A program made the translations under genes and the position numbers. Positions 1 through 64,000 of a stretch of DNA of 64,000 nt are shown here, piece after piece. The notes beneath the pieces are model-generated. The model was not told where the DNA came from. It searched no databases and worked only from the letters and a program-made list of their open reading frames with translations. Origin of the DNA: Aliarcobacter trophiarum LMG 25534 (GTDB taxonomy: Bacteria; Campylobacterota; Campylobacteria; Campylobacterales; Arcobacteraceae); assembly GCF_003355515.1 (NCBI RefSeq), contig NZ_CP031367.1:992001-1056000 (forward strand), written 5' to 3'. The first letter of the stretch is position 1. The number at the start of each line of letters is the position of its first letter.

Positions 1-1500
1 AAATTAAAAATGAAAATTGCTACAAATAATATAGAATTAAAATTATCAAAGCTATCGATTTTTGATGAAATATCTTTCGATTTATCAAATATAATTTTAA
101 ATGATCTCCTACTAGAAGATAAAAATAACAACTTCTCAATTAGTTCTAAAAGTAGTAAACTAAAAGTAAATAACTTTTTATTGGATAAACAAAACAATAT
201 TTCTATAGATAAAAGTGAACTGTATGATACAAATGTTAATTTTTTTGATACAAATAGCTCTTTTGATATAAGTACAAAAAATACAAACTTAAAAATATCA
301 AACTTTAATCTAAAAAAAGATTCAATAATCTTTGGTCAAATCTTATTAAAAGAGCCTAAAATAGATATTTTAAATGTAGCTAGTAAACTCAAAATAGAAG
401 CTAAAAATATAGATCTTGACCTAAGAAAATTAATTAGCAAAAATAGTTTTTTTAAAATTGAAAAAACAAATTTAAATAATCCACATATCTCTATAGTTTT
501 AGCAAAAACTACTCAAAAAAATGGTGAGATAAAAGAGAAAGAAGAGCAAGAAGAGATTAATAATAGAAAAAAAACGAGATTTAATCTAGGACCTATTAAT
601 ATAAACAATATGACTTTAGATTTTGAAGATAAAAATCTAGCAATTCCTTTTAAAACAACAATTTCAAAATTAAAAGGTGAAATATCAGAAATAAAAAATA
701 AAAATAAAAGTAGTTCAGAACTTGAAATAAATGGTATTGTAGATGAATATGGAGTTGCTAAAATAACAGGTATAGTAAATCCAAATAATATAAAAATTCT
801 AACTGATATAAATATGAAGTTTAATAATATCTCTATGAAGAATTTTACACCATATACTGCAAAATTTGTTGGTAGAACAATAAAAGATGGAAAATTGGAA
901 CTTGATTTAAACTACAATATTAGCCAATCTAATTTAAAAGCAAAAAATAATATTGTAATTAAAAAGCTAGTTTTAGGTGATAAGGTGGAAGACCCTGAAG
1001 CTATCTCTTTGCCTTTAGATTTAGCAATTACTCTTCTTGAAGATAGTTCAAAAACAATTGATATTAATCTTCCTGTTTCTGGGAATGTTGATGACCCACA
1101 ATTCTCTATTGCAGCAATAGTTTGGAAAGCATTTATAAATCTTATTACAAAAGCAATTACAGCACCATTCTCACTTATTGGAAGTTTATTTAATTTTAGT
1201 GAAGATGAGATAAATAGTGTAGATTTTAATTTAAAAGAGAGTGAGATAACTCCTGTTCAAAAAGAGACTTTAGATAAAATAGCAATTATTTTAAAAAGTA
1301 AAAAAGAGTTTGCAATTAGTTTTTCTCCATCATTTGATGAGAAAAATGAAAAAGAGGCAATTGCTAAACAAAGAGCTTTAAATATTGAACAATATCTTTT
1401 AAATGATAAATCAATAGACAAAAAACAGGTTATTTTGGAAAAAGATATTAAAAAATCATCCCCAATTATTGAGCTAAATTTAAAAGCAATAAAACAGTGA
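1..1500 (+). CDS. DUF748 (AsmA-clan) envelope protein, 5' end outside window
   Basis: The reading frame is open from base 1 and the first ATG is at base 10, with no stop or convincing ribosome site before it, so this is probably the C-terminal part of a longer gene. The 496 visible residues are rich in beta-strand-like alternation. They contain a central stretch typical of DUF748 (an NNMTLDFED-like segment near residue 200) and an amphipathic hydrophobic segment near residues 375-397. The C-terminus, a K/E-rich helical region, resembles the end of DUF748 proteins. AsmA-clan proteins are thought to act in the periplasm in lipid transport or outer-membrane homeostasis; this role is inferred from family. 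A second, YhdP-like member lies at 5143-8040. Confidence 0.7.
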   Translation, partial: KLKMKIATNNIELKLSKLSIFDEISFDLSNIILNDLLLEDKNNNFSISSKSSKLKVNNFLLDKQNNISIDKSELYDTNVNFFDTNSSFDISTKNTNLKISNFNLKKDSIIFGQILLKEPKIDILNVASKLKIEAKNIDLDLRKLISKNSFFKIEKTNLNNPHISIVLAKTTQKNGEIKEKEEQEEINNRKKTRFNLGPININNMTLDFEDKNLAIPFKTTISKLKGEISEIKNKNKSSSELEINGIVDEYGVAKITGIVNPNNIKILTDINMKFNNISMKNFTPYTAKFVGRTIKDGKLELDLNYNISQSNLKAKNNIVIKKLVLGDKVEDPEAISLPLDLAITLLEDSSKTIDINLPVSGNVDDPQFSIAAIVWKAFINLITKAITAPFSLIGSLFNFSEDEINSVDFNLKESEITPVQKETLDKIAIILKSKKEFAISFSPSFDEKNEKEAIAKQRALNIEQYLLNDKSIDKKQVILEKDIKKSSPIIELNLKAIKQ

Positions 1501-1571
1501 TTTAAAAGCTAAAATTAAGTCAATATGGTTTATATTTCTAGCCATAAATAAATTTAAATTAAAGGAAAAAT

Positions 1572-2882
1572 TTGGATTCCGATATACAGTCCTATGTTAT
1601 GCTTTTTACCGCACTTATCTTAGTGCTAATGAATGGATTTTTCGTTCTGTCAGAATTTGCTATTGTAAAAGTCAGGCGAACAAAACTTGAGGAATTTGTA
1701 AAACAAGGCAAAAAAAGTGCCTCTTTGGCATTAAAGATGTCAAACTCTCTTGATACTTATTTAAGTGCAACTCAACTTGGAATTACTTTTTCATCTTTAG
1801 CTTTAGGTTGGATTGGAGAACCCGCTCTTGCTAGATTAATTGAGTCAAATGTATCTTTTTTTGAGAATAATCCCGTATTGCTTCATACAATAAGCTTTAC
1901 TATTGCCTTTTCAATTGTTACATTTTTGCATGTTGTTTTTGGTGAGATTGTTCCAAAATCTATAGCTATTGCAAAAGCTGAAGTTATGGTTTTATATATA
2001 GCTCGTCCTTTATATCTATTTTGGTTAGTTTTCTATCCACTTATTAGGTTTTTTGATATTGTTGCTGCTTCTGTTCTTAAAGGATTGGGAGTTAAGGCTG
2101 CAACAGAGCACGAATTAGCTCATTCAGAAGAAGAGCTTAGAATTATTGTAAATGAGAGCTTTAAAGGCGGGCATATTGATTCAGTTGAAAGTGAAATAAT
2201 CAAAAATGCAGTTGATTTTTCAGAAACTGTTGCAAAAGAGATTATGACACCACGTAAAGATATGATGTGCTTAAACTCTGAAAAAAGTTTTGAAGAGAAT
2301 ATTCAAAGAGTTACATCAACAAAGCATACAAGATATCCATATTGCCATGGAGGAAAAGATAATATTGTAGGTATGGTTCATACTAGAGATTTATTAAATA
2401 ATGCTCTTGAAAATAAAGAGATTGATATTTCAAAACTTGTAAGACCAATTATTATGGTGCCTGAAAACACTTCAATATCTGCAATTCTAACAAGAATGAA
2501 TAAAAGTCGAATACATTTAGCATTAGTTGTTGATGAGTATGGAGGGACTTCAGGTCTTATTACTTTAGATGATATTATTGAAGAGATTATTGGTGAAACA
2601 AGAGATGAACATGACCCAAAAAATGAAACTATTAAAAAAATAGATGAAAATAGTTATGAACTAGATGGAATGGTTAATATTGAAAAAGTTGAAGAGATTT
2701 TAAATATAACTTTTGAAGAACCTGAAACATCTGTAACAATTGGAGGAAGAGTTTTTAATCTAATAGGAAGATTGCCATTTGAGGGTGAACTAATAGAAGA
2801 CAAAGATTGTACTTACAAAATTCTAGAAGTAGGAAGTAATCGTATAAAAAGAATATTATGCGAAAAAAAGATTCAAGAGTAG
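1572..2882 (+). CDS. Hemolysin-type CNNM/CBS/CorC-HlyC membrane protein
   Basis: Starts at TTG 1572, six bases after an AAAGGA-type ribosome site. The protein has 436 residues. An N-terminal CNNM (DUF21) membrane domain of about four helices covers roughly residues 8-190, followed by a CBS pair (about 215-340) with the VVDEYGGTSGLITLDDI signature, and a C-terminal CorC/HlyC transporter-associated domain. Family members are linked to Mg2+/Co2+ efflux or general divalent-cation homeostasis, but 'hemolysin' is a historical label and haemolytic activity should not be assumed. It converges with mutS2, with only 13 bases between the stops. Confidence 0.85.
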   Translation: MDSDIQSYVMLFTALILVLMNGFFVLSEFAIVKVRRTKLEEFVKQGKKSASLALKMSNSLDTYLSATQLGITFSSLALGWIGEPALARLIESNVSFFENNPVLLHTISFTIAFSIVTFLHVVFGEIVPKSIAIAKAEVMVLYIARPLYLFWLVFYPLIRFFDIVAASVLKGLGVKAATEHELAHSEEELRIIVNESFKGGHIDSVESEIIKNAVDFSETVAKEIMTPRKDMMCLNSEKSFEENIQRVTSTKHTRYPYCHGGKDNIVGMVHTRDLLNNALENKEIDISKLVRPIIMVPENTSISAILTRMNKSRIHLALVVDEYGGTSGLITLDDIIEEIIGETRDEHDPKNETIKKIDENSYELDGMVNIEKVEEILNITFEEPETSVTIGGRVFNLIGRLPFEGELIEDKDCTYKILEVGSNRIKRILCEKKIQE

Positions 2883-2894
2883 TAAATCAATAGA

Positions 2895-2916
2895 GCTAAA
2901 GTTTTATAACTTTAGC
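2895..2916. terminator. Hairpin between convergent genes
   Basis: A 9-bp inverted repeat, GCTAAAGTT-TTAT-AACTTTAGC, lies between the CorC/HlyC gene and mutS2 and overlaps the mutS2 stop codon. It lacks a strong T tract in either direction, so termination is inferred from position and symmetry. Confidence 0.45.
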
Positions 2917-5097
2917 CCCAAATCCACCACTACTTGGATGTGCATCTTCAAAGTTTTTTACTCTAGGATGCTTTTTTAAGAACTCTTTTACTGCAAACGC
3001 AAGTTTTCCTGTACCAATTCCGTGATAAACCAAAACCTCTTCAAATCCAGCAAGTAGTGCATCACTTAAAAATTTATCAAGATTTTCAATAGCCTCTTCT
3101 GCTCTTTGACCATGTAAATCAAGCTTTATATTTCCAGTTTCTGGTTTTTGTATAGTTACAACTGCTTTTTTTGTAGGTATTTTTGGTGGAGGATTTCCAC
3201 TTCTACTTAAATCACTAAGCATAACTTGAACTTTCATTCCCATATCATTTTCAATAAAAGCTTTAGCTCCTTTTATTGAAACAATAGCTCCTTTGGTATT
3301 TCTATATTTTACCCTATCCCCAACTTTTAACTCCACTTTTTCTTGAACTTTTTCAACTTCTATCTCTTTTGCCATTTTATGTGAAATATTTAAGTGTTGA
3401 TGAGATTGACTAACTAGCTTAGCTTTTATAGCTCTTTTTGCTTCATCTCTTGCATCTTTATACTCTTTATGAAGCTTTGATTTTTCGCTATAAATATGTA
3501 AATCTAAACTCTCTTTTTGCTCTTTTAAATTGTTTGTTAATCTTTTATAGTTCTCTATTTCGCTATCTAAAATTGCTATCTTCTGTTTATAATCTCTTTC
3601 TAATTCACTACTTCTTTCTATTAACTCATTTAATCTATCTTTATCTTCTCCATAAACCTCTTTTGCTCTTTTTACAACACCAGCTGGAATTTTATATCTC
3701 AAAGCTGTTTCAAAAGCATAAGATCTTCCAATAGTACCTTGCAAAAATTCATAAGTTGGTCTTTGATTCTCTTCATCATAAAGTGCTGCTATTAACTCAA
3801 CATTTGGGTTTGAAGCCATTAATGCTGCCAATCTTTTGTGGTGTGTTGTGATTATAATTTTTATATCATTTTTAATTAAATCTTCAATAATTACCTTAAA
3901 TAAGCTAGAAGCTTCATCTGAATCAGTTCCTAACTCTATCTCATCAACTCCAACTATTGCATTTTTAACCTCAAAAAGTTTAGAAAATTCTAACATTCTT
4001 CCAGCAAAAGTTGAAATGTCATTTTTTACACTTTGTGGGTCATCTAAAACTGCATTTATAGATTTAAAGTTACTTACAACTGTACTTTTATGAGTATTAT
4101 AAGGAATAAGATATTTTGATAAAAAAATCGCACTTAAAATTGATTTTAACATCATTGTTTTTCCACCAGCATTAACTCCTGTTATCATAATAACACTTTT
4201 TGAAAAGTCAATAGTTATCGGTTTTGGATTGCTTAAAGCTGGATGACAAAAATCAACAAGTCTATTTTCATCTTTTTTTGATGGCAAAATAAAGTTTTTG
4301 TCCCCTATTTTTGCAAAGAATACCCTAGCTTGATAGTGATCAAATCTATCAAACTCTTTATTTATAAACTTCAGAAATAGAAGATTTTTCTCAAAAATAT
4401 GAGAAATTTCTTTACAAAGTTTAAATAAAATCTCCTCTTGTCTATTTTTTAAATCACTCTGTTTCTCTTTTAAATCACTAACACTATGAGGAACTACATA
4501 AAAAAATCCTGAATTGGATCTTTCAATTACACTTCCACTAAGAGTATGATTAAATCCACCACGAACAAGTAAACACTCTTCTTGATTTATAAAATGAACC
4601 TGCATATCAACTAAATATGGTTTTATTTTTGAAGAGTTTATAAGTTTAAAGAGACTATGTTTTATCTCTTCTTTATTTTTATAAATTGCTTGTTTAATAT
4701 TGTCATAATCCTCATTTATGCCCTCTTTTAGATTTGCTTTATCATCAAAATATTCACAAATCTTTAAAATATCAGCTGGAATTATAATTTTATCTATCCA
4801 TTCAAAAAGTTTTCCTTCAAAATTGAACTTTTTTAAATATAAAAAATAGTTTATTATCTTTATAAATTCATAAATTTCATAAACTCTTAAAACACCCTGC
4901 TTTTGAATATGCACAAGTTGTGTATCAAGATTTTGTATGTTTAATGGTTGATTTATATTGTAGTTTGAAAGTTCACTTATGATTTTATAGTGAATATTTA
5001 TATCACCCTCTAAAATTATAGATTTTTCTCTTGCAAAAAGTTTTGAAAAGTTTGCTATATAATCGCTTAAGTCTAGTTTTTTTATTAAATTTTCCAT
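2896..5097 (-). CDS. mutS2: MutS2 family ATPase/endonuclease
   Basis: 733 residues. The ATPase core has a Walker A at residues 307-314 (GVNAGGKT), a DDPQS segment and a GVDEIELGTD Walker B. It is followed by a helical clamp/coiled coil, a KOW-like basic region, and a C-terminal Smr domain (about 657-733) with LDLHGQR and HGIGTGKL motifs. MutS2 proteins act on recombination intermediates and, in some bacteria, rescue collided ribosomes; they are not part of canonical mismatch repair. The N-terminal MutS mismatch-recognition domain is absent, as expected. It starts at ATG 5097 and stands alone on its strand, with the YhdP-like gene 45 bases upstream in the same direction. Confidence 0.93.
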   Translation of the reverse strand: MENLIKKLDLSDYIANFSKLFAREKSIILEGDINIHYKIISELSNYNINQPLNIQNLDTQLVHIQKQGVLRVYEIYEFIKIINYFLYLKKFNFEGKLFEWIDKIIIPADILKICEYFDDKANLKEGINEDYDNIKQAIYKNKEEIKHSLFKLINSSKIKPYLVDMQVHFINQEECLLVRGGFNHTLSGSVIERSNSGFFYVVPHSVSDLKEKQSDLKNRQEEILFKLCKEISHIFEKNLLFLKFINKEFDRFDHYQARVFFAKIGDKNFILPSKKDENRLVDFCHPALSNPKPITIDFSKSVIMITGVNAGGKTMMLKSILSAIFLSKYLIPYNTHKSTVVSNFKSINAVLDDPQSVKNDISTFAGRMLEFSKLFEVKNAIVGVDEIELGTDSDEASSLFKVIIEDLIKNDIKIIITTHHKRLAALMASNPNVELIAALYDEENQRPTYEFLQGTIGRSYAFETALRYKIPAGVVKRAKEVYGEDKDRLNELIERSSELERDYKQKIAILDSEIENYKRLTNNLKEQKESLDLHIYSEKSKLHKEYKDARDEAKRAIKAKLVSQSHQHLNISHKMAKEIEVEKVQEKVELKVGDRVKYRNTKGAIVSIKGAKAFIENDMGMKVQVMLSDLSRSGNPPPKIPTKKAVVTIQKPETGNIKLDLHGQRAEEAIENLDKFLSDALLAGFEEVLVYHGIGTGKLAFAVKEFLKKHPRVKNFEDAHPSSGGFGAKVIKL

Positions 5098-5142
5098 AGC
5101 AAAAATTATATCAAAATAGCTATAAGGATTTTATGAAAAATT

Positions 5143-8040
5143 CTACTTTTCATCACCTGTTTGATTTACTTTATTAAAATTATCTATTAAATTTGAAGGA
5201 GTAGTGAATACTCTTTTAAATATATTCAAAGGTGCATTAAAACCATCTTTAAAGAGATTTGTAGTAATTACTGGATCATTTAAATCTCCAGTTAATTGAA
5301 TTTGTGTTTCAACTCTTTTTTCATCTCCTAATAAAATATAATTTACTATTGGAATATATTCAAATATAGATGAGTAGGTCTTTAGAAATATTAGATTTAA
5401 TTTTACATTTAACTCTTTATTACCTAAATCTAATACTCCTTCTCCTTCAAAATCCATACCATTTCCAACTGTTTGCAAATCTTTTATATTAATTACATTT
5501 TTATCACTATCATAATCAAACTCAACTACACCCTCTTTTATCTTATAAATTCCCAACTTATTTAGACCAAAAACAGCAGGAATTGCTAAAAGAGGATTTA
5601 TAAAAGCTGGTGAACTTTCAATAAAAAACATAATATTATTTAAAACACTCACATTTTTTAGACTACTATCTTCTACTAGTAATTTTCCTTTTATGCTTTT
5701 TGTAGTTCCATTTGCATAAAGATTTATACTCCCTCCATCTAAAATATTACTATTTGCAAAGGAGTTTATAAATTTTTCATTTAGTTTTGCTATATAAATA
5801 TCTATATTTTCTCCTATATTTGTAAAACTTACTTTACTATCTTCAAACTCTAAATAGAAGAATTTTCTATCTTTATTGATATTTAACTCATAAAAATCTG
5901 CTAAAATTTTGTTTCTATTATCTATAACTATATTTGATTTTGTTCCTATAATACCTATATTTTCAGTATTCTCATGTATATTAATATATTTTGTATCATA
6001 ATATATATCATAACCATCTAATTTTATAGTTATTTGTCCATCTTTAACTCTTAAAAAAATATCATCCGTTTTTGTATTTATATCCAAAATATTGTTTTTA
6101 TATTTTCCTACAATATTTAACTCTTTTAGCTCTTGATTATCTTTTTTTATAGGTATATTTAAATCAGATAAAGTTGCATTAAAAGATATTAAATCTTTTT
6201 TTATAAATAAATCGGCAACTTTTATTTTATACTCTTCTTCATCGATAAACAATTTACAATTTTTCAAATCAATATTTGCATCAAAATCAAGCTTACTATT
6301 TTTAGTTAGATTACTATCAAAATATATCTCATATCCATCTAAAAATAGCGCTATATTATCTCTTAAATTCAATTTTATAGAGTTGTCTTGAGAAGAGATT
6401 TCTGTTCCTTCTTTATCAATGCTTCCATAAAATTCTAAACTATTTACATCTTTATTCTCTTTTTTTATAATGCTTGAAAAGCCACCAACAAAACCTTTAA
6501 AATCAATTTTATCCTTATCTATAATTTTTAAAGATATATTTCCATTTTTTATACTATTTTGTTTTAAAATATCTGAGTAGTTATATATTTTTGAAATATC
6601 ACCTATATCTATAGTTAAAAACTTATCATATTTTATAGTTGTACTTAAATCTTTTAATAAAATATCTACATTTTTACTAAAATCCATAAGAATAAAACTA
6701 TTTTTATTGTTAATATCTAAAACTTTTGAGCCATTATTATCTTTTATTAAAACTCTATTTATATATGCATTTCCATCTGCTTTTAGACTATTTAAGTCCA
6801 ATTTTAAATCTGTTTTTGCATCTACAATATCTTGAAAAACAAAACTAGCATCTTTGATATACAACAAATTATTATCTAAAATAACTTTTGCACCATCTGT
6901 TTGAAAATCAAAACCAGAAATTGAAATATTTGATTTTTCTGCTATAAAAACTCCATTATAACCTATAGGCTTATCTTCTGCATAAGGAAAAGATAGAAGA
7001 AGTTTAGCCTCTGTTTCTCCATTTTTTTGCAAAACAGGAACAACTACATTATAAGCCTTTAAAATATCTAAAATATCTCTATCTAAAGAGCTCTTAGTCT
7101 CTATATTTACCAAAACCAAACCACTGTTTTCATCTGCAATATCTTTTATTGTCACAAAACTATTTTTAAGATTTTTCCCTTTATATATTGCATTGATTAA
7201 ATTAAAATGTAAAGTGCTATTTTTGAAATTTACATCAACTCTACTTGTTTCTATCTCATCTAAACTATTTTCAAACCTTATTTTTGCATTTTGAATAAAA
7301 GCTTCACCTTGAAGAGTTTTCTCTATTATCTCATTTTTATTTAAATCAAATTCCCCATAAAACCAATCTAATTTGAAATCTCCTCTTACATTATCATACA
7401 TCCAAGAGTTTGCAATATCTGGTAAATCAAGATATTTTTTTAAGAAATGTATATCTTTAAAGTAGTCACTTTTTATAAAAAATTTAACTACTCCTTTTGA
7501 AATATCAACATTTCCATTAATTATTAAATCTTCATAGTAAATATCACCAAAATATTTTAACTCTTCATAAAAATAGTCAATTCTAGCTTTTCCCTTAAAT
7601 AAAATATTGTAATCTTTTAGGTATAAATTAATAATATCTAGTGAAACCTCTTTGGATAAAACATCTATTTTTGAGTCAAGTAAAAAAAACTTATTTTCGA
7701 CACTTAAAACATCTTCATTAAATACTACTTTAACTACATTATCATTGATTGAAAGTTTTTCTATATTAATATTTTGGAACCATTTTAATACATTTGGTAA
7801 AATCTCTAAATTATTTTTTATATCCTCTATTGAACTATTTGTCGACTTTTTTTCTGATTTATATTCAATATTTTTAATATCCAAAATCAGTTTTTTATCC
7901 AATTTGATATAGAATTGCGAAATTTTAAAATTTAATAACTGAAAAGAGCTTATTTTGATACCTGAAAATAGAAGAGAAAATATCAACAATAAAATAGATG
8001 ATAAGAGTAACAATACAAAAATTCTAATTTTTTTTAACAC
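5143..8040 (-). CDS. YhdP/AsmA-like large envelope protein
   Basis: 965 residues beginning at GTG 8040, with an AAGGGA ribosome site ten bases upstream. An N-terminal membrane anchor (about residues 5-28) is followed by a very long beta-rich body, as in DUF3971/YhdP and other AsmA-like bridge proteins. The C-terminal AsmA-like region (about residues 780-930) contains the LDLGNKELNVKLNL-type segment. E. coli YhdP is implicated in phospholipid movement to the outer membrane; an equivalent role here is inference. Its first 86 bases overlap, in the opposite direction, the start of mltG, so the two genes must have intertwined 5' regions. Confidence 0.75.
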   Translation of the reverse strand: MLKKIRIFVLLLLSSILLLIFSLLFSGIKISSFQLLNFKISQFYIKLDKKLILDIKNIEYKSEKKSTNSSIEDIKNNLEILPNVLKWFQNINIEKLSINDNVVKVVFNEDVLSVENKFFLLDSKIDVLSKEVSLDIINLYLKDYNILFKGKARIDYFYEELKYFGDIYYEDLIINGNVDISKGVVKFFIKSDYFKDIHFLKKYLDLPDIANSWMYDNVRGDFKLDWFYGEFDLNKNEIIEKTLQGEAFIQNAKIRFENSLDEIETSRVDVNFKNSTLHFNLINAIYKGKNLKNSFVTIKDIADENSGLVLVNIETKSSLDRDILDILKAYNVVVPVLQKNGETEAKLLLSFPYAEDKPIGYNGVFIAEKSNISISGFDFQTDGAKVILDNNLLYIKDASFVFQDIVDAKTDLKLDLNSLKADGNAYINRVLIKDNNGSKVLDINNKNSFILMDFSKNVDILLKDLSTTIKYDKFLTIDIGDISKIYNYSDILKQNSIKNGNISLKIIDKDKIDFKGFVGGFSSIIKKENKDVNSLEFYGSIDKEGTEISSQDNSIKLNLRDNIALFLDGYEIYFDSNLTKNSKLDFDANIDLKNCKLFIDEEEYKIKVADLFIKKDLISFNATLSDLNIPIKKDNQELKELNIVGKYKNNILDINTKTDDIFLRVKDGQITIKLDGYDIYYDTKYINIHENTENIGIIGTKSNIVIDNRNKILADFYELNINKDRKFFYLEFEDSKVSFTNIGENIDIYIAKLNEKFINSFANSNILDGGSINLYANGTTKSIKGKLLVEDSSLKNVSVLNNIMFFIESSPAFINPLLAIPAVFGLNKLGIYKIKEGVVEFDYDSDKNVINIKDLQTVGNGMDFEGEGVLDLGNKELNVKLNLIFLKTYSSIFEYIPIVNYILLGDEKRVETQIQLTGDLNDPVITTNLFKDGFNAPLNIFKRVFTTPSNLIDNFNKVNQTGDEK

Positions 8041-9082
8041 TTTATATTTATCCCTTATCTTTTGTATTGTTGTGCTTTATTATTTAAATTTACCAGTAGT
8101 TACAAATAAAATATTATTTATTCCCAAAGGTAGTACAACTAGTATTGTATCACACCTAAACAAAAATGGTTATGAAATGAATATAATTGATGAGGTTATT
8201 TTAAAATCTGGTGGTTTTATTCAAAGTGGTTGGATTGATGTTGAACAAACAAAATTAACTAAAATGGATTTTTTAATAAAACTTCTTACATCAAAGGCTG
8301 CTTTAAAAACAGTTACTTTAATTCCTGGTGAAACTTCACACTTTTTCTTAAAAAAAATTTCAACAGAATTTGCTTTAGATGAGAATAGACTTCAAAAAAT
8401 TTACAATGAACACTCTTATAAACTAGATGGAAATATTTTAGCAGATAGCTACTCTTTACCAGTTGGAATGAGCGAGGAGTATATATTATTTTATCTATTT
8501 TCTCAAACAAACAAAAAATATGAAGAGTTCTCTAAAAAAATATTTGGACAATATGACAAAGAGAAATGGTATAGATATATAACTTTAGCTTCAGTTATAC
8601 AAAAAGAAGCAGCAACAATAAATGAGATGCCAATAGTTGCCAGTGTAATTCACAATAGACTTAAAAAAAATATGGCACTTCAAATGGATGGAACACTAAA
8701 CTATGGAAAATACTCAAACAGTGTTGTAACTGCTGATAGAATAAGAAATGATGAGAGTTCTTACAATACTTACAAAAATAGAGGTTTACCAAAAGATCCT
8801 GTTTGTGCGGTTAGTTTAGATTCAATAAAAGCTGCAATTTTTCCTGTAAAAAGTAACTATTTATATTTTGTAAGAGACAATAAAACAGGGCTCCATAAAT
8901 TTTCAAATGATTATGAAACACATCAAAATAATATAAATGCGAATGTAGGAGTGGCAAAAACTTATACAAAAGTAAATGATAAACCAAGTGATATAGATAA
9001 TGAAGCTATGGATATTATGAAAAATGATATTTCAAATCAAAAGGCACCTTCAATAAAAGATTTATTTAATAGTGTAAATTAA
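7955..9082 (+). CDS. mltG: Endolytic peptidoglycan transglycosylase MltG
   Basis: 375 residues. A single N-terminal membrane helix (about residues 23-44) is followed by a LysM-like region (IPKGSTTS) and a YceG/MltG domain. The catalytic glutamate lies in the QKEAATINEMP motif (E218). MltG cleaves nascent glycan strands at the inner membrane and sets strand length. The start is uncertain: TTG 7955 is the only standard start that keeps a cytoplasmic tail and the whole helix, and it has a weak AAAAGAG ribosome-site candidate. That choice makes the gene overlap the divergent AsmA-like gene by 86 bp. The next in-frame start, a GTG inside the helix, would destroy the anchor. Confidence 0.88.
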   Translation: MIPENRRENINNKIDDKSNNTKILIFFNTLYLSLIFCIVVLYYLNLPVVTNKILFIPKGSTTSIVSHLNKNGYEMNIIDEVILKSGGFIQSGWIDVEQTKLTKMDFLIKLLTSKAALKTVTLIPGETSHFFLKKISTEFALDENRLQKIYNEHSYKLDGNILADSYSLPVGMSEEYILFYLFSQTNKKYEEFSKKIFGQYDKEKWYRYITLASVIQKEAATINEMPIVASVIHNRLKKNMALQMDGTLNYGKYSNSVVTADRIRNDESSYNTYKNRGLPKDPVCAVSLDSIKAAIFPVKSNYLYFVRDNKTGLHKFSNDYETHQNNINANVGVAKTYTKVNDKPSDIDNEAMDIMKNDISNQKAPSIKDLFNSVN

Positions 9083-9117
9083 GATGTGAATATTTGAAAC
9101 AATCAAATACTCACATC
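9083..9117. terminator. Long hairpin after mltG
   Basis: Immediately after the mltG stop, 15-base arms (GATGTGAATATTTGA and TCAAATACTCACATC) pair with one mismatch around a 5-base AACAA loop. There is no T run after it, so this is an imperfect intrinsic terminator or an RNA-stabilising hairpin. Confidence 0.5.
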
Positions 9118-9160
9118 CTAAAATATAACTAAATTAAATATCTTTAAATATAAATCTAGT

Positions 9161-9166
9161 TACAAT
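9161..9166 (+). promoter_or_regulatory. Candidate -10 box for icd
   Basis: TACAAT lies about 35 bases before the icd start, downstream of the mltG hairpin. Epsilon-proteobacterial sigma-70 promoters often lack a clear -35, and none is obvious here. Confidence 0.35.
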
Positions 9167-9192
9167 CTTGCCATATCAAATTTAAAATTTAG

Positions 9193-11394
<2,202 letters not shown>

Positions 11395-11401
11395 TTTTAA
11401 G

Positions 11402-11433
11402 AGTATGAGAAGATAAATCTTCTCATACTTTTC
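11402..11433 (+). terminator. Intrinsic terminator after icd
   Basis: Twelve-bp stem AGTATGAGAAGA / TCTTCTCATACT with a four-base loop, followed by TTTT, starting eight bases after the icd stop codon. Confidence 0.8.
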
Positions 11434-11499
11434 ACTCTTCAAAAATTCTCTAATCAATAAACAGCTATAATCCATAAAATTTTTAAAAGGTATAATATT

Positions 11500-12453
11500 T
11501 TGAATAATAAAACTATTGGAATAGTAGGAGTTGGAAATGTTGGCTCTAGTTTGGCTTTTAGCTTAGCTTTGAGTAGTTTATGTAATAAAATCTTATTAAA
11601 AGATATAAGAGAAGATTATACAAAAGCTATGGCTCTTGATATTTCACAAGCTTGTAAAACTACAAATAATAAAACAAAAATAAAAGCTTGTATAGAAAAT
11701 AGTGAATTTAAAGATTGTGATATTGTTGTAATAACAGCAGGAGTAGCAAGAAAACCAAATATGAGTAGAGAAGAGTTGCTTTATACAAATGAAAAAATCA
11801 TAAACTCAATATTTGATGACATTTTAGAAAATAATCCAAAGGCTATATTTTTAATTGTCTCAAATCCACTAGATGCAATGGTTTATGTAGCTTTAAAAAA
11901 GACAAAACTTCCTAGAAATAGAGTTTTTGGAATGGCTGGAACTTTAGATAGTGCAAGATTTAAATACTATATCGATGAAAAAATAGATTTTCCTTATGAA
12001 AAGATAGAAGCTATGGTAATAGGTGCACATTCAAATACAATGCTTCCTTTGATAAACCATGCAAAAATTGATGGTAAGAAGATAGTTGATATTTTAAAAA
12101 AAGATGATTTAGATTATATTTTAGATAGTACAAAAAATGGTGGGGCTAAAGTAGTAGAGTTATTAAAAACAGGCTCAGCTTATTTTGCACCTTCTTATTC
12201 TTGCTTTTTACTTTGTAAAGCTATTATAGAAGATAGTAAAAATATTTTTCAAGTTTCAACTTTACTTATAAAAGATTATGGTTATGAAGATATAACTCTA
12301 GGAGTACCTGCTATAATTGGTAAAAATGGTATTGAAAAGATTATAGAACTAGATTTAAGTAGCAAAGAGAAAGAAGAACTAGAAATATCTGCTAAAACTG
12401 TTGAAAATAGTATTAATATTTTCAAAATAAAAAAAAATAATTTTAAAACTTGA
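11500..12453 (+). CDS. mdh: Malate dehydrogenase (LDH/MDH family)
   Basis: 317 residues starting at TTG 11500 with AAAAGG upstream. The N-terminal Rossmann motif is GVGNVGSS (about residues 10-17). The substrate loop ARKPNMSREELLYTN has the methionine/arginine pattern of malate rather than lactate dehydrogenases, followed by VSNPLDAMVY and the catalytic GAHSNTMLP histidine. It interconverts malate and oxaloacetate with NAD. The icd-mdh neighbourhood matches other Campylobacterota as I recall them. The active-site segment reads GAHSNT where many relatives have GxHGDx, a modest divergence that does not remove the histidine. Confidence 0.9.
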   Translation: MNNKTIGIVGVGNVGSSLAFSLALSSLCNKILLKDIREDYTKAMALDISQACKTTNNKTKIKACIENSEFKDCDIVVITAGVARKPNMSREELLYTNEKIINSIFDDILENNPKAIFLIVSNPLDAMVYVALKKTKLPRNRVFGMAGTLDSARFKYYIDEKIDFPYEKIEAMVIGAHSNTMLPLINHAKIDGKKIVDILKKDDLDYILDSTKNGGAKVVELLKTGSAYFAPSYSCFLLCKAIIEDSKNIFQVSTLLIKDYGYEDITLGVPAIIGKNGIEKIIELDLSSKEKEELEISAKTVENSINIFKIKKNNFKT

Positions 12454-12485
12454 CCAAAATCAATTTGTTTTAAACTTACATTTCC

Positions 12486-12491
12486 TATAAT
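12486..12491 (+). promoter_or_regulatory. Candidate -10 box for cytochrome c gene
   Basis: TATAAT 30 bases before the cytochrome start, in the 67-base gap after mdh, giving a short leader with a GGGAAA ribosome site. Confidence 0.45.
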
Positions 12492-12520
12492 TCTCCATCT
12501 TAATTAAAAAGGGAAATAAT

Positions 12521-12799
12521 ATGAAGAAAATAGTTTTAGCAACAACACTTTTAGCAGCAACTTTTGCATTTGCAAATCCTTACGCAGCATGTGTAGCATG
12601 TCATGGTGCAAATGGAGAAAAAGTAGCTTTAGGTAAATCTAAAATTATCAAAGATCTAACAAAAGCTGAATTTGTAGCTGCTTTAAAAGGTTATCAAGAT
12701 GGAACTTATGGTGGTCCTATGAAAGGTATGATGACAGGTCAAGTAAAAGGTATGTCAGAAGCTACAATGCAAGAACTTGCAGATAAAATAGTAAAATAA
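12521..12799 (+). CDS. Small periplasmic c-type cytochrome
   Basis: 92 residues with a cleavable signal peptide (MKKIVLATTLLAATFAFA) and a single CVACH haem-binding motif just after it. The distal methionine ligand is probably within the GGPMKGMMTGQVKGM stretch (about residues 65-80). This matches class I cytochrome c / cytochrome c553-type electron carriers used between periplasmic oxidoreductases and terminal oxidases. It is monocistronic, with its own promoter candidate and a bidirectional hairpin downstream. Confidence 0.9.
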   Translation: MKKIVLATTLLAATFAFANPYAACVACHGANGEKVALGKSKIIKDLTKAEFVAALKGYQDGTYGGPMKGMMTGQVKGMSEATMQELADKIVK

Positions 12800-12810
12800 A
12801 TAGTCACTTT

Positions 12811-12840
12811 TAAGATAGTTAGGAACTCCTAGCTATCTTA
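12811..12840. terminator. Bidirectional hairpin between convergent genes
   Basis: Fourteen-base arms TAAGATAGTTAGGA and TCCTAGCTATCTTA pair (one G-T) around a two-base loop, between the cytochrome gene and the convergent hypothetical gene whose stop lies inside the right arm. A T-rich tail follows on the plus strand. Confidence 0.65.
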
Positions 12841-13225
12841 AGCTATTTCTTTTTATATCTTCTAAAATCTTTATAAGTTCCTGTTTTTCGTCAAGTAATT
12901 TTTTAATCAAAATATCTTTTTCATCTTTAAATAAATCTATATTTTTTTGTTCCAAAACTTTACCAAGGTATATTTTAAATAGATTTTTATCCTTTAAATA
13001 CTCTATTTTTCTGCACTCTACAATAATTTGTGGTTTATCTTCACCAAAAGTATTAACAAAAACTATTTTATCAATACTTTTTATATCATAATATATGTTA
13101 TCTTCTATTATTTTTGGTTCTAAAAACTCTTTTTTCCAATATTTACTAGCCTCTTTTTCTATAACTTTTATATTTTTTAACAATATATTTTCAAACAACT
13201 CTTTACTTATTGATAATTTATACAT
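12833..13225 (-). CDS. Hypothetical protein, possibly ASCH/PUA-like
   Basis: 130 residues, ATG start, no signal peptide or membrane helix, charged and lysine-rich. I do not firmly recognise it. The opening pattern (a YKLSISKELFENIL strand-helix, then a K.IE-like turn, then YWKK) and the later DKIVF strand and IIVECRKIEY segment resemble the layout of small ASCH/PUA-like domains, but this is pattern matching without the conserved GxKxxExR motif being clear. It is a single gene between two genes on the other strand. Function unknown. Confidence 0.7.
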   Translation of the reverse strand: MYKLSISKELFENILLKNIKVIEKEASKYWKKEFLEPKIIEDNIYYDIKSIDKIVFVNTFGEDKPQIIVECRKIEYLKDKNLFKIYLGKVLEQKNIDLFKDEKDILIKKLLDEKQELIKILEDIKRNSLR

Positions 13226-13273
13226 ATATTTTTTCCTAAAGTTTAAATGAAATTACTTTCAATGATAAAATGG

Positions 13274-13279
13274 TACAAT
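13274..13279 (+). promoter_or_regulatory. Candidate extended -10 for NlpC/P60 lipoprotein gene
   Basis: TGG-TACAAT lies 25 bases before the ATG at 13305 and is followed by an AAAGGA ribosome site. Confidence 0.45.
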
Positions 13280-13304
13280 CCTTTAAAAATTCCAAAGGAT
13301 AATT

Positions 13305-14588
13305 ATGTTAAATATTTTTAGATATTTTGCTACTATTTTAGCAATATCTCTTTTATTTACTGCTTGTAGTCAAAAAAAGCCAATAGAAAAACCAACAATT
13401 TTTGAAGAAAAACAAGATATTATTGAAAAACTATCAAAAAAAGTAGATGATACCTCTATTTACATAGAGAAAGATGCCTATTTTAATAATTATTTTAAAC
13501 CTTGGAAACAAGAAAGATTATCTTACAAAGAACTAGAAGCAAAATGGGGATTTTCATATAGATATAAAAAAGTATATCTTGAAAATCACCAATTGGCTAC
13601 AACAGAGTGGTTTGATAAAAAGATTGATAATGCAAATTTTGAAAACTATAACAAAGAGCCTAAAAAAGCAATAACTTTAAAAAATACAAATGTAAGAGTA
13701 TTACCGACAAATTCTCCAATGTTTTATAATCCTAGTTTGCCAGGAGAGGGTTTTCCTTTTGATTATAATCAAAATTCACTCCTTAAAATCAATACTCCAT
13801 TATTGGTTTCTCATCTATCAAAAGATAGAGCTTGGGCATTTGTTGAGTCCCATTTTGTAGGTGGTTGGGTTGAGATAAATAGTATAGCCTTTGTAGATGA
13901 TGATTTTATAAAAGAGTTTACATCAAATGATTATTTTATAGCTACAAAAGAGAAATTTGCTATTTATGACCCTATTTTTAGAGAGTATATAAAAGTTGGT
14001 ACAATTTTTCCAAAAAAAGATGAAAGCTATATTGTTGCAAAGAAAGATGATAGTTTAAATGCAAAAATAGCATATATTAATATAGAAGATATGTATGTAG
14101 AGCAAATGCCTTTGGCTTATACTTACGAAAATCGTACTAAAATTTTAAAAGAGTTTATAGATGAACCATATGGTTGGGCTGGGCTTTTAAACAATAGAGA
14201 TTGCTCTAGCTTTACACAAGATTATTTTAGTGTTTTTGGAAAATATCTTCATAGAAACTCTAAAGCACAAACAACGAATGGAAAGTATTATGATATTTCT
14301 CAACTAAATTTGGATGAGAAAAAAGAGTTTATAAGAAAAAATGGTGTCCCTTTCTCAACTTTAGTATATTTAAAAGGGCATATAATGCTATACATGGGTA
14401 TAGAAAATAATGAACCTTTGGTTGTTCATAATGTTTGGAGTGTAAAATTAAAAGATAAAGACAATAAAGAGTTTAGATATATAATAGGGAAAACTGCTAT
14501 TACCACACTTGAACCAGCAAAGGAGCAAGAGGGGTTTACACAAGATAGTAATATATTAAATAAAGTTTTGGGAATAACAATTTTATAG
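13305..14588 (+). CDS. SH3-domain NlpC/P60 (C40) cell-wall lipoprotein
   Basis: 427 residues with a lipoprotein signal ending in LLFTAC, so the mature protein is probably acylated on Cys21. The middle region (about residues 110-210) fits the SH3b1-type domains found in these peptidases. The C-terminal C40 peptidase domain has the catalytic Cys in NRDCSSFTQDYF, His in KGHIMLYMG and the third polar residue in VVHNVW. Such enzymes cleave peptide bonds in peptidoglycan stems. The gene has its own promoter candidate and ends two bases from the convergent ftsL-like gene, leaving no room for a separate terminator. Confidence 0.87.
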   Translation: MLNIFRYFATILAISLLFTACSQKKPIEKPTIFEEKQDIIEKLSKKVDDTSIYIEKDAYFNNYFKPWKQERLSYKELEAKWGFSYRYKKVYLENHQLATTEWFDKKIDNANFENYNKEPKKAITLKNTNVRVLPTNSPMFYNPSLPGEGFPFDYNQNSLLKINTPLLVSHLSKDRAWAFVESHFVGGWVEINSIAFVDDDFIKEFTSNDYFIATKEKFAIYDPIFREYIKVGTIFPKKDESYIVAKKDDSLNAKIAYINIEDMYVEQMPLAYTYENRTKILKEFIDEPYGWAGLLNNRDCSSFTQDYFSVFGKYLHRNSKAQTTNGKYYDISQLNLDEKKEFIRKNGVPFSTLVYLKGHIMLYMGIENNEPLVVHNVWSVKLKDKDNKEFRYIIGKTAITTLEPAKEQEGFTQDSNILNKVLGITIL

Positions 14589-14589
14589 C

Positions 14590-14850
14590 TTATTTATTCT
14601 CAAGTCTAATTAGTGGATTAAATAAAAGAGAGTCTAAGACCTGATTTTTAAACTTCATATCTTCTAATTGTTTGCTTAAAAAAGTGTTCTCTTCATTTAG
14701 TGAAATATAATGCGAGTATAATCTATTTACATCTTTACTTGTATAATAAATATTATTACTCACATATATTTTTGGTATATACATAACAAGTGCTAAAAAT
14801 AGCATAATAATGACAAATCTTAATGAATTTTTTTGGTTTAATTTAAACAA
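14590..14850 (-). CDS. ftsL: FtsL-like small division membrane protein
   Basis: 86 residues from TTG 14850: short basic N-terminus, one membrane helix (about residues 11-30), then a heptad-like periplasmic segment, the layout of FtsL. It overlaps the rsmH stop by 8 bp, and the rsmH-ftsL order is conserved across bacteria. Sequence identity in FtsL is always low, so the assignment rests on size, topology and neighbour. It would bridge FtsB/FtsQ-type partners and FtsWI in the divisome. No ftsI follows; the next gene downstream is on the opposite strand. Confidence 0.7.
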   Translation of the reverse strand: MFKLNQKNSLRFVIIMLFLALVMYIPKIYVSNNIYYTSKDVNRLYSHYISLNEENTFLSKQLEDMKFKNQVLDSLLFNPLIRLENK

Positions 14851-15748
14851 ATCTAAATACCCTTAACTTTGCACTTCTGCTTCTTGGATTTTGTTTTATC
14901 TCAAAAGAAGTTGCTATTATAGGCTTTTTTGTAATAATTTTACCTAAAGAGTGACTGTTTCCACACTCACATCTAAAAGCTTCTTTTGGACAAATACAAC
15001 TTTCACTCCATTTTTTAAAATAATTTTTTACAACTCTATCTTCTAAAGAGTGAAAAGATATTATTGCAACAATACAATCTTTTGGTTTTATTTCTTCAAT
15101 AGATTTGAATAATCTATCTAAAACACCTAATTCATCATTTACTTCAATTCTAATTGCTTGAAAAATTAAAGTAGCTGGGTGAATTTTTCCTTTAGGAAGT
15201 TTATTATAAAAAAACTCTGCAAGCTCTTTTGCACTATAAAATGGTCTATTTTGAACGATTAAAGAGGCAATTCTTTTATACTCTCTTATCTCTCCATACT
15301 CTTTAAAAATATGTTCAAGTTCCAGCTGAGAATAAGAATTTATAACAGTTGCAGCATCTAAACTTTGATTTTGATCCATTCTCATATCTAGATTTTGTGA
15401 ATTAAAACTAAAACCTCTATCAAGTTTATCAAGTTGTAAAGATGATACTCCAATATCTGCTAAAATTCCCCTTATATCATAACTTTTGTATGTAGTTATA
15501 ACACTATCAAAATTTCCTTTATTAAACTTGACTCTACTTTCAAACTCGTTTAATCTTTTTTTACTAAATTCTAAAGCCTCATCATCTTGATCGTTGCAAA
15601 TTAACTTTACTTCACTATTTTGCTCCAATAAGCCACTACTATGTCCTGCATATCCAGTAGTACAATCTATAATGTATCCACCTTTTATATCTTTAAAACT
15701 ATTTAAAACTTCATAATATAAAACAGGAATATGTGGTATATCTTGCAA
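14843..15748 (-). CDS. rsmH: 16S rRNA (cytosine1402-N4)-methyltransferase RsmH
   Basis: About 301 residues with the start placed at TTG 15748, six bases after AAAAGG. This gives an N-terminus of MQDIPHIPVLYYEV, which matches the family better than the upstream TTG 15784, which has no ribosome site. Visible motifs: SAM-binding DCTTGYAGHS, the ADIGVSSLQLD motif, RMDQ, the IFQAIRIEVNDEL core and ISFHSLEDR. It methylates C1402 in the 16S rRNA decoding centre. It precedes the ftsL-like gene in an operon and is divergent from the aldolase-like gene. Confidence 0.95.
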   Translation of the reverse strand: MQDIPHIPVLYYEVLNSFKDIKGGYIIDCTTGYAGHSSGLLEQNSEVKLICNDQDDEALEFSKKRLNEFESRVKFNKGNFDSVITTYKSYDIRGILADIGVSSLQLDKLDRGFSFNSQNLDMRMDQNQSLDAATVINSYSQLELEHIFKEYGEIREYKRIASLIVQNRPFYSAKELAEFFYNKLPKGKIHPATLIFQAIRIEVNDELGVLDRLFKSIEEIKPKDCIVAIISFHSLEDRVVKNYFKKWSESCICPKEAFRCECGNSHSLGKIITKKPIIATSFEIKQNPRSRSAKLRVFRFV

Positions 15749-15773
15749 ATTAAACCTTTTATTAAAATTCCTA

Positions 15774-15779
15774 TATAAT
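15774..15779 (+). promoter_or_regulatory. Candidate -10 box for aldolase-like gene
   Basis: TATAAT 26 bases upstream of ATG 15805, in the 56-base divergent gap with rsmH. Confidence 0.4.
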
Positions 15780-15804
15780 ATCAAAATTTTATTTAAGGCT
15801 TAAA

Positions 15805-16383
15805 ATGTTAAATCAAGATACAGTAAAACTACTATCAGAACTATCACTATCAATGTTTACAAAAAATTTCTTTGGTATCTTTCAAGGTGCTATTTCTGCT
15901 AAGCTAGATCATGAACACTTTATGATAAATGCAAAAGATGCAGTTTTTGATAATTTAGATGAAAAGTCTTTTTGTACTTTAAATATGAACAAACCAGACT
16001 ATAGATGGAATATAGCAAGTAAAGATGCATATACTCATTCAGCTATATATACAAATATTCATGAAGCAAAATATATTGCATTTGGAATGCCAATTTATAC
16101 AACAGCATATACTCTAGGTCATGATAATATAATTTTTGAAGATTATTTTGGGAAAACGTTTTTTGGAGAAGTTCCAATATATAATCCTGGAGATTTATCA
16201 ACATGGAAAGCAAGAAGTGCTTTGGAAATTACAAAATCTATAAAAAATACAGAACATAATCTACTTGTAATTAAAGGGATTGGTACATATATTTATGATA
16301 GAGATATTCATGAACTTGTTAAAAAAATAGCAATTTTGGAAAACTCTTGTAGGCTTTTAAGTATCAAAAGTACCTTTAGATGA
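15805..16383 (+). CDS. Class II aldolase/adducin-like protein
   Basis: 192 residues. Alignment by eye to class II aldolases: an N-terminal helix with NFFGIFQGAISAKLD in place of the usual GNxSxR loop, THSAIY (about residues 77-82) matching the HSAIY metal-site region, and a C-terminal VIKGIGTYIYDRDIHELVKKIAILENSC block matching the GHG-type end of the fold. The usual GHG is GIG and the H-T-H zinc motif is not obvious. Metal binding and aldolase activity are therefore uncertain; it may be a non-catalytic adducin-like relative. Single gene with its own promoter candidate. Confidence 0.75.
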   Translation: MLNQDTVKLLSELSLSMFTKNFFGIFQGAISAKLDHEHFMINAKDAVFDNLDEKSFCTLNMNKPDYRWNIASKDAYTHSAIYTNIHEAKYIAFGMPIYTTAYTLGHDNIIFEDYFGKTFFGEVPIYNPGDLSTWKARSALEITKSIKNTEHNLLVIKGIGTYIYDRDIHELVKKIAILENSCRLLSIKSTFR

Positions 16384-16440
16384 CTTTTTTACAAAATTTG
16401 CCAGAAAATAGTAAAAATTTTAGGAAACTTAAAGTTTAAG

Positions 16441-16446
16441 TATAAT
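16441..16446 (+). promoter_or_regulatory. -10 box of HU gene
   Basis: TATAAT followed by a 37-base leader ending in a strong GAGGAG ribosome site before ATG 16484, as expected for a highly expressed gene. Confidence 0.6.
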
Positions 16447-16483
16447 AAAGTTTTCACAATTTATTTTATACGAGGAGTTATCC

Positions 16484-16759
16484 ATGAACAAAGCTGAATT
16501 TATTGATGCAGTTGCTGCAAAAGCAGGTTTATCAAAAAAAGATGCAAAAGGTGCAGTTGATGCAGTATTAGAAACTATTACAGAGGCTTTAGTAAAAAAA
16601 GATTCTGTTAGTTTTATAGGGTTTGGTACGTTCCAAACAGCTGCTAGAGCTGCTAGAGAGGCTAGAGTTCCAGGAACTGACAAAACTGTAAAAGTTCCTG
16701 CTACAACAGTTGCTAAATTTAAAGTTGGAAAAGCTTTAAAAGAGGCTGTTGCTAAATAA
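16484..16759 (+). CDS. hup: HU family DNA-binding protein
   Basis: 91 residues, full length for HU. N-terminal helices MNKAEFIDAVAAKAGLSKKDAKGAVDAVLE, the GFGTFQ turn, and the DNA-binding arm (about residues 50-75) with the TVKVPATTVAKFKVGKALKEAV end. The arm RAAREARVPGTDKTVKVP varies from the usual RxGRNPxTG. HU is a dimeric nucleoid protein that bends DNA. It has a strong ribosome site, its own -10, and an intrinsic terminator, consistent with a monocistronic abundant protein. Confidence 0.95.
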   Translation: MNKAEFIDAVAAKAGLSKKDAKGAVDAVLETITEALVKKDSVSFIGFGTFQTAARAAREARVPGTDKTVKVPATTVAKFKVGKALKEAVAK

Positions 16760-16774
16760 GTTTTAAAACTTATT

Positions 16775-16812
16775 AAAAGAGTTTATCCTTAATTTGGATA
16801 AACTCTTTTTTA
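16775..16812 (+). terminator. Intrinsic terminator after hup
   Basis: Fourteen-bp stem AAAAGAGTTTATCC / GGATAAACTCTTTT with a 7-base loop, running into a T tract, 15 bases after the hup stop. Confidence 0.88.
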
Positions 16813-16902
16813 TTTCTATCTATATTTCACAATTTAAATAACATTAACTTGTCTTTAATATAAGGTAATTTTAGATTAATACTCTATATTTATAAACTAT
16901 AT

Positions 16903-16986
16903 GGCTCTGTGGCGGAATTGGTAGACGCGTGCGATTCAAAATCGTATTCCACTGGAGTATCGGTTCGATTCCGATCAGGGCTACCA
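16903..16986 (+). tRNA. tRNA-Leu (anticodon CAA)
   Basis: 84 bases including the encoded CCA end. Acceptor arm GGCTCTG / CAGGGCT, D arm GCGGAATTGGTAGACGC, anticodon loop TTCAAAA giving CAA at 16937-16939 (reads UUG), a long variable arm typical of class II tRNA, and a T arm ATCGG-TTCGATT-CCGAT. The first acceptor pair is G-U. The rest of the 16813-16999 interval shows nothing else I can support. Confidence 0.95.
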
Positions 16987-16999
16987 CTTTAGATTATTA

Positions 17000-17584
17000 C
17001 TAATTTATATATTTTTTAAACTCATTTGAGAAATTTTCTAGTTCACTATTTATTTCATCTTTACTTATTCCATTTTGTAATGCACCTTTTTTTACACTAC
17101 CTTGAAAAAGTTTAGATATTTTTCCATTTTCAAAAACCTCATAGACAAAATACTCATTTTGTGAATTGTTGTTTAAATCTAAACTACTTGTAAATAAACC
17201 ATTTGAATCGTTTATTAAAGAGATTGTTGAATCCTTAAACAGTTTTTCAAGCTCACCATTTACTGCTATTTGTTTTATAAGCCAAGGAGTATTTGATATA
17301 TTTGCTATTAAAACTAAATCTTTATCTATATTCTTTTTATAAAGTTCACTGAAAACTGCTAAACTATCATGATTTAAAACTATCAAATATAGTGGGAATT
17401 TCTTAAAAAACTCATCTTTTTTTGTATAGCTATTTTGATTAACAACATCAAAAAAACTAGGAAGATTTGTAAAATTCAGCTCCTTTTGAACTTTATCCTC
17501 TTTTATACTTCTTGGTATAGTAAAATATATTAAAAAGCCAAAACAAACAACAAAGAATATAACCATTTTAAAAAATTTTTTCAT
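17000..17584 (-). CDS. Hypothetical membrane-anchored protein
   Basis: 194 residues with the start at ATG 17584, seven bases after a GGGGA ribosome site and overlapping the upstream gene's stop by 4 bp (ATGA). A longer ORF start inside the upstream gene has no site. One N-terminal membrane helix (about residues 5-23, KMVIFFVVCFGFLIYF) is followed by a soluble, probably periplasmic domain of about 165 residues. That domain has a strand-helix pattern (LIVLNHDSLAVF, LVLIANISN) loosely like a thioredoxin-fold or reductase-like protein but without a CxxC. I do not recognise the family. Translationally coupled to the MnmC2-like gene. Confidence 0.8.
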   Translation of the reverse strand: MKKFFKMVIFFVVCFGFLIYFTIPRSIKEDKVQKELNFTNLPSFFDVVNQNSYTKKDEFFKKFPLYLIVLNHDSLAVFSELYKKNIDKDLVLIANISNTPWLIKQIAVNGELEKLFKDSTISLINDSNGLFTSSLDLNNNSQNEYFVYEVFENGKISKLFQGSVKKGALQNGISKDEINSELENFSNEFKKYIN

Positions 17585-18747
17585 AAGCTTTTCCCCTCTT
17601 TTCTTGCCCATCTTTTAAATAACCTAAAATTTAAAACATCTTTTTCTATCTCAGAACCATTTATTATAAATTCAGATAAAACTTTAGCCAAATATGGAGC
17701 CAAAACAAAACCTCTTCCACCAACACCATTTAATGTATATAAATTTTTATACAAAATTAACTGTTCATCTTTTATAAAAGCTCCTTTTTTAATATGTGGA
17801 TATACTTCAAAACTCTTTTTACTATTTATTAATGCTCCAACCATTGGAAAATAATCAACACTTGAAGCTCTAGCACCTATTTTTACATTAATTAGCTCTA
17901 TCTCTTTAAGTGTTAAAATATCATTTGCTCTTTCTAAAAGTTTTTTTGTATCATTTTGTATTATCTCTAAAGTTTTTTCATTGTGCTTTATATAATTTAT
18001 ATCTTTTAACTCTAAATTAAAAGAACTATCACTCATATCATCTTCAAATCTATTATGTGTTGCTCCTATTGAGATTTTATATTTTCCATTTTCTTCTATA
18101 CTTTTTGAAATTGAACACTCTTTATGATAATTATTAAATATCTCTGTAGAGCTTAAAATATCTATCTTTTGTCCCCAAACAGCTCTTAATTTGAAATATT
18201 CCTCATTTATTAAAGAGAGATTTGCACCTGTACACAAAAAAAGCTTTCTAGCTTTTATTTCATCATTTAAAATCCAACTATTTTCACTCTCTTTTATAGA
18301 TTTAACATCATAATTAAATAGCTTTTCAATATCAAAGCTAAGCTCTTTGCAGATATCTTCTGGCTTAATTGTACTTCCAACAGTAAAATAGTATCCGCCC
18401 TCTTTCTCTTCAAAAGGGAAGCTCATATAAGGTATGTAACTTTCAAATTTCTCTTTATCTATTTTATTCTTTGGAATTCGTATTGTTCCTGCTTGTACAA
18501 AGGATTTTGGAAAATTATTATTATAAAAACTTGTTGAAAATTTTAAAGCTTTATTTACTAAATCTTTAAAACTATTATCTATACCCAAAAGTGGAGATAA
18601 AAAAGCACCAGCTGCACCACTAGCTCCCAAACAAACATCACTATTTTTATCTATTAATAAAACACTATTTGAATGTTTTTTTAAAAAATATGCCAAAGAA
18701 CAGCCAACTATACCACTTCCAATAATTATATAATCAAATTTTTTCAT
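17581..18747 (-). CDS. MnmC2-like FAD-dependent oxidoreductase
   Basis: 388 residues. I place the start at ATG 18747, giving MKKFDYIIIGSGIVGCSLAY with the FAD-binding GxGxxG at once; the longer upstream ORF start adds a non-family tail. LGASGAAGAFLSPLLG, a RAVWGQKID strand, GATHNRFEDD and the closing NGVGGRGFVLAPYLA fit DAO-type flavoproteins. They fit best the C-terminal oxidoreductase half of MnmC, which converts cmnm5(s2)U34 to nm5(s2)U34 in tRNA. The methyltransferase half is absent from this gene. A generic D-amino-acid-dehydrogenase-type activity is the alternative. Confidence 0.75.
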   Translation of the reverse strand: MKKFDYIIIGSGIVGCSLAYFLKKHSNSVLLIDKNSDVCLGASGAAGAFLSPLLGIDNSFKDLVNKALKFSTSFYNNNFPKSFVQAGTIRIPKNKIDKEKFESYIPYMSFPFEEKEGGYYFTVGSTIKPEDICKELSFDIEKLFNYDVKSIKESENSWILNDEIKARKLFLCTGANLSLINEEYFKLRAVWGQKIDILSSTEIFNNYHKECSISKSIEENGKYKISIGATHNRFEDDMSDSSFNLELKDINYIKHNEKTLEIIQNDTKKLLERANDILTLKEIELINVKIGARASSVDYFPMVGALINSKKSFEVYPHIKKGAFIKDEQLILYKNLYTLNGVGGRGFVLAPYLAKVLSEFIINGSEIEKDVLNFRLFKRWARKEGKSL

Positions 18748-18829
18748 AAGAAAGAGTATATCAAAAAAAATCAAAGTATATTTTAAATTTAAGTAGCTAA
18801 AATACAAGATTATTTATAAAAGGTAGTTT

Positions 18830-19195
18830 ATGAAAATTTTAGTAACAGATGATTCTAAAATGGCTAGGAAAATGGTGATAAAAACGCTTCAAGATGCAAT
18901 AAATAATATAAATTATGAAGTTTTAGAAGCTCAAAATGGAGAAGAGAGTTTAAATTTATATAAAGAGCATAAGCCAAATATTGTTTTTATGGATCTAACA
19001 ATGCCTGTAATGGATGGTTTTGAAGCATTAAAAAGGATAAAAGAGTTTGATAATAGTGCCAAAGTTATTGTAATTTCTGCTGATATTCAAAAACAGGCTA
19101 TGGATAGAGTAAGAGAGCTTGGAGCTTTAAACTTTGTAAAAAAACCTATTGATTTAAAAAAAATGCAACAAATTCTAGTTAATTTAATCTCTTAA
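18830..19195 (+). CDS. Single-domain CheY-like response regulator
   Basis: 121 residues, a receiver domain only. Acidic pocket D7-D8, phosphoacceptor D55 (FMDLTMP), a serine in the usual Thr position (VISAD) and the conserved Lys in VKKPID. There is no output domain, so it must signal by protein contact. It sits 10 bases before a CheC-type phosphatase gene and upstream of a PAS histidine kinase, which are its natural partners. ATG start with an AAAGG ribosome site. Confidence 0.92.
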   Translation: MKILVTDDSKMARKMVIKTLQDAINNINYEVLEAQNGEESLNLYKEHKPNIVFMDLTMPVMDGFEALKRIKEFDNSAKVIVISADIQKQAMDRVRELGALNFVKKPIDLKKMQQILVNLIS

Positions 19196-19205
19196 AGGAT
19201 ACAAA

Positions 19206-19820
19206 ATGTGCAATATAGAACTAACAGAAGATGAAAAAGATTGCCTTCAAGAGTTAATGAATGTAGCTTATGGAAGTGCTACTGCTGCTATTACTGAAAT
19301 ATTCGATGCTTTTGCAAAACTTAGTATTCCAACTATTAAAATAATAGATGCTTTGTATTTAAAAGATTATTTATCACATGAGTTAAATTTTAAAGAGGAA
19401 CACTTTGTAGCATCTCAACAGATAAATGGACCTTTAAATGGTGAAAATATGTTTATTATAAACAAAAAATCTGCTGCTAATATGTCTATTAAATTTGGAT
19501 TTAGCGATGATGAGATTTCAAATGAGGATATTTGTGATATTACTTTAGAAATTACAAATATCTTATCATCTTCAACCATTAGTAAATTAGCAGAAGATAT
19601 AAAAACAAATGTATCTTTTTCTGCACCTACAATTAAAACTATAAGCTCAATAAATCAATTAAATAATCTATTTATAAGCAACTACAAAAAAGTCATTATA
19701 ATCTCTACAAAACTAGAGTTTGATGACTTAAATATTCATGCTGAGCTATTTATTTTAACAACAGATAACTCTATTTTGTTTATAAAAGAGAAATTAAACA
19801 AAATACTGGATGAGCTATGA
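19206..19820 (+). CDS. CheC-type CheY-P phosphatase
   Basis: 204 residues with two copies of the CheC family DxxxExxN active-site motif: D12-E16-N19 (DCLQELMN) and D111-E115-N118 (DITLEITN). Both copies look intact, and spacing and overall length match CheC. CheC-family proteins dephosphorylate CheY-type receivers and may also act in adaptation with CheD; no cheD is present here. It overlaps the kinase start by 4 bp, so it is translationally coupled. The likely substrate is the receiver encoded 10 bases upstream. Confidence 0.85.
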   Translation: MCNIELTEDEKDCLQELMNVAYGSATAAITEIFDAFAKLSIPTIKIIDALYLKDYLSHELNFKEEHFVASQQINGPLNGENMFIINKKSAANMSIKFGFSDDEISNEDICDITLEITNILSSSTISKLAEDIKTNVSFSAPTIKTISSINQLNNLFISNYKKVIIISTKLEFDDLNIHAELFILTTDNSILFIKEKLNKILDEL

Positions 19821-21310
19821 GTAGTAATAAAACAAAAAATAAATTTGATATTATTTGCAATACTGTAGATAATGGGATTATTGTTCTAAATAAAAACTTA
19901 GAAGTATTTTTTTGGAATAGATGGCTTGAGACTAGAACTGGTATTGAATCAAACTTGATAGTTGGAAAAAATATTTTAGATTTTTATCCAACTATAGATG
20001 AAAAAAGATTACAAAGAAAAATAGTAACAGCTCTAAAACTAAAAACTCCAACATTTTACACTCCACAAACAGATAATTTTCTGATAAATATTGAAATAAA
20101 TAATATTTCAGATAGAGTATTTAATCAAATGCAACAAAGTATCACTATCACTCCCTTAGATCTTGAAGAAGATTTAGTTATTTTATATATTTATGATATA
20201 ACTTTTTTGAGTGAAACAAACTATAAACTTGAGGTTGCGAAAAAGAAGTTAAGTGAAAAAAATGAGGAGTTGAGGCTTATTTTAGATGCAACAATGGAAG
20301 CTATAATTATTTTCAAAGATAATATGGTTTTTGATTGCAATAAAATAGCTATTGAACTATTTAATAAACAAACAAAAGATGAGTTAATAAATAAAAAGTA
20401 TAAAGATTTATTTATTGATAAAAATTCAGATGAGAATGAACCTTTTGAAACAACAATTACAAGAGATGATGGTAGTATATTTAGTGCAATTCTAAATATA
20501 AAAAATACTCTTATCAATAATCAAATGGTAAAAATATTAACTATTATAAATATTGAAGAGATAAAAAGAAAAGAGTCTCTTCTAGCTGAGCAGACAAAAT
20601 TAGCAGCTATGGGAGAGATGATTGGAAATATAGCTCATCAATGGAGACAACCTCTAAATGTTATCTCTATGCTCTCTTCAAATATGAAACTAAAAAAATC
20701 TATGGGAAAACTAGATGCAAATGAGATGAATGAAAATCTTCAACTAATTACAAAAACAACAGAGTATCTATCTTCAACTATTGATACATTCAATAACTTC
20801 TTAAAAACTGATAAAGAACAATCTTTATTCAATTTAAAAGAAAACATTGAAAATAATATTTTAATAGTAACCCCATGTTTTAAAGATTTTAATATAGAGA
20901 TTTCTCTTGATTTAGAAAATGATATCTATATTTTTGGTATAGCAAACGAGTTCTCACAAGCTTTTATTAATATTTTAAACAATGCAAAAGATGCTTTAGT
21001 TCAAAATCTAGATGAAGATGAACTAAAAATTGTTAAAATATCTTCAACTATAAATCACAATAATATAGAGATACAGATAAAAGATAATGCACTAGGAATA
21101 AATAAAGATATTATAAATAAAATATTCGAGCCATACTTTACTACAAAACATCAATATCAAGGAACAGGGCTTGGACTTTATATGACTAGACAAATTATAA
21201 CATCTAGCTTAAAAGGTGATATTAAAGTAGAAAACTCTTATCTAAACTATAAAAATCAACAATACTTTGGAGCAAAGTTTACTATCACACTTCCAACAAA
21301 CCTTGATTGA
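19817..21310 (+). CDS. PAS-domain sensor histidine kinase
   Basis: 497 residues, no membrane helix, so cytoplasmic. Two PAS-like domains (about residues 10-130 and 150-250), a HisKA-type dimerisation helix with phosphoacceptor H274 in NIAHQWRQPL, then an HATPase domain with N-box NILNNAKDAL, G-boxes and GTGLGLYMTRQII. The HQWRQPL type is common in Campylobacterota. It has no receiver domain; the CheY-like protein two genes upstream is the obvious phosphorylation target. Its last codons and stop overlap the predicted HspR operator of the next operon. Confidence 0.9.
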   Translation: MSSNKTKNKFDIICNTVDNGIIVLNKNLEVFFWNRWLETRTGIESNLIVGKNILDFYPTIDEKRLQRKIVTALKLKTPTFYTPQTDNFLINIEINNISDRVFNQMQQSITITPLDLEEDLVILYIYDITFLSETNYKLEVAKKKLSEKNEELRLILDATMEAIIIFKDNMVFDCNKIAIELFNKQTKDELINKKYKDLFIDKNSDENEPFETTITRDDGSIFSAILNIKNTLINNQMVKILTIINIEEIKRKESLLAEQTKLAAMGEMIGNIAHQWRQPLNVISMLSSNMKLKKSMGKLDANEMNENLQLITKTTEYLSSTIDTFNNFLKTDKEQSLFNLKENIENNILIVTPCFKDFNIEISLDLENDIYIFGIANEFSQAFINILNNAKDALVQNLDEDELKIVKISSTINHNNIEIQIKDNALGINKDIINKIFEPYFTTKHQYQGTGLGLYMTRQIITSSLKGDIKVENSYLNYKNQQYFGAKFTITLPTNLD

Positions 21311-21322
21311 CTTTGACTCAAG
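21302..21322. promoter_or_regulatory. HAIR-like HspR operator
   Basis: CTTGATT-N7-ACTCAAG. The known HspR-associated inverted repeat is CTTGAGT-N7-ACTCAAG, so 13 of the 14 arm positions match and the right half is perfect. It lies just upstream of the -10 at 21331, and HspR itself is encoded by the second gene of the operon, giving a clear autoregulatory arrangement. It overlaps the kinase stop codon (21308-21310). Confidence 0.8.
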
Positions 21323-21330
21323 GTTTGTGA

Positions 21331-21336
21331 TATAAT
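21331..21336 (+). promoter_or_regulatory. Extended -10 of cbpA-hspR promoter
   Basis: TGA-TATAAT, nine bases after the HAIR-like operator and 36 bases before the cbpA start, so HspR bound there would block RNA polymerase. Confidence 0.6.
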
Positions 21337-21372
21337 TCTAATTAAAATTTTTAATAATATAGGATTAATTAA

Positions 21373-22242
21373 ATGGCAAAAAGTTTATATGAAACATTAG
21401 AAGTAAATGAAAATGCAACAGCTGATGAGATTAAAAAAGCTTATAGAAAATTAGCAAGAAAGTATCATCCTGATGTAAATAAAGATCCAAAAGCTGAAGA
21501 TAAATTTAAAGAGATAAATGCAGCTTATGAGGTTTTAAGCGATCCACAAAAAAAACAGCAATATGACCAATATGGTGACTCTATGTTTGGTGGGCAAAAT
21601 TTTAGTGATTTTGCTAGAAATCAAGGAGGGGGAGTTGATTTAGATGAGATTTTAAGACAGATGTTTGGTGGTGGAGCAGCTGGTTTTAGTGGTGGGTTTG
21701 GAAGAAATAATTTTGGTGGTGGATTTGGATTTGACACTCCTGATTTAGATACAAATGCACAAGTTACAATCCCTTTTGATGTCGCTGTTTTAGGTGGAAA
21801 ACAGTTTATATCTTTAAGTAATGATTCTTTTGATGTAAAAATTCCAGAAGGTATTGAGGATGGTCAAAGAATAAGAGCAAAAGGGAAAGGAAAATCATAT
21901 CAAGGACAAAGAGGAGATTTAATTTTAAAGATAAATATATCTCCTAGCAATGAATATGAAAGAGAGTTTGATAATCTTACTAAATATTTTGATTTACCTC
22001 TAAAAACAGCTTTATTTGGTGGTAAAGTTGAAATTAAAACTATACACAAAGATATAACTTTAAAAGTTCCACAAGATACAAAACAAAATCAAAAATTTAG
22101 AGTAAAAGAGCTAGGAGTTTTAAATAGAAAAACAAAGACAAAAGGTGATTTATATCTTAAAGCAAATATTGTTTTACCAAAAATAGAAGAGTTAAGTCCA
22201 GAGCTTATTAAACTTCTAAAAGAAGAGTTAAAAGAGAGTTAA
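21373..22242 (+). CDS. cbpA: CbpA-type DnaJ co-chaperone
   Basis: 289 residues. J domain (residues 4-70) with the HPD motif at H32-P33-D34 that stimulates DnaK, a Gly/Phe-rich linker (about 75-120), and two C-terminal substrate-binding beta domains. There is no CxxCxGxG zinc-finger region, which separates CbpA from DnaJ. It serves as DnaK partner in protein folding and can bind curved DNA in some species. It is first in a cbpA-hspR operon under a predicted HAIR operator. Confidence 0.93.
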
Positions 22243-22251
22243 AGGGGTTTT

Positions 22252-22638
22252 ATGGAAAAAAATAGCTATATAGAGCCTGTCTATTTAATATCTGTAGTTG
22301 CTGATATTTTGGGAGTTCATCCACAAACATTGAGACAATATGAGAGGGAAGGATTAATTAAACCATCAAGAACAAATGGAAAAATAAGACTTTATTCTCA
22401 AAAGGATATAAATCATATAAAGTATGTTTTAACACTAACAAAAGAGATAGGTGTAAATCTAGCTGGTGTTGATATTATTTTACAGCTAAATGAGAAGATA
22501 AATGAGCTTGAAAACATAATAGCTACTTACAAAAATAAAAATCAACATTTAGATAATCTATCTGTTGTTCCAGATAAAAAGGCATTAGTAATACAAAAAA
22601 GTTCTTTAGAGTTAGTTATAGTAAAAGAGGAAGATTAA
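22252..22638 (+). CDS. hspR: HspR, MerR-family heat-shock repressor
   Basis: 128 residues. An N-terminal MerR-type winged helix (about residues 10-75) with HPQTLRQYEREGLIKPSRTNGKIRLYS, followed by a coiled region. No metal-binding cysteines, as expected for HspR. In Helicobacter and Campylobacter, HspR represses chaperone operons, including its own cbpA-hspR operon, often with DnaK/CbpA help. The HAIR-like site at 21302-21322 supports that here. Ten bases after cbpA, ATG start after a GGGG-containing spacer. Confidence 0.92.
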   Translation: MEKNSYIEPVYLISVVADILGVHPQTLRQYEREGLIKPSRTNGKIRLYSQKDINHIKYVLTLTKEIGVNLAGVDIILQLNEKINELENIIATYKNKNQHLDNLSVVPDKKALVIQKSSLELVIVKEED

Positions 22639-22639
22639 G

Positions 22640-22664
22640 CTTTGGGGAGATAAACTCCCCAAAG
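22640..22664. terminator. Hairpin between hspR and DUF475 gene
   Basis: Ten-bp GC-containing stem CTTTGGGGAG / CTCCCCAAAG with a 5-base loop in the 30-base gap between two convergent genes. The T tract is weak, but the stem is among the strongest in the window. Confidence 0.7.
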
Positions 22665-22668
22665 TTAA

Positions 22669-23736
22669 CTATTTTGGATCAGTTATAAACTCTCTATTTT
22701 TATAAATAGAGTGAATAAAAGCCAAACATATAGGAACTATTGCAAAAGTAGTAATCAGCATGGGTGGTAAATGATAAAAAATCTGTATCAACATAGATAG
22801 AGACAATAGTCCAATTGACCACATTGCACCATGTTCTAAATAAATATATTTTGAAACAACTTCTCTTTCAACCATAAAAATAGTAAGACTTCGTACTGCC
22901 ATAGCACCAATTCCAAGTCCCAACATAATTATTACAACATTTTGAGTAATAGCAAATGCTCCTAAAACTCCATCTAAAGAGAAACTCATATCAATTACTT
23001 CAAGATATAAAAAAGATATAAGTCCACCACTTAGCTCTGTAACTTTTAAATCAGAATTTGTTTCAGTTTTAAGCTCAATTGCCCCTTTTAAAAGCTCTAA
23101 AAGATAAAAAGCAATAACTCCAATAATCATAGGAACTATAATTTCAAGCTTATCAACTTTTACCATATTATCACCCATTACAACCTCATTTGGTGCAATA
23201 TATGTGATAGCTAAAATTAAAAACATAATAAATAGTGCTTTAATATCACCTATTTTTGATAGTTTTGTAGCAAATTTTTCTATATATTTTACCCAGTGTG
23301 TATCTTTATTTTCATCAAAAATAAATTTTAAAAATAGCATTAAAAGAAACATTCCACCAAATGACATAATTACATGATGAGAACTTTGGATAATTTTTTC
23401 ATACTTATCTGGATCACTTACTGCTAAATTGAAAGAGTCAATAAAACCCATAGATGTTGAAAAATATACTATTAAAATAGGAAATACAAATCTAACTCCA
23501 AAAACAGCAATAATCATTCCCCAAATAAGGAATCTTCTTCTCCAAACAAGAGCCATTGTTGCCAAAATAGTTGCATTTACAACAGCATTATCAAAAGATA
23601 AACTAAGCTCTAAAACAGATAAAATAGTTCCTTGATAAAGAGCAAAAAAGCCACCATAAATAAAAAGTAACACAGAAGCTATAAGCCAAACAGCAAAAAA
23701 ACTGTAAAAATAAGATATGAGAGGTTTTTGTTTCAA
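22669..23736 (-). CDS. DUF475 TerC-like integral membrane protein
   Basis: 355 residues from TTG 23736, with eight or nine predicted membrane helices. The SLSFDNAVVNA (about residues 45-55) and IDMSFSLDGVLGAFA motifs carry acidic residues inside helices and are characteristic of the TerC/DUF475 clan. TerC-like proteins have been linked to tellurite resistance and, more recently, to manganese handling of exported proteins, but the DUF475 branch has no settled function. Last gene of the minus-strand run, 53 bases downstream of lpxK. Confidence 0.85.
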   Translation of the reverse strand: MKQKPLISYFYSFFAVWLIASVLLFIYGGFFALYQGTILSVLELSLSFDNAVVNATILATMALVWRRRFLIWGMIIAVFGVRFVFPILIVYFSTSMGFIDSFNLAVSDPDKYEKIIQSSHHVIMSFGGMFLLMLFLKFIFDENKDTHWVKYIEKFATKLSKIGDIKALFIMFLILAITYIAPNEVVMGDNMVKVDKLEIIVPMIIGVIAFYLLELLKGAIELKTETNSDLKVTELSGGLISFLYLEVIDMSFSLDGVLGAFAITQNVVIIMLGLGIGAMAVRSLTIFMVEREVVSKYIYLEHGAMWSIGLLSLSMLIQIFYHLPPMLITTFAIVPICLAFIHSIYKNREFITDPK

Positions 23737-23789
23737 TACAAACCCTTGATTTATAAATTTTTTGGGATTATATCTAAAATTAATAAATA

Positions 23790-24734
23790 TTAGCTATTTG
23801 TGGCTATATAAAGATACATTTCTTCTAAGTTTAGTTTTTTATCTAATTTTATACTTAAATCCATAATATAAATATTATTTAAATCAAACTTCTCTAGCTT
23901 TACAAAATCTTTTTGTGTAGTAACTATTGCAAAATCTCTATATTTTTCTAAAATAGTATCTATTTCAAACTTTGTAAAAGTATGGTGGTCTTCAAAAAAA
24001 ATAGTCTCTATATTTTTTGGTAAAAACTCTAAGAGCCTTTTTGGCTTTGAGATTGCAGTTAAAAGAAGTATATTTTGTGGAAGTTCTACCTTCTTTTCAT
24101 CTTTTTTTATCTCTACAACTCTTTTAAAATCAAGCCCCTCTTTTAAAACTATATTTGCTTTATTATAAAAACTTTTTGGCTCTCTATATGCTCCACTTGG
24201 AATACAAAAATTATTTGTTGGTTCATCCTTTGGTTTTAGCAAAATATCAAATTTTTTTATATTGTATTTTGAAAATCCATCATCCAAAAAAACAACTTTA
24301 CAGCCTAAATCTTTAGCTTTATAGATAGCTTTTACTCTATCTTCACTAACTATTACAGTTGCATTTTTTAAAGATTTAGCTAAAAGCATAGCCTCATCAC
24401 CACTTATATTTATATCTTCTTTTATAACACCTTTTAAGCTAACTATAAAAAGTCCCTTCGAAGCTCTTCCATATCCTCTTAAAACTATGCAAACATCATC
24501 ATAGTTTTTTGCTAACAAAATAGTAATTGGGGTTTTTCCACTTCCTCCAATTGTTAGATTTCCAATAGATATTATAGGAATACCAAAATCTATTTTTGAA
24601 GAAGTAGCTCTTTTTATAAGAACAACAAGTATATATATAAAACTAAAGGGTAAAAGTAAAAAAGAGACTATTCTTTGAAAAGGATTTGGAAAAAATAGAT
24701 AATCTTCAATCCATAAAATAACTCTTTGCTTCAA
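23790..24734 (-). CDS. lpxK: Tetraacyldisaccharide 4'-kinase LpxK
   Basis: About 314 residues with the start placed at TTG 24734, two bases after the upstream stop and preceded by a GGA site. This gives MKQRVILWIEDYLFFPNPFQ, typical of the family. N-terminal membrane-associated segment, then Walker A GNLTIGGSGKTP, the VIVSEDR strand and VFLDDGFSKYNI. LpxK phosphorylates the lipid A disaccharide at the 4' position at the inner membrane. It follows nadE and the DegT-like gene. Confidence 0.93.
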   Translation of the reverse strand: MKQRVILWIEDYLFFPNPFQRIVSFLLLPFSFIYILVVLIKRATSSKIDFGIPIISIGNLTIGGSGKTPITILLAKNYDDVCIVLRGYGRASKGLFIVSLKGVIKEDINISGDEAMLLAKSLKNATVIVSEDRVKAIYKAKDLGCKVVFLDDGFSKYNIKKFDILLKPKDEPTNNFCIPSGAYREPKSFYNKANIVLKEGLDFKRVVEIKKDEKKVELPQNILLLTAISKPKRLLEFLPKNIETIFFEDHHTFTKFEIDTILEKYRDFAIVTTQKDFVKLEKFDLNNIYIMDLSIKLDKKLNLEEMYLYIATNS

Positions 24735-24736
24735 TA

Positions 24737-25876
24737 TTAAATCCAATCACTTGCAATTTGAACAACTTGATCGCAAACATAATTTACCTCTTCATTTGTA
24801 AGCCCAGCATAAATAGGAAGTGATAAAATTTGTTGATAGTTATTTAGAGCATTTGGAAATGCTGTTATTTTTATAGAGTATTTATTCTTATAGTATGTTA
24901 AAAGATGAAGTGGAATATAATTTAAAGCAGTTGAAACTCCTCTCTCTTTTAAAGCTCTAGCAAAAGCATCTCTATTTCTTTGAATTTTTATAATATATTG
25001 TGTATAAATATGCTCATTATTATATGGTAAAATAGTTATATGTTTTATATTTTTTAATCTATCTTCATATAGTTTTGCTATCTCTTGTCTTCTTTTTATA
25101 AAACTATCTGTTTTTTTAAGTTGGGCTATTGCATAAGCAGCATCTAGCTCAGAAATATCAAATTTATGTCCTATATCATCAACATCATAAACATAATCTA
25201 AGTTTCCATAACTATCATAAGCAGTTGTAATTGCATGATTTCTTAAAAGCTTTGCTCTTGAAGCTAACTCTTCATTATTTGTAACTAAAACTCCTGAACG
25301 ACTAATAGCATATCTAGATGGAGATGGATTTGTTGAAAATATTGTCATATCAGCAGTCAAATTTCCAACTTTCTCTCCTTTATATCTACTTCCTAAAGCT
25401 GCTCTACAATCTTCAATTATTAAGATATTATGTTTTTTTGCTATTTCATAAATCTTATCTAAGTTTGGAGCTAGGCCTCCAATAAAAGTGATAATTGCAG
25501 CTCTTAATTTTTTTGATTTATTAGCAATTATTGTCTCTTCAAACTTTTCAATATCTAAATTCATATTTTCTAAATTTATATCAACAAAAATAGGCTCTGC
25601 ATCAAAGTGTCTTACAGTTTCAGGGAGATTTACAAAAGAGTTTACAGACATTAAAATCTTATCTCCTCTTTTTAACTTCATAGAACTAAGAGCCAAATGA
25701 ATAGCTGCTGTTGATGTAGCAGTGGCTATAGCATATTTTGCACCAATGTAGTCGCAAATTCTCTCTTCAAACTCTAATACCTTTGATAAATCATCTTTTG
25801 ACTCTAAAACAGATTTTAATTGATTTATCTCTTCGCTATCTAAAGTTGCTTTATATATTGCTATCTTTTTACTCAT
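24737..25876 (-). CDS. DegT/DnrJ/EryC1/StrS-family protein lacking the PLP lysine
   Basis: 379 residues, start placed at ATG 25876 with GGAG six bases upstream. The fold-type I aminotransferase layout is clear: TATSTAAIHLAL (about 52-63), IIEDCRAALGSRYKG with the PLP-contacting D156, and a C-terminal QIASDWI end. Where relatives have the Schiff-base lysine (pattern FSFHPxKxxTxGEGG) this protein has FSTNPSPSRYAISRSG (residues 180-195), with no lysine. Either it is not a transaminase or it uses unusual chemistry, as the His-containing dehydratase ColD does. It may act on a nucleotide sugar, but the lpxK-nadE context gives no direct clue. Confidence 0.85.
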   Translation of the reverse strand: MSKKIAIYKATLDSEEINQLKSVLESKDDLSKVLEFEERICDYIGAKYAIATATSTAAIHLALSSMKLKRGDKILMSVNSFVNLPETVRHFDAEPIFVDINLENMNLDIEKFEETIIANKSKKLRAAIITFIGGLAPNLDKIYEIAKKHNILIIEDCRAALGSRYKGEKVGNLTADMTIFSTNPSPSRYAISRSGVLVTNNEELASRAKLLRNHAITTAYDSYGNLDYVYDVDDIGHKFDISELDAAYAIAQLKKTDSFIKRRQEIAKLYEDRLKNIKHITILPYNNEHIYTQYIIKIQRNRDAFARALKERGVSTALNYIPLHLLTYYKNKYSIKITAFPNALNNYQQILSLPIYAGLTNEEVNYVCDQVVQIASDWI

Positions 25877-25893
25877 CTTAAACTCCATATTTT

Positions 25894-26646
25894 CTATATT
25901 TTGGCAATTATTGGTAATCTTCTTTTAAACTCATTTAGTTTTACTCTTTTTGAAATTTTATCTATAAAAGAGGCTTCAAAACCATGTTTTAATAACTCGT
26001 CTTTGCTCTTATTTTCATCTATCATATCTTTTAATAAAGCATCAATTTGACTATAACTATATCCCAAATCATCCTCATCGCTTTGACCTTCATAAAAATC
26101 TGCACTAGGTTTTTTTTCTATAATATTTTTTGTAACTTCTAAATACTTAGCAAAATCAAATAAGTCACTCTTATAAATATCTCCAATTGGATTTAAAGCA
26201 CAAGCTAAATCTCCAAAAATAGTCCCATATCCTAAAAGCAGTTCACTCTTGTTTGAGGTTCCAATTACTAAAGAGCTTTCTCTTGCACTAATGTCATATA
26301 AAACTGACATTCTAAGCCTTGCACTAAAATTCCCAATTCGTAAATTACTACCTTGCATATTTCCCAAATAAGCACTAAGCATAGGTTCTATACTAACTAT
26401 CTCATATTTTATATCAAATTTCTCACAAAGCTCTACTGCATCATCAATAGATGATTTTGAAGAAAATTGTGATGGCATTAAAACACAATTTAAATTATCA
26501 CCAAAGGACTCTTTACATAAAACTGCAACAACTGCTGAATCAAGCCCACCAGAAAGTCCCAAAGTAGCTCTTTTTAATCCAGTTTTTAAAAGTTCATCTT
26601 TTAGAAACTTTATTAATTCTTGCTTAATATTTTTATAGTCATTCAT
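25894..26646 (-). CDS. nadE: Ammonia-dependent NAD synthetase
   Basis: 250 residues, the size of the NH3-dependent enzyme without the glutaminase domain. PP-loop SGGLDS at residues 32-37, GTSNKSELLLGYGTIFGDLACALNPIGDIYKS with the deamido-NAD site, and EKKPSADFYEGQSDEDDLGYSY near the C-terminus. It amidates deamido-NAD with ATP and ammonia. ATG start; part of the minus-strand run leading into the DegT-like gene and lpxK. Confidence 0.95.
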   Translation of the reverse strand: MNDYKNIKQELIKFLKDELLKTGLKRATLGLSGGLDSAVVAVLCKESFGDNLNCVLMPSQFSSKSSIDDAVELCEKFDIKYEIVSIEPMLSAYLGNMQGSNLRIGNFSARLRMSVLYDISARESSLVIGTSNKSELLLGYGTIFGDLACALNPIGDIYKSDLFDFAKYLEVTKNIIEKKPSADFYEGQSDEDDLGYSYSQIDALLKDMIDENKSKDELLKHGFEASFIDKISKRVKLNEFKRRLPIIAKI

Positions 26647-26666
26647 ACCTAAACCTTAATTTAAGA

Positions 26667-26888
26667 TTATATATCATCTTTCTTTGTTTTTTGATAAATC
26701 TCATCTAAATAAGTAGAGTTTCCTTCTTTTTGCTCAACTTTTTTATCAATTAATCTAAAAACAATATCTTTTAACTCATCTTCATCAAAATAGTTTAGAT
26801 AATTTGGATTAATATCTATCTTCTCATTTTCATCAATTTTTAGAAGAGATTTAATCTCTTCTATTAGCTCTTTTTTTATATCTACCAA
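26667..26888 (-). CDS. Small hypothetical acidic protein
   Basis: 73 residues from TTG 26888, five bases after an AAAGAG site, two bases downstream of the BFD-like gene's stop. Highly charged and helical (alternating E/K), no membrane segment, no cysteine. I do not recognise a family. The tight spacing and full-length open frame between two real genes support it as a translated gene. Confidence 0.65.
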   Translation of the reverse strand: MVDIKKELIEEIKSLLKIDENEKIDINPNYLNYFDEDELKDIVFRLIDKKVEQKEGNSTYLDEIYQKTKKDDI

Positions 26889-26890
26889 TT

Positions 26891-27121
26891 TTACTCTTTA
26901 TTAAATTTTTTTAATATATCTTCTATATAAAGTTGCATTTTTTGTTCACCTATATCATTTTTTGCACTTTTACAACATCCACAAGAACCACCTGCATCCG
27001 TCATATCTTCGATATCTTCTAGTGTTTTTGCACCTTTTTCTTTAATCGCAAAAATTATTTCACCAAGACTTACTTGCTTACACTCACAAACTATATATGA
27101 GTGAGAAAAACTTCTTGCCAC
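26891..27121 (-). CDS. BFD-like [2Fe-2S] protein
   Basis: 76 residues. Four cysteines in the bacterioferritin-associated-ferredoxin arrangement: CECKQVS near residue 13 and GGSCGCCKS near residue 47, separated by helices. This domain binds a [2Fe-2S] cluster in Bfd and in the C-terminal parts of nitrite reductase and NifU-type proteins. It starts at GTG 27121, whose G is the last base of the TAG stop of the DnaJ-domain gene, so translation is coupled. Its electron partner is not evident here. Confidence 0.8.
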   Translation of the reverse strand: MARSFSHSYIVCECKQVSLGEIIFAIKEKGAKTLEDIEDMTDAGGSCGCCKSAKNDIGEQKMQLYIEDILKKFNKE

Positions 27122-27876
27122 TATAAACCTCTTTGTTTCTTTATAATCTCATAAGCTTCATTTAACTCTTGAAGTTTTTTTGTAGCTTCATCTATAATAT
27201 TTTGAGTAGCACCCTGCCCTGTAATAATATCAGGATGGTATTTCTTTACCAAATTTCTATAGTTTTTCTTTAAAATTTCATCACTATCATTTTGATTTGT
27301 TTCTAATACTTCATAAGCTTTTTCAAGAGATAAAGCTTTTTCATTTGCTCTATTTTTGTAGAAGTTTTCAAAATTTGATATAAGATTAAAATAATCCTTT
27401 TGATCTACTTTCAAAGCTTGTGCAATATCTTCAGTAATCTCTTGCTCTTGTTTTGAAAAATCACCATCTATAAATGCAAGATTTAGCAAATACTCCATAT
27501 ATTTTAATCTTTTTTCATAATTATTTTTTGTTAAAAGATATAATCTATCACAAATAGTAATTAGATTTGAGAAATTCTCTTTTTCTTGATTATATAGGTT
27601 TTTAAGTTTTTCTCTTAACTCTTCATTATTTTCAAAATGACTTGAAATATCATTTAAAGTATGTTTTATAAGCTCTGCTTCAAGCTCTCCTACTTTGCCA
27701 TCTGCCTTTGCTACTTTTGACATTAAAGCCACTAAAAGACCAGCTTCATGCCCTAATAAATCTCCACGAAAAAACTCTTTTTTATTTAAATTTATATTTT
27801 TAAACTCTTCTGTTTTATAATTTTTCCCTATAAAAAACAGTATTGCTATTACTATAGCTAAAACTACTAACTCCAT
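27121..27876 (-). CDS. DjlA-like membrane co-chaperone (TerB + J domain)
   Basis: 251 residues. N-terminal membrane helix (residues 2-17), a TerB-like alpha-helical domain (about 45-160) with the GHEAGLLVALMSKVAKADGKV segment, and a C-terminal J domain (about 185-251) containing KKYHPD. This is the layout of DjlA, a membrane-anchored DnaK co-chaperone. First gene of a minus-strand operon with the BFD-like, small acidic, nadE, DegT-like and lpxK genes. Confidence 0.87.
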   Translation of the reverse strand: MELVVLAIVIAILFFIGKNYKTEEFKNINLNKKEFFRGDLLGHEAGLLVALMSKVAKADGKVGELEAELIKHTLNDISSHFENNEELREKLKNLYNQEKENFSNLITICDRLYLLTKNNYEKRLKYMEYLLNLAFIDGDFSKQEQEITEDIAQALKVDQKDYFNLISNFENFYKNRANEKALSLEKAYEVLETNQNDSDEILKKNYRNLVKKYHPDIITGQGATQNIIDEATKKLQELNEAYEIIKKQRGL

Positions 27877-27963
27877 AGATTTCCTATTTTGATTTATATA
27901 TTTGAGCTTTTATTTTATCAAATTTAGACTGAGAGTATAAATTTCAATCTCTTTTGTAAAAAA

Positions 27964-28704
27964 TTATCTTTCCAAAACTCTATTTAAAGTATATTGCATA
28001 TCTTCATCTAGATCCATATTTTTCATCATCCAGTTTAGATAGTTTGCATCTTTTTTTGCTACATCTTCTATACTTTCACCTTTATATTTTCCAAATTTAA
28101 AAGTTTGAACAAAAACAGGAGTTAAAGTTAGTTCAACCAGCTTTTTCATAGGGTTTATATCTGGAAAACTCATCTTTACTTGTGCCACAAGTTTTGATAA
28201 AAATAGTTTCATAACCAGCACATCTCCTATTGCATCATGAGCTTTTATTGTTATATTTAGTTTTTTTGCCTCTGCAACTTCATCTTTGTATAGCTCAAGA
28301 GCATATCTTAAATATTGTAATCTATGATATGGGAGTTCACTAAAAATATGTCTAGCACATCTTAGAGTATCTATTAATTGATAATTATTTACAAACCCCT
28401 CTTTTTTTATCATCTCTAAATCAAAATTTATATTATGAGCTATCAAAAAGTTTTCACTTCTATTTAACTCTTGTAATCTTTTATAGAAGTTTGTATCAAC
28501 TGCATTTGGCTTATTTTTTAGCAAATCTGGTGTGATATTGTGAACTTCCATAGCTTCAAGCTTTATTGGGATTGGATTAATACAAAGTTCATCAAAAACT
28601 TCTAAATCTCCTTTTTGATTTAAAATCATACTTCCAAATTGAATAACTCTATCCTCCTCTTGTGCACCTGTAGTTTCTGTATCAAAAAGTATATAATGTA
28701 TCAT
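27964..28704 (-). CDS. DnaQ-like 3'-5' exonuclease with DUF3820-type C-terminus
   Basis: 246 residues. DEDDh exonuclease: Exo I FDTETTGA (D8, E10), Exo II NINFDLEMI, Exo III with AHDAIGDVLV. After about residue 190 a DUF3820-type tail has FKFGKYKGESIEDVAKKDANYLNWMM. It could proofread for DNA polymerase III or act as a stand-alone exonuclease; which one cannot be said from sequence. Nine bases after queA in the tatB-tatC-queA operon. Confidence 0.88.
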   Translation of the reverse strand: MIHYILFDTETTGAQEEDRVIQFGSMILNQKGDLEVFDELCINPIPIKLEAMEVHNITPDLLKNKPNAVDTNFYKRLQELNRSENFLIAHNINFDLEMIKKEGFVNNYQLIDTLRCARHIFSELPYHRLQYLRYALELYKDEVAEAKKLNITIKAHDAIGDVLVMKLFLSKLVAQVKMSFPDINPMKKLVELTLTPVFVQTFKFGKYKGESIEDVAKKDANYLNWMMKNMDLDEDMQYTLNRVLER

Positions 28705-28713
28705 CTTTTCTCC

Positions 28714-29745
28714 TTAAATAATAAGCATTCCATCGCCATAAGAGTAAAATCTATAGTTCTCTTTTATAGCAATGTCATAAAGCTCTAAAGTCTTTTCTAA
28801 TCCAATAAATGAAGCAACCAACATAATTAAAGTAGATTTTGGAAGATGAAAATTTGTAAGTAGATAATCAACTTTTATAGGTTTATTCATAGGATTTAAA
28901 AATAAATCACACTCTCCTTGAATTTTATTTGTTCTTTCATAATACTCAATAGTTCGTGTAACAGTTGTTCCAACAGCTAGAACTTTTTTTGCATTATCCA
29001 AATTTTTTTTTGCCTCTATTCCTATCTCAAAATATTCACTATGCATAGGATGAGATAAAATATCTTCAACATCAACAGGTTTAAATGTTCCAGCTCCTAC
29101 ATGTAAAGTAAGATAATTTAAACCATATCTCTCTTCTAGCTTTTTTAATAACAAAGGAGTGAAGTGTAAAGATGCTGTAGGAGCCGCTACTGCTCCATAG
29201 TTTTTTGCAAATAGTGTTTGATAATTTGTCTCATCATCTTTTTCATCATCTCTATTCATATATGGAGGAAGAGGAATATGCCCTATTTTATTTAAAATAT
29301 CAACCAAAGATAGAAAATTTAGTCTCTTTTTACTATTTTCATCTTGGAAAAACTCTACAACTCTTGTACCATCTTCATTTAACTCTAAAACTTCAGCTAT
29401 TAAACCTTCATCAAAAAATATTTTAGTCCCAACTTTCACTTTTCCTTTTATTAAAACCAAATATCTATCCATAAAAAGAGGTTTATTTAAAAGAAGTTCT
29501 ATATTAGCACCTGTAGATTTTTTACCAAAAACCCTAGCTTTTACAACCTTTGTATCATTTAAAAATATAGATAACTCTTCTGGAAGAAATTCCAAAATAT
29601 CTCTAAAAGTAGAGTGAAAAATCTCATTTTTTTCTCTACAAAAAACAAGCATTTTTGCACTATCTGCTGGAGTTATTGGAAAAGTTGCAATTTGACTAGA
29701 AGGAAGTTCAAAATCATAACTGGAAGTCTTTAAAACATCTCTCAA
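28714..29745 (-). CDS. queA: tRNA preQ1(34) S-adenosylmethionine ribosyltransferase-isomerase
   Basis: 343 residues from TTG 29745, right after the tatC stop. Family motifs: SSYDFELPSSQIATFP, NDTKVVKARVFG, LLNKPLF, the GAVAAPTASLHFT stretch, LTLHVGAGTFKPV and TNFHLPKSTLIMLVASF. QueA transfers the ribosyl group of SAM to preQ1 in tRNA, a late step of queuosine synthesis. Joined to tatC with only one base between them. Confidence 0.95.
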   Translation of the reverse strand: MRDVLKTSSYDFELPSSQIATFPITPADSAKMLVFCREKNEIFHSTFRDILEFLPEELSIFLNDTKVVKARVFGKKSTGANIELLLNKPLFMDRYLVLIKGKVKVGTKIFFDEGLIAEVLELNEDGTRVVEFFQDENSKKRLNFLSLVDILNKIGHIPLPPYMNRDDEKDDETNYQTLFAKNYGAVAAPTASLHFTPLLLKKLEERYGLNYLTLHVGAGTFKPVDVEDILSHPMHSEYFEIGIEAKKNLDNAKKVLAVGTTVTRTIEYYERTNKIQGECDLFLNPMNKPIKVDYLLTNFHLPKSTLIMLVASFIGLEKTLELYDIAIKENYRFYSYGDGMLII

Positions 29746-29746
29746 A

Positions 29747-30478
29747 CTACTCTTCTTCCTCTTCCTCTTTTTTTGCTGGATTAAATACCTTTGCTATATA
29801 AATAGATACTCCATATAAAAATAGAAGTGGTAATGCCATTAAAACTTGACTTATTACATCTGGTGGAGTTAAAACAGCAGCAACAACAAAGATTAAAACA
29901 ACTGCATATCTAAAAAACCCTTTTAGAGTTTCATCTGTTACAAGACCAATTTTTGCTAAGAAAAAAGTAATTACAGGCAACTCAAAAGCGATACCAAACC
30001 CAATCATAAGTTTTGTAAAAAACCCAACATATTTACCAATACTAGGTAATACACTAACAACACTATTACCAAAAGCAATTAAAAAATCAAATCCAATAGG
30101 AACAACTATATAGTAAGCAAATGAGGCACCCATCAAAAACATTAAAGTTGCAAAAAATACAAAAGGAACAACAAGTTTTTTCTCATGGTCATATAATCCA
30201 GGAGCTAAAAACAACCATAATTGCCAAAAGATAACTGGTAAAGATAGAATAAATCCTGCAAAAAATGCAACTTTCATAGCTGTAAAAAATGTCTCTTGAA
30301 TTTCAACTGCAATCATTGAAGTTCCAGCTGGTAGTGCATGTTTTACAGGAGCCATCATCCACTCTAAAATTGGTTCATAAAAAGCAAAACATACAAAAAA
30401 CATAGCAGTAATTGTAATAGCAGATATAACTAACCTTTTTCTAAGGTCTGCAATATGCGGTTTTAAATCTTCAAACAT
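29747..30478 (-). CDS. tatC: Twin-arginine translocase TatC
   Basis: 243 residues with six membrane helices. The N-terminal HIADLRKRLVISAI and the LFLAPGLYDHEKK loop (about residues 88-101) are the TatC signatures for signal-peptide recognition. TatC is the receptor for folded, twin-arginine-signal proteins. It ends in a run of glutamates. Two bases downstream of tatB; no tatA in the window. Confidence 0.96.
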   Translation of the reverse strand: MFEDLKPHIADLRKRLVISAITITAMFFVCFAFYEPILEWMMAPVKHALPAGTSMIAVEIQETFFTAMKVAFFAGFILSLPVIFWQLWLFLAPGLYDHEKKLVVPFVFFATLMFLMGASFAYYIVVPIGFDFLIAFGNSVVSVLPSIGKYVGFFTKLMIGFGIAFELPVITFFLAKIGLVTDETLKGFFRYAVVLIFVVAAVLTPPDVISQVLMALPLLFLYGVSIYIAKVFNPAKKEEEEEE

Positions 30479-30480
30479 TA

Positions 30481-30885
30481 CTATATATCCTCACTATTTT
30501 TTAAAGAGAATTTTTCATCTTTTTTTTTCTCTTTTTCTTCATTTACTTTTGCAAATTTTTCTTTGATTTTTTCAACTTCATTATCTTTTTTTGAAGGTTC
30601 TAAGTCATCTTTTAAAATATCATCAAGCCCTAAATCAAATTTGTTTTCAATAGATAAAGATGCTTTTGTATCTTCAATTTGAGCCTTAAATTTATTTGCT
30701 TCCTCTTTTAATTCAGCAATATTTAGCTCATTATCAAGAGTTGTTTTTGCATCATTTAAGCCTTTTTTTACACTACTAAACATTTTTGCTATTTTTACCA
30801 TAGCATCTGGAAGCTTTTCAGGTCCAAGTGCAATAACTGCTACAATTGCAATCAAAAAAATTTCACTAATTCCAAATCCAAACAT
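30481..30885 (-). CDS. tatB: Twin-arginine translocase TatB
   Basis: 134 residues: an N-terminal membrane helix with MFGFGISEIFLIAIVAVIALGP, then an amphipathic helix (LPDAMVKIAKMFSSVKKGLND) and a long charged C-terminal tail. The conserved FGISE and GPEKLP are TatB-type; the length and charged tail also favour TatB over TatA. It forms the substrate-binding complex with TatC. First gene of the tatB-tatC-queA-exonuclease operon. Confidence 0.9.
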   Translation of the reverse strand: MFGFGISEIFLIAIVAVIALGPEKLPDAMVKIAKMFSSVKKGLNDAKTTLDNELNIAELKEEANKFKAQIEDTKASLSIENKFDLGLDDILKDDLEPSKKDNEVEKIKEKFAKVNEEKEKKKDEKFSLKNSEDI

Positions 30886-30976
30886 CTTTTGCTCCCAATT
30901 CTTTATAAGGTGAAGATTTTATCAAAATAGAACAAAAATTGTAATTAATCAAAATATAGTAACTATTAATAAAGCT

Positions 30977-31075
30977 TTAAATATCTCTATATTTCTTAAA
31001 ATTTTCAGCTTGTTCAAATATTTCTTTAAATGCACTATTTTTTATAAGTGCATTTGTTATATCTCTTGATTGACT
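30977..31075 (-). pseudogene. Possible decayed C-terminal ORF remnant
   Basis: In the 222-base gap between the aldo/keto reductase and tatB, the minus strand has a 32-residue open stretch (SQSRDITNALIKNSAFKEIF...) ending in TAA with good local codon character, bounded upstream by several stops. It has no start codon or ribosome site. It looks like the tail of a lost protein but is too short to assign. The rest of the gap shows nothing I can support. Confidence 0.25.
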
Positions 31076-31107
31076 TCATTATACATAATTTAAAAAACTC
31101 TATCATA

Positions 31108-32127
31108 TCACCCCATAGGGTATAAAATCTCTTTTTGAATAACTTCAATTTTTTTTAGAAGCTCATCATCTATTTTGAAATCAAAAGCTTTAAAGCTCTC
31201 TTCTAGTTGCTCATGTTTTCTAGCTCCAATAATAGTTGAAGCAACAAAATCAAAATGTTTTGAGTATGAAACAGCTAAAGTAACTGGGCTTACTCCATAC
31301 TCCTTTGCAAGCTCTATATATTTTGAAGTTGCTTCTAAAGTTTTACTATTTACAAACCTATGAGCCATAGCTTGGACTCTTTTACTTTTCTCTTTTAAAT
31401 ATATAGAAAATCTCACATCATCACTAACAAAATCGTTATTATATTTTCCACTCAAAACCCCACCAGCCATTGGACTATAAGGTAAAAGTGAGATATTTTC
31501 TCTTCTACATACATTTGCTAATTCATCAAAAAATCTAGGATTTAAAAGTGAAAAGTTATTTTGAATAGACTCAAATCTTGCAAGATTCTTATTTTTACTT
31601 GTTTCATTTGCCTTTGTAAGACCATATGCACTATCATTTGAAGTTCCAATATATCTTACTTTTCCCTCTTTTACAAGCTCATCGAAAGCTTTTAAACTCT
31701 CTTCTATTGGTACAATAGTATCTGGCCAATGCATCTGATAAAGGTCTATATATTCAGTCTGAAGTCTTCTTAAACTATCTTCAATAGCTCTTTTTATATG
31801 AAAACTATCAATGGCTGTAAGTCCATGACGTACAGGTGGCACAAACCATCCAGAAGCAGCTCCTGCTATTTTTGAAGCTATTATTACACTATCTCGTGGT
31901 TTTGTCTTAAGCCACTCCCCTACAATTATCTCTGTATTTCCTATAGTCTCTTTTTTTGGGCTAACAGGATAAAGCTCTGCTGTATCAAAAAAGTTTATTC
32001 CTCTATCATAAGCCATATCAAGAATTTTAAAAGCCTCAACCTTATCTGTACTACTTCCAAAAGTCATAGTTCCCATACAAATTGAGCTAACTCTAAGTCC
32101 CGTTTTTCCAATATATCTGTATTCCAT
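31108..32127 (-). CDS. Aldo/keto reductase
   Basis: 339 residues, TIM-barrel AKR family. N-terminal GKTGLRVSSICMGTMTFG, catalytic region FFDTAELYPV (Asp/Tyr), the IIASKI lysine, QMHWPD histidine, and C-terminal NADP-binding TIIGARKHEQLEESF. Tas/YajO-type enzymes reduce aldehydes and ketones with NADPH; the physiological substrate is not predictable. Single gene, 20 bases downstream of the TDT transporter gene on the same strand. Confidence 0.9.
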   Translation of the reverse strand: MEYRYIGKTGLRVSSICMGTMTFGSSTDKVEAFKILDMAYDRGINFFDTAELYPVSPKKETIGNTEIIVGEWLKTKPRDSVIIASKIAGAASGWFVPPVRHGLTAIDSFHIKRAIEDSLRRLQTEYIDLYQMHWPDTIVPIEESLKAFDELVKEGKVRYIGTSNDSAYGLTKANETSKNKNLARFESIQNNFSLLNPRFFDELANVCRRENISLLPYSPMAGGVLSGKYNNDFVSDDVRFSIYLKEKSKRVQAMAHRFVNSKTLEATSKYIELAKEYGVSPVTLAVSYSKHFDFVASTIIGARKHEQLEESFKAFDFKIDDELLKKIEVIQKEILYPMG

Positions 32128-32147
32128 TTTTAGCCTTTAAAAAAAGT

Positions 32148-33122
32148 TTATTCCATTATACAAATCTCTTTCTTAAACATATGCTTCACAGTTTGTATTG
32201 CAACCAAAAGTACTATTAAGCTTGTAATTGTTGCCAAAATATAGCTCAAAAACATATAAAAACTATTTTTTGTAAGTTCAAACATCAAAATAGCACTAAG
32301 AGTAATAGAAGCCATAGGAAAGGTAAAAGCCCACCAAGAGATAAAAAACTTAATCTTTAAAAAGTTTTTATATAAAAATGCAACTAATATTGTAAAAAAT
32401 AGCCCTAAACTAAACAAAATCTGAGCAAAAAAATCTAAGCTTTCAGTCAATTTTATATATGAGATAAATCCAATTGCTGGTGGAGCAATTAAAATAAACA
32501 TTGTAGGCATAAATTTTGGAGCAAATGGATTGTGAAAAATAACTCTATTTAGAATAATAGAAAATAAAATTATCCAAAAAAATAGCCCAACTGCAAAATA
32601 AAAAGTCAAAATAGAGTTATCAAAAAATCCAACTCCAGCAATTGGAACTATCAAATTTCCAACTATTGGAATAAACCAAGCAGGGTTTGAGTGAACTATC
32701 TCTAAATTATTATTTATCCAAAATCTTATAGTATAAAAGGTAAGAAAAATATGTAAAGCAGCTCCAAAATAGAAAAAATAGCTAGAAACTTCTAAACTAT
32801 ACTCTTTAAATGCAGCCGATAAAATAAGCATAGATATAGAACAAGCTGCAAAAAAGTTTATTCTTATTGGGTGATTTAGCTCTTTTTTTACTTCATCTTT
32901 ATATTTTACTATTTTAAATAAATATGTAAGTGTTATTAAAAAAAACATAAATGTTGAAATAGCTATTAAAGTTGTAGCAAAAAAGCTAGGGAAAGAGAAG
33001 ATATGGCTTAATCTTTCAAAAACCAAAGTAAGTCCACCAAGTCCCATAACTGTAGCAAACATCATAATCGGGAAAAACTGCAATCTATTTGAAGGAATTG
33101 CTTTTATCTCTTCTTCATTCAT
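32148..33122 (-). CDS. TDT/SLAC1-family transporter (TehA-like)
   Basis: 324 residues with about ten membrane helices. The N-terminal RLQFFPIMMFATVMGLGGL and the NPAWFIPIVGNLIVP block are typical of the tellurite-resistance/dicarboxylate transporter (TDT) family, whose structure is the SLAC1-type anion channel. TehA relatives move anions or, historically, give tellurite resistance; substrate is uncertain. ATG start; likely co-transcribed with the aldo/keto reductase. Confidence 0.85.
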   Translation of the reverse strand: MNEEEIKAIPSNRLQFFPIMMFATVMGLGGLTLVFERLSHIFSFPSFFATTLIAISTFMFFLITLTYLFKIVKYKDEVKKELNHPIRINFFAACSISMLILSAAFKEYSLEVSSYFFYFGAALHIFLTFYTIRFWINNNLEIVHSNPAWFIPIVGNLIVPIAGVGFFDNSILTFYFAVGLFFWIILFSIILNRVIFHNPFAPKFMPTMFILIAPPAIGFISYIKLTESLDFFAQILFSLGLFFTILVAFLYKNFLKIKFFISWWAFTFPMASITLSAILMFELTKNSFYMFLSYILATITSLIVLLVAIQTVKHMFKKEICIME

Positions 33123-33172
33123 ATTTTTAATCCTATTTTAGTAAAATTTTAAAAAATATTTAGGATTTAATT

Positions 33173-33385
33173 TTGAAAAATAGAAAAATAGTAGATTTAA
33201 AAGAGCAAAATTTTGAGTTCTCACAAAAAGATGAAACAATTAAACTACTAAGTTTTGATAAAGAGAAGATGAGTTTAGAGATAGCTATTTTCAAAAATAA
33301 AGAATTTGTAAAAAATAGCTCTATGGTTTTTGCTCATCTTCCAAAAAGCTTAAAGGCAAAACTAAATCCTAAAACAAAATCTTAG
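33173..33385 (+). CDS. Small hypothetical basic protein
   Basis: 70 residues from TTG 33173, with AGGA about eight bases upstream. No membrane helix; strongly basic C-terminus (SLKAKLNPKTK) after a strand-rich middle. I do not recognise it. It is divergent from the TDT transporter gene and convergent with dUTPase. The reading frame and ribosome site support translation. Confidence 0.6.
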   Translation: MKNRKIVDLKEQNFEFSQKDETIKLLSFDKEKMSLEIAIFKNKEFVKNSSMVFAHLPKSLKAKLNPKTKS

Positions 33386-33447
33386 CCAAAAAAGATTTAA
33401 TCTATCTCTATTATTAAATAAGATGAGCTTATACTATTTAATTAGTT

Positions 33448-34365
33448 TTAGTTATATTTTAATTTCAATTGAGCATAAAGCTCTTCAAAGCTTACATCTT
33501 CAATCTCTCTTAACAATTCGACCATCACAACATTGTCTTCATTACCATTCCATACCTTTTTATATGTTCCCTCTTTATATCCATTGTCTTGTCTAAATTG
33601 ATTTAAACAGTTTTTTCCAATATATAGTTTTTGAAGCCAAGGAAAAGATAAACCAGCACTTTTACAAGCTCTAAAGAATTGCTCAATGAATCTTTCTATT
33701 CCACTAAAAGTTGGCATATTTTTTGTCTCAATAGCTAAGGCTATGTATGATAATTTTTCAGCCTCTTTTACCACAAGTTTTATATCTACATTTTGTGCTG
33801 CTTCATAAATACAGTGAGTATTTACTAAAGATACAGCTTTTGGAACATTTGTCTCTTGTAAAATATAACTCATTAAAAAGTGCCAAATATCTACAAGTTC
33901 AACATGAATATTGTTCATATCTGGGTTTGAATTTATATCTTTCCAGTGTTTCCATGGAGTTGAATCTATTAACTCTGCTACTTCCATATGAATACATCTA
34001 AGCCAATTTATCTCTTTATTAAATTTATTTAATCCTAGCTCCCAATTTTTACCATTTGTGCTATCGTTTAGTTGCTTTTGTAGCAAAAACATCTCTTCTA
34101 ATTTAGCTGGAAAAGATGAAGCCTCTTCAAGTAAACTAGCAAGTGGTAAACACTCCTCTACAATATTTTGTAAGCTTAAACTAGATGGTAAAACCTCTTT
34201 GTCTCCTTTTAAAATATGTAAAAGTAAAGATACTAAATATGGAATTTCCTCTTTTTCTTCCCATTTTAAAACATCACTAGAGTTTATTTTTGCATATTTC
34301 ACAAACTCATCAACTGAAGCAAAACCTACAACTTTTACAGCCTCTTTAAAATCTTTATATAACAA
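33448..34365 (-). CDS. dut: Dimeric dUTPase with an HTH-like N-terminal extension
   Basis: 305 residues from TTG 34365, with AGGAG six bases upstream. The domain from about residue 86 on is the all-alpha dimeric dUTPase of Campylobacter type: E128-x2-E131 (MEVAELIDS) and E156-x2-D159 (ELVDIWHF) are the metal ligands; it hydrolyses dUTP (and dUDP) to dUMP. Residues 1-85 are extra compared with the ~230-residue Campylobacter enzyme. They resemble a Cro/CI-like helix-turn-helix (VGFASVDEFVKYAKINSSDVLKWEE). The last gene of recR-zinc protein-dut. Confidence 0.9.
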   Translation of the reverse strand: MLYKDFKEAVKVVGFASVDEFVKYAKINSSDVLKWEEKEEIPYLVSLLLHILKGDKEVLPSSLSLQNIVEECLPLASLLEEASSFPAKLEEMFLLQKQLNDSTNGKNWELGLNKFNKEINWLRCIHMEVAELIDSTPWKHWKDINSNPDMNNIHVELVDIWHFLMSYILQETNVPKAVSLVNTHCIYEAAQNVDIKLVVKEAEKLSYIALAIETKNMPTFSGIERFIEQFFRACKSAGLSFPWLQKLYIGKNCLNQFRQDNGYKEGTYKKVWNGNEDNVVMVELLREIEDVSFEELYAQLKLKYN

Positions 34366-34367
34366 AA

Positions 34368-34550
34368 CTAACTCCTATTTTCAAATTTTTTCTCAACAAA
34401 AAGCCTACAATCTTCACCGCTACTATTTTTTACAACAATACTAGGTATCATCATTGACTTAAAACCATATGCTTTACAACCATGTGGTTTATTTGGCTCC
34501 CAAGTAACAAAATAGTTTACACATTTCTGGCAAATTACTTTTTTCTCCAC
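34368..34550 (-). CDS. Small four-cysteine zinc-ribbon-like protein
   Basis: 60 residues with the start at GTG 34550 (GGAG six bases upstream), one base after the recR stop; a longer TTG start inside recR has no site. CQKC near the N-terminus, then HGCK and EDC give four cysteines that could bind one zinc. WEPNKPHGCKAYGFKS reads as a conserved loop. I do not know the family or function. Its stop lies within the ribosome site of dut, so expression of recR, this gene and dut is linked. Confidence 0.75.
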   Translation of the reverse strand: MEKKVICQKCVNYFVTWEPNKPHGCKAYGFKSMMIPSIVVKNSSGEDCRLFVEKKFENRS

Positions 34551-34551
34551 A

Positions 34552-35124
34552 CTAAACTCCAACTTGGCTCTGAATAGCTTTTGATAAAGAGAGTAAATCT
34601 ACATTTTCCAAACTAACTCCAGTTGGTACTCCTTGAGCTATTTTTGTAAAAATTATATCAAACTCTTTTAGTTTATCTTCAATATATAAAATAAAAGCAT
34701 CATTTGCAATAGAAGGGGTAATTGCAAACAATATATTTCTTACCCCACTATTTTTTATATACTCTTGAAGTTTTATTATTAAATCTAACTCCAATTCATC
34801 TATTACAAAATATCTTCCATCAAACTCTTTTGAATCTTCTATTATAAAAATATCTTTGGCACTTTGAACAATACAAAGTTTGCTACCATCACGACTCTCA
34901 TCTAAGCAATACTCACAAATCTCATTTTCACTCATACTTCTACATCTTTTGCATTTTTTAATAGTTTTCAAAGCATTTTCTATACTATGAGATAGTTTTA
35001 TTCCGCAATAGTTGTCATTCATTACAATGTGATAAGCAAGTCTTAAAGCCGATTTTTTCCCAATAGTTGGTAAAGATTCGAAAGCCTCTACTAATTCATA
35101 AAATTTTTCTAACTCTCTATTCAT
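34552..35124 (-). CDS. recR: Recombination protein RecR
   Basis: 190 residues. N-terminal HhH (LPTIGKKSALRLAYH), a zinc finger with four cysteines (CKRCRSMSENEICEYC), a Toprim domain with the usual IEDSKEF segment, and GVRNILFAITPSIANDAF. RecR works with RecO (and RecF) to load RecA at gaps. First gene of a three-gene minus-strand operon with the zinc protein and dut; divergent from the ABC-F gene. Confidence 0.93.
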   Translation of the reverse strand: MNRELEKFYELVEAFESLPTIGKKSALRLAYHIVMNDNYCGIKLSHSIENALKTIKKCKRCRSMSENEICEYCLDESRDGSKLCIVQSAKDIFIIEDSKEFDGRYFVIDELELDLIIKLQEYIKNSGVRNILFAITPSIANDAFILYIEDKLKEFDIIFTKIAQGVPTGVSLENVDLLSLSKAIQSQVGV

Positions 35125-35210
35125 TTTGGGATTATATTCAAATCTTTATATTAAATAAATTAAAAGGTTTTTTGATACACTATATGCTTTTAAATTTAAA
35201 GGATTTTTAA

Positions 35211-37166
35211 TTGGCACTAATAGACCTTCAGAATATTTCAAAACAATATGATATAAAAGTTATTTTAAAAGATGCAAATTTTACCCTACAAGAGGGGCAA
35301 AGAGTTGCGGTAATTGGGCAAAATGGGCAAGGAAAATCTACACTTTTTAAAATAATAATGGGTTTAACAGAACCAGATAGTGGTGAACTAGCTATAGATA
35401 AATCCATAAAAATAGAGATGCTAGACCAACAACCAAAATTTGAAGATAATTTAAATGTACGAAATGCAATTGAGAATCAACTAGTAGAGATAAAAGCTGC
35501 AAAAACTGAGTATGAAAACATTACAAATCGTCTAGCAACAGAGTATGAAAACAAAGAACTTTTAAGAAGACAGAGTGAACTTGCTACATTTATAGATTTT
35601 CATAATGCTTGGGATTTAGACAATATGATAGAGAGAGTTCTAAAAGAGTTTGATTTAAAACAGTATGAGTTTAAAGATGTAAATTTGCTTAGTGGTGGAG
35701 AGCAAAGACGAGTTAGCTTAGCTGGATTAATTTTGAAAAAACCAGATGTTTTACTTCTTGATGAACCTACAAATCACTTAGATGTATATATGGTCGAGTT
35801 TTTAGAAGAGCTTTTACTAAAAAACAACTTTACCCTACTTTTTATCTCACATGATAGATATTTTATTGATAATATTGCTACAAATGTTATAGAAGTTGAT
35901 GGTGGAGAACTTAGAAAGTTTAATGGTGGCTATTCTATGTATTTGGAGCAAAAAGCACAAATATTATCAAATCTTCAAAAAGAGCATGAAAATCTTCTAA
36001 GACTTGTAAAACAAGAAGCTCACTGGATGCAACATGGTGTAACTGCAAGAAGAAAAAGAAATGAAAGAAGAAAAGCTGAATATTTTGATTTAAAAAACAG
36101 AGCAAAAACAAATCCAGCATATATTAAAAAAATGAGCTTAGAGCTTCAAAGAGAGCAAAAAAGTTTTAATAGTGAAGAGAATCAACAAAATAGAAAGAAA
36201 ATGCTTTATGAACTAGATAATATTTATAAATCTTTAGGAGAAAAAGAGCTTATTTGTAATTTTACAACTAGAATTTTACAAAAAGATACTATTGCAATAG
36301 TTGGTCCAAATGGTAGTGGAAAATCAACTCTTCTTAAAATCTTTATGGAAAAAATGAAAATAGATAGTGGAAGTTTCAAAAAAGGGGACTTTCAAATAGG
36401 ATATTTTGACCAACAAAGAGAGATGCTTGATGATGATAAAACAATTATGGAGATTTTTTGCCCAAATGGTGGAGATAGAGTAGTCCTTGATGATGGAAGG
36501 AATATGCATGTTTATGGATATTTAAAAAACTTTTTATTCCCAAAAGAGTATCTAGATAAAAAAGTTGCTGTTTTAAGTGGTGGAGAGAAAAATAGAGTTG
36601 CACTAGCCCTTTTATTTACTAAAAGAGTTGATTGTATGATATTAGATGAACCTACAAACGACTTAGATATTCCTACAATAAATATTTTAGAAGAGTATTT
36701 ACAAAATTTTCAAGGAGCCCTAATTTTTGTATCTCATGATAGATATTTTGTAGATAAAATTGCAAAAAAACTCTTTGTTTTTAAAGGAAATGGCGAAATT
36801 ATGGAGAGTTTCCAGCCATATAGCGAATATTTAGAGATTGAAAAAGAGTTAAAAGAGCTTAACTCTTTAGAAGTTGAGATTGAAAAAGAGAAAAATATAA
36901 GTTCCAAAACAGAGCAAAAAGAGACAAAAAAACAGACAAAACTATCATATAAAGAGCAAAGAGAGTATGACACTTTGCCAAAAGAGATAGAAGATTTAGA
37001 AAAGAAAATAGAAGAGCTAAATGATTGTTTAGCAAACCCTAGTTGCTATGAGAAAATAGGAATTATTACACTTTCAAGTGAACTTGAAGAGAAACAAAAA
37101 TTTTATAACGAAAAAGTAGATAGATTTTTGGAACTAGAACTTCTAGTGGAGAGTTTTAACTCTTAA
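35211..37166 (+). CDS. ABC-F family ATPase (Uup-type)
   Basis: 651 residues from TTG 35211 after AAAGGA. Two ABC domains: Walker A GQNGQGKST and GPNGSGKST, signatures LSGGEQRRVS and LSGGEKNRVA, linked by a long helical arm rich in K/E, and a C-terminal coiled coil. No membrane segments. ABC-F proteins act on the ribosome; the Uup branch also affects DNA transposon excision and ribosome assembly. The C-terminal coiled coil suggests the Uup branch. Its own promoter region is the 86-base divergent gap with recR. Confidence 0.88.
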   Translation: MALIDLQNISKQYDIKVILKDANFTLQEGQRVAVIGQNGQGKSTLFKIIMGLTEPDSGELAIDKSIKIEMLDQQPKFEDNLNVRNAIENQLVEIKAAKTEYENITNRLATEYENKELLRRQSELATFIDFHNAWDLDNMIERVLKEFDLKQYEFKDVNLLSGGEQRRVSLAGLILKKPDVLLLDEPTNHLDVYMVEFLEELLLKNNFTLLFISHDRYFIDNIATNVIEVDGGELRKFNGGYSMYLEQKAQILSNLQKEHENLLRLVKQEAHWMQHGVTARRKRNERRKAEYFDLKNRAKTNPAYIKKMSLELQREQKSFNSEENQQNRKKMLYELDNIYKSLGEKELICNFTTRILQKDTIAIVGPNGSGKSTLLKIFMEKMKIDSGSFKKGDFQIGYFDQQREMLDDDKTIMEIFCPNGGDRVVLDDGRNMHVYGYLKNFLFPKEYLDKKVAVLSGGEKNRVALALLFTKRVDCMILDEPTNDLDIPTINILEEYLQNFQGALIFVSHDRYFVDKIAKKLFVFKGNGEIMESFQPYSEYLEIEKELKELNSLEVEIEKEKNISSKTEQKETKKQTKLSYKEQREYDTLPKEIEDLEKKIEELNDCLANPSCYEKIGIITLSSELEEKQKFYNEKVDRFLELELLVESFNS

Positions 37167-37171
37167 AAAAG

Positions 37172-37177
37172 TATAAT
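37172..37177 (+). promoter_or_regulatory. Candidate -10 for yqeY-like gene
   Basis: TATAAT five bases after the ABC-F stop and 32 bases before the next ATG, with an AAAAGGAG ribosome site in between. Confidence 0.5.
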
Positions 37178-37208
37178 CTATTTCAAAAAAATAATAAAAG
37201 GAGTTTAT

Positions 37209-37652
37209 ATGAACTTAAAAGATAAATTAAACGAAGATTTAAAACAAGCTATGAGAGATAAAGAAGTAGTAAAAAGAGACTCTATTAGAGCAATAAATAC
37301 TATGATAAAACAAATAGAAGTAGATGAAAGAAGAGAGCTTGATGATAGTGAAATTATAAAGCTAGTTCAAAGAGGTATAAAACAAAGAGAAGAGGCAATT
37401 TCTCAATATAGTGCAGCAGGAAGAACTGATTTAGTAGAAAAAGAGCAAAGCCAAATCGATATATTTGTACAATATTTGCCAAAACAATTAAGCAATGATG
37501 AGCTTGAAAAAGGAATGCAAGAGATTATAAGTGAAGTAGGAGCAACAAGCATAAAAGATATGGGGAAAGTAATGGGAGCAGCTTCAAAAAAATTTGCAGG
37601 TGTTGCAGATGGAAAAAGAATAAATGAAATGGTAAAAAAACTTTTAGCTTAA
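37209..37652 (+). CDS. GatB/YqeY domain protein
   Basis: 147 residues. An all-helical YqeY-like domain with the N-terminal LKDKLNEDLKQAMRDKE segment, EERRELDD-type acidic helix and C-terminal DMGKVMGAASKKFAGVADGKRINEMVKKLL, which matches the tail domain of GatB. Possible role: an accessory to tRNA-dependent amidation or other tRNA binding, but function is not settled. Strong AAAAGGAG ribosome site; followed 31 bases later by the M23 peptidase gene. Confidence 0.85.
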   Translation: MNLKDKLNEDLKQAMRDKEVVKRDSIRAINTMIKQIEVDERRELDDSEIIKLVQRGIKQREEAISQYSAAGRTDLVEKEQSQIDIFVQYLPKQLSNDELEKGMQEIISEVGATSIKDMGKVMGAASKKFAGVADGKRINEMVKKLLA

Positions 37653-37683
37653 AAGCTATTTTCTAAAGTTTCAAAGAGAAATA

Positions 37684-38625
37684 GTGGATAAATATACAAA
37701 TAGATATATAACCTTTACTATAAATAACGATAATGGTATAAAACAACTAAGAGTTTCAAAAAAACCTCTATTTTATATTTTATATACTCTTTTAGGTCTA
37801 TTTTTTGCTTTTTCTATAGCATTTGTTTTTATAAATCTCTCATTAATTCAAATGGACAAAGATAGATTAGATATTGAACTTGAGCTTGTAGAAACAAAAA
37901 GAATAAATGAAGAGTTAAATAATCTACTTAGTCAAACTCAGCTAGAACTACATGAAAAAAATGAAGAGATAAGTGAAGCTACTGATTATTTTAACAAAGT
38001 AGAAAATATAATAGGAATTCCAACTGAAAATGAGCTTCCTCTAAAACAAAGAGTTGATATTGCAAGACTAGATACAGAACAAAGAACAACTCTTTTACAA
38101 CTAATTCCAAGTGGTTCCCCACTTGAAGATAGTATTATAAATAGCTATTTTGGATATAGACATCACCCTGTTTTAAAAAGAAAAGCTCTACATATGGGTG
38201 TTGATTTAAAAGCAACTATTGGAACTCCTGTTTATGCTACTGCTGATGGGATTATTGAAACAGCTAGTTTTGATAGATTTAATGGAAATCTAGTAATCAT
38301 TCAGCACATTTATGGCTTTAAATCTTATTATGCCCACTTAAATAAAACTATGGTAAAATCAGGCTCTTTTGTTAAAAAAGGGGATTTAATAGCATATAGT
38401 GGAAATACTGGCATAAGTAGTGGACCTCATTTGCACTATGAGATTAGATTTTTATCAAAATCACTTGACCCTCTTACTTTTGTGATGTGGGGTATGAAAA
38501 ATTATACAGAAATATTTGAAAAGGAAACAGAAATATCATGGGATTCTTTAATAACAGCAATAAGTCATATCAAAGTTCAAGATCCGACTCCTCAACCACA
38601 ATTATCACTTCAGGAACAAAAATAA
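37684..38625 (+). CDS. M23 peptidase (Csd1-like)
   Basis: 313 residues from GTG 37684. N-terminal cytoplasmic tail and membrane helix (about residues 24-49), coiled coil to about residue 105, and a LytM/M23 domain (about 145-270) with HPVLKRKALHMGVDLKA (zinc His and Asp) and HLHYEIRF (HxH). In Helicobacter, Csd1-type DD-endopeptidases trim peptidoglycan crosslinks together with a bactofilin to give helical shape, and the next gene here is a bactofilin. Its last 88 bases overlap that gene. Confidence 0.88.
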   Translation: MDKYTNRYITFTINNDNGIKQLRVSKKPLFYILYTLLGLFFAFSIAFVFINLSLIQMDKDRLDIELELVETKRINEELNNLLSQTQLELHEKNEEISEATDYFNKVENIIGIPTENELPLKQRVDIARLDTEQRTTLLQLIPSGSPLEDSIINSYFGYRHHPVLKRKALHMGVDLKATIGTPVYATADGIIETASFDRFNGNLVIIQHIYGFKSYYAHLNKTMVKSGSFVKKGDLIAYSGNTGISSGPHLHYEIRFLSKSLDPLTFVMWGMKNYTEIFEKETEISWDSLITAISHIKVQDPTPQPQLSLQEQK

Positions 38626-38972
38626 TAGGAGATATAAATCTATCTTGTAATCTCTATATAGATGGTTGTTTTGTAGGAAATATTAACTCTGAAAAAGAGG
38701 TAAATATTGGAAAGAATGGAAAAGTAAAAGGTGAAATAACAGCTCAAAGAGTTATTGTTCAAGGATTAATAGAGGGTTCAATTTGTGCTTCAAGAGTTGA
38801 TATAAAAGAGAAAGGGAAGATTACAGGTTTGATTGAATCTGAAGAACTTGTAATTGAGGCAAAAGGAATTTTTGAAGGAAATAGTTTAGTAAAAACAAAC
38901 TTATCTGAAGAGACACTTAAGAGTGAAGATATCAAAATTGACTTAGATAAAGTAGAAGAAGAGAAGATATAA
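38538..38972 (+). CDS. ccmA: Bactofilin (CcmA-like)
   Basis: 144 residues. Disordered tails flank a right-handed beta-helical core (about residues 25-115) with repeating IxG motifs (ASRVDIKEKGKITGLIE). Bactofilins polymerise without nucleotide and recruit cell-wall enzymes. The start ATG 38538 lies inside the M23 gene, 88 bases before its stop, after AAGGA; no later start codon precedes the beta core, so the overlap is required. The M23-bactofilin pair matches the csd1-ccmA module of curved relatives. Confidence 0.92.
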   Translation: MGFFNNSNKSYQSSRSDSSTTIITSGTKIIGDINLSCNLYIDGCFVGNINSEKEVNIGKNGKVKGEITAQRVIVQGLIEGSICASRVDIKEKGKITGLIESEELVIEAKGIFEGNSLVKTNLSEETLKSEDIKIDLDKVEEEKI

Positions 38973-38996
38973 AAAATATTATATTATTTTTTTGGA

Positions 38997-39002
38997 TATA
39001 AT
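38997..39002 (+). promoter_or_regulatory. Candidate -10 for diguanylate cyclase gene
   Basis: TATAAT 32 bases before ATG 39034. This rules against the longer ORF start at TTG 38992, which would lie upstream of the promoter. Confidence 0.45.
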
Positions 39003-39033
39003 CCGAACCAAAATATTTTTAAAAAAGAGAACT

Positions 39034-40149
39034 ATGAAAAATTTTTTAAGCCAATTAAACGATACAGAGTATAGTGAAGCAATTTCAAATAAATTAGATA
39101 CTCCTGAAAAATTGATACAACTATTATTAAAAAGAGTTCATCCAAAAAATGTTGAAGTTATTATTGATATATTAAAGCACTCTATTATGCCATCTATTAG
39201 TTCTGAACTAAATAGTGCTACAGATGTTTTATTTGAACAACTTAAGAAAAATCCAAAAGATATTTTTGAAAAATCTATACAAACAAAAATAGAGAAATTA
39301 ATTTTTGAAAGATTTGAAAAAGACAAAAAAATAGTTATTCAAAAAACTGAAGATATATCAAAACTTGTTTTACTTATGGAAGAGTACTTCAATGAAGCTA
39401 TTTTTAGTAGTGGAAATGGTTCTAAAAAAGTTCTAAATATAAAAGAAAAAATAGAAAAAATTGATGTAGCAAATGGTGGAGTTGAGAGTTTAACTAATTT
39501 ACAAAAAGAGCTAGTTGTTGCAGCAGCTTCTATAGAACAAGAGATAAAAAATGTTACAAATAAACTTGAAAATGGAAAATCAAAGGTTGAAGAGCTAGAA
39601 GAGAAGATAACTAGCCTAGAAAATGAGTTAAATAAAGAGAAACAAGAGAATAAAAAAGATTTTTTAACTCAAGTTCTTACAAGAAAAGCTTTCAATGAAG
39701 AGCTAATCAAAATTGAAAACTCATATAGTAGATTAAAAACTCAATATGCAATAATATTTTTTGATATAGATCACTTTAAAAAAGTAAATGATACTTATGG
39801 ACATGAGTGTGGAGATGTCATATTATCTACTTTTGGAAAAATTCTAGATAAAAGCATTAGAGAAGTAGATTTAGTTGCAAGATATGGTGGAGAAGAGTTT
39901 ATCGCCGCTATACACTTTAATTTAGATAGAGAACTTTTACAATTTCTTAAAAGAGTAAAAACAATAGTAACTGAAAATAACTTTATATATAAAGATAAAA
40001 AGTTAAAAATCACTTTTAGTGCAGGTGTTACAATAAGAGATAAATATCCAACATATGATATAGCTCTTCAGAAGGCAGATACCTTACTTTATAAAGCAAA
40101 AGAGAGTGGAAGAAATAAGATTTTACTAGATAATGGAATGGAACTTTAG
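39034..40149 (+). CDS. GGDEF diguanylate cyclase
   Basis: 371 residues with the start at ATG 39034 (MKNFLSQLNDTEYSE), after AAAAAGAGA. The N-terminal 190 residues are helical with no membrane segment, then a coiled coil (about 170-205) and a GGDEF domain with YGGEEF at the active site and RxxD five residues before it, the product-inhibition I-site. It therefore should make cyclic di-GMP and be feedback-inhibited. No EAL domain. The input signal is unclear since the N-terminal domain is not recognised. Confidence 0.92.
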   Translation: MKNFLSQLNDTEYSEAISNKLDTPEKLIQLLLKRVHPKNVEVIIDILKHSIMPSISSELNSATDVLFEQLKKNPKDIFEKSIQTKIEKLIFERFEKDKKIVIQKTEDISKLVLLMEEYFNEAIFSSGNGSKKVLNIKEKIEKIDVANGGVESLTNLQKELVVAAASIEQEIKNVTNKLENGKSKVEELEEKITSLENELNKEKQENKKDFLTQVLTRKAFNEELIKIENSYSRLKTQYAIIFFDIDHFKKVNDTYGHECGDVILSTFGKILDKSIREVDLVARYGGEEFIAAIHFNLDRELLQFLKRVKTIVTENNFIYKDKKLKITFSAGVTIRDKYPTYDIALQKADTLLYKAKESGRNKILLDNGMEL

Positions 40150-40154
40150 AAAAT

Positions 40155-40179
40155 AAAAAGAAGTATTTTACTTCTTTTT
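40155..40179. terminator. Bidirectional terminator between GGDEF and tautomerase genes
   Basis: Eleven-bp stem AAAAAGAAGTA / TACTTCTTTTT with a three-base loop, giving T runs in both directions; the tautomerase stop falls at its edge. Confidence 0.75.
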
Positions 40180-40374
40180 ACGTAATTTTGTAATAGATTC
40201 TCCTCCTATATAATAGTTGTCTGTATTTATCTCTTCAATTAAAACTACTGCATTTGAAGAAGAACGATTAAATATTTTACTAAAAAGTTCTGTTATTCCT
40301 TTTGCTAACTCCTCTTTTTGCTTTAGAGTTGCTCCACCGTCCTCTTTTGTCATTTTTACATTTATTACTGGCAT
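40168..40374 (-). CDS. 4-oxalocrotonate tautomerase-family protein
   Basis: 68 residues, the size of 4-OT. The catalytic proline follows the initiator Met (MPVINVKM), so it would be exposed after Met removal. The family Arg pair is not both evident. These enzymes interconvert keto-enol isomers; substrate unknown. It is divergently transcribed from a LysR regulator, with a LysR-type operator between them, so the regulator probably controls it. Confidence 0.85.
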   Translation of the reverse strand: MPVINVKMTKEDGGATLKQKEELAKGITELFSKIFNRSSSNAVVLIEEINTDNYYIGGESITKLRKKK

Positions 40375-40402
40375 TTTTACTCCTTTTAAATTTTAATTAT
40401 AT

Positions 40403-40419
40403 TATCATTAAAAATGATA
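40403..40419. promoter_or_regulatory. Inverted repeat, probable LysR-type operator
   Basis: TATCATT-AAA-AATGATA, a perfect 7-bp inverted repeat containing a T-N11-A LysR box (T 40405, A 40417). It lies about midway in the 91-base divergent gap between the tautomerase and LysR genes. Confidence 0.65.
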
Positions 40420-40465
40420 CTAAGTCAAATATAAAATAAAGATTAGTGATATAAGGAGAAGTGAT

Positions 40466-41293
40466 ATGAATTCAGATTTACTAAAAGTTTTTGTTGAAGT
40501 TGCAAACGAAAAAAGTATCTCAAAAGCAGCTATAAATTTAGGTTTTGCCCAATCAAATGTAACTTCAAGAGTAAAACAGTTAGAGAACTCTATTGGAACA
40601 CAACTATTTCATAGAGTGCCCAAAGGTGTTATTTTGAGTAAAGAGGGAGAAAAACTATACGCTTATGCCATAAGAATTGTAAAAGAGTTAGAACTTGCAC
40701 TTTATGAAATGCAAAATCTAAATCAACAAACACATTTAATAATTGGCTCAACAGAGTCAAATGCAAGTACGAGATTAATCCCTTTTTTACTACAACTAAA
40801 TAAAGATTTCCCAAATATGAGTTTAGAACTAGTCACAAATACAACAAAAGATACTATTAAAAATTTGCTAGATTATAAAGTTGATATTGCTTTTATTAGT
40901 GGAAAGCCAAAAAATGAAGAGTTACTCATTTTAAATAAAATAGATGAAGATATAGTTTTAGTTGAACCAAAAGATAAAATCTGTTCAAATACTTTTTTAT
41001 CTTTTAAAAATGGTTGTTCATACAATGAATTTGGACAAAACTATTTAAAAAATATATTAAATGAAGATTTCAAACATCTTGAATTTGGAAACTATGAGAC
41101 AATTTTAGGTTGTATAAAAGCTGGTATGGGAAGGAGTATTTTGCCACTTAGCATAATAGAAAAATTAAATTATGAAAAAGATTTAAAGATTACAAAAATA
41201 GCAAAAAGTGTAGTAAATATACCAACTTTTTTAGTTTGTAGAAGAGATTATACTCCTAGAATTAAAGATTACTTAGAAAACTTTAAATTCTAA
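40466..41293 (+). CDS. LysR-family transcriptional regulator
   Basis: 275 residues. N-terminal winged helix (residues 1-60) with VEVANEKSISKAAINLGFAQSNVTSRVKQLE, then a two-lobed effector-binding domain (about 90-275). AGMGRSILPLS in the second lobe is typical. Divergent from the tautomerase gene with an operator-like inverted repeat between them, the classic LysR autoregulation layout. Effector unknown. ATG start after AAGGAGAA. Confidence 0.93.
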   Translation: MNSDLLKVFVEVANEKSISKAAINLGFAQSNVTSRVKQLENSIGTQLFHRVPKGVILSKEGEKLYAYAIRIVKELELALYEMQNLNQQTHLIIGSTESNASTRLIPFLLQLNKDFPNMSLELVTNTTKDTIKNLLDYKVDIAFISGKPKNEELLILNKIDEDIVLVEPKDKICSNTFLSFKNGCSYNEFGQNYLKNILNEDFKHLEFGNYETILGCIKAGMGRSILPLSIIEKLNYEKDLKITKIAKSVVNIPTFLVCRRDYTPRIKDYLENFKF

Positions 41294-41300
41294 GATTCTT

Positions 41301-42095
41301 TTAGTTTAGAGAGTTTTTAAACTTTTTAAGTTCCTCTTTTATACTAGGAACTCTCATAAAATGCTCTCCAATTAAAAAAGCATCTGCTCCAACACTATGA
41401 AGTCTTTTTATAACTTCGATATCACTAACTCCAGATTCTGCAACAATTATTTTATCTTTTGGAATGAGTGGAATTAGTGTTTCACATAATTTCATGTCCA
41501 TTTCAAAAGTTTTTAAATTTCTATGATTTATTCCAATTATAGTTGCACCACTTTTTAATGCTTTTTCCAAATCTTCTTTATCATGAACTTCAACTAAAAC
41601 CTCTAAATCTAAGCCTCTTGCATAAGTATAAAGTTCATTTAAAAGCTCTTGTTCCAAAGAAGCAGCTATTAAAAGTATAAAATCAGCTCCATAAACTAAA
41701 GCTTCAGCAATTTGATACTTTGTAAGAATAAAATCTTTTCTTAAAAGAGGAATATCTGTAATATCTCTTATCTCTTTTAAATACTCTAAATTTCCTAAAA
41801 AAAAGTGTGGTTCTGTTAAAATAGATATTGCATTTGCACCAAAAGTATTATACTCTTTAGCAATTTCTAAATGATTAAAAATCTCTTTAATCACCCCTTT
41901 ACTAGGACTTGCTTTTTTAACTTCTGCAATTATTCGTATAGGTTCATTTTCTGAAGATTTTAAAAATTTTTTTACATCTTTTGTAGAAAAATTTCCATCT
42001 GCTATTAAGTTTTCAAGTTCATCTAAAGATAACTCTCTTTCTCTCTCTTTTACATCTATAAGAGTTTTATTATTTATTTTTTCTAGTATTTGCAT
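41301..42095 (-). CDS. trpC: Indole-3-glycerol phosphate synthase
   Basis: 264 residues, TIM barrel. [10 protein letters not shown] (about residues 59-68), [37 protein letters not shown] and VAESGVSD are family motifs; catalytic Lys and Glu are present. It closes the indole ring in tryptophan synthesis. It is not clustered with other trp genes here; its start overlaps the TPR lipoprotein gene by 26 bp. Confidence 0.95.
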
Positions 42096-43392
42096 CTCTA
42101 CACTCCTTTATTTTTTCCCAATGAAGCTTTATCTCTTCATCATTTAATCCTATCTCATCTACAATTAGTTTCATATTTTTGTATGCTTCTTTACAATTAT
42201 TAATCTTATATTGACCCCATGCTAAAGTATCAATAAATGCAATATTTGTAGGATCTTGTTCTAATGCTTTTTTCACCAAAATTAGACCTTTTGAAATATC
42301 AATATCATAATCAATCAATAAATAAGCCAAGAAATTTTGATAAATTGGGTTTGTAGATGTTTTTAAAGAGATATTAAATTTCTCAATTACACTTGCTAAA
42401 ATACTATTTTTATTATCCGCTAATTCAAACTCAATAATAGCTTGTTGTGCTAAATAATCAGGGTTTGAACTATTTGTATATAGTTTTTTAAGTAAATTAT
42501 AAGCCTTTTCTGCTTGTTTTGTATTTTTATAAAGTTCTAATAAAAAATCATCTTCAATATGATTCTTTTCCAAAAAAAGAATAATCTCATTTACTTCAAA
42601 ATTTTGAAACATTAAGCTTATAGTCTTATTTATTTGTAAAGCATCTTCACTATTTTTGTAGTATAAAAACATCTCTTTTAGTAGCTCTTTTATATTTTCT
42701 TTATCTTCTAAACTATTATAAAAAGTTAGAAGTTGAAGTGCAATATTAAAATCATAATCACTTTTTAAAATGTACTCTTTTAAATCTGCTATTGCTTGTT
42801 TTTGTCTATTAAGTTGAAAAAACTCTAAACTAGCTTTTGCTTGTACTAAAGAGTTAGAAACACCATATTTTAAAGCTTTCTTAAAACTATCATAAGCCTC
42901 TAAAAACTCATTTTTTGAAATATAAACTGTTCCTAAAAGTTCATAATTTATACTACTTTTATATAAATCTGTGAGTTTAATAGCAGTTTCCAAAGATAAA
43001 TCAAACTCTTGAAGCTTTAAAAGTGCAAAACTATATAATCTTAAAAGAATCTCTTCCTCTTTTATATTTGGTATAAAATATTTAGAAACTTGCTCTTTTA
43101 TAGATACAAAATCTTGCAGTTGAGTAGCTAGAGTTACATAAGCAACTAGATATTCATATTTATTTGTATTTATAAATAGTTTTAAATATACATCTTTTGC
43201 ACTATCATATACTCTTACATTCTCCAACTCCAAAGCATAAATTATATAGTAATCTTCTAGTTCAAAACTTTTCTCTTCAACCTTTACATAATTTCTAGTT
43301 TCTTTATTTTCTAAACTAAACTCTTTTAAGCTACATGAAACAAAAAAGCTTATAATCACTAATAATATTAGATATTTTTTATAGCTGGGCAC
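42070..43392 (-). CDS. TPR-repeat lipoprotein
   Basis: 440 residues from GTG 43392. Lipoprotein signal ([11 protein letters not shown], lipidated Cys near residue 20) followed by several tetratricopeptide-like repeats through to the C-terminus (for example [21 protein letters not shown] and the [18 protein letters not shown] end). TPR lipoproteins act as scaffolds in the periplasm; the partner is unknown. It overlaps ykgJ by 25 bp and trpC by 26 bp, so these genes are tightly coupled in one operon. Confidence 0.82.
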
Positions 43393-43751
43393 TCTTTGTA
43401 TACCTCTTTTTCATTATTTTTAAAATATTCCCAAAAAGGAAAAGTTCTACATTGCATTGGTCTATACTCATAAATAGAACATCTTCTTTTCTCTAAATCA
43501 AAAAAAGAACAAGCAAAACTATTATCCTCTAATTCTATCTCTTTTATACTATATTTATACCCTACTTTAAAAAGATACTTCTCTCTAAAACTATCTAAAG
43601 TAAGTCCCAAATACTTTGCTAAAGCCTCTATTTCTACAATATTTATCCATATGTATCCACTCTCACCAATGCAACAATTTCCAGAACAACTTTCACATGC
43701 TTTTGGATCAAATGAAAAATTATATCCACTTTTTTTTATTAATCTACTCAA
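43368..43751 (-). CDS. YkgJ-family cysteine-cluster protein
   Basis: 127 residues from TTG 43751, with AAAGG six bases upstream, overlapping the methyltransferase gene by 8 bp. Cysteines in the UPF0153/YkgJ pattern: CESCSGNCC near residue 18, then CSFFDLEKRRCSIYEYRPMQCRTFPF. This cluster probably binds an Fe-S centre or zinc; the biochemical role is not established. Second gene of the trmN6-like operon. Confidence 0.82.
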   Translation of the reverse strand: MSRLIKKSGYNFSFDPKACESCSGNCCIGESGYIWINIVEIEALAKYLGLTLDSFREKYLFKVGYKYSIKEIELEDNSFACSFFDLEKRRCSIYEYRPMQCRTFPFWEYFKNNEKEVYKECPAIKNI

Positions 43752-44460
43752 TCAAAGCCTTTATACTATGCGTTTGTGCTTCATTATAAATGTTTTTTAC
43801 TGTTTTTGTAAACTCATTCTTTTCATCAAAAACAATCAAAGGAGTTAAAACTTTAAGTAAAGATTTAGAGTCTTTTTTTGCATAAATCATAACTAAAGTA
43901 GCATCTTTTGAAGTGCTTGGATAGACAAATTGAAGGGTTTCAATATTAAATTTAAACTCTTTTAAATACAATATAATATCATCTAACTGCTTACAATCGT
44001 AGCAGAAAAAAAACTTTCCACCATTTTTTAAAACTTCTGAAGCCCTTTTTATAAAATCTCTTAAAGGCATATAATCATTATATCTTGCAATTTTAAGATT
44101 TTCTATTTCACTTTTTATTACATCACTATGATAAAAAGGTGGATTCGATAGGCAAATATCAAATTTCATATCAAATTCTATTTCTAAAAATGAACCCTTA
44201 TTCATTTTTGAATTGATTTTATTTGTAATTGCATTTTTTGTTGAAAAAAACTGAAAGGTCTCTTGAATTTCAACTTGATTTAGGTTTATTTTACTATATC
44301 TTTTTGCAAATAAAAGACCCAAAATACCACTTCCGCTTCCAATATCTAGAACTTCTCCACTAATATTTTTATATTTTTCTAATGATTTGCAAATAAAATT
44401 ATATAAAAAATGTGTATCACTATTATAACAATACCCATTTTGCGGTTGATATAGTACCAA
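43744..44460 (-). CDS. TrmN6-like tRNA methyltransferase
   Basis: 238 residues from TTG 44460, after AAGGAAGC. Class I SAM fold: LDIGSGSGILGLLFAKR, and the N6-adenine-type catalytic motif NPPFYHSD (about residue 109). It most closely fits the TrmN6/YfiC family that makes m6A37 in tRNA-Val. Other N6-adenine methyltransferases with the NPPF motif remain possible. First gene of the operon with ykgJ, the TPR lipoprotein and trpC. Confidence 0.8.
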   Translation of the reverse strand: MVLYQPQNGYCYNSDTHFLYNFICKSLEKYKNISGEVLDIGSGSGILGLLFAKRYSKINLNQVEIQETFQFFSTKNAITNKINSKMNKGSFLEIEFDMKFDICLSNPPFYHSDVIKSEIENLKIARYNDYMPLRDFIKRASEVLKNGGKFFFCYDCKQLDDIILYLKEFKFNIETLQFVYPSTSKDATLVMIYAKKDSKSLLKVLTPLIVFDEKNEFTKTVKNIYNEAQTHSIKALIE

Positions 44461-44601
44461 AAAGCTTCCTTTTTTAAATTCTTTGGATTATATCTAAAAT
44501 ATTTATAGTTTTCTTTTAATAAAATAAGCTAAATTATTGTAGTATTGTCACCAAAATTATAAATTTTATAAATTTTTATTATATTTTAATAAAGGAAAAT
44601 T

Positions 44602-44931
44602 ATGTCAAATGTTGAAGCTCCTTTAAATACACCAGTATGGGTTGATGAGAGTAGATGTAAAGCTTGTGATAGATGTGTATCTGTTTGTCCAGCTGGAGTT
44701 CTTGCAATGAGACAAGATATTCACTCAACTTTAGGTTCTATGGCAACTGTTATTCATCCTACTGCTTGTATTGGATGTAATGATTGTGAATTATCTTGCC
44801 CCGATTTTGCTATTTTTGTTGCTGATAAAAAAGAGTATAAATTTGCAAAATTAAGTGATGAAGCAAAAGAGAGACAAGAAAGAATAATAAGTAATAATTA
44901 TAAAATATTAGATGAAGATAAAAAGGTTTGA
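44602..44931 (+). CDS. oorD: 2-oxoglutarate:ferredoxin oxidoreductase, delta (4Fe-4S) subunit
   Basis: 109 residues. Two ferredoxin-type clusters: CKACDRCVSVCPAG and CIGCNDCELSCPD, each coordinating a [4Fe-4S] centre. It passes electrons from the thiamine enzyme to ferredoxin or flavodoxin. First gene of an oorDABC operon, as in other Campylobacterota. AAAGGAAAA ribosome site before ATG. Confidence 0.93.
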   Translation: MSNVEAPLNTPVWVDESRCKACDRCVSVCPAGVLAMRQDIHSTLGSMATVIHPTACIGCNDCELSCPDFAIFVADKKEYKFAKLSDEAKERQERIISNNYKILDEDKKV

Positions 44932-44933
44932 TT

Positions 44934-46064
44934 ATGTCAAGAGAGTTAATATCTACAGGAAATGAGTTAGCTGCATTAGCTGCAATTGATTCAAAGTGTG
45001 AGTTTTTTGGTGGTTATCCAATAACACCTTCAAGTGAAATTATGCATGTATTATCATCAAAACTACCTAGTATTGGTGGAGTTTGTATGCAAATGGAAGA
45101 TGAAATTTCTGGAATTTGTGCCAGTCTTGGTGCTTCGATGAGTGGTAAAAGAGCAATGACTGCATCATCTGGACCTGGAATTTCACTAAAATCAGAAAAT
45201 TTAGGATTAGGTTATATTGCAGAGGTTCCTCTAGTAGTTGTAAATGTAATGAGAGGTGGTCCTTCAACTGGACTTCCTACAAGAGTTGCACAAGGTGATA
45301 TTCTTCAAGCAAAAAATCCAACTCATGGAGATGTAAAATCAATCACTCTAATGCCAGGAAACTTAACAGAATGTTACACAGAAGTAGTTCGTGCATTTAA
45401 TCTAGCAGATAGATTTATGCAACCAATATTTGTACTTTTAGATGAAACTATTGGTCATATGGCTGGAAAAGTTGTAATTCCATCTTTAGAAGATGTTAAA
45501 AAAAGTTTAGTTTTTAGAAAAAGATTTGATGGAGATAAAAAAGATTATCTTCCTTATGGTACAAAAGCTGATGAGCCGGCTATTTTAAACCCAATGTTTG
45601 AAGGTTATAGATACCACTTTACTGGACTTCACCATGGACCAACTGGTCATCCAACAGAAGATGCTGCAACTTGTAGCGCTTTAATGGATAGATTATTTAA
45701 AAAAGTTGAAAACCATACAGATGAGTTAGAGTTAAATGAAGAGTATATGATAGATGATGCAGAAATTTTAATAATAGCTTATGGTTCTGTATCTTTAGGA
45801 GCAAAAGAGGCAGTAAATCGTCTTAGAAAAGAGGGAATAAAAGCTGGATTATTTAGACCAAAAACTATTTGGCCAAGCCCTGAAAAAAGATTGAATGAAC
45901 TAGTAAATAAATTTAAAAAAGTACTAGTTGCTGAACTTAATATGGGACAATACTCTCAAGAGATTGAAAGAGTAAGTGGAAGAAGAGATTTTGATAGACT
46001 CTTAAAAGCAAACGGAAGACCACTCTCACCACTTGAAATAATAGAAAAAGTAAAAGGAATGTAA
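44934..46064 (+). CDS. oorA: 2-oxoglutarate:ferredoxin oxidoreductase, alpha subunit
   Basis: 376 residues, start at ATG 44934 (AAAAGG upstream), two bases after the oorD stop; the TTG six bases earlier overlaps oorD and is less likely. N-terminal pyrimidine domain (FFGGYPITPSSEI, about residues 23-35), SSGPGISLKSE, and the C-terminal GQYSQEIERVSGR. Together with OorB it forms the thiamine-diphosphate enzyme converting 2-oxoglutarate and CoA to succinyl-CoA and CO2 with ferredoxin as acceptor. Confidence 0.95.
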   Translation: MSRELISTGNELAALAAIDSKCEFFGGYPITPSSEIMHVLSSKLPSIGGVCMQMEDEISGICASLGASMSGKRAMTASSGPGISLKSENLGLGYIAEVPLVVVNVMRGGPSTGLPTRVAQGDILQAKNPTHGDVKSITLMPGNLTECYTEVVRAFNLADRFMQPIFVLLDETIGHMAGKVVIPSLEDVKKSLVFRKRFDGDKKDYLPYGTKADEPAILNPMFEGYRYHFTGLHHGPTGHPTEDAATCSALMDRLFKKVENHTDELELNEEYMIDDAEILIIAYGSVSLGAKEAVNRLRKEGIKAGLFRPKTIWPSPEKRLNELVNKFKKVLVAELNMGQYSQEIERVSGRRDFDRLLKANGRPLSPLEIIEKVKGM

Positions 46065-46065
46065 T

Positions 46066-46899
46066 ATGGCTTTTAACTATGATGAATATTTAAGAACAGA
46101 TAAAATGCCAACACTTTGGTGTTGGGGATGTGGAGATGGAGTTATTTTAAAATCACTTATTCGTGCTATTGATAAGTTGGGTTGGAATATGGATGATGTT
46201 TGTGTAGTTTCTGGGATTGGTTGTTCTGGAAGATTTTCATCTTACATAAACTGTAATACAGTTCATACAACACATGGAAGAACTTTAGCATATGCAACTG
46301 GAATTAAGATGGCAAATCCAGATAAAAAAGTGATAGTTGTAGGAGGAGATGGTGATGGTCTTGCAATTGGAGGAAATCATACTATTCATGCAGCTAGAAG
46401 AAATATTGATTTAACATATATTTTAATAAACAACTTCATATACGGTCTTACAAACTCTCAAACAAGCCCAACAACTCCAAAAGGAATGTGGACTGCAACA
46501 ATGGAGAGAGGAAATATTGATCCAACATTTGACTCTTGTAAACTAGTTGAAGCAGCAGGTGCTAGTTTTGTAGCACGAGAGACTATGATAGAGCCAAAAA
46601 AACTTGAAAGAGCTTTAGTAAAAGCTCTTGAACACAAAGGCTTCTCATATTTAGAAGTTTTTTCAAACTGTCATGTAAATTTAGGAAGAAAAAATAAAAT
46701 GGCAAGTGCAACAGCAAATTTAGAGTGGATAGACTCAATTTCTCTAGCAAAAACTAAATTTGATATGCTTGAAGATAATCAAAAAGTTGGAAAATATCCA
46801 ACTGGTGTTTTAAAACAAGATGAAAATGCAATTGAATATTGTGAAGCTTATGAAAAAGTAAAAGAGGCCCACAAAAACAAAACTATGGTTGAACTATAA
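46066..46899 (+). CDS. oorB: 2-oxoglutarate:ferredoxin oxidoreductase, beta subunit
   Basis: 277 residues. CWGCGDG near the N-terminus, CSGRFSSYINCNTVHTTHGR, and the thiamine-diphosphate-binding GGDGDGLAIGGNH (about residues 93-105) with the Asn of the NNFIYGLTNSQTSPTT loop. Provides the TPP pyrophosphate/Mg2+ site and a [4Fe-4S] cysteine set. One base after oorA; the complex is oxygen-sensitive in relatives. Confidence 0.96.
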   Translation: MAFNYDEYLRTDKMPTLWCWGCGDGVILKSLIRAIDKLGWNMDDVCVVSGIGCSGRFSSYINCNTVHTTHGRTLAYATGIKMANPDKKVIVVGGDGDGLAIGGNHTIHAARRNIDLTYILINNFIYGLTNSQTSPTTPKGMWTATMERGNIDPTFDSCKLVEAAGASFVARETMIEPKKLERALVKALEHKGFSYLEVFSNCHVNLGRKNKMASATANLEWIDSISLAKTKFDMLEDNQKVGKYPTGVLKQDENAIEYCEAYEKVKEAHKNKTMVEL

Positions 46900-46908
46900 G
46901 GAGTAAAA

Positions 46909-47475
46909 ATGTCATCAAATAGAACTTTAATGAGATTTACAGGAGTTGGTGGTCAAGGTGTTTTACTTGCAGGTGAAATCTTTGCAGCAGCAAAAATAAG
47001 TAATGGTGGTTTTGGTTTAAAAACAGCAACTTATACTTCTCAAGTAAGAGGCGGTCCTACTGTTGTTGATATTACACTTCAAGATGAAGAGATTATTTAC
47101 CCTTATGCAAATGATGGAGAGATAGATTTTATGCTTTCAGTTGCTCAAATATCTTTTGATTTATTTAAAAATGGAGTAAAAGATGGGGCAACTATAGTAA
47201 TTGAACCAAATTTAGTTCGCCCAAGCGATGAAGATAGAAAAAGATGGAATATTATTGAGATTCAAATAATAACTATTGCTAAAGAAGAAGTAGGAAATGT
47301 AATAACACAATCTATCCTAGCTTTAGCAATAGCAAACTATTTTACAGGAGAAACTATTCCAAAAGAGGTTTTAAGAGCTACAATGCTTTCAAAAATTCCT
47401 GAAAAACTTCATGATTTAAACAACAAAGCTTATGATTTAGGCTATAAATATGCTAAAATAGCTGACAATAAATAA
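46909..47475 (+). CDS. oorC: 2-oxoglutarate:ferredoxin oxidoreductase, gamma subunit
   Basis: 188 residues. FTGVGGQGVLLAGEIFA (about residues 10-26) and the TYTSQVRGGPTVVDI segment are typical of the gamma domain of 2-oxoacid:acceptor oxidoreductases, which binds CoA-facing elements. Last gene of oorDABC, followed at once by an intrinsic terminator. Confidence 0.95.
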   Translation: MSSNRTLMRFTGVGGQGVLLAGEIFAAAKISNGGFGLKTATYTSQVRGGPTVVDITLQDEEIIYPYANDGEIDFMLSVAQISFDLFKNGVKDGATIVIEPNLVRPSDEDRKRWNIIEIQIITIAKEEVGNVITQSILALAIANYFTGETIPKEVLRATMLSKIPEKLHDLNNKAYDLGYKYAKIADNK

Positions 47476-47478
47476 CAA

Positions 47479-47506
47479 AAAAGCACTATTTCAAAATAGT
47501 GCTTTT
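47479..47506. terminator. Terminator after oorC
   Basis: Twelve-bp stem AAAAGCACTATT / AATAGTGCTTTT with a 4-base loop, starting three bases after the oorC stop. A-rich on the left and T-rich on the right, so it can serve both the oor operon and the convergent modD-like gene. Confidence 0.85.
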
Positions 47507-47510
47507 CTAT

Positions 47511-48356
47511 TTATAATATAGTTATTTTACTTCCAAAGTCAGACATTCCACAAGAGTACATAGAGCTTGATACAATACCATTTATACCTAATATAGCATA
47601 CTCTTTCACATTATTTATATCGATTCCACCACTACAGATTATTTTTACATCTTTATATAAATTATCTCTTAAATCTACAATAATTTTTATATCATCTTTT
47701 AGCATTTTATCAAGTTGTAAAACATCAACTCCAAACATTAAAAGTTTTTTACTATCTTCTAAACTAGAACTCTCTACAACTATCTTTTTTTCTGGCATTT
47801 TTATTTTAAATTTTCCTATTTGTTCATAAAACTCAAAATCATCTTTATATATAACTCTATGATTTGGAAAAAACAATATAGTTTCACTAAGATTTAATCT
47901 ATGTACAAATGCACCACCAATTAAAATAGATTTAATACAAAATTTCTTTGCGAATGGGTATGTTTTTCGTGTAGTTAGAAGTTGACAATATGGATTTACT
48001 TTCTCTATTTCTTCTCTCATTCTTGCTGTATATGTTGCAATTTTTGAGCTATATTCTAAAATCAATTGAGTTGTTCTCCAAATTTTATGAATATTTTCAT
48101 ATGTTCCAGTAAAACTTAAAATAATATCGCTCTTTAAAGCTTTTGATTTAGATGGTAAATAGTGTAAAACTTCACAATCTAAAAGTTTTGCAATTTTACA
48201 AGCCTCTTCGCTACAAGAAACTACAATATCATCTCTAGTAAAAATATCAAGTTTAGCTTTAAGATAAGATTTCTCTTGTAAAGATGTAGTCAAATCTAAA
48301 TATGGCAAATCATCACTTAAAAGTTCTAAAAGCTCTTCATTTGTAAAATTAATCAT
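47511..48356 (-). CDS. modD: ModD-like nicotinate-nucleotide-pyrophosphorylase homologue
   Basis: 281 residues, a QPRTase-fold protein. DDLPYLDLTTSLQ at the N-terminus matches the quinolinate-phosphoribosyltransferase opening, and TTRKTYPFAKKFCIKSILIGGAFVHRLNLSE has the ModD/NadC-type active-site arginine/lysine set. C-terminal ICSGGIDINNVKEYAILGINGIVSS. The family is called ModD because it is often in molybdenum-transport operons; the true reaction is unknown. No molybdate transporter is in this window. Three bases downstream of the gene at 48360. Confidence 0.85.
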   Translation of the reverse strand: MINFTNEELLELLSDDLPYLDLTTSLQEKSYLKAKLDIFTRDDIVVSCSEEACKIAKLLDCEVLHYLPSKSKALKSDIILSFTGTYENIHKIWRTTQLILEYSSKIATYTARMREEIEKVNPYCQLLTTRKTYPFAKKFCIKSILIGGAFVHRLNLSETILFFPNHRVIYKDDFEFYEQIGKFKIKMPEKKIVVESSSLEDSKKLLMFGVDVLQLDKMLKDDIKIIVDLRDNLYKDVKIICSGGIDINNVKEYAILGINGIVSSSMYSCGMSDFGSKITIL

Positions 48357-48359
48357 AAT

Positions 48360-48869
48360 TTATGCAATACTAGGGCTTAGAAAATCTATTTTTTTGAGCA
48401 TTCTTGAGCCTTTTTTAGTAAACTCATTTTCTATTTTTGCTCTATTCTTTGATAAATATTCTAATACAAGTGGCTCTTGCTTTTGTAGAAGATTTAAAAT
48501 AGCAAGTTTCATAGATGTATAAAAATCACTCTCTTTATAGATAAGCTCTGCTATCTCTTCTATTATTATTTTATCTCTATTTCTTTCAAAACTAAACTCT
48601 AAAAGTTCTAAAACTTTTTTTGCTACTTTGTAGTTTGTGATGTGTCTTAAAAGTTTGTAAAACTTCATAGATAGATCTAATAAATAGTCATCATTTCCCA
48701 TATTCTCTATCTTTGAAATTTTACCACTATTTATAAACTCTATTAAATCATCATCACTAAAAGCATACTCCAAAAGTGAAATTATCTTTCTTTTATCTTG
48801 TTTTTTCCACTTATAGTATGTAGGTGCTGAAAACTCAAAAAGAGTTGTCATAATCATCTCTTTTGTCAT
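48360..48869 (-). CDS. Unknown helical protein upstream of modD-like gene
   Basis: 169 residues from ATG 48869, with AGGAG seven bases upstream. All-helical, no membrane segment. Residues 7-35 (TTLFEFSAPTYYKWKKQ) read like the recognition part of a helix-turn-helix, which would make it a DNA-binding protein, but the rest matches no family I recognise. A perfect 26-bp palindrome with a -10 box lies just upstream. If it is a regulator, that would be its operator; this is inference. Confidence 0.75.
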   Translation of the reverse strand: MTKEMIMTTLFEFSAPTYYKWKKQDKRKIISLLEYAFSDDDLIEFINSGKISKIENMGNDDYLLDLSMKFYKLLRHITNYKVAKKVLELLEFSFERNRDKIIIEEIAELIYKESDFYTSMKLAILNLLQKQEPLVLEYLSKNRAKIENEFTKKGSRMLKKIDFLSPSIA

Positions 48870-48894
48870 AAAATCTCCTATTTTTTTATTTATT

Positions 48895-48920
48895 ACATTA
48901 TATACTTAAGTATATAATGT
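48895..48920. promoter_or_regulatory. Perfect 26-bp palindrome over a promoter
   Basis: Arms ACATTATATACTT and AAGTATATAATGT are exact reverse complements. Each arm contains TATAAT; the minus-strand copy at 48902-48897 is well placed as -10 for the gene at 48869 (start 28 bases downstream). The TATATA-N6-TATATA core resembles half-sites reported for ModE-type operators, which fits the modD-like gene downstream. Alternative: a weak terminator for polA, which ends 11 bases away, but it has no T tract. Confidence 0.65.
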
Positions 48921-48930
48921 TTTGATAAAA

Positions 48931-51615
48931 CTACTTTAGCTCTTGCCAACTATTTGCCACTGCCACTGAAACTTTAAGTGGGACATTTAATACAAAAATA
49001 TTTTCCATAATATCTCTTATATCTTCTGTTATCTCTTGGATATACTCATCCTTTACTTCAAAAATAAGCTCATCATGGATTTGTAAAAGCATTTTTATAT
49101 TTGGATTTTCTTTATATTTTAAATGAATTTTTATCATAGATAGTTTTATCAAATCAGCTGCACTACCTTGAAACAGTGTATTTACCGCCTCTCTTAAATA
49201 TGCAGCTTTTAACATAGGACTTGCTCCTTGAAAATCAAAAAGCCTTTTTCTATTTAATAATGTTTTTACAAAACCACTATTTATTGCACTATCTTCTATA
49301 GATTTAAAATAATCTTTTACGCTTTTAAATGCTTCAAAATATGAGTCAATATATGCTTTTGCCTCTTTTGTTGAAATTCCTAAAGTATCTGAAAGTTTTT
49401 TACTTCCCATTCCATATAAAAGTCCAAAATTTATAGTTTTTGCTATTGCTCTTTTATTTTTTGCCTCATTCTCTCCAAAAATTTTAATAGCTGTTTGTAA
49501 GTGAATATCTAAATCTTCTTTAAAAGCATTTACTAATGCTTCATCTTTTGAAAAATGAGCAAGAAGTCTAAGTTCAATTTGTGAATAATCGACTCCTACA
49601 AGCTTATACCCCTCTTTTGCAACAAAAGCTCTTCTTATTTGAATATTACTAGTTGCTCCAACAGGAATATTTTGTAAATTTGGATTTTTTGAACTTAATC
49701 TTCCTGTTGTTGTTCCTGTTTGTAAAAAGGATGTAAAAATTCTACTATCTTTCTCTTTTAAACCAAGTTCTAAAAGTGGTTCTATATATGTTGAATGAAG
49801 CTTAAAAGCCTCTCTATACTTTAATAAAAGTGGCACAACTATATGTTCATCTTTTAAGCTTTCCAAAACAGACTCATCTGTGCTATAACCTGTTTTTGTC
49901 TTTTTGGAAGAAGCAAGTCCAAGTTTTTCAAATAAAATAACACCCAACTGTTTTGGCGAATTAATATTAAAACTCTCACCACAAGCTTCATAGATACTTT
50001 GAGTCAATTCATTTAGATAAATCAAACTACTATCTTTGTACTCTTTTAGAAGATTTATATCTACTTTTATACCTTTTTGCTCCATACTAGCTAAAACATA
50101 AATAAAATTAAACTCCAACTCAAAGGCTATATTTAAAAGCTCTTCTTCTCCTCTTTGTTTAAAAATATCTAGCTGTTTATTAAATAGTTTCAAAGTCATT
50201 AAAGCATCTTCAGCTGCATATTGTGTTGCTTTTTCTAGCTCTACACTTGAAAAGTCTTCACCTTTCTTCACAATTTCACTAAAACTTAGCATTTGTATAT
50301 CAAAATACTTTTTAATCTGATAATCTATTCCAACTTTTTCAGATGTGTCTAAAAGCCACGATAAAATCATGGTATCTGCATACAATTTTAAATCTAAATT
50401 GAAGTTATTCTTTATAATTTGCCAATCATATTTAAAATTTTGGAAAACAAGTTTATATCTACTTAAAATCTCTATAGATTTTTTAGCAGCTTCAAGTGAA
50501 ATTTGATTTTGGACTCCTAAATAGTTATGAGAAATCGGTACATAATATGCTTTCTTCTCTTCATAACAAAACGAAAATCCAACAATCTTTGCTTTTGATG
50601 TATCAAGATTAGTTGTCTCTGTATCAAAAGCTATTATTGCATCTCTTGGAATTTTATTTATCGCTAAACTTAAATCATTTTCATTATCTAATAAAATATA
50701 CTCTAATTTTTGCTCTTCCTCTTTTTTTGGAATTTGTGTTTTATAATTTAAGCCATTTTTATTTACTCTATCTAATATTCTATTCATATCATATGACTCT
50801 AAATCTTCAGCGATTTTTAAAATAGGATTTTCACTTGGCAAGGAAAATTCATCAATATTTGATATAAAATGGCAATCATCCTTTAAAGTTACAAGTTTTT
50901 TTGATAAAAAAGCGTTCTCCTTACCTTCATATAAAAGCTCTTTTGTTCTCTTTTTCTCAATATTCTCAATATTCTCATAAATATTTTCTAAACTTCCAAA
51001 TTCTTTTATCAAAGACTCTGCTGTTTTTGCTCCAACACCTTTTACTCCTGGAATATTATCAGCTGTATCTCCAACTAATGATTGATAATCTATAAACTGT
51101 TTTGGAGTTACTCCATATTTTTCTATACATTTAGCTTCATTTATAATCTGTTTTTTAGTTGGGTCAAATAAATATACACTATTTGAATCATCTATTAGTT
51201 GATATAAATCTTTATCATGAGATACTATTCGTACTTCAAAACCTTTCTCTTTCGCATCTTTTGCAATACTTGCAACCATATCATCAGCTTCGTATCCAGT
51301 TCTTATAGCAACTTTAAATCCCATTTTTTCAATCCAAGATATAGCAACTGGAAGTTGTGCTAGTAAATCTTCTGGAACATCAGGTCTTTGAGCTTTGTAG
51401 TTCTCAAATAAATCATTTCTAAAAGTATTTCCTTTCGCATCAAGAGCAAAAACTATATAATCAGTCTTAAAATCTTTTCCAATTCCAGCAACAAAGTTCA
51501 TAAATCCTGTTAGAAGTCCAGTTGGAAAACCTGTGTTTGATCTTAAAGGTGGAAGTGCAAAATAACTTCTAAATAAAAATCCAAATGTATCAATAATAGT
51601 AATGCTTTTTTTCAT
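48931..51615 (-). CDS. polA: DNA polymerase I
   Basis: 894 residues with all three activities. 5'-3' exonuclease (about 1-290), 3'-5' exonuclease with Exo I FDTETTN, Exo II NFKYDW and Exo III YAAEDALM all intact, and a polymerase domain with motif A VGVDYSQIELRL, motif B RAIAKTINFGLLYG and motif C LQIHDELIFEV. Works in Okazaki-fragment maturation and repair. ATG start, divergent from radA. Confidence 0.97.
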   Translation of the reverse strand: MKKSITIIDTFGFLFRSYFALPPLRSNTGFPTGLLTGFMNFVAGIGKDFKTDYIVFALDAKGNTFRNDLFENYKAQRPDVPEDLLAQLPVAISWIEKMGFKVAIRTGYEADDMVASIAKDAKEKGFEVRIVSHDKDLYQLIDDSNSVYLFDPTKKQIINEAKCIEKYGVTPKQFIDYQSLVGDTADNIPGVKGVGAKTAESLIKEFGSLENIYENIENIEKKRTKELLYEGKENAFLSKKLVTLKDDCHFISNIDEFSLPSENPILKIAEDLESYDMNRILDRVNKNGLNYKTQIPKKEEEQKLEYILLDNENDLSLAINKIPRDAIIAFDTETTNLDTSKAKIVGFSFCYEEKKAYYVPISHNYLGVQNQISLEAAKKSIEILSRYKLVFQNFKYDWQIIKNNFNLDLKLYADTMILSWLLDTSEKVGIDYQIKKYFDIQMLSFSEIVKKGEDFSSVELEKATQYAAEDALMTLKLFNKQLDIFKQRGEEELLNIAFELEFNFIYVLASMEQKGIKVDINLLKEYKDSSLIYLNELTQSIYEACGESFNINSPKQLGVILFEKLGLASSKKTKTGYSTDESVLESLKDEHIVVPLLLKYREAFKLHSTYIEPLLELGLKEKDSRIFTSFLQTGTTTGRLSSKNPNLQNIPVGATSNIQIRRAFVAKEGYKLVGVDYSQIELRLLAHFSKDEALVNAFKEDLDIHLQTAIKIFGENEAKNKRAIAKTINFGLLYGMGSKKLSDTLGISTKEAKAYIDSYFEAFKSVKDYFKSIEDSAINSGFVKTLLNRKRLFDFQGASPMLKAAYLREAVNTLFQGSAADLIKLSMIKIHLKYKENPNIKMLLQIHDELIFEVKDEYIQEITEDIRDIMENIFVLNVPLKVSVAVANSWQELK

Positions 51616-51735
51616 AATCTTCTTTCAATGTGAGTTTATAGATTTTATATTATAATAAAAACTTTTAAATGTGGGTTTATTATGAGATTTTAGATTTAAA
51701 AATATTAATAGAATTTTATTCCAAAAAGGCAAAAG

Positions 51736-53085
51736 ATGGCAAAGAAAAAAAATACTCTATTTGAGTGCCAACACTGTGGTGAACAATCTAGTAAGTGGCT
51801 TGGCAAATGTCCTAGTTGCGACTCTTGGGATAGTTTTATAGAGTTAAATGAAATACAACAAGAGGTTTTAAAGCAGACTATTACAGCTAGTAGTTCAAGC
51901 TCAAAAGCAAGACCAATTACCCAAATAGAGCAAGATGATGTTTTACGATTTTCCTCTTTTAACTATGAATTTGATTTAGTCCTAGGTGGTGGAGTTGTTC
52001 CAGGAAGTTTAACTTTAATTGGAGGAAGCCCAGGAGTTGGAAAATCTACACTACTTCTAAAAGTTGCAGGAAGTATTGCAAAAAGTGGGAAAAAGGTACT
52101 TTATGTATCAGGAGAAGAGAGTGCTGGACAGATAAAACTAAGAGCAAATAGATTGGATGCAAATCATGATGAACTTTTTTTATTAAGTGAGATAAAACTT
52201 GAAGAGATTATGAGTGAACTTCTAAGAGAGAATTATGAAGTTTGTATTATTGACTCTATTCAAACAATCTATTCAAGCCACTTAAACTCAAGCCCTGGAA
52301 GTGTTTCCCAAGTTAGAGAGATTACTTTTGAACTAATGAGAAAAGCAAAAGAGTCAAATATTGCTATGTTTATTATTGGACATATAACAAAAGATGGAAG
52401 TATTGCAGGACCTAGAGTTTTGGAGCATATGGTTGATACAGTTTTGTACTTTGAAGGTGAAGCAAGTCGTGAATTAAGAATGCTAAGAGGTTTTAAAAAC
52501 CGTTTTGGAAGTACAAGTGAAATTGGAATTTTTGAGATGACACAAGAAGGACTTGTGAGTGCAAAAGATATAGCTTCAAAGTTTTTTGATAAAAGCAAAG
52601 CCCAAAGTGGATCAAGTTTAACTGTAAGTATGGAAGGAAGTCGTGCTATTATACTTGAAGTTCAAGCACTTGTTAGTGAGACAACTTTTCCAAATCCAAA
52701 AAGAAGTGCTACAGGATTTGATGCAAATCGTTTGACTATGCTTCTAGCACTTTTAGAGAAAAAACTAGATCTTCCTTTTAATAACTATGATGTTTTTATA
52801 AATATTAGTGGTGGAATAAAGATTAAAGAAAGTAGTGCAGATTTAGCCGTAATTGCCGCAATTATCTCAAGCTTTAGAGATAGACCAATCTCAAAAGAGT
52901 CTGTTTTTATTGGTGAAGTTAGTTTAACTGGTGAAATTAAAGATGTTTATAGCATAGATTTAAGACTTAAAGAGGCTCAAGCACAAGGTATAAAAAAAGC
53001 GATTATTGCTCAAAAAACAAATCTAAAACTAGATTTAAAAACTTTTGCAGTTGATGAAGTCTCGAAAATGATAGAATTATTTTAA
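51736..53085 (+). CDS. radA: DNA repair protein RadA
   Basis: 449 residues. N-terminal zinc ribbon (CQHCGEQSSKWLGKCPSC, residues 10-27), RecA-like core with Walker A GGSPGVGKSTL (about residues 92-102), the RadA-specific KNRFGS motif and a C-terminal Lon-protease-like domain (about 270-449). It is a branch-migration helicase in recombination. Its start is 36 bases after the divergent polA leader region. Confidence 0.96.
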   Translation: MAKKKNTLFECQHCGEQSSKWLGKCPSCDSWDSFIELNEIQQEVLKQTITASSSSSKARPITQIEQDDVLRFSSFNYEFDLVLGGGVVPGSLTLIGGSPGVGKSTLLLKVAGSIAKSGKKVLYVSGEESAGQIKLRANRLDANHDELFLLSEIKLEEIMSELLRENYEVCIIDSIQTIYSSHLNSSPGSVSQVREITFELMRKAKESNIAMFIIGHITKDGSIAGPRVLEHMVDTVLYFEGEASRELRMLRGFKNRFGSTSEIGIFEMTQEGLVSAKDIASKFFDKSKAQSGSSLTVSMEGSRAIILEVQALVSETTFPNPKRSATGFDANRLTMLLALLEKKLDLPFNNYDVFINISGGIKIKESSADLAVIAAIISSFRDRPISKESVFIGEVSLTGEIKDVYSIDLRLKEAQAQGIKKAIIAQKTNLKLDLKTFAVDEVSKMIELF

Positions 53086-53113
53086 AATAGAGCTAAAAGC
53101 TCTATTTTTATTT
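53084..53113. terminator. Terminator between radA and thioesterase gene
   Basis: Eleven-bp stem AAAATAGAGCT / AGCTCTATTTT with a three-base loop, followed by TATTT. It lies directly at the radA stop and serves two convergent genes. Confidence 0.8.
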
Positions 53114-53525
53114 AAAGACTATTTTTCATAGCTCTTTTTTTTGCACCCTCAACCAATCTTATTGGGCTAATAATAGCTCTTGTATGAGTCCCTCTTCCAC
53201 AAACTCCTCCACTATCAATAACCTCAATTTCAAACTTATATAATTTTCCTTCCATTCCAACAAAAGTTGCAGTTGAAATAGCTACATCATTTTCCAAAGT
53301 TGCTGCCATATGTGTAATATTCAAATTAACCCCAACACTTTGCTCATCATCTTTTAAAAGTGGAAGCATTAGTTTAGCAGCACTACACTCCATTAAAGCT
53401 ATCATTCTAGCTGTTGCAAAAACCTCTGGAAAATTATCATCAATAGAGATATTTAAATTTGAAGCTAAATCTTTTTTTTCTACTTTATAATCAATTGATG
53501 CTTTTTTCCCTACCATTAAACTCAT
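53112..53525 (-). CDS. FlK-like hotdog-fold thioesterase
   Basis: 137 residues, one hotdog domain. VFATARMIALMECSAAKL matches the N-terminal helix of fluoroacetyl-CoA-thioesterase-type proteins; VGVNLNITHMAAT contains the usual active-site His, and GVCGRGTHTRAII the C-terminal G-x-G-T-H. Hydrolysis of a small acyl-CoA is likely; the natural substrate is not predictable and fluoroacetyl-CoA itself should not be assumed. Single gene, divergent from ybeY. Confidence 0.83.
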   Translation of the reverse strand: MSLMVGKKASIDYKVEKKDLASNLNISIDDNFPEVFATARMIALMECSAAKLMLPLLKDDEQSVGVNLNITHMAATLENDVAISTATFVGMEGKLYKFEIEVIDSGGVCGRGTHTRAIISPIRLVEGAKKRAMKNSL

Positions 53526-53591
53526 CTTGTCTCCTTGTATTTATTTTAAAAGTAATATACTATTGAAATTAAATTAAATATAGGATAAAAA

Positions 53592-54011
53592 ATGATAGAT
53601 TTTGAAAACCAAACAGATTTAAGTGTAAAAATAGAAGAGTTAAAGGAGATTCTGGACTCTTTAACAAACAAAGATTTGGAACTAATTATTGTAGATAATA
53701 AGAGAATAAAAGAGATTAATTATGAAAATAGAGATAAAAATGAGGCAACAGATGTTTTAAGTTTTCCATTTGAACAAAACTTCCCACATATGCCTCTTGG
53801 AAGTATAATTATCTCAAAAGATTTTGTAGAAGAGAAAGCAAAAGAGTACAATCACTCTACAAATGATGAAATAAAACTTTTATTTATTCATGGGCTTTTA
53901 CATCTTTTAGGATATGACCATGAAATTGATAATGGAGAGCATAGAGAAAAAGAAGAAGAACTAATAAAAAAGTTTAATCTTCCTTCTAGTTTAATAGTAA
54001 GAAACTCTTAA
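53592..54011 (+). CDS. ybeY: Endoribonuclease YbeY
   Basis: 139 residues. HGLLHLLGYDHEID gives the HxxxHxxxxxH zinc site, preceded by the NYENRDKNEATDVLSFPF stretch. YbeY is needed for 16S rRNA 3' processing and ribosome quality control. Start at ATG 53592 after AGGATAAAAA; convergent with the PerR-like gene, with one base between the stops. Confidence 0.94.
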   Translation: MIDFENQTDLSVKIEELKEILDSLTNKDLELIIVDNKRIKEINYENRDKNEATDVLSFPFEQNFPHMPLGSIIISKDFVEEKAKEYNHSTNDEIKLLFIHGLLHLLGYDHEIDNGEHREKEEELIKKFNLPSSLIVRNS

Positions 54012-54012
54012 A

Positions 54013-54420
54013 CTAACAATTTATACATTTTTTACAAATTCCACTTAAAACAATATTTGTTGAATCTACTTTAAAAGGAGCTAGTTTAGAAACTTGCTCT
54101 ACTATATCACTTGAATCCAACATAATATCCTCAATAAAGCCACAATTTTTACAAACTAAATGAGCATGTTCTGTTTTTATTAACTCATAAACAGATTTTG
54201 CGTTTGGAATTTTAACTTCACTTAAAAAAACTCTCTCAACCATAGAATTTATATTTTTATAAATTGTTGCAAGAGAAACAGATGGAAATCTTTGTGTCAA
54301 TTTTTTATAAATTTCATCAATATTCATATGTCCATTTGAATATAACTCTTCAACAATAGCAACTCTTTGTGGAGTAACTTTTAAGTCATACTCTTTTAGT
54401 AATCCTGAAATATTCAGCAT
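54013..54420 (-). CDS. perR: Fur-family regulator, PerR-like
   Basis: 135 residues. Winged-helix domain (about 1-80) with KVTPQRVAIVEEL and SLATIYKNINSM, HMNIDEIY around the residue-31 His, and a C-terminal zinc site with CKNCG and CKKCINC. The sequence is closest to the peroxide regulator PerR of Campylobacterota rather than Fur; the regulatory metal ligands are not proven. Its promoter lies in the divergent gap with the nuclease-like gene. Confidence 0.85.
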   Translation of the reverse strand: MLNISGLLKEYDLKVTPQRVAIVEELYSNGHMNIDEIYKKLTQRFPSVSLATIYKNINSMVERVFLSEVKIPNAKSVYELIKTEHAHLVCKNCGFIEDIMLDSSDIVEQVSKLAPFKVDSTNIVLSGICKKCINC

Positions 54421-54438
54421 ATTTTTTCCTTTATTCTA

Positions 54439-54452
54439 TATAGTTATCTATA
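54439..54452. promoter_or_regulatory. Weak inverted repeat upstream of perR-like gene
   Basis: TATAG-TTAT-CTATA, 19 bases upstream of the perR-like start, in the right place for an autoregulatory site but short and not a clear Fur or PerR box. The remainder of the gap 54421-54577 shows only AT-rich sequence. Confidence 0.25.
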
Positions 54453-54577
54453 CAATTTTAAAAATTATATCGAAGATAAATTAAAATTTCTCTTTTTTCT
54501 TATCAAATAATAAAATTTATTTAGAAATAGTATAAAAGAATTTCTTATCTTTTACCTTTAAAAAATAAAATATTTGC

Positions 54578-54583
54578 TACAAT
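54578..54583 (+). promoter_or_regulatory. Extended -10 for secreted nuclease-like gene
   Basis: TGC-TACAAT; the ORF start at TTG 54584 would be inside the promoter, which supports the later TTG 54608. Confidence 0.45.
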
Positions 54584-54607
54584 TTGCCAAAAAAATGGAA
54601 ACAAACC

Positions 54608-56179
54608 TTGTATAAATATTTAATAATATTTCTTTTTAGCATAATTTTAAATGCTCAAAATTTAAAAATAGCATCTTATAATGTAGAGAATTTTTTTGAC
54701 CTAAATCATGATAAAACAGAGTACAATGAGTATATACCAAATAGTAAATCTTTATGGAATCAAAGAGCATTTGATATAAAACTAAAAAATATTTTAAAAG
54801 TAATTGAAGATTTAGATGCTGATATTATTGCTTTGCAAGAGATAGAAAATGAAAAATTAATTAAACTTTTAAAACAAAAACTCCCAAAATATAGCTATTA
54901 TAGCTTTTCAAAATATCCAAATAGTGCCATTGGTTTAGGATTTTTATCAAAAATACCTATAAAAAATAGCCAAAATTTAAATGTAAAATTCCAAAAAGCA
55001 ACCTACAGACCAATTTTAGAGACAACTTTTAAACTAGATGATATAGAGTTCAAAGTTTTTAATAATCACTGGCCATCTAAAAAAGCTTCTGAAAGTTATA
55101 GAGTTAAATATGCAAAAACTTTGTTTGATAGACTAAAGGAGCTTTCAAAAGATTATCCTTATATCTTATTAGGAGATTTCAACTCTAACTACAATGAACT
55201 TCAAACATTTAGAAATACACAAAAATTAAATACAACAGCTGGGATTACTGGAATAAATCATATATTAAATACAACAATTGATGATAAATTTGTTATTTTA
55301 GATGATATTAATAGTTTTAACAAAAAAGTTCACTACAACCTTTGGTTAGAATTACCTATAAATGAGAGATTTTCAACAAAATTTAGAGATGAAAACAATA
55401 CACCTGACAATATGATAATAAGCTCTTCTTTAGTAAATAACAATGGGTTATATTATGTTAAAGACTCTTTTTCAGTATTTAAACCAATTTATTTATTTGA
55501 AAAGAATCATATACAAAGATGGAAAATGAGTGAAAATAGAGATGAAAAAATTCATAAAGGAGAGGGTTTTTCTGACCATCTTCCTATTTTTGCACTATTT
55601 TCAACAAAAAAATCAAAAAATAATATAAAATCAGATAAGAGTATTGAAAAAGAGAGCACAATATCTTCTCTTTATAATAAAGAAAAACTAATATTTCCAA
55701 TATTTTTAGAAAATATCATAGTTTTATATAAAAGTGGTGATAAAGCAATAATAAAACAAAAAAACAATAGAGCAATTTATATTTTTCAAGGGGCAAAAGA
55801 TTTACAACAAGGCTTTTCATATAATATTCAAGTAAACCAAATCTACGACTTTTATGGATTAAAAGAGATAAAAGATTTTAATATCTTAAAAGAGAATAGT
55901 AATATAAAAGATTACAAAGAGCTCTTCTTAGATGGCTCAAAAATAGATATCTTTGATTTTAAATATGAAAATGAGATTATTACAAACCTCAAAGGCTTTA
56001 TCTCAAAAGGAAAGTTACAAATAAATGGTGGAAAAACAATAAAATTATTTGCAAAAGATAAAAATATTTTACCCAAAGATGGCACTACTATAGAGATAAT
56101 AAATGCTCAACTAGGCTCATTTAAAGGAAATATGCAAATAATATTTCATACAAAAGATGATTATAAAGAGTTAAAATGA
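54608..56179 (+). CDS. Secreted endonuclease/exonuclease/phosphatase-family protein
   Basis: 523 residues with the start placed at TTG 54608, nine bases after a GGA site and just downstream of a -10 box; the mature protein follows a signal peptide MYKYLIIFLFSIILNA. EEP catalytic motifs: IASYNVENFFDL, ALQEIENE, NNHWPSKKAS, LLGDFNSNYNE and the final SDHLPIFA. After about residue 350 an extra C-terminal region (strand-rich, with VNQIYDFYGLKEI and LGSFKGNMQIIF) looks like an OB-fold domain seen in extracellular nucleases. It overlaps murJ by 4 bp. Confidence 0.85.
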   Translation: MYKYLIIFLFSIILNAQNLKIASYNVENFFDLNHDKTEYNEYIPNSKSLWNQRAFDIKLKNILKVIEDLDADIIALQEIENEKLIKLLKQKLPKYSYYSFSKYPNSAIGLGFLSKIPIKNSQNLNVKFQKATYRPILETTFKLDDIEFKVFNNHWPSKKASESYRVKYAKTLFDRLKELSKDYPYILLGDFNSNYNELQTFRNTQKLNTTAGITGINHILNTTIDDKFVILDDINSFNKKVHYNLWLELPINERFSTKFRDENNTPDNMIISSSLVNNNGLYYVKDSFSVFKPIYLFEKNHIQRWKMSENRDEKIHKGEGFSDHLPIFALFSTKKSKNNIKSDKSIEKESTISSLYNKEKLIFPIFLENIIVLYKSGDKAIIKQKNNRAIYIFQGAKDLQQGFSYNIQVNQIYDFYGLKEIKDFNILKENSNIKDYKELFLDGSKIDIFDFKYENEIITNLKGFISKGKLQINGGKTIKLFAKDKNILPKDGTTIEIINAQLGSFKGNMQIIFHTKDDYKELK

Positions 56180-57495
56180 GTCAAAAAAATAGATTAGTAA
56201 AATCAATATTTACAAATAGTAGTGGTATTTTAGTCTCAAGAATAACTGGTTTTGTAAGAGATTTAATGACTGCTTCAATTTTAGGAGCAAATATCTACTC
56301 AGATATATTTTTTATAGCTTTTAAGTTTCCAAACTTATTTCGTAGTATATTTGCAGATGGGGCTTTTACACAAGCTTTTATCCCTTCTTATGCAAAGTCT
56401 AAATATAAAATTAGATTTTCATCTATAGTTTTTTTGCAAATTTTAGCTTTTTTAATACTTTTATCTTTATTTGTTACCCTATTTTCACACCTTTTTGCAA
56501 AAGCTTTTGCAATTGGGTTTAGTAAAGAAACAGTTGATTTAGCTGCACCACTTTTTGCTATAAATTTCTATTATTTACCTCTTATTTTTATAGTTACATT
56601 TATGGGTGCTTTACTTCAATATAAACATCATTTTGCAACAACTTCCTATTCAACTGCACTTTTAAACCTTTCAATGATTGCTAGTTTGATTATAGCAAAA
56701 GGCTTAGAGCAATATACTATTACATTTTATCTATCTTTTGGTGTTCTATTTGGTGGTATTTTACAAGTAATTGTACATATAATTGCTATAAGAAGAGCAA
56801 ATCTTACAAAAATATTTACATTTAAAAAACACAAAAAGAGAGAAGAGAATAAGTTTTATAAAAACTTCTTTGCAGCAACTTTAGGTTCTTCAACAATGCA
56901 TATCTCAGCCTTTATAGATACATGGTTAGCTTCAATGTTAATTAGTGGTTCTATTTCATATTTATATTATGCAAATAGAGTTTTTCAACTTCCTCTAGCA
57001 ATTTTTGCAATAGCAACTTCTATAGCCCTATTTCCAATGGTTTCAAAGGCTATAAAAAACCAAAATGAAAATTTGGCATTAAAACTTATGAAAAAATCAG
57101 CTCTAATACTCTTTGCCGTTTTAAGTTTTTCTATGATTATTGGAATAGTTTTTAATGAATTTATTATTAAGCTCTTATTTGAAAGAGGTGCTTTTACCTC
57201 TTCTGATACACAAAATACAGCACTTATACTATCTATGTATTTAATTGGACTTTTACCTTTTGGACTAGCAAAAATATTCTCACTATGGCTATATGCAAAA
57301 GAGCAACAAATAATAACAGCAAAAATATCAGCTCAAAGCTTAATAGCAAATATTATTTTTTCACTGATTTTAATAAAACCTTTTGGAGCAGTTGGACTTG
57401 CTTTTTCAGGAACACTTAGTGGATTTGTACTATTTTTTTTAACTATTAAGGCATTTGGTTTCAAAAAACTTATCTTGATGTTCAAAAACTCTTAG
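56176..57495 (+). CDS. murJ: Lipid II flippase MurJ
   Basis: 439 residues, about twelve membrane helices, MviN/MurJ fold. SRITGFVRDLMTASILGAN (about residues 19-37), FRSIFADGAFTQAFIPSYAK and the GAFTSSDTQNTA loop are family motifs. MurJ moves lipid II across the inner membrane for peptidoglycan synthesis. It is shorter than typical 480-510-residue MurJ, and the last two helices seem missing, but no frameshift is visible. ATGA overlap with the nuclease-like gene. Confidence 0.9.
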   Translation: MSQKNRLVKSIFTNSSGILVSRITGFVRDLMTASILGANIYSDIFFIAFKFPNLFRSIFADGAFTQAFIPSYAKSKYKIRFSSIVFLQILAFLILLSLFVTLFSHLFAKAFAIGFSKETVDLAAPLFAINFYYLPLIFIVTFMGALLQYKHHFATTSYSTALLNLSMIASLIIAKGLEQYTITFYLSFGVLFGGILQVIVHIIAIRRANLTKIFTFKKHKKREENKFYKNFFAATLGSSTMHISAFIDTWLASMLISGSISYLYYANRVFQLPLAIFAIATSIALFPMVSKAIKNQNENLALKLMKKSALILFAVLSFSMIIGIVFNEFIIKLLFERGAFTSSDTQNTALILSMYLIGLLPFGLAKIFSLWLYAKEQQIITAKISAQSLIANIIFSLILIKPFGAVGLAFSGTLSGFVLFFLTIKAFGFKKLILMFKNS

Positions 57496-57512
57496 TTTTA
57501 GCAAAGTTTTGG

Positions 57513-57518
57513 TAGAAT
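57513..57518 (+). promoter_or_regulatory. Candidate extended -10 for MsbA-like operon
   Basis: TGG-TAGAAT 31 bases before ATG 57549, just after the murJ stop. Confidence 0.4.
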
Positions 57519-57548
57519 CTTTGACTTTTTTTAAATATTAGGAAATAT

Positions 57549-59258
57549 ATGAGAGATTTTTTTAAACAGTATAGCCCATTTTATAAAAATTATATACTAC
57601 AGATTTTTTATGCTTTTATTGGAATTCTTCTAGTAGCACTTGCAACTGCTGGAACAGCTTATGCAATACAACCCTTACTTGATGATATTTTTATAAATAA
57701 AAATATCCAGATGCTTTATATCATGCCAATAATAGTAGTAGCACTTTATGCTGCTAAGGGATTTGGTAGATATATTCAGGCCTATTTTGTATCATATATT
57801 GGACAAGATATTACAAGAATTGTAAGAGATAGATTATTTTCACATGTCCTAAAATTAGATTTACAATTTTTTCAAAAAACCCATAGTGGAGAGCTAGTAA
57901 GCCGTATAGTAAATGATATAAATAGAATTCAAAGTGCAGTTTCTGGCTACTTAGCTGAAATTATTAGAGAGAGTTTAACGATTGTTGTTCTTGTTGCTTT
58001 AGTTATTTATCGTTCACCAGAACTTGCCTTTTATGGTTTAGTCGTTTTACCTTTAGCTGTATATCCTCTTAGTCTTCTTGCAAAAAGAATGAAAAAACTC
58101 TCTTTTAAATCTCAAGAGAGCAACTCTGATATAACTTCAAGTTTAACAGAATCATTCAACAATATAGAGATAATAAAAGCAAATAATACTGAAAATATTG
58201 AGGCAAAAAAGTTTAGTGTATTTAATATGATTTTCTTTAAATACAATATGAAAGCAGTAAAAACAAATGAACTCACATCTCCTGTTATGGAGATTTTAGG
58301 TGCTATTGCATTTGGAGCTGTTATTTTTGTTGGTGGAACTCATGTTGTAAATGGAGAGCTTACAACAGGAGAGTTTAGTTCTTTTATAGCAGCACTTTTT
58401 ATGCTCTATACTCCAATAAAAAGATTATCAACTCTATACAACAAAATGCAAGATGCAATTGCAGCAAATGAGAGAATAAATAGTATCTTTTCTATAAATC
58501 CTACAATTATATCTGGGAATTTAGAAAAAATAGATGATATAAAAGAGATCAATTTTACAAATGTATCACTAAAGTATGGTGAACTAGAGGCTCTAAAAGG
58601 TATAAACCTAAATGCAAAAAAAGGAGAAATTGTAGCTCTTGTTGGTGATAGTGGTGGAGGAAAGTCATCTTTAATCAACCTACTCATAAGATTTTATGAT
58701 GTAACTAGTGGAGAGATAAAATTTGATGATACAAACATAAAAGATCTATCTTTAAAAACATTAAGAGAAAATATAAGTGTTGTAACACAAAGAGTATATA
58801 TATTCAATGATACAGTTGCAGCAAATGTTGCTTATGGAGAAGAGCTTGATGATATAAGAGTAGTTGAAGCTCTAAAAAAGGCTCATGCTTATGAGTTTAT
58901 TTTGCAGTTAAAACATGGCATTCATGCTGTTTTAGATGAATTTGGTTCAAACCTAAGCGGAGGACAAAGACAAAGAATAGCAATAGCTAGAGCTCTATAT
59001 AAAAACCCAAAAATTTTGATTTTGGATGAAGCAACTTCAGCTTTAGATAATAAAAGTGAAAGTGTTATTAGTGAAGTAATAGAAGAGGTAAAAAAAGATA
59101 GGATAACTTTTGTAATTGCTCATAGATTAAGCACTATTAAAAATGCATCAAAAATTGCCGTTTTTAAAGCTGGAGAAATAGTTGATACAGGAACACAAGA
59201 TGAACTTTTAAGTAGATGTGAAGAGTATCAAAGATTGTATAATTCAGCAAATATTTGA
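57549..59258 (+). CDS. MsbA-like ABC exporter
   Basis: 569 residues: six membrane helices (about 15-300), then a nucleotide-binding domain with Walker A GDSGGGKSS, Q-loop VTQRVYIFND, signature LSGGQRQRIAIARAL and Walker B ILILDEATSALD. Type-IV exporter half-transporter, acting as a homodimer. Lipid A core flipping is the likely role given the neighbouring envelope genes, although other lipid-linked substrates cannot be excluded. Confidence 0.88.
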   Translation: MRDFFKQYSPFYKNYILQIFYAFIGILLVALATAGTAYAIQPLLDDIFINKNIQMLYIMPIIVVALYAAKGFGRYIQAYFVSYIGQDITRIVRDRLFSHVLKLDLQFFQKTHSGELVSRIVNDINRIQSAVSGYLAEIIRESLTIVVLVALVIYRSPELAFYGLVVLPLAVYPLSLLAKRMKKLSFKSQESNSDITSSLTESFNNIEIIKANNTENIEAKKFSVFNMIFFKYNMKAVKTNELTSPVMEILGAIAFGAVIFVGGTHVVNGELTTGEFSSFIAALFMLYTPIKRLSTLYNKMQDAIAANERINSIFSINPTIISGNLEKIDDIKEINFTNVSLKYGELEALKGINLNAKKGEIVALVGDSGGGKSSLINLLIRFYDVTSGEIKFDDTNIKDLSLKTLRENISVVTQRVYIFNDTVAANVAYGEELDDIRVVEALKKAHAYEFILQLKHGIHAVLDEFGSNLSGGQRQRIAIARALYKNPKILILDEATSALDNKSESVISEVIEEVKKDRITFVIAHRLSTIKNASKIAVFKAGEIVDTGTQDELLSRCEEYQRLYNSANI

Positions 59259-59302
59259 TAATTTTTTGCTAACATATATGAATTTTTTAAAAAGGAAAAG
59301 AA

Positions 59303-60361
59303 TTGTTTAACTATGAAAATCTAAAAAAAATACTATTTTTATTTAATCCTGAGAGAGCACACAATATTGCTGAGAGCAGTCTGAAGTTTCTAGGAAAATG
59401 TAGAATTTTAAGAAATTACTATGAAAAAAAGAATTTTATAGTAAACAAAGCTTTAGAACAAGAGCTTTTTGGAAGAACTTTTTTAAATCCTGTTGGCCTT
59501 GCAGCTGGGTTCGATAAGAATGCAACAATGATAAAATCTATGAAAAGCTTAGGTTTTGGTTTTACAGAAATAGGAACAGTTACACCTATGCCTCAAGATG
59601 GAAATCCAAAACCTAGAATGTTTAGATATCCAGAACAAAAAAGTGTTCAAAATGCTATGGGATTTAATAATCTAGGGGCTCATCAAGCACTAAAAAATTT
59701 AAAAAAACTCTACCCTTTTTATATTCCAATTGGAGTAAATATTGGGAAAAATAAAACAACACCAGAAGAGTATGCTCTAAATGATTATAAAGTTTTAATC
59801 AAAAAATTAGAAGCTTATTCTGATTATATAATTATAAATATCTCAAGTCCAAATACTCCAAACTTAAGAGATTTACAAAATGAGAAGTTTATAAAAGAGC
59901 TTTTTACTATGGCAAAAGAGCTTACAACTAAACCAATTTTCTTAAAAATTGCACCTGATATGGAAGTAAATCAAGCTATTGATCTTTGTAAAACTGCAGT
60001 TGAAAGTGGAGCAGCTGGTATTATTGCCACAAATACAACTATTGATTATAGTTTAATAGAAAATTGTAAAGATTTTGGTGGATTAAGTGGTGCAGTCTTA
60101 AGTGAAAAATCAGCACTTTTATTTAAAGAGATTGCAAAAGAGCTTTATGGAAAGACTATTTTAATTAGTGTTGGTGGAATTTTTACAGGAAAACAAGCTT
60201 ACGAAAGAGTTAAAAATGGTGCTTCTTTAGTACAATTATACTCTAGCTTAATTTTTGAAGGTCCTTCTTTAGCTAGAAAAATCAATGAAGAGATTTTAGA
60301 GCTTTTAAAAGCTGATGGGTATGATAATATCTCTGAAGCTATTGGAGCAAACTTAAGATAA
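59303..60361 (+). CDS. pyrD: Dihydroorotate dehydrogenase, class 2
   Basis: 352 residues from TTG 59303, after AAAGGA. The N-terminal helical extension (about residues 1-50) is the membrane/quinone-binding region of class 2 enzymes, followed by the FMN barrel with GLAAGFDKNA, GVNIGKNK, NISSPNTPNLRDLQ (catalytic Ser region) and SVGGIFTGKQAYE. It oxidises dihydroorotate using the quinone pool. Its stop overlaps the next ATG by one base. Confidence 0.95.
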   Translation: MFNYENLKKILFLFNPERAHNIAESSLKFLGKCRILRNYYEKKNFIVNKALEQELFGRTFLNPVGLAAGFDKNATMIKSMKSLGFGFTEIGTVTPMPQDGNPKPRMFRYPEQKSVQNAMGFNNLGAHQALKNLKKLYPFYIPIGVNIGKNKTTPEEYALNDYKVLIKKLEAYSDYIIINISSPNTPNLRDLQNEKFIKELFTMAKELTTKPIFLKIAPDMEVNQAIDLCKTAVESGAAGIIATNTTIDYSLIENCKDFGGLSGAVLSEKSALLFKEIAKELYGKTILISVGGIFTGKQAYERVKNGASLVQLYSSLIFEGPSLARKINEEILELLKADGYDNISEAIGANLR

Positions 60362-61674
60362 TGAAAAAATTCTTAAAATTTTTTATATTTTTTATTTTAT
60401 TGGGAGAGTTTATGAGTGCAAATAGTTTGCCAAATTACTATACAAAAAATCTAGATAATGGTTTACAAATAGTTGCAATTCCTATGGATAACAACACAAA
60501 TGTTGTAAGTGTAGATGTTTTTTATAAAGTTGGAAGTAGAGATGAAGTTATGGGGAAAAGTGGAATTGCTCATATGTTAGAGCATCTAAACTTTAAATCT
60601 ACAAAAAACTTAAAAGCTGGGGAATTTGACGAGATTGTAAAAGGTTTTGGAGGAGTTAATAATGCTGGAACTAGCTTTGATTACACTCACTACTTTATTA
60701 AAACTTCATCAAAAAACACAGATAAATCTTTAGAGTTATTTGCTGAATTAATGCAAAATTTAACTCTAAATGATGAAGAGTTTCAACCTGAGCGTGATGT
60801 AGTAGCAGAAGAGAGACGTTGGCGAACAGACAATAATCCTATGGGATATTTACAGTTTAGAACATTTAATAGTGCTTATACTTATCATCCATATCACTGG
60901 ACTCCAATTGGGTTTATGGATGATATTAAGAACTGGAGTATTGAAGATATAAAAGATTTTCACTCTACATACTATCAACCAAAAAATGCAATAGTTCTAG
61001 TTGCTGGTGATATAAAAAAAGATGATATTTTTTCAATGGTTGAAAAGCACTTTAAAGATATTAAAAACAAAAAAGAGATTCCAAAATCTATTCATACAAT
61101 AGAACCTGTTCAAGATGGAGAAAAAAGAGGAGTTGTAAATAAAGAAACAAATGTAGAGATGCTTACAATAACATACCACATTCCAAATTTTGAACATAAA
61201 GACCAGATAGCTCTTAGTGCATTATCACAACTTTTAAGTAGTGGGAAATCTTCTATTTTACAAAAAATTTTGGTTGATAAAAAGAGATTAGCAAATAGTG
61301 TATATGCTTATAATATGGAACTAAAAGATCCTGGAGTTTTTATGTTTATGGCAGTTGCAAATGAAAACATTGATGCTTTAAAAATAGAAAAAGAGATTTT
61401 AGATATAATATCGGCTATTCAAAATGGTGAAATAGAAAAAAAAGAGCTTGATAAACTTAAAATAAATACAAAAGCAGATTTTATCTACTCTCTTGAAAGC
61501 TCAAGCGATGTTGCTTCACTATTTGGAACTTATCTTGTACGAGACAATATCAAACCTCTTTTAGAGTATGAAAAAAACCTAGAGTTGTTAAAAATTGAAG
61601 ATATTGTAAACGTTGCAAAAAAATATTTAGTAAAAGAGAACTCAACAACTCTTATATTAAAAGAAAAAAAATAA
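60361..61674 (+). CDS. M16-family zinc peptidase
   Basis: 437 residues with an N-terminal signal peptide (residues 1-20). Catalytic inverted zinc motif HMLEH at H71-E74-H75, the downstream glutamate in VVAEERRWR, and the second M16 domain's R/Y region at the C-terminus. M16 peptidases degrade small peptides; periplasmic location is inferred from the signal. Coupled to pyrD and 11 bases before dapA. Confidence 0.9.
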   Translation: MKKFLKFFIFFILLGEFMSANSLPNYYTKNLDNGLQIVAIPMDNNTNVVSVDVFYKVGSRDEVMGKSGIAHMLEHLNFKSTKNLKAGEFDEIVKGFGGVNNAGTSFDYTHYFIKTSSKNTDKSLELFAELMQNLTLNDEEFQPERDVVAEERRWRTDNNPMGYLQFRTFNSAYTYHPYHWTPIGFMDDIKNWSIEDIKDFHSTYYQPKNAIVLVAGDIKKDDIFSMVEKHFKDIKNKKEIPKSIHTIEPVQDGEKRGVVNKETNVEMLTITYHIPNFEHKDQIALSALSQLLSSGKSSILQKILVDKKRLANSVYAYNMELKDPGVFMFMAVANENIDALKIEKEILDIISAIQNGEIEKKELDKLKINTKADFIYSLESSSDVASLFGTYLVRDNIKPLLEYEKNLELLKIEDIVNVAKKYLVKENSTTLILKEKK

Positions 61675-61685
61675 AAAGGAAGAAA

Positions 61686-62573
61686 ATGGATACCCCAATT
61701 GGTTCTATGACAGCACTAATTACCCCATTTAAAAATGGAAAAGTTGATTTAGAAAAATATGAGTCATTAATTAAACGACAAATAAATGCTGGTGTTGATG
61801 TAGTCTCTCCTTGCGGAACAACAGGAGAGAGTGCAACACTAACTCATAAAGAGCATAAAGAGTGTATAGAAGTTGCAGTTGCTACTTGTAAAAATACAAA
61901 TGTAAAAGTTCTTGCAGGTGCTGGTTCAAATGCCACTGCTGAAGCTTGTGAGTTGGCAAAATTTGCTCAGGAAATTGGTGCTAATGCAATACTTTCTATT
62001 GCTCCATATTATAATAAACCAACTCAAGAGGGACTATATCAACACTACAAAACAATAGCACAAAGTGTTGAAATTCCATTTATGCTTTACAATGTCCCAG
62101 GACGTACTGCTGTTGATTTGTTACCAGAGACTGCAATTAAGCTTTTTGATGATGTAAAAAATATTTATGGTATAAAAGAGGCTACAGGTTCATTAGAACG
62201 GGCTACTGCTCTTATGTCACAAAGAGAAAATTTTTTGGTATTTTCAGGAGATGATGGAATAGATTTTCCAATGCTTGTAAGTGGAGCAAAAGGGATAATT
62301 TCTGTAACTTCAAATTTAGTTCCAGATTTAAAAGTTAAACTTGTAAATAGTGTATTTAATAAAGATTATGAAACTGCACTAAAAATTCATAATGATTTAT
62401 ATGAACTAAACAAAGTTCTATTTTGTGAAAGTAATCCAATTCCAATAAAAGCAGCAATGTATTTGTCTGGTCTTTTAGATAGTTTAGAATTTAGGTTACC
62501 ATTAACAAAACCTAGTAGAGAAACAATAGATAAATTAGAAAAAATTTTAAAAAAATATGAGGTAATTAAATAA
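61686..62573 (+). CDS. dapA: 4-hydroxy-tetrahydrodipicolinate synthase
   Basis: 295 residues, TIM barrel. GTTGESATLT (about residue 43), YNVPGRTAVD (Tyr) and YGIKEATGSL with the Schiff-base Lys near residue 162. Condenses pyruvate and aspartate semialdehyde toward diaminopimelate and lysine. ATG start after AAAAGGAAG; overlaps the reductase gene start by one base. Confidence 0.96.
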   Translation: MDTPIGSMTALITPFKNGKVDLEKYESLIKRQINAGVDVVSPCGTTGESATLTHKEHKECIEVAVATCKNTNVKVLAGAGSNATAEACELAKFAQEIGANAILSIAPYYNKPTQEGLYQHYKTIAQSVEIPFMLYNVPGRTAVDLLPETAIKLFDDVKNIYGIKEATGSLERATALMSQRENFLVFSGDDGIDFPMLVSGAKGIISVTSNLVPDLKVKLVNSVFNKDYETALKIHNDLYELNKVLFCESNPIPIKAAMYLSGLLDSLEFRLPLTKPSRETIDKLEKILKKYEVIK

Positions 62574-63352
62574 TGAGTTGTAATATGAAGGGTAAAACTT
62601 TAGTAATTTCAGGTGGTACAAAAGGTATAGGGAAAGAGTGTGTGTATAAATTTGCAAGCAATGGAATAAATGTTGCATTTACATATAATTCAAATGGTGA
62701 AATAGCTCTTGAAATTTGTAAAGATGTTGAAGCAAAATTTGGAGTAAAATGTCGTGCATATCCTTTTAATATATTGGAACCAGAAAAATATGGTGAACTT
62801 TTTGAAGAGATAGATAAAGATTTTGATAGAGTTGACTTTTTCATATCAAATGCAATGATTTATGGTCGTGCTGTTGTTGGCGGATATGGTAAATTTATGA
62901 AACTAAAACCTAGAGGTTTAAACAATATTTACACTGCAACTGTAAATGCTTTTGTTTGTGGTTCTCAACAAGCTGCAAAAAGAATGCAAAAAATAGGTGG
63001 TGGAGCAATAGTATCCTTATCATCAACTGGTAATTTAGTGTATATAGAAAACTATGCAGGACACGGTACAAATAAAGCTGCAGTTGAAGCAATGGTTAGA
63101 TATGCAGCAAATGAGTTAGGAGAGTTTGGAATTAGAGTAAATGCAGTTTCAGGAGGACCAATTGATACAGATGCTTTAAAAGCATTTACAAACTATGAAG
63201 AGGTAAAAGCAAAAACTGCTGAATATTCTCCTTTAAATAGAATTGGTCAACCAGAAGATTTAGCACAATCTTGTTATTTCTTATGTACAAATGATGCTTC
63301 ATGGATAACAGGACATACATTAATTGTTGACGGTGGGACAACTTTTAGATAA
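62573..63352 (+). CDS. SDR-family reductase, FabL-like enoyl-ACP reductase candidate
   Basis: 259 residues. Rossmann motif GGTKGIGKE (residues 14-22) for NADP(H), SNAMIYGRA near residue 92-100, and the catalytic pair Y161-x6-K168 (YAGHGTNK). The Tyr-x6-Lys spacing is the mark of enoyl-ACP reductases (FabI/FabL) rather than the Tyr-x3-Lys of ordinary SDRs, and the sequence around it resembles Bacillus FabL and its Helicobacter relatives. It may therefore reduce enoyl-ACP in fatty-acid synthesis. Coupled to dapA and pgsA. Confidence 0.85.
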   Translation: MSCNMKGKTLVISGGTKGIGKECVYKFASNGINVAFTYNSNGEIALEICKDVEAKFGVKCRAYPFNILEPEKYGELFEEIDKDFDRVDFFISNAMIYGRAVVGGYGKFMKLKPRGLNNIYTATVNAFVCGSQQAAKRMQKIGGGAIVSLSSTGNLVYIENYAGHGTNKAAVEAMVRYAANELGEFGIRVNAVSGGPIDTDALKAFTNYEEVKAKTAEYSPLNRIGQPEDLAQSCYFLCTNDASWITGHTLIVDGGTTFR

Positions 63353-63894
63353 TGTCAAAAGCTTTAAACCTACCAAACATCTTAGCTCTATTTAGAATAG
63401 CATTAGCTCCACTAATGCTATGGTTTTTTGTGGATAGAGACAACACTATATTTTCATCTTGGCATCCCTCTTGGTTTGACTATTTTGCGGGGCTTATATT
63501 TATAATAGCTAGTGTTACTGACTTTTTTGATGGTTTTATTGCTAGAGCTTGGAATCAAATAACAAAGCTAGGTGGGATTTTAGATCCACTTGCAGATAAA
63601 ATGCTAGTACTTGCTGCTTTTTTGGGACTTATGGTTATAGATAGAGCTAGTGCTTGGGCTGTATTTCTAATACTTTCAAGAGAATTTTTCATAACTACTC
63701 TTAGAGTTGTTGCAGTTGCTGAAGGAAAAGATGTGGCTTCAACAATGGCAGGAAAAGTAAAAACAGTAGCTCAAATGTTTGCTATTGGATTTTTAATAAT
63801 GAATTGGCCATATGCTACAACTTTACTTTGGTTTGCAGTTATTTTAACTCTCTACTCTGGTTATGAATACACTAGAGACTATTTCAGAATTTAA
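63352..63894 (+). CDS. pgsA: CDP-diacylglycerol-glycerol-3-phosphate 3-phosphatidyltransferase
   Basis: 180 residues with several membrane helices. The CDP-alcohol phosphotransferase motif is complete: D57-x2-D60-G, AR, then G, D78 and D82 (TDFFDGFIAR ... ILDPLADK). First step of phosphatidylglycerol synthesis at the inner membrane. Its ATG overlaps the reductase's stop by one base (TAATG), and rseP follows eight bases later. Confidence 0.95.
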   Translation: MSKALNLPNILALFRIALAPLMLWFFVDRDNTIFSSWHPSWFDYFAGLIFIIASVTDFFDGFIARAWNQITKLGGILDPLADKMLVLAAFLGLMVIDRASAWAVFLILSREFFITTLRVVAVAEGKDVASTMAGKVKTVAQMFAIGFLIMNWPYATTLLWFAVILTLYSGYEYTRDYFRI

Positions 63895-63902
63895 GGCTTT
63901 TT

Positions 63903-64000
63903 TTGGGTACTATCACTTTTTTACTTGTATTATCTTTTTTAGTATTTTTTCATGAGCTAGGTCACTTTTTAGCTGCTAGATTTTTTGGCGTTAAGGTTCA
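63903..64000 (+). CDS. rseP: Site-2 protease RseP, 5' part only
   Basis: The 32 residues visible to the window edge begin at TTG 63903, six or seven bases after AAGG. They contain a membrane helix (TITFLLVLSFLVFF) and the HELGH zinc motif, typical of RseP/M50 intramembrane metalloproteases. Truncated by the window end. The pgsA-rseP order is consistent with an envelope cluster. Confidence 0.87.
   Translation, partial: MGTITFLLVLSFLVFFHELGHFLAARFFGVKV

Follow-up and report, generated by a model that had tools for sequence, protein, structure and literature searches.

A DegT-fold protein without the Schiff-base lysine, encoded beside lpxK across Campylobacterota

The window that we analysed is a stretch of 64,000 nucleotides from Aliarcobacter trophiarum LMG 25534. 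On its minus strand, at 24737..25876, lies a gene for a DegT/StrS-fold protein that lacks the Schiff-base lysine, which we call DegT*. As a sequence-only reading of this DNA had noted, the gene sits between nadE and lpxK, all on the minus strand. nadE (NAD synthase; 25894..26646) is upstream. lpxK (tetraacyldisaccharide 4'-kinase; 23790..24746; NF001892 at 414 bits, and PF02606) is downstream and overlaps the end of the DegT* gene by 10 nt. The longest open reading frame for DegT* runs from 24737 to 25888 and encodes 383 amino acids from an in-frame ATG at 25888, which is 5 nt from the nadE stop codon. The ATG at 25876, which gives 379 amino acids, seems likelier to be the true start, because GGAG lies ahead of it and because homologues begin with MSKK there. 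(Residue numbers follow the 383-residue frame and the structural model; subtracting 4 gives the earlier numbering, so that D160 is the former Asp156.)

The earlier reading had described a fold-type I aminotransferase layout, and this is borne out. DegT* matches PF01041 (DegT/DnrJ/EryC1/StrS) at 272 bits, where the gathering cut-off is 19.8. An AlphaFold2 model (pLDDT 87.1, pTM 0.87) has the fold of a fold-type I sugar aminotransferase, and its closest structure in the PDB is PseC, which is UDP-4-amino-4,6-dideoxy-N-acetyl-beta-L-altrosamine transaminase (2fn6/2fni/2fnu). The match to 2fn6 has Z = 43.5 and an rmsd of 2.3 A over 359 residues at 25% identity, but ArnB and other proteins are within 1 Z unit, so these are tied. 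PseC is also the best NCBIfam profile (TIGR03588), at 268.5 bits, which is below the equivalog cut-off of 423.5. The best PDB sequence match to the family profile is ArnB (1mdo/4oca), at 228 bits, and the two have similar GxKYxL and YYxxxF segments. (We had considered the lysine of GxKYD as a novelty of the DegT* family and rejected it, because ArnB has GYKYN.) DegT* scores 189.9 bits against the ArnB profile NF008658, well short of the equivalog cut-off of 631. ArnB serves lipid A, through modification with L-Ara4N.

The segment that carries the Schiff-base lysine in transaminases reads FSTNPSPSRYAISRSG in DegT* (residues 184-199; 25292..25339, minus strand). It occupies the place of the FSxHPxK..GEGG segment of relatives in a sequence alignment, and it has no lysine, which confirms what the earlier reading had reported. 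In the alignment to PseC (FSFHPVK..GEGG), the lysine column corresponds to P190 or S191, depending on where a one-residue insertion is placed. The lysine is also absent from orthologues across Campylobacterota, at 43-92% identity, which is far more than chance would give.

A protein search over 298 genomes of the class found a strong orthologue (E <= 1e-90) in about 170 of these Campylobacterota genomes, along with a few divergent members (33-44% identity) that are also beside lpxK. When we scanned 84,980 species genomes with the family's pattern, we found 490 relatives, and the best 80 of these 490 were, to judge by their record titles, nearly all from Campylobacterota. We then built a tree from 79 DegT* proteins (71 core and 8 divergent members) and 17 canonical enzymes, for 96 rows in all, with the columns of the lysine motif left out. 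The DegT* proteins form a single clade (SH-aLRT 100) on a long stem (1.15), adjoining PseC/ArnB-like enzymes. The best-scoring relative outside this clade is a DegT protein from genome G046 (L203:1416-2552, plus strand; PseC profile at 367 bits, below cut-off). Its lysine and GEGG are intact, yet its KRGDE and TYFDAIP motifs are close to those of the lysine-less family. It may be close to the ancestral form that was still catalytic.

All 17 canonical rows have lysine in the slot, and 71 of the 79 DegT* rows, including the A. trophiarum protein, do not. Among the 71 core rows the slot holds L in 16, S in 13, M in 12, K in 8, G in 7, R in 6, T in 3, and other residues. With an entropy of 3.04 bits, this column is at the 95th percentile of variability. 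Homologues with the usual lysine, which the earlier reading had counted against its claim, turned up only as seven rows of one nested subclade (which also has R, G, or N in the slot) and one isolated row; the rest of the family has none. The proteins with the lysine lack the other catalytic residues, and parsimony indicates that their lysines are secondary. Because these rows are nested in the tree, we rejected the idea that an ancestral lysine survived in some lineages. ColD and E1, which are PMP-dependent 3-dehydratases, also have the DegT fold without the Schiff-base lysine, but they carry a histidine in the slot. Histidine was not found there in any of the 79 DegT* rows, so DegT* is not ColD-like, and we rejected a ColD-like replacement as well.

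We also examined the rest of the former active site, using the pocket contacts described for Spr1654, PseC, and ArnB (PMC5936713). The aspartate that contacts N1 of PLP corresponds to Asp160 (25409..25411, minus strand), as the earlier reading had proposed under the name Asp156. It is kept in 71/71 core members and in 5 of the 8 divergent ones. The phosphate-contacting Thr60 is kept in 62 of the 71 core rows and F85 or Y85 is present in 65. The ring-stacking aromatic is mostly kept in the core rows, and so is the cis His-Tyr pair in the family. Other contacts have gone. Where sugar aminotransferases have a histidine or glutamine that contacts O3' (PMC5936713), DegT* has Ala163 (25400..25402, minus strand), in a highly variable column. 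The glutamate of GEGG is lost in the family and its column is highly variable; the glycine is changed in 31 of the 71 core rows, and the A. trophiarum protein has R197-S198 where the phosphate-side Glu/Gly is expected. The phosphate-contacting serine is changed in 22 of the 71 core rows. In Spr1654, the nucleotide-binding loop binds uracil via Gly28*/Ile30* (PMC5936713). At the site of this LTxGPK loop, DegT* has residues 30-36 (SKDDLSK; 25781..25801, minus strand), which are shortened and have no Gly-Pro, so there is no TxGP loop. Overall, DegT* shares with PseC the domain layout and the N1 aspartate, but it lacks PseC's Schiff-base lysine, O3' histidine, GEGG, and TxGP loop. Similarly, ArnB's Lys188, its catalytic neighbours, and its nucleotide loop are missing.

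Unlike PseC, DegT* has new invariant residues on its predicted back surface. K73, R74, R93, F95, and D96 are identical in all 71 core and all 8 divergent rows, but are matched by only 5, 2, 0, 1, and 1 of the 17 canonical rows, respectively. K73 and R74 belong to K73 R74 G75 D76 K77 (25658..25672, minus strand), which is just ahead of beta strand 77-81. The others belong to R93 H94 F95 D96 A97 E98 (25595..25612, minus strand), just ahead of strand 98-102. K126 and K127 (25508..25513, minus strand), just ahead of strand 128-134, are near-invariant in core members. In the AlphaFold2 model, the invariant residues, E98, and K126-K127 all lie immediately ahead of these three strands or at their beginning. 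The three correspond to strands b, c, and d of fold-type I proteins, which adjoin one another; the cofactor is located at their opposite ends. From the modelled secondary structure and this textbook strand order, we infer that the invariant residues should come together as one patch on the back face of the large domain, away from the former active site. Most of these newly fixed residues are charged, and the set precedes strands of the central sheet. Three divergent members (L096, L215, and L229) lack the N1 aspartate, yet all five invariant residues are kept in them. (In L096 and L229, which are lysine-less, the aspartate site reads VEG and AES, and the KRGDK and RxFD motifs are still there.)

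DegT* is under strong purifying selection: compared to its closest relatives, dN/dS is about 0.07 (0.041/0.634). The reading frames are intact and there is no sign of relaxed selection. For lpxK, dN/dS was higher, at 0.26 (0.117/0.444), from one comparison only.

The association with lpxK is strict. Among 176 loci with DegT*, lpxK directly follows on the same strand in all 171 that could be determined; in the other 5, lpxK is absent from the available stretch, and most of those are short contigs. The other neighbours of the pair (nadE, argB, thrC, and a DUF455 gene) vary between lineages, and in some lineages nadE is replaced by the DUF455 gene or by others. The DUF455 gene (for example, L069:9606-10436, minus strand) is found close to DegT*-lpxK or immediately upstream of the pair, in many cases at the place that nadE has in other lineages. 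A gene of this type occurs likewise at L059, L068, L078, L083, L084, L087, L088, L093, and L094; the assignment is from a Pfam test for L069, and the other genes cluster with that one by BLAST. One draft genome (G056, with 8% contamination) has two DegT*-lpxK copies (L071 and L072), and the second copy may be from another organism.

In several of the lineages that lack DegT*, lpxK lies immediately next to nadE or the DUF455 gene. In two of them, the genes are ordered as in C. jejuni and H. pylori. Since there are lineages with lpxK and without DegT*, LpxK does not depend on DegT* everywhere. When we compared LpxK between genomes with and without DegT*, we found no coupled change beyond one column out of 55, which differed in 9/16.

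What does DegT* do? The earlier reading had called it a non-transaminase, and the absence of the lysine, the O3' His/Gln, the Glu/Gly of GEGG, and the TxGP loop makes it very likely that this is correct. DegT* is probably non-catalytic altogether. Its catalytic residues have been lost while a new surface has become fixed, selection is strong, and the link to lpxK is strict; this combination fits a pseudoenzyme whose binding partner acts in lipid A synthesis. The suggestion of a binding or regulatory protein, also made in the earlier reading, stands as the best one. Under this explanation, an ancestor of the Campylobacterota would already have had, next to lpxK, the gene for a PseC/ArnB-like sugar-nucleotide aminotransferase. 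This protein would then have been stripped of the Schiff-base lysine, of its nucleotide-sugar loop, and of most cofactor contacts, and would have been retained for another task. DegT* would now work by binding a partner through the back-surface patch. The partner would be part of lipid A synthesis; the first candidate is LpxK, or else the membrane-bound substrate of LpxK, and DegT* may then control the place or the rate of 4'-phosphate addition. Overall, we lean slightly towards a phylum-wide pseudo-aminotransferase that uses the patch on its back surface to act in lipid A synthesis, with LpxK as a possible target. A role in lipid A synthesis is, on balance, somewhat favoured, with the caveat that gene neighbourhood alone is no proof of function. 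LpxK as the direct partner is just the simplest guess, and a doubtful one, as the covariation test gave no support to it.

There are several other explanations to consider. If the protein had a purely regulatory or sensor role that is unrelated to lipid A, then its linkage to lpxK would be an old operon that was never broken. Translational coupling can hold the genes of an operon together, which would suit the overlap with lpxK, and the negative covariation result also agrees with this. But the other neighbours vary while lpxK is constant, and we consider such a role unlikely. DegT* might instead be a lysine-independent enzyme that still binds PMP, through Asp160 and Thr60, and that converts a sugar or a precursor of lipid A with the help of PMP or by substrate-assisted chemistry, much as ColD and E1 work without the lysine. 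Lysine-less PMP chemistry has precedent in the superfamily, with His188 in ColD and His220 in E1. Also, the retention of Asp160 and Thr60 in core members counts against our preferred explanation, since one would expect it of a protein that still bound PLP or PMP, and F85/Y85 and the cis His-Tyr pair point the same way. However, the slot has neither histidine nor any other constant residue, and the O3' and GEGG residues, often the phosphate serine, and the nucleotide loop are gone. Furthermore, some divergent members have lost the N1 aspartate itself while the back surface persists. With these losses, the earlier reading's proposal that DegT* may bind PLP or PMP and carry out a new chemistry is not supported. 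The invariant aspartate of the core members keeps cofactor binding weakly alive, but a lysine-independent enzyme seems rather unlikely. A more specific version, in which the fold holds PMP via Asp160 and Thr60 and, with neither lysine nor histidine, acts on a lipid A precursor passed to or from LpxK, is improbable.

Another alternative is a non-catalytic subunit that needs a catalytic paralogue of the DegT family as its partner, in the manner of LCB1 and LCB2 in serine palmitoyltransferase. (LCB1/SPTLC1-type subunits are lysine-less, have the PLP fold of type I, and are kept by selection; LCB1 needs its catalytic paralogue.) Active sites in the DegT family are formed at the dimer interface (PMC5936713), and most of the genomes encode several canonical paralogues. 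But in three draft genomes that are 99-100% complete (G236, G271, and G294), DegT* is the only full DegT-family protein (other matches are below 45 bits). This disfavours an obligate heterodimer, which we view as very unlikely. An ordinary sugar aminotransferase with its catalytic lysine moved to the next position would suit the core members with lysine there (25 of 71; lysine or arginine in 43 of 71). We rejected this relocation because the residue is not constant at that position; moreover, the whole loop is without any lysine in 33 of the 79 rows and has neither lysine nor arginine in 14. As for lysines elsewhere, the invariant K73 and K127 are found ahead of strands, on the side away from the pocket, and K336 is in a C-terminal helix, so a relocated lysine is highly improbable. 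Finally, only the missing lysine itself speaks for local degeneration, a pseudogene, or a sequencing error. Because the same loss is seen across the sampled lineages, it is not a local defect, and with the low dN/dS and intact frames, we give practically no credence to this idea.

Lysine-less DegT proteins are already known (ColD and E1). What is new is that DegT* has no replacement residue, is phylum-wide, and is tied to lpxK. Among titles and abstracts of open-access papers on DegT with lpxK, on lysine-less DegT proteins, and on DegT pseudoenzymes, we found none that describes this family. Because DegT* scores far above the cut-off for PF01041, profile-based annotation will tend to name it an aminotransferase, which for core members is very probably wrong. 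The phylum includes Arcobacter, Campylobacter, and Helicobacter. If the link to lipid A is true, then the entire phylum has an additional protein devoted to outer-membrane synthesis, which was lost in the lineages whose gene order resembles that of C. jejuni and H. pylori, so that studies of those two species would not have met it. If lysine-free PMP chemistry were true instead, DegT* would be a new mechanistic class in the superfamily and would point to an unrecognised step of lipid A synthesis in Campylobacterota. As a pseudoenzyme, DegT* would clearly illustrate how, in nature, an enzyme fold can become a binding protein while its former active site decays and another surface is fixed.
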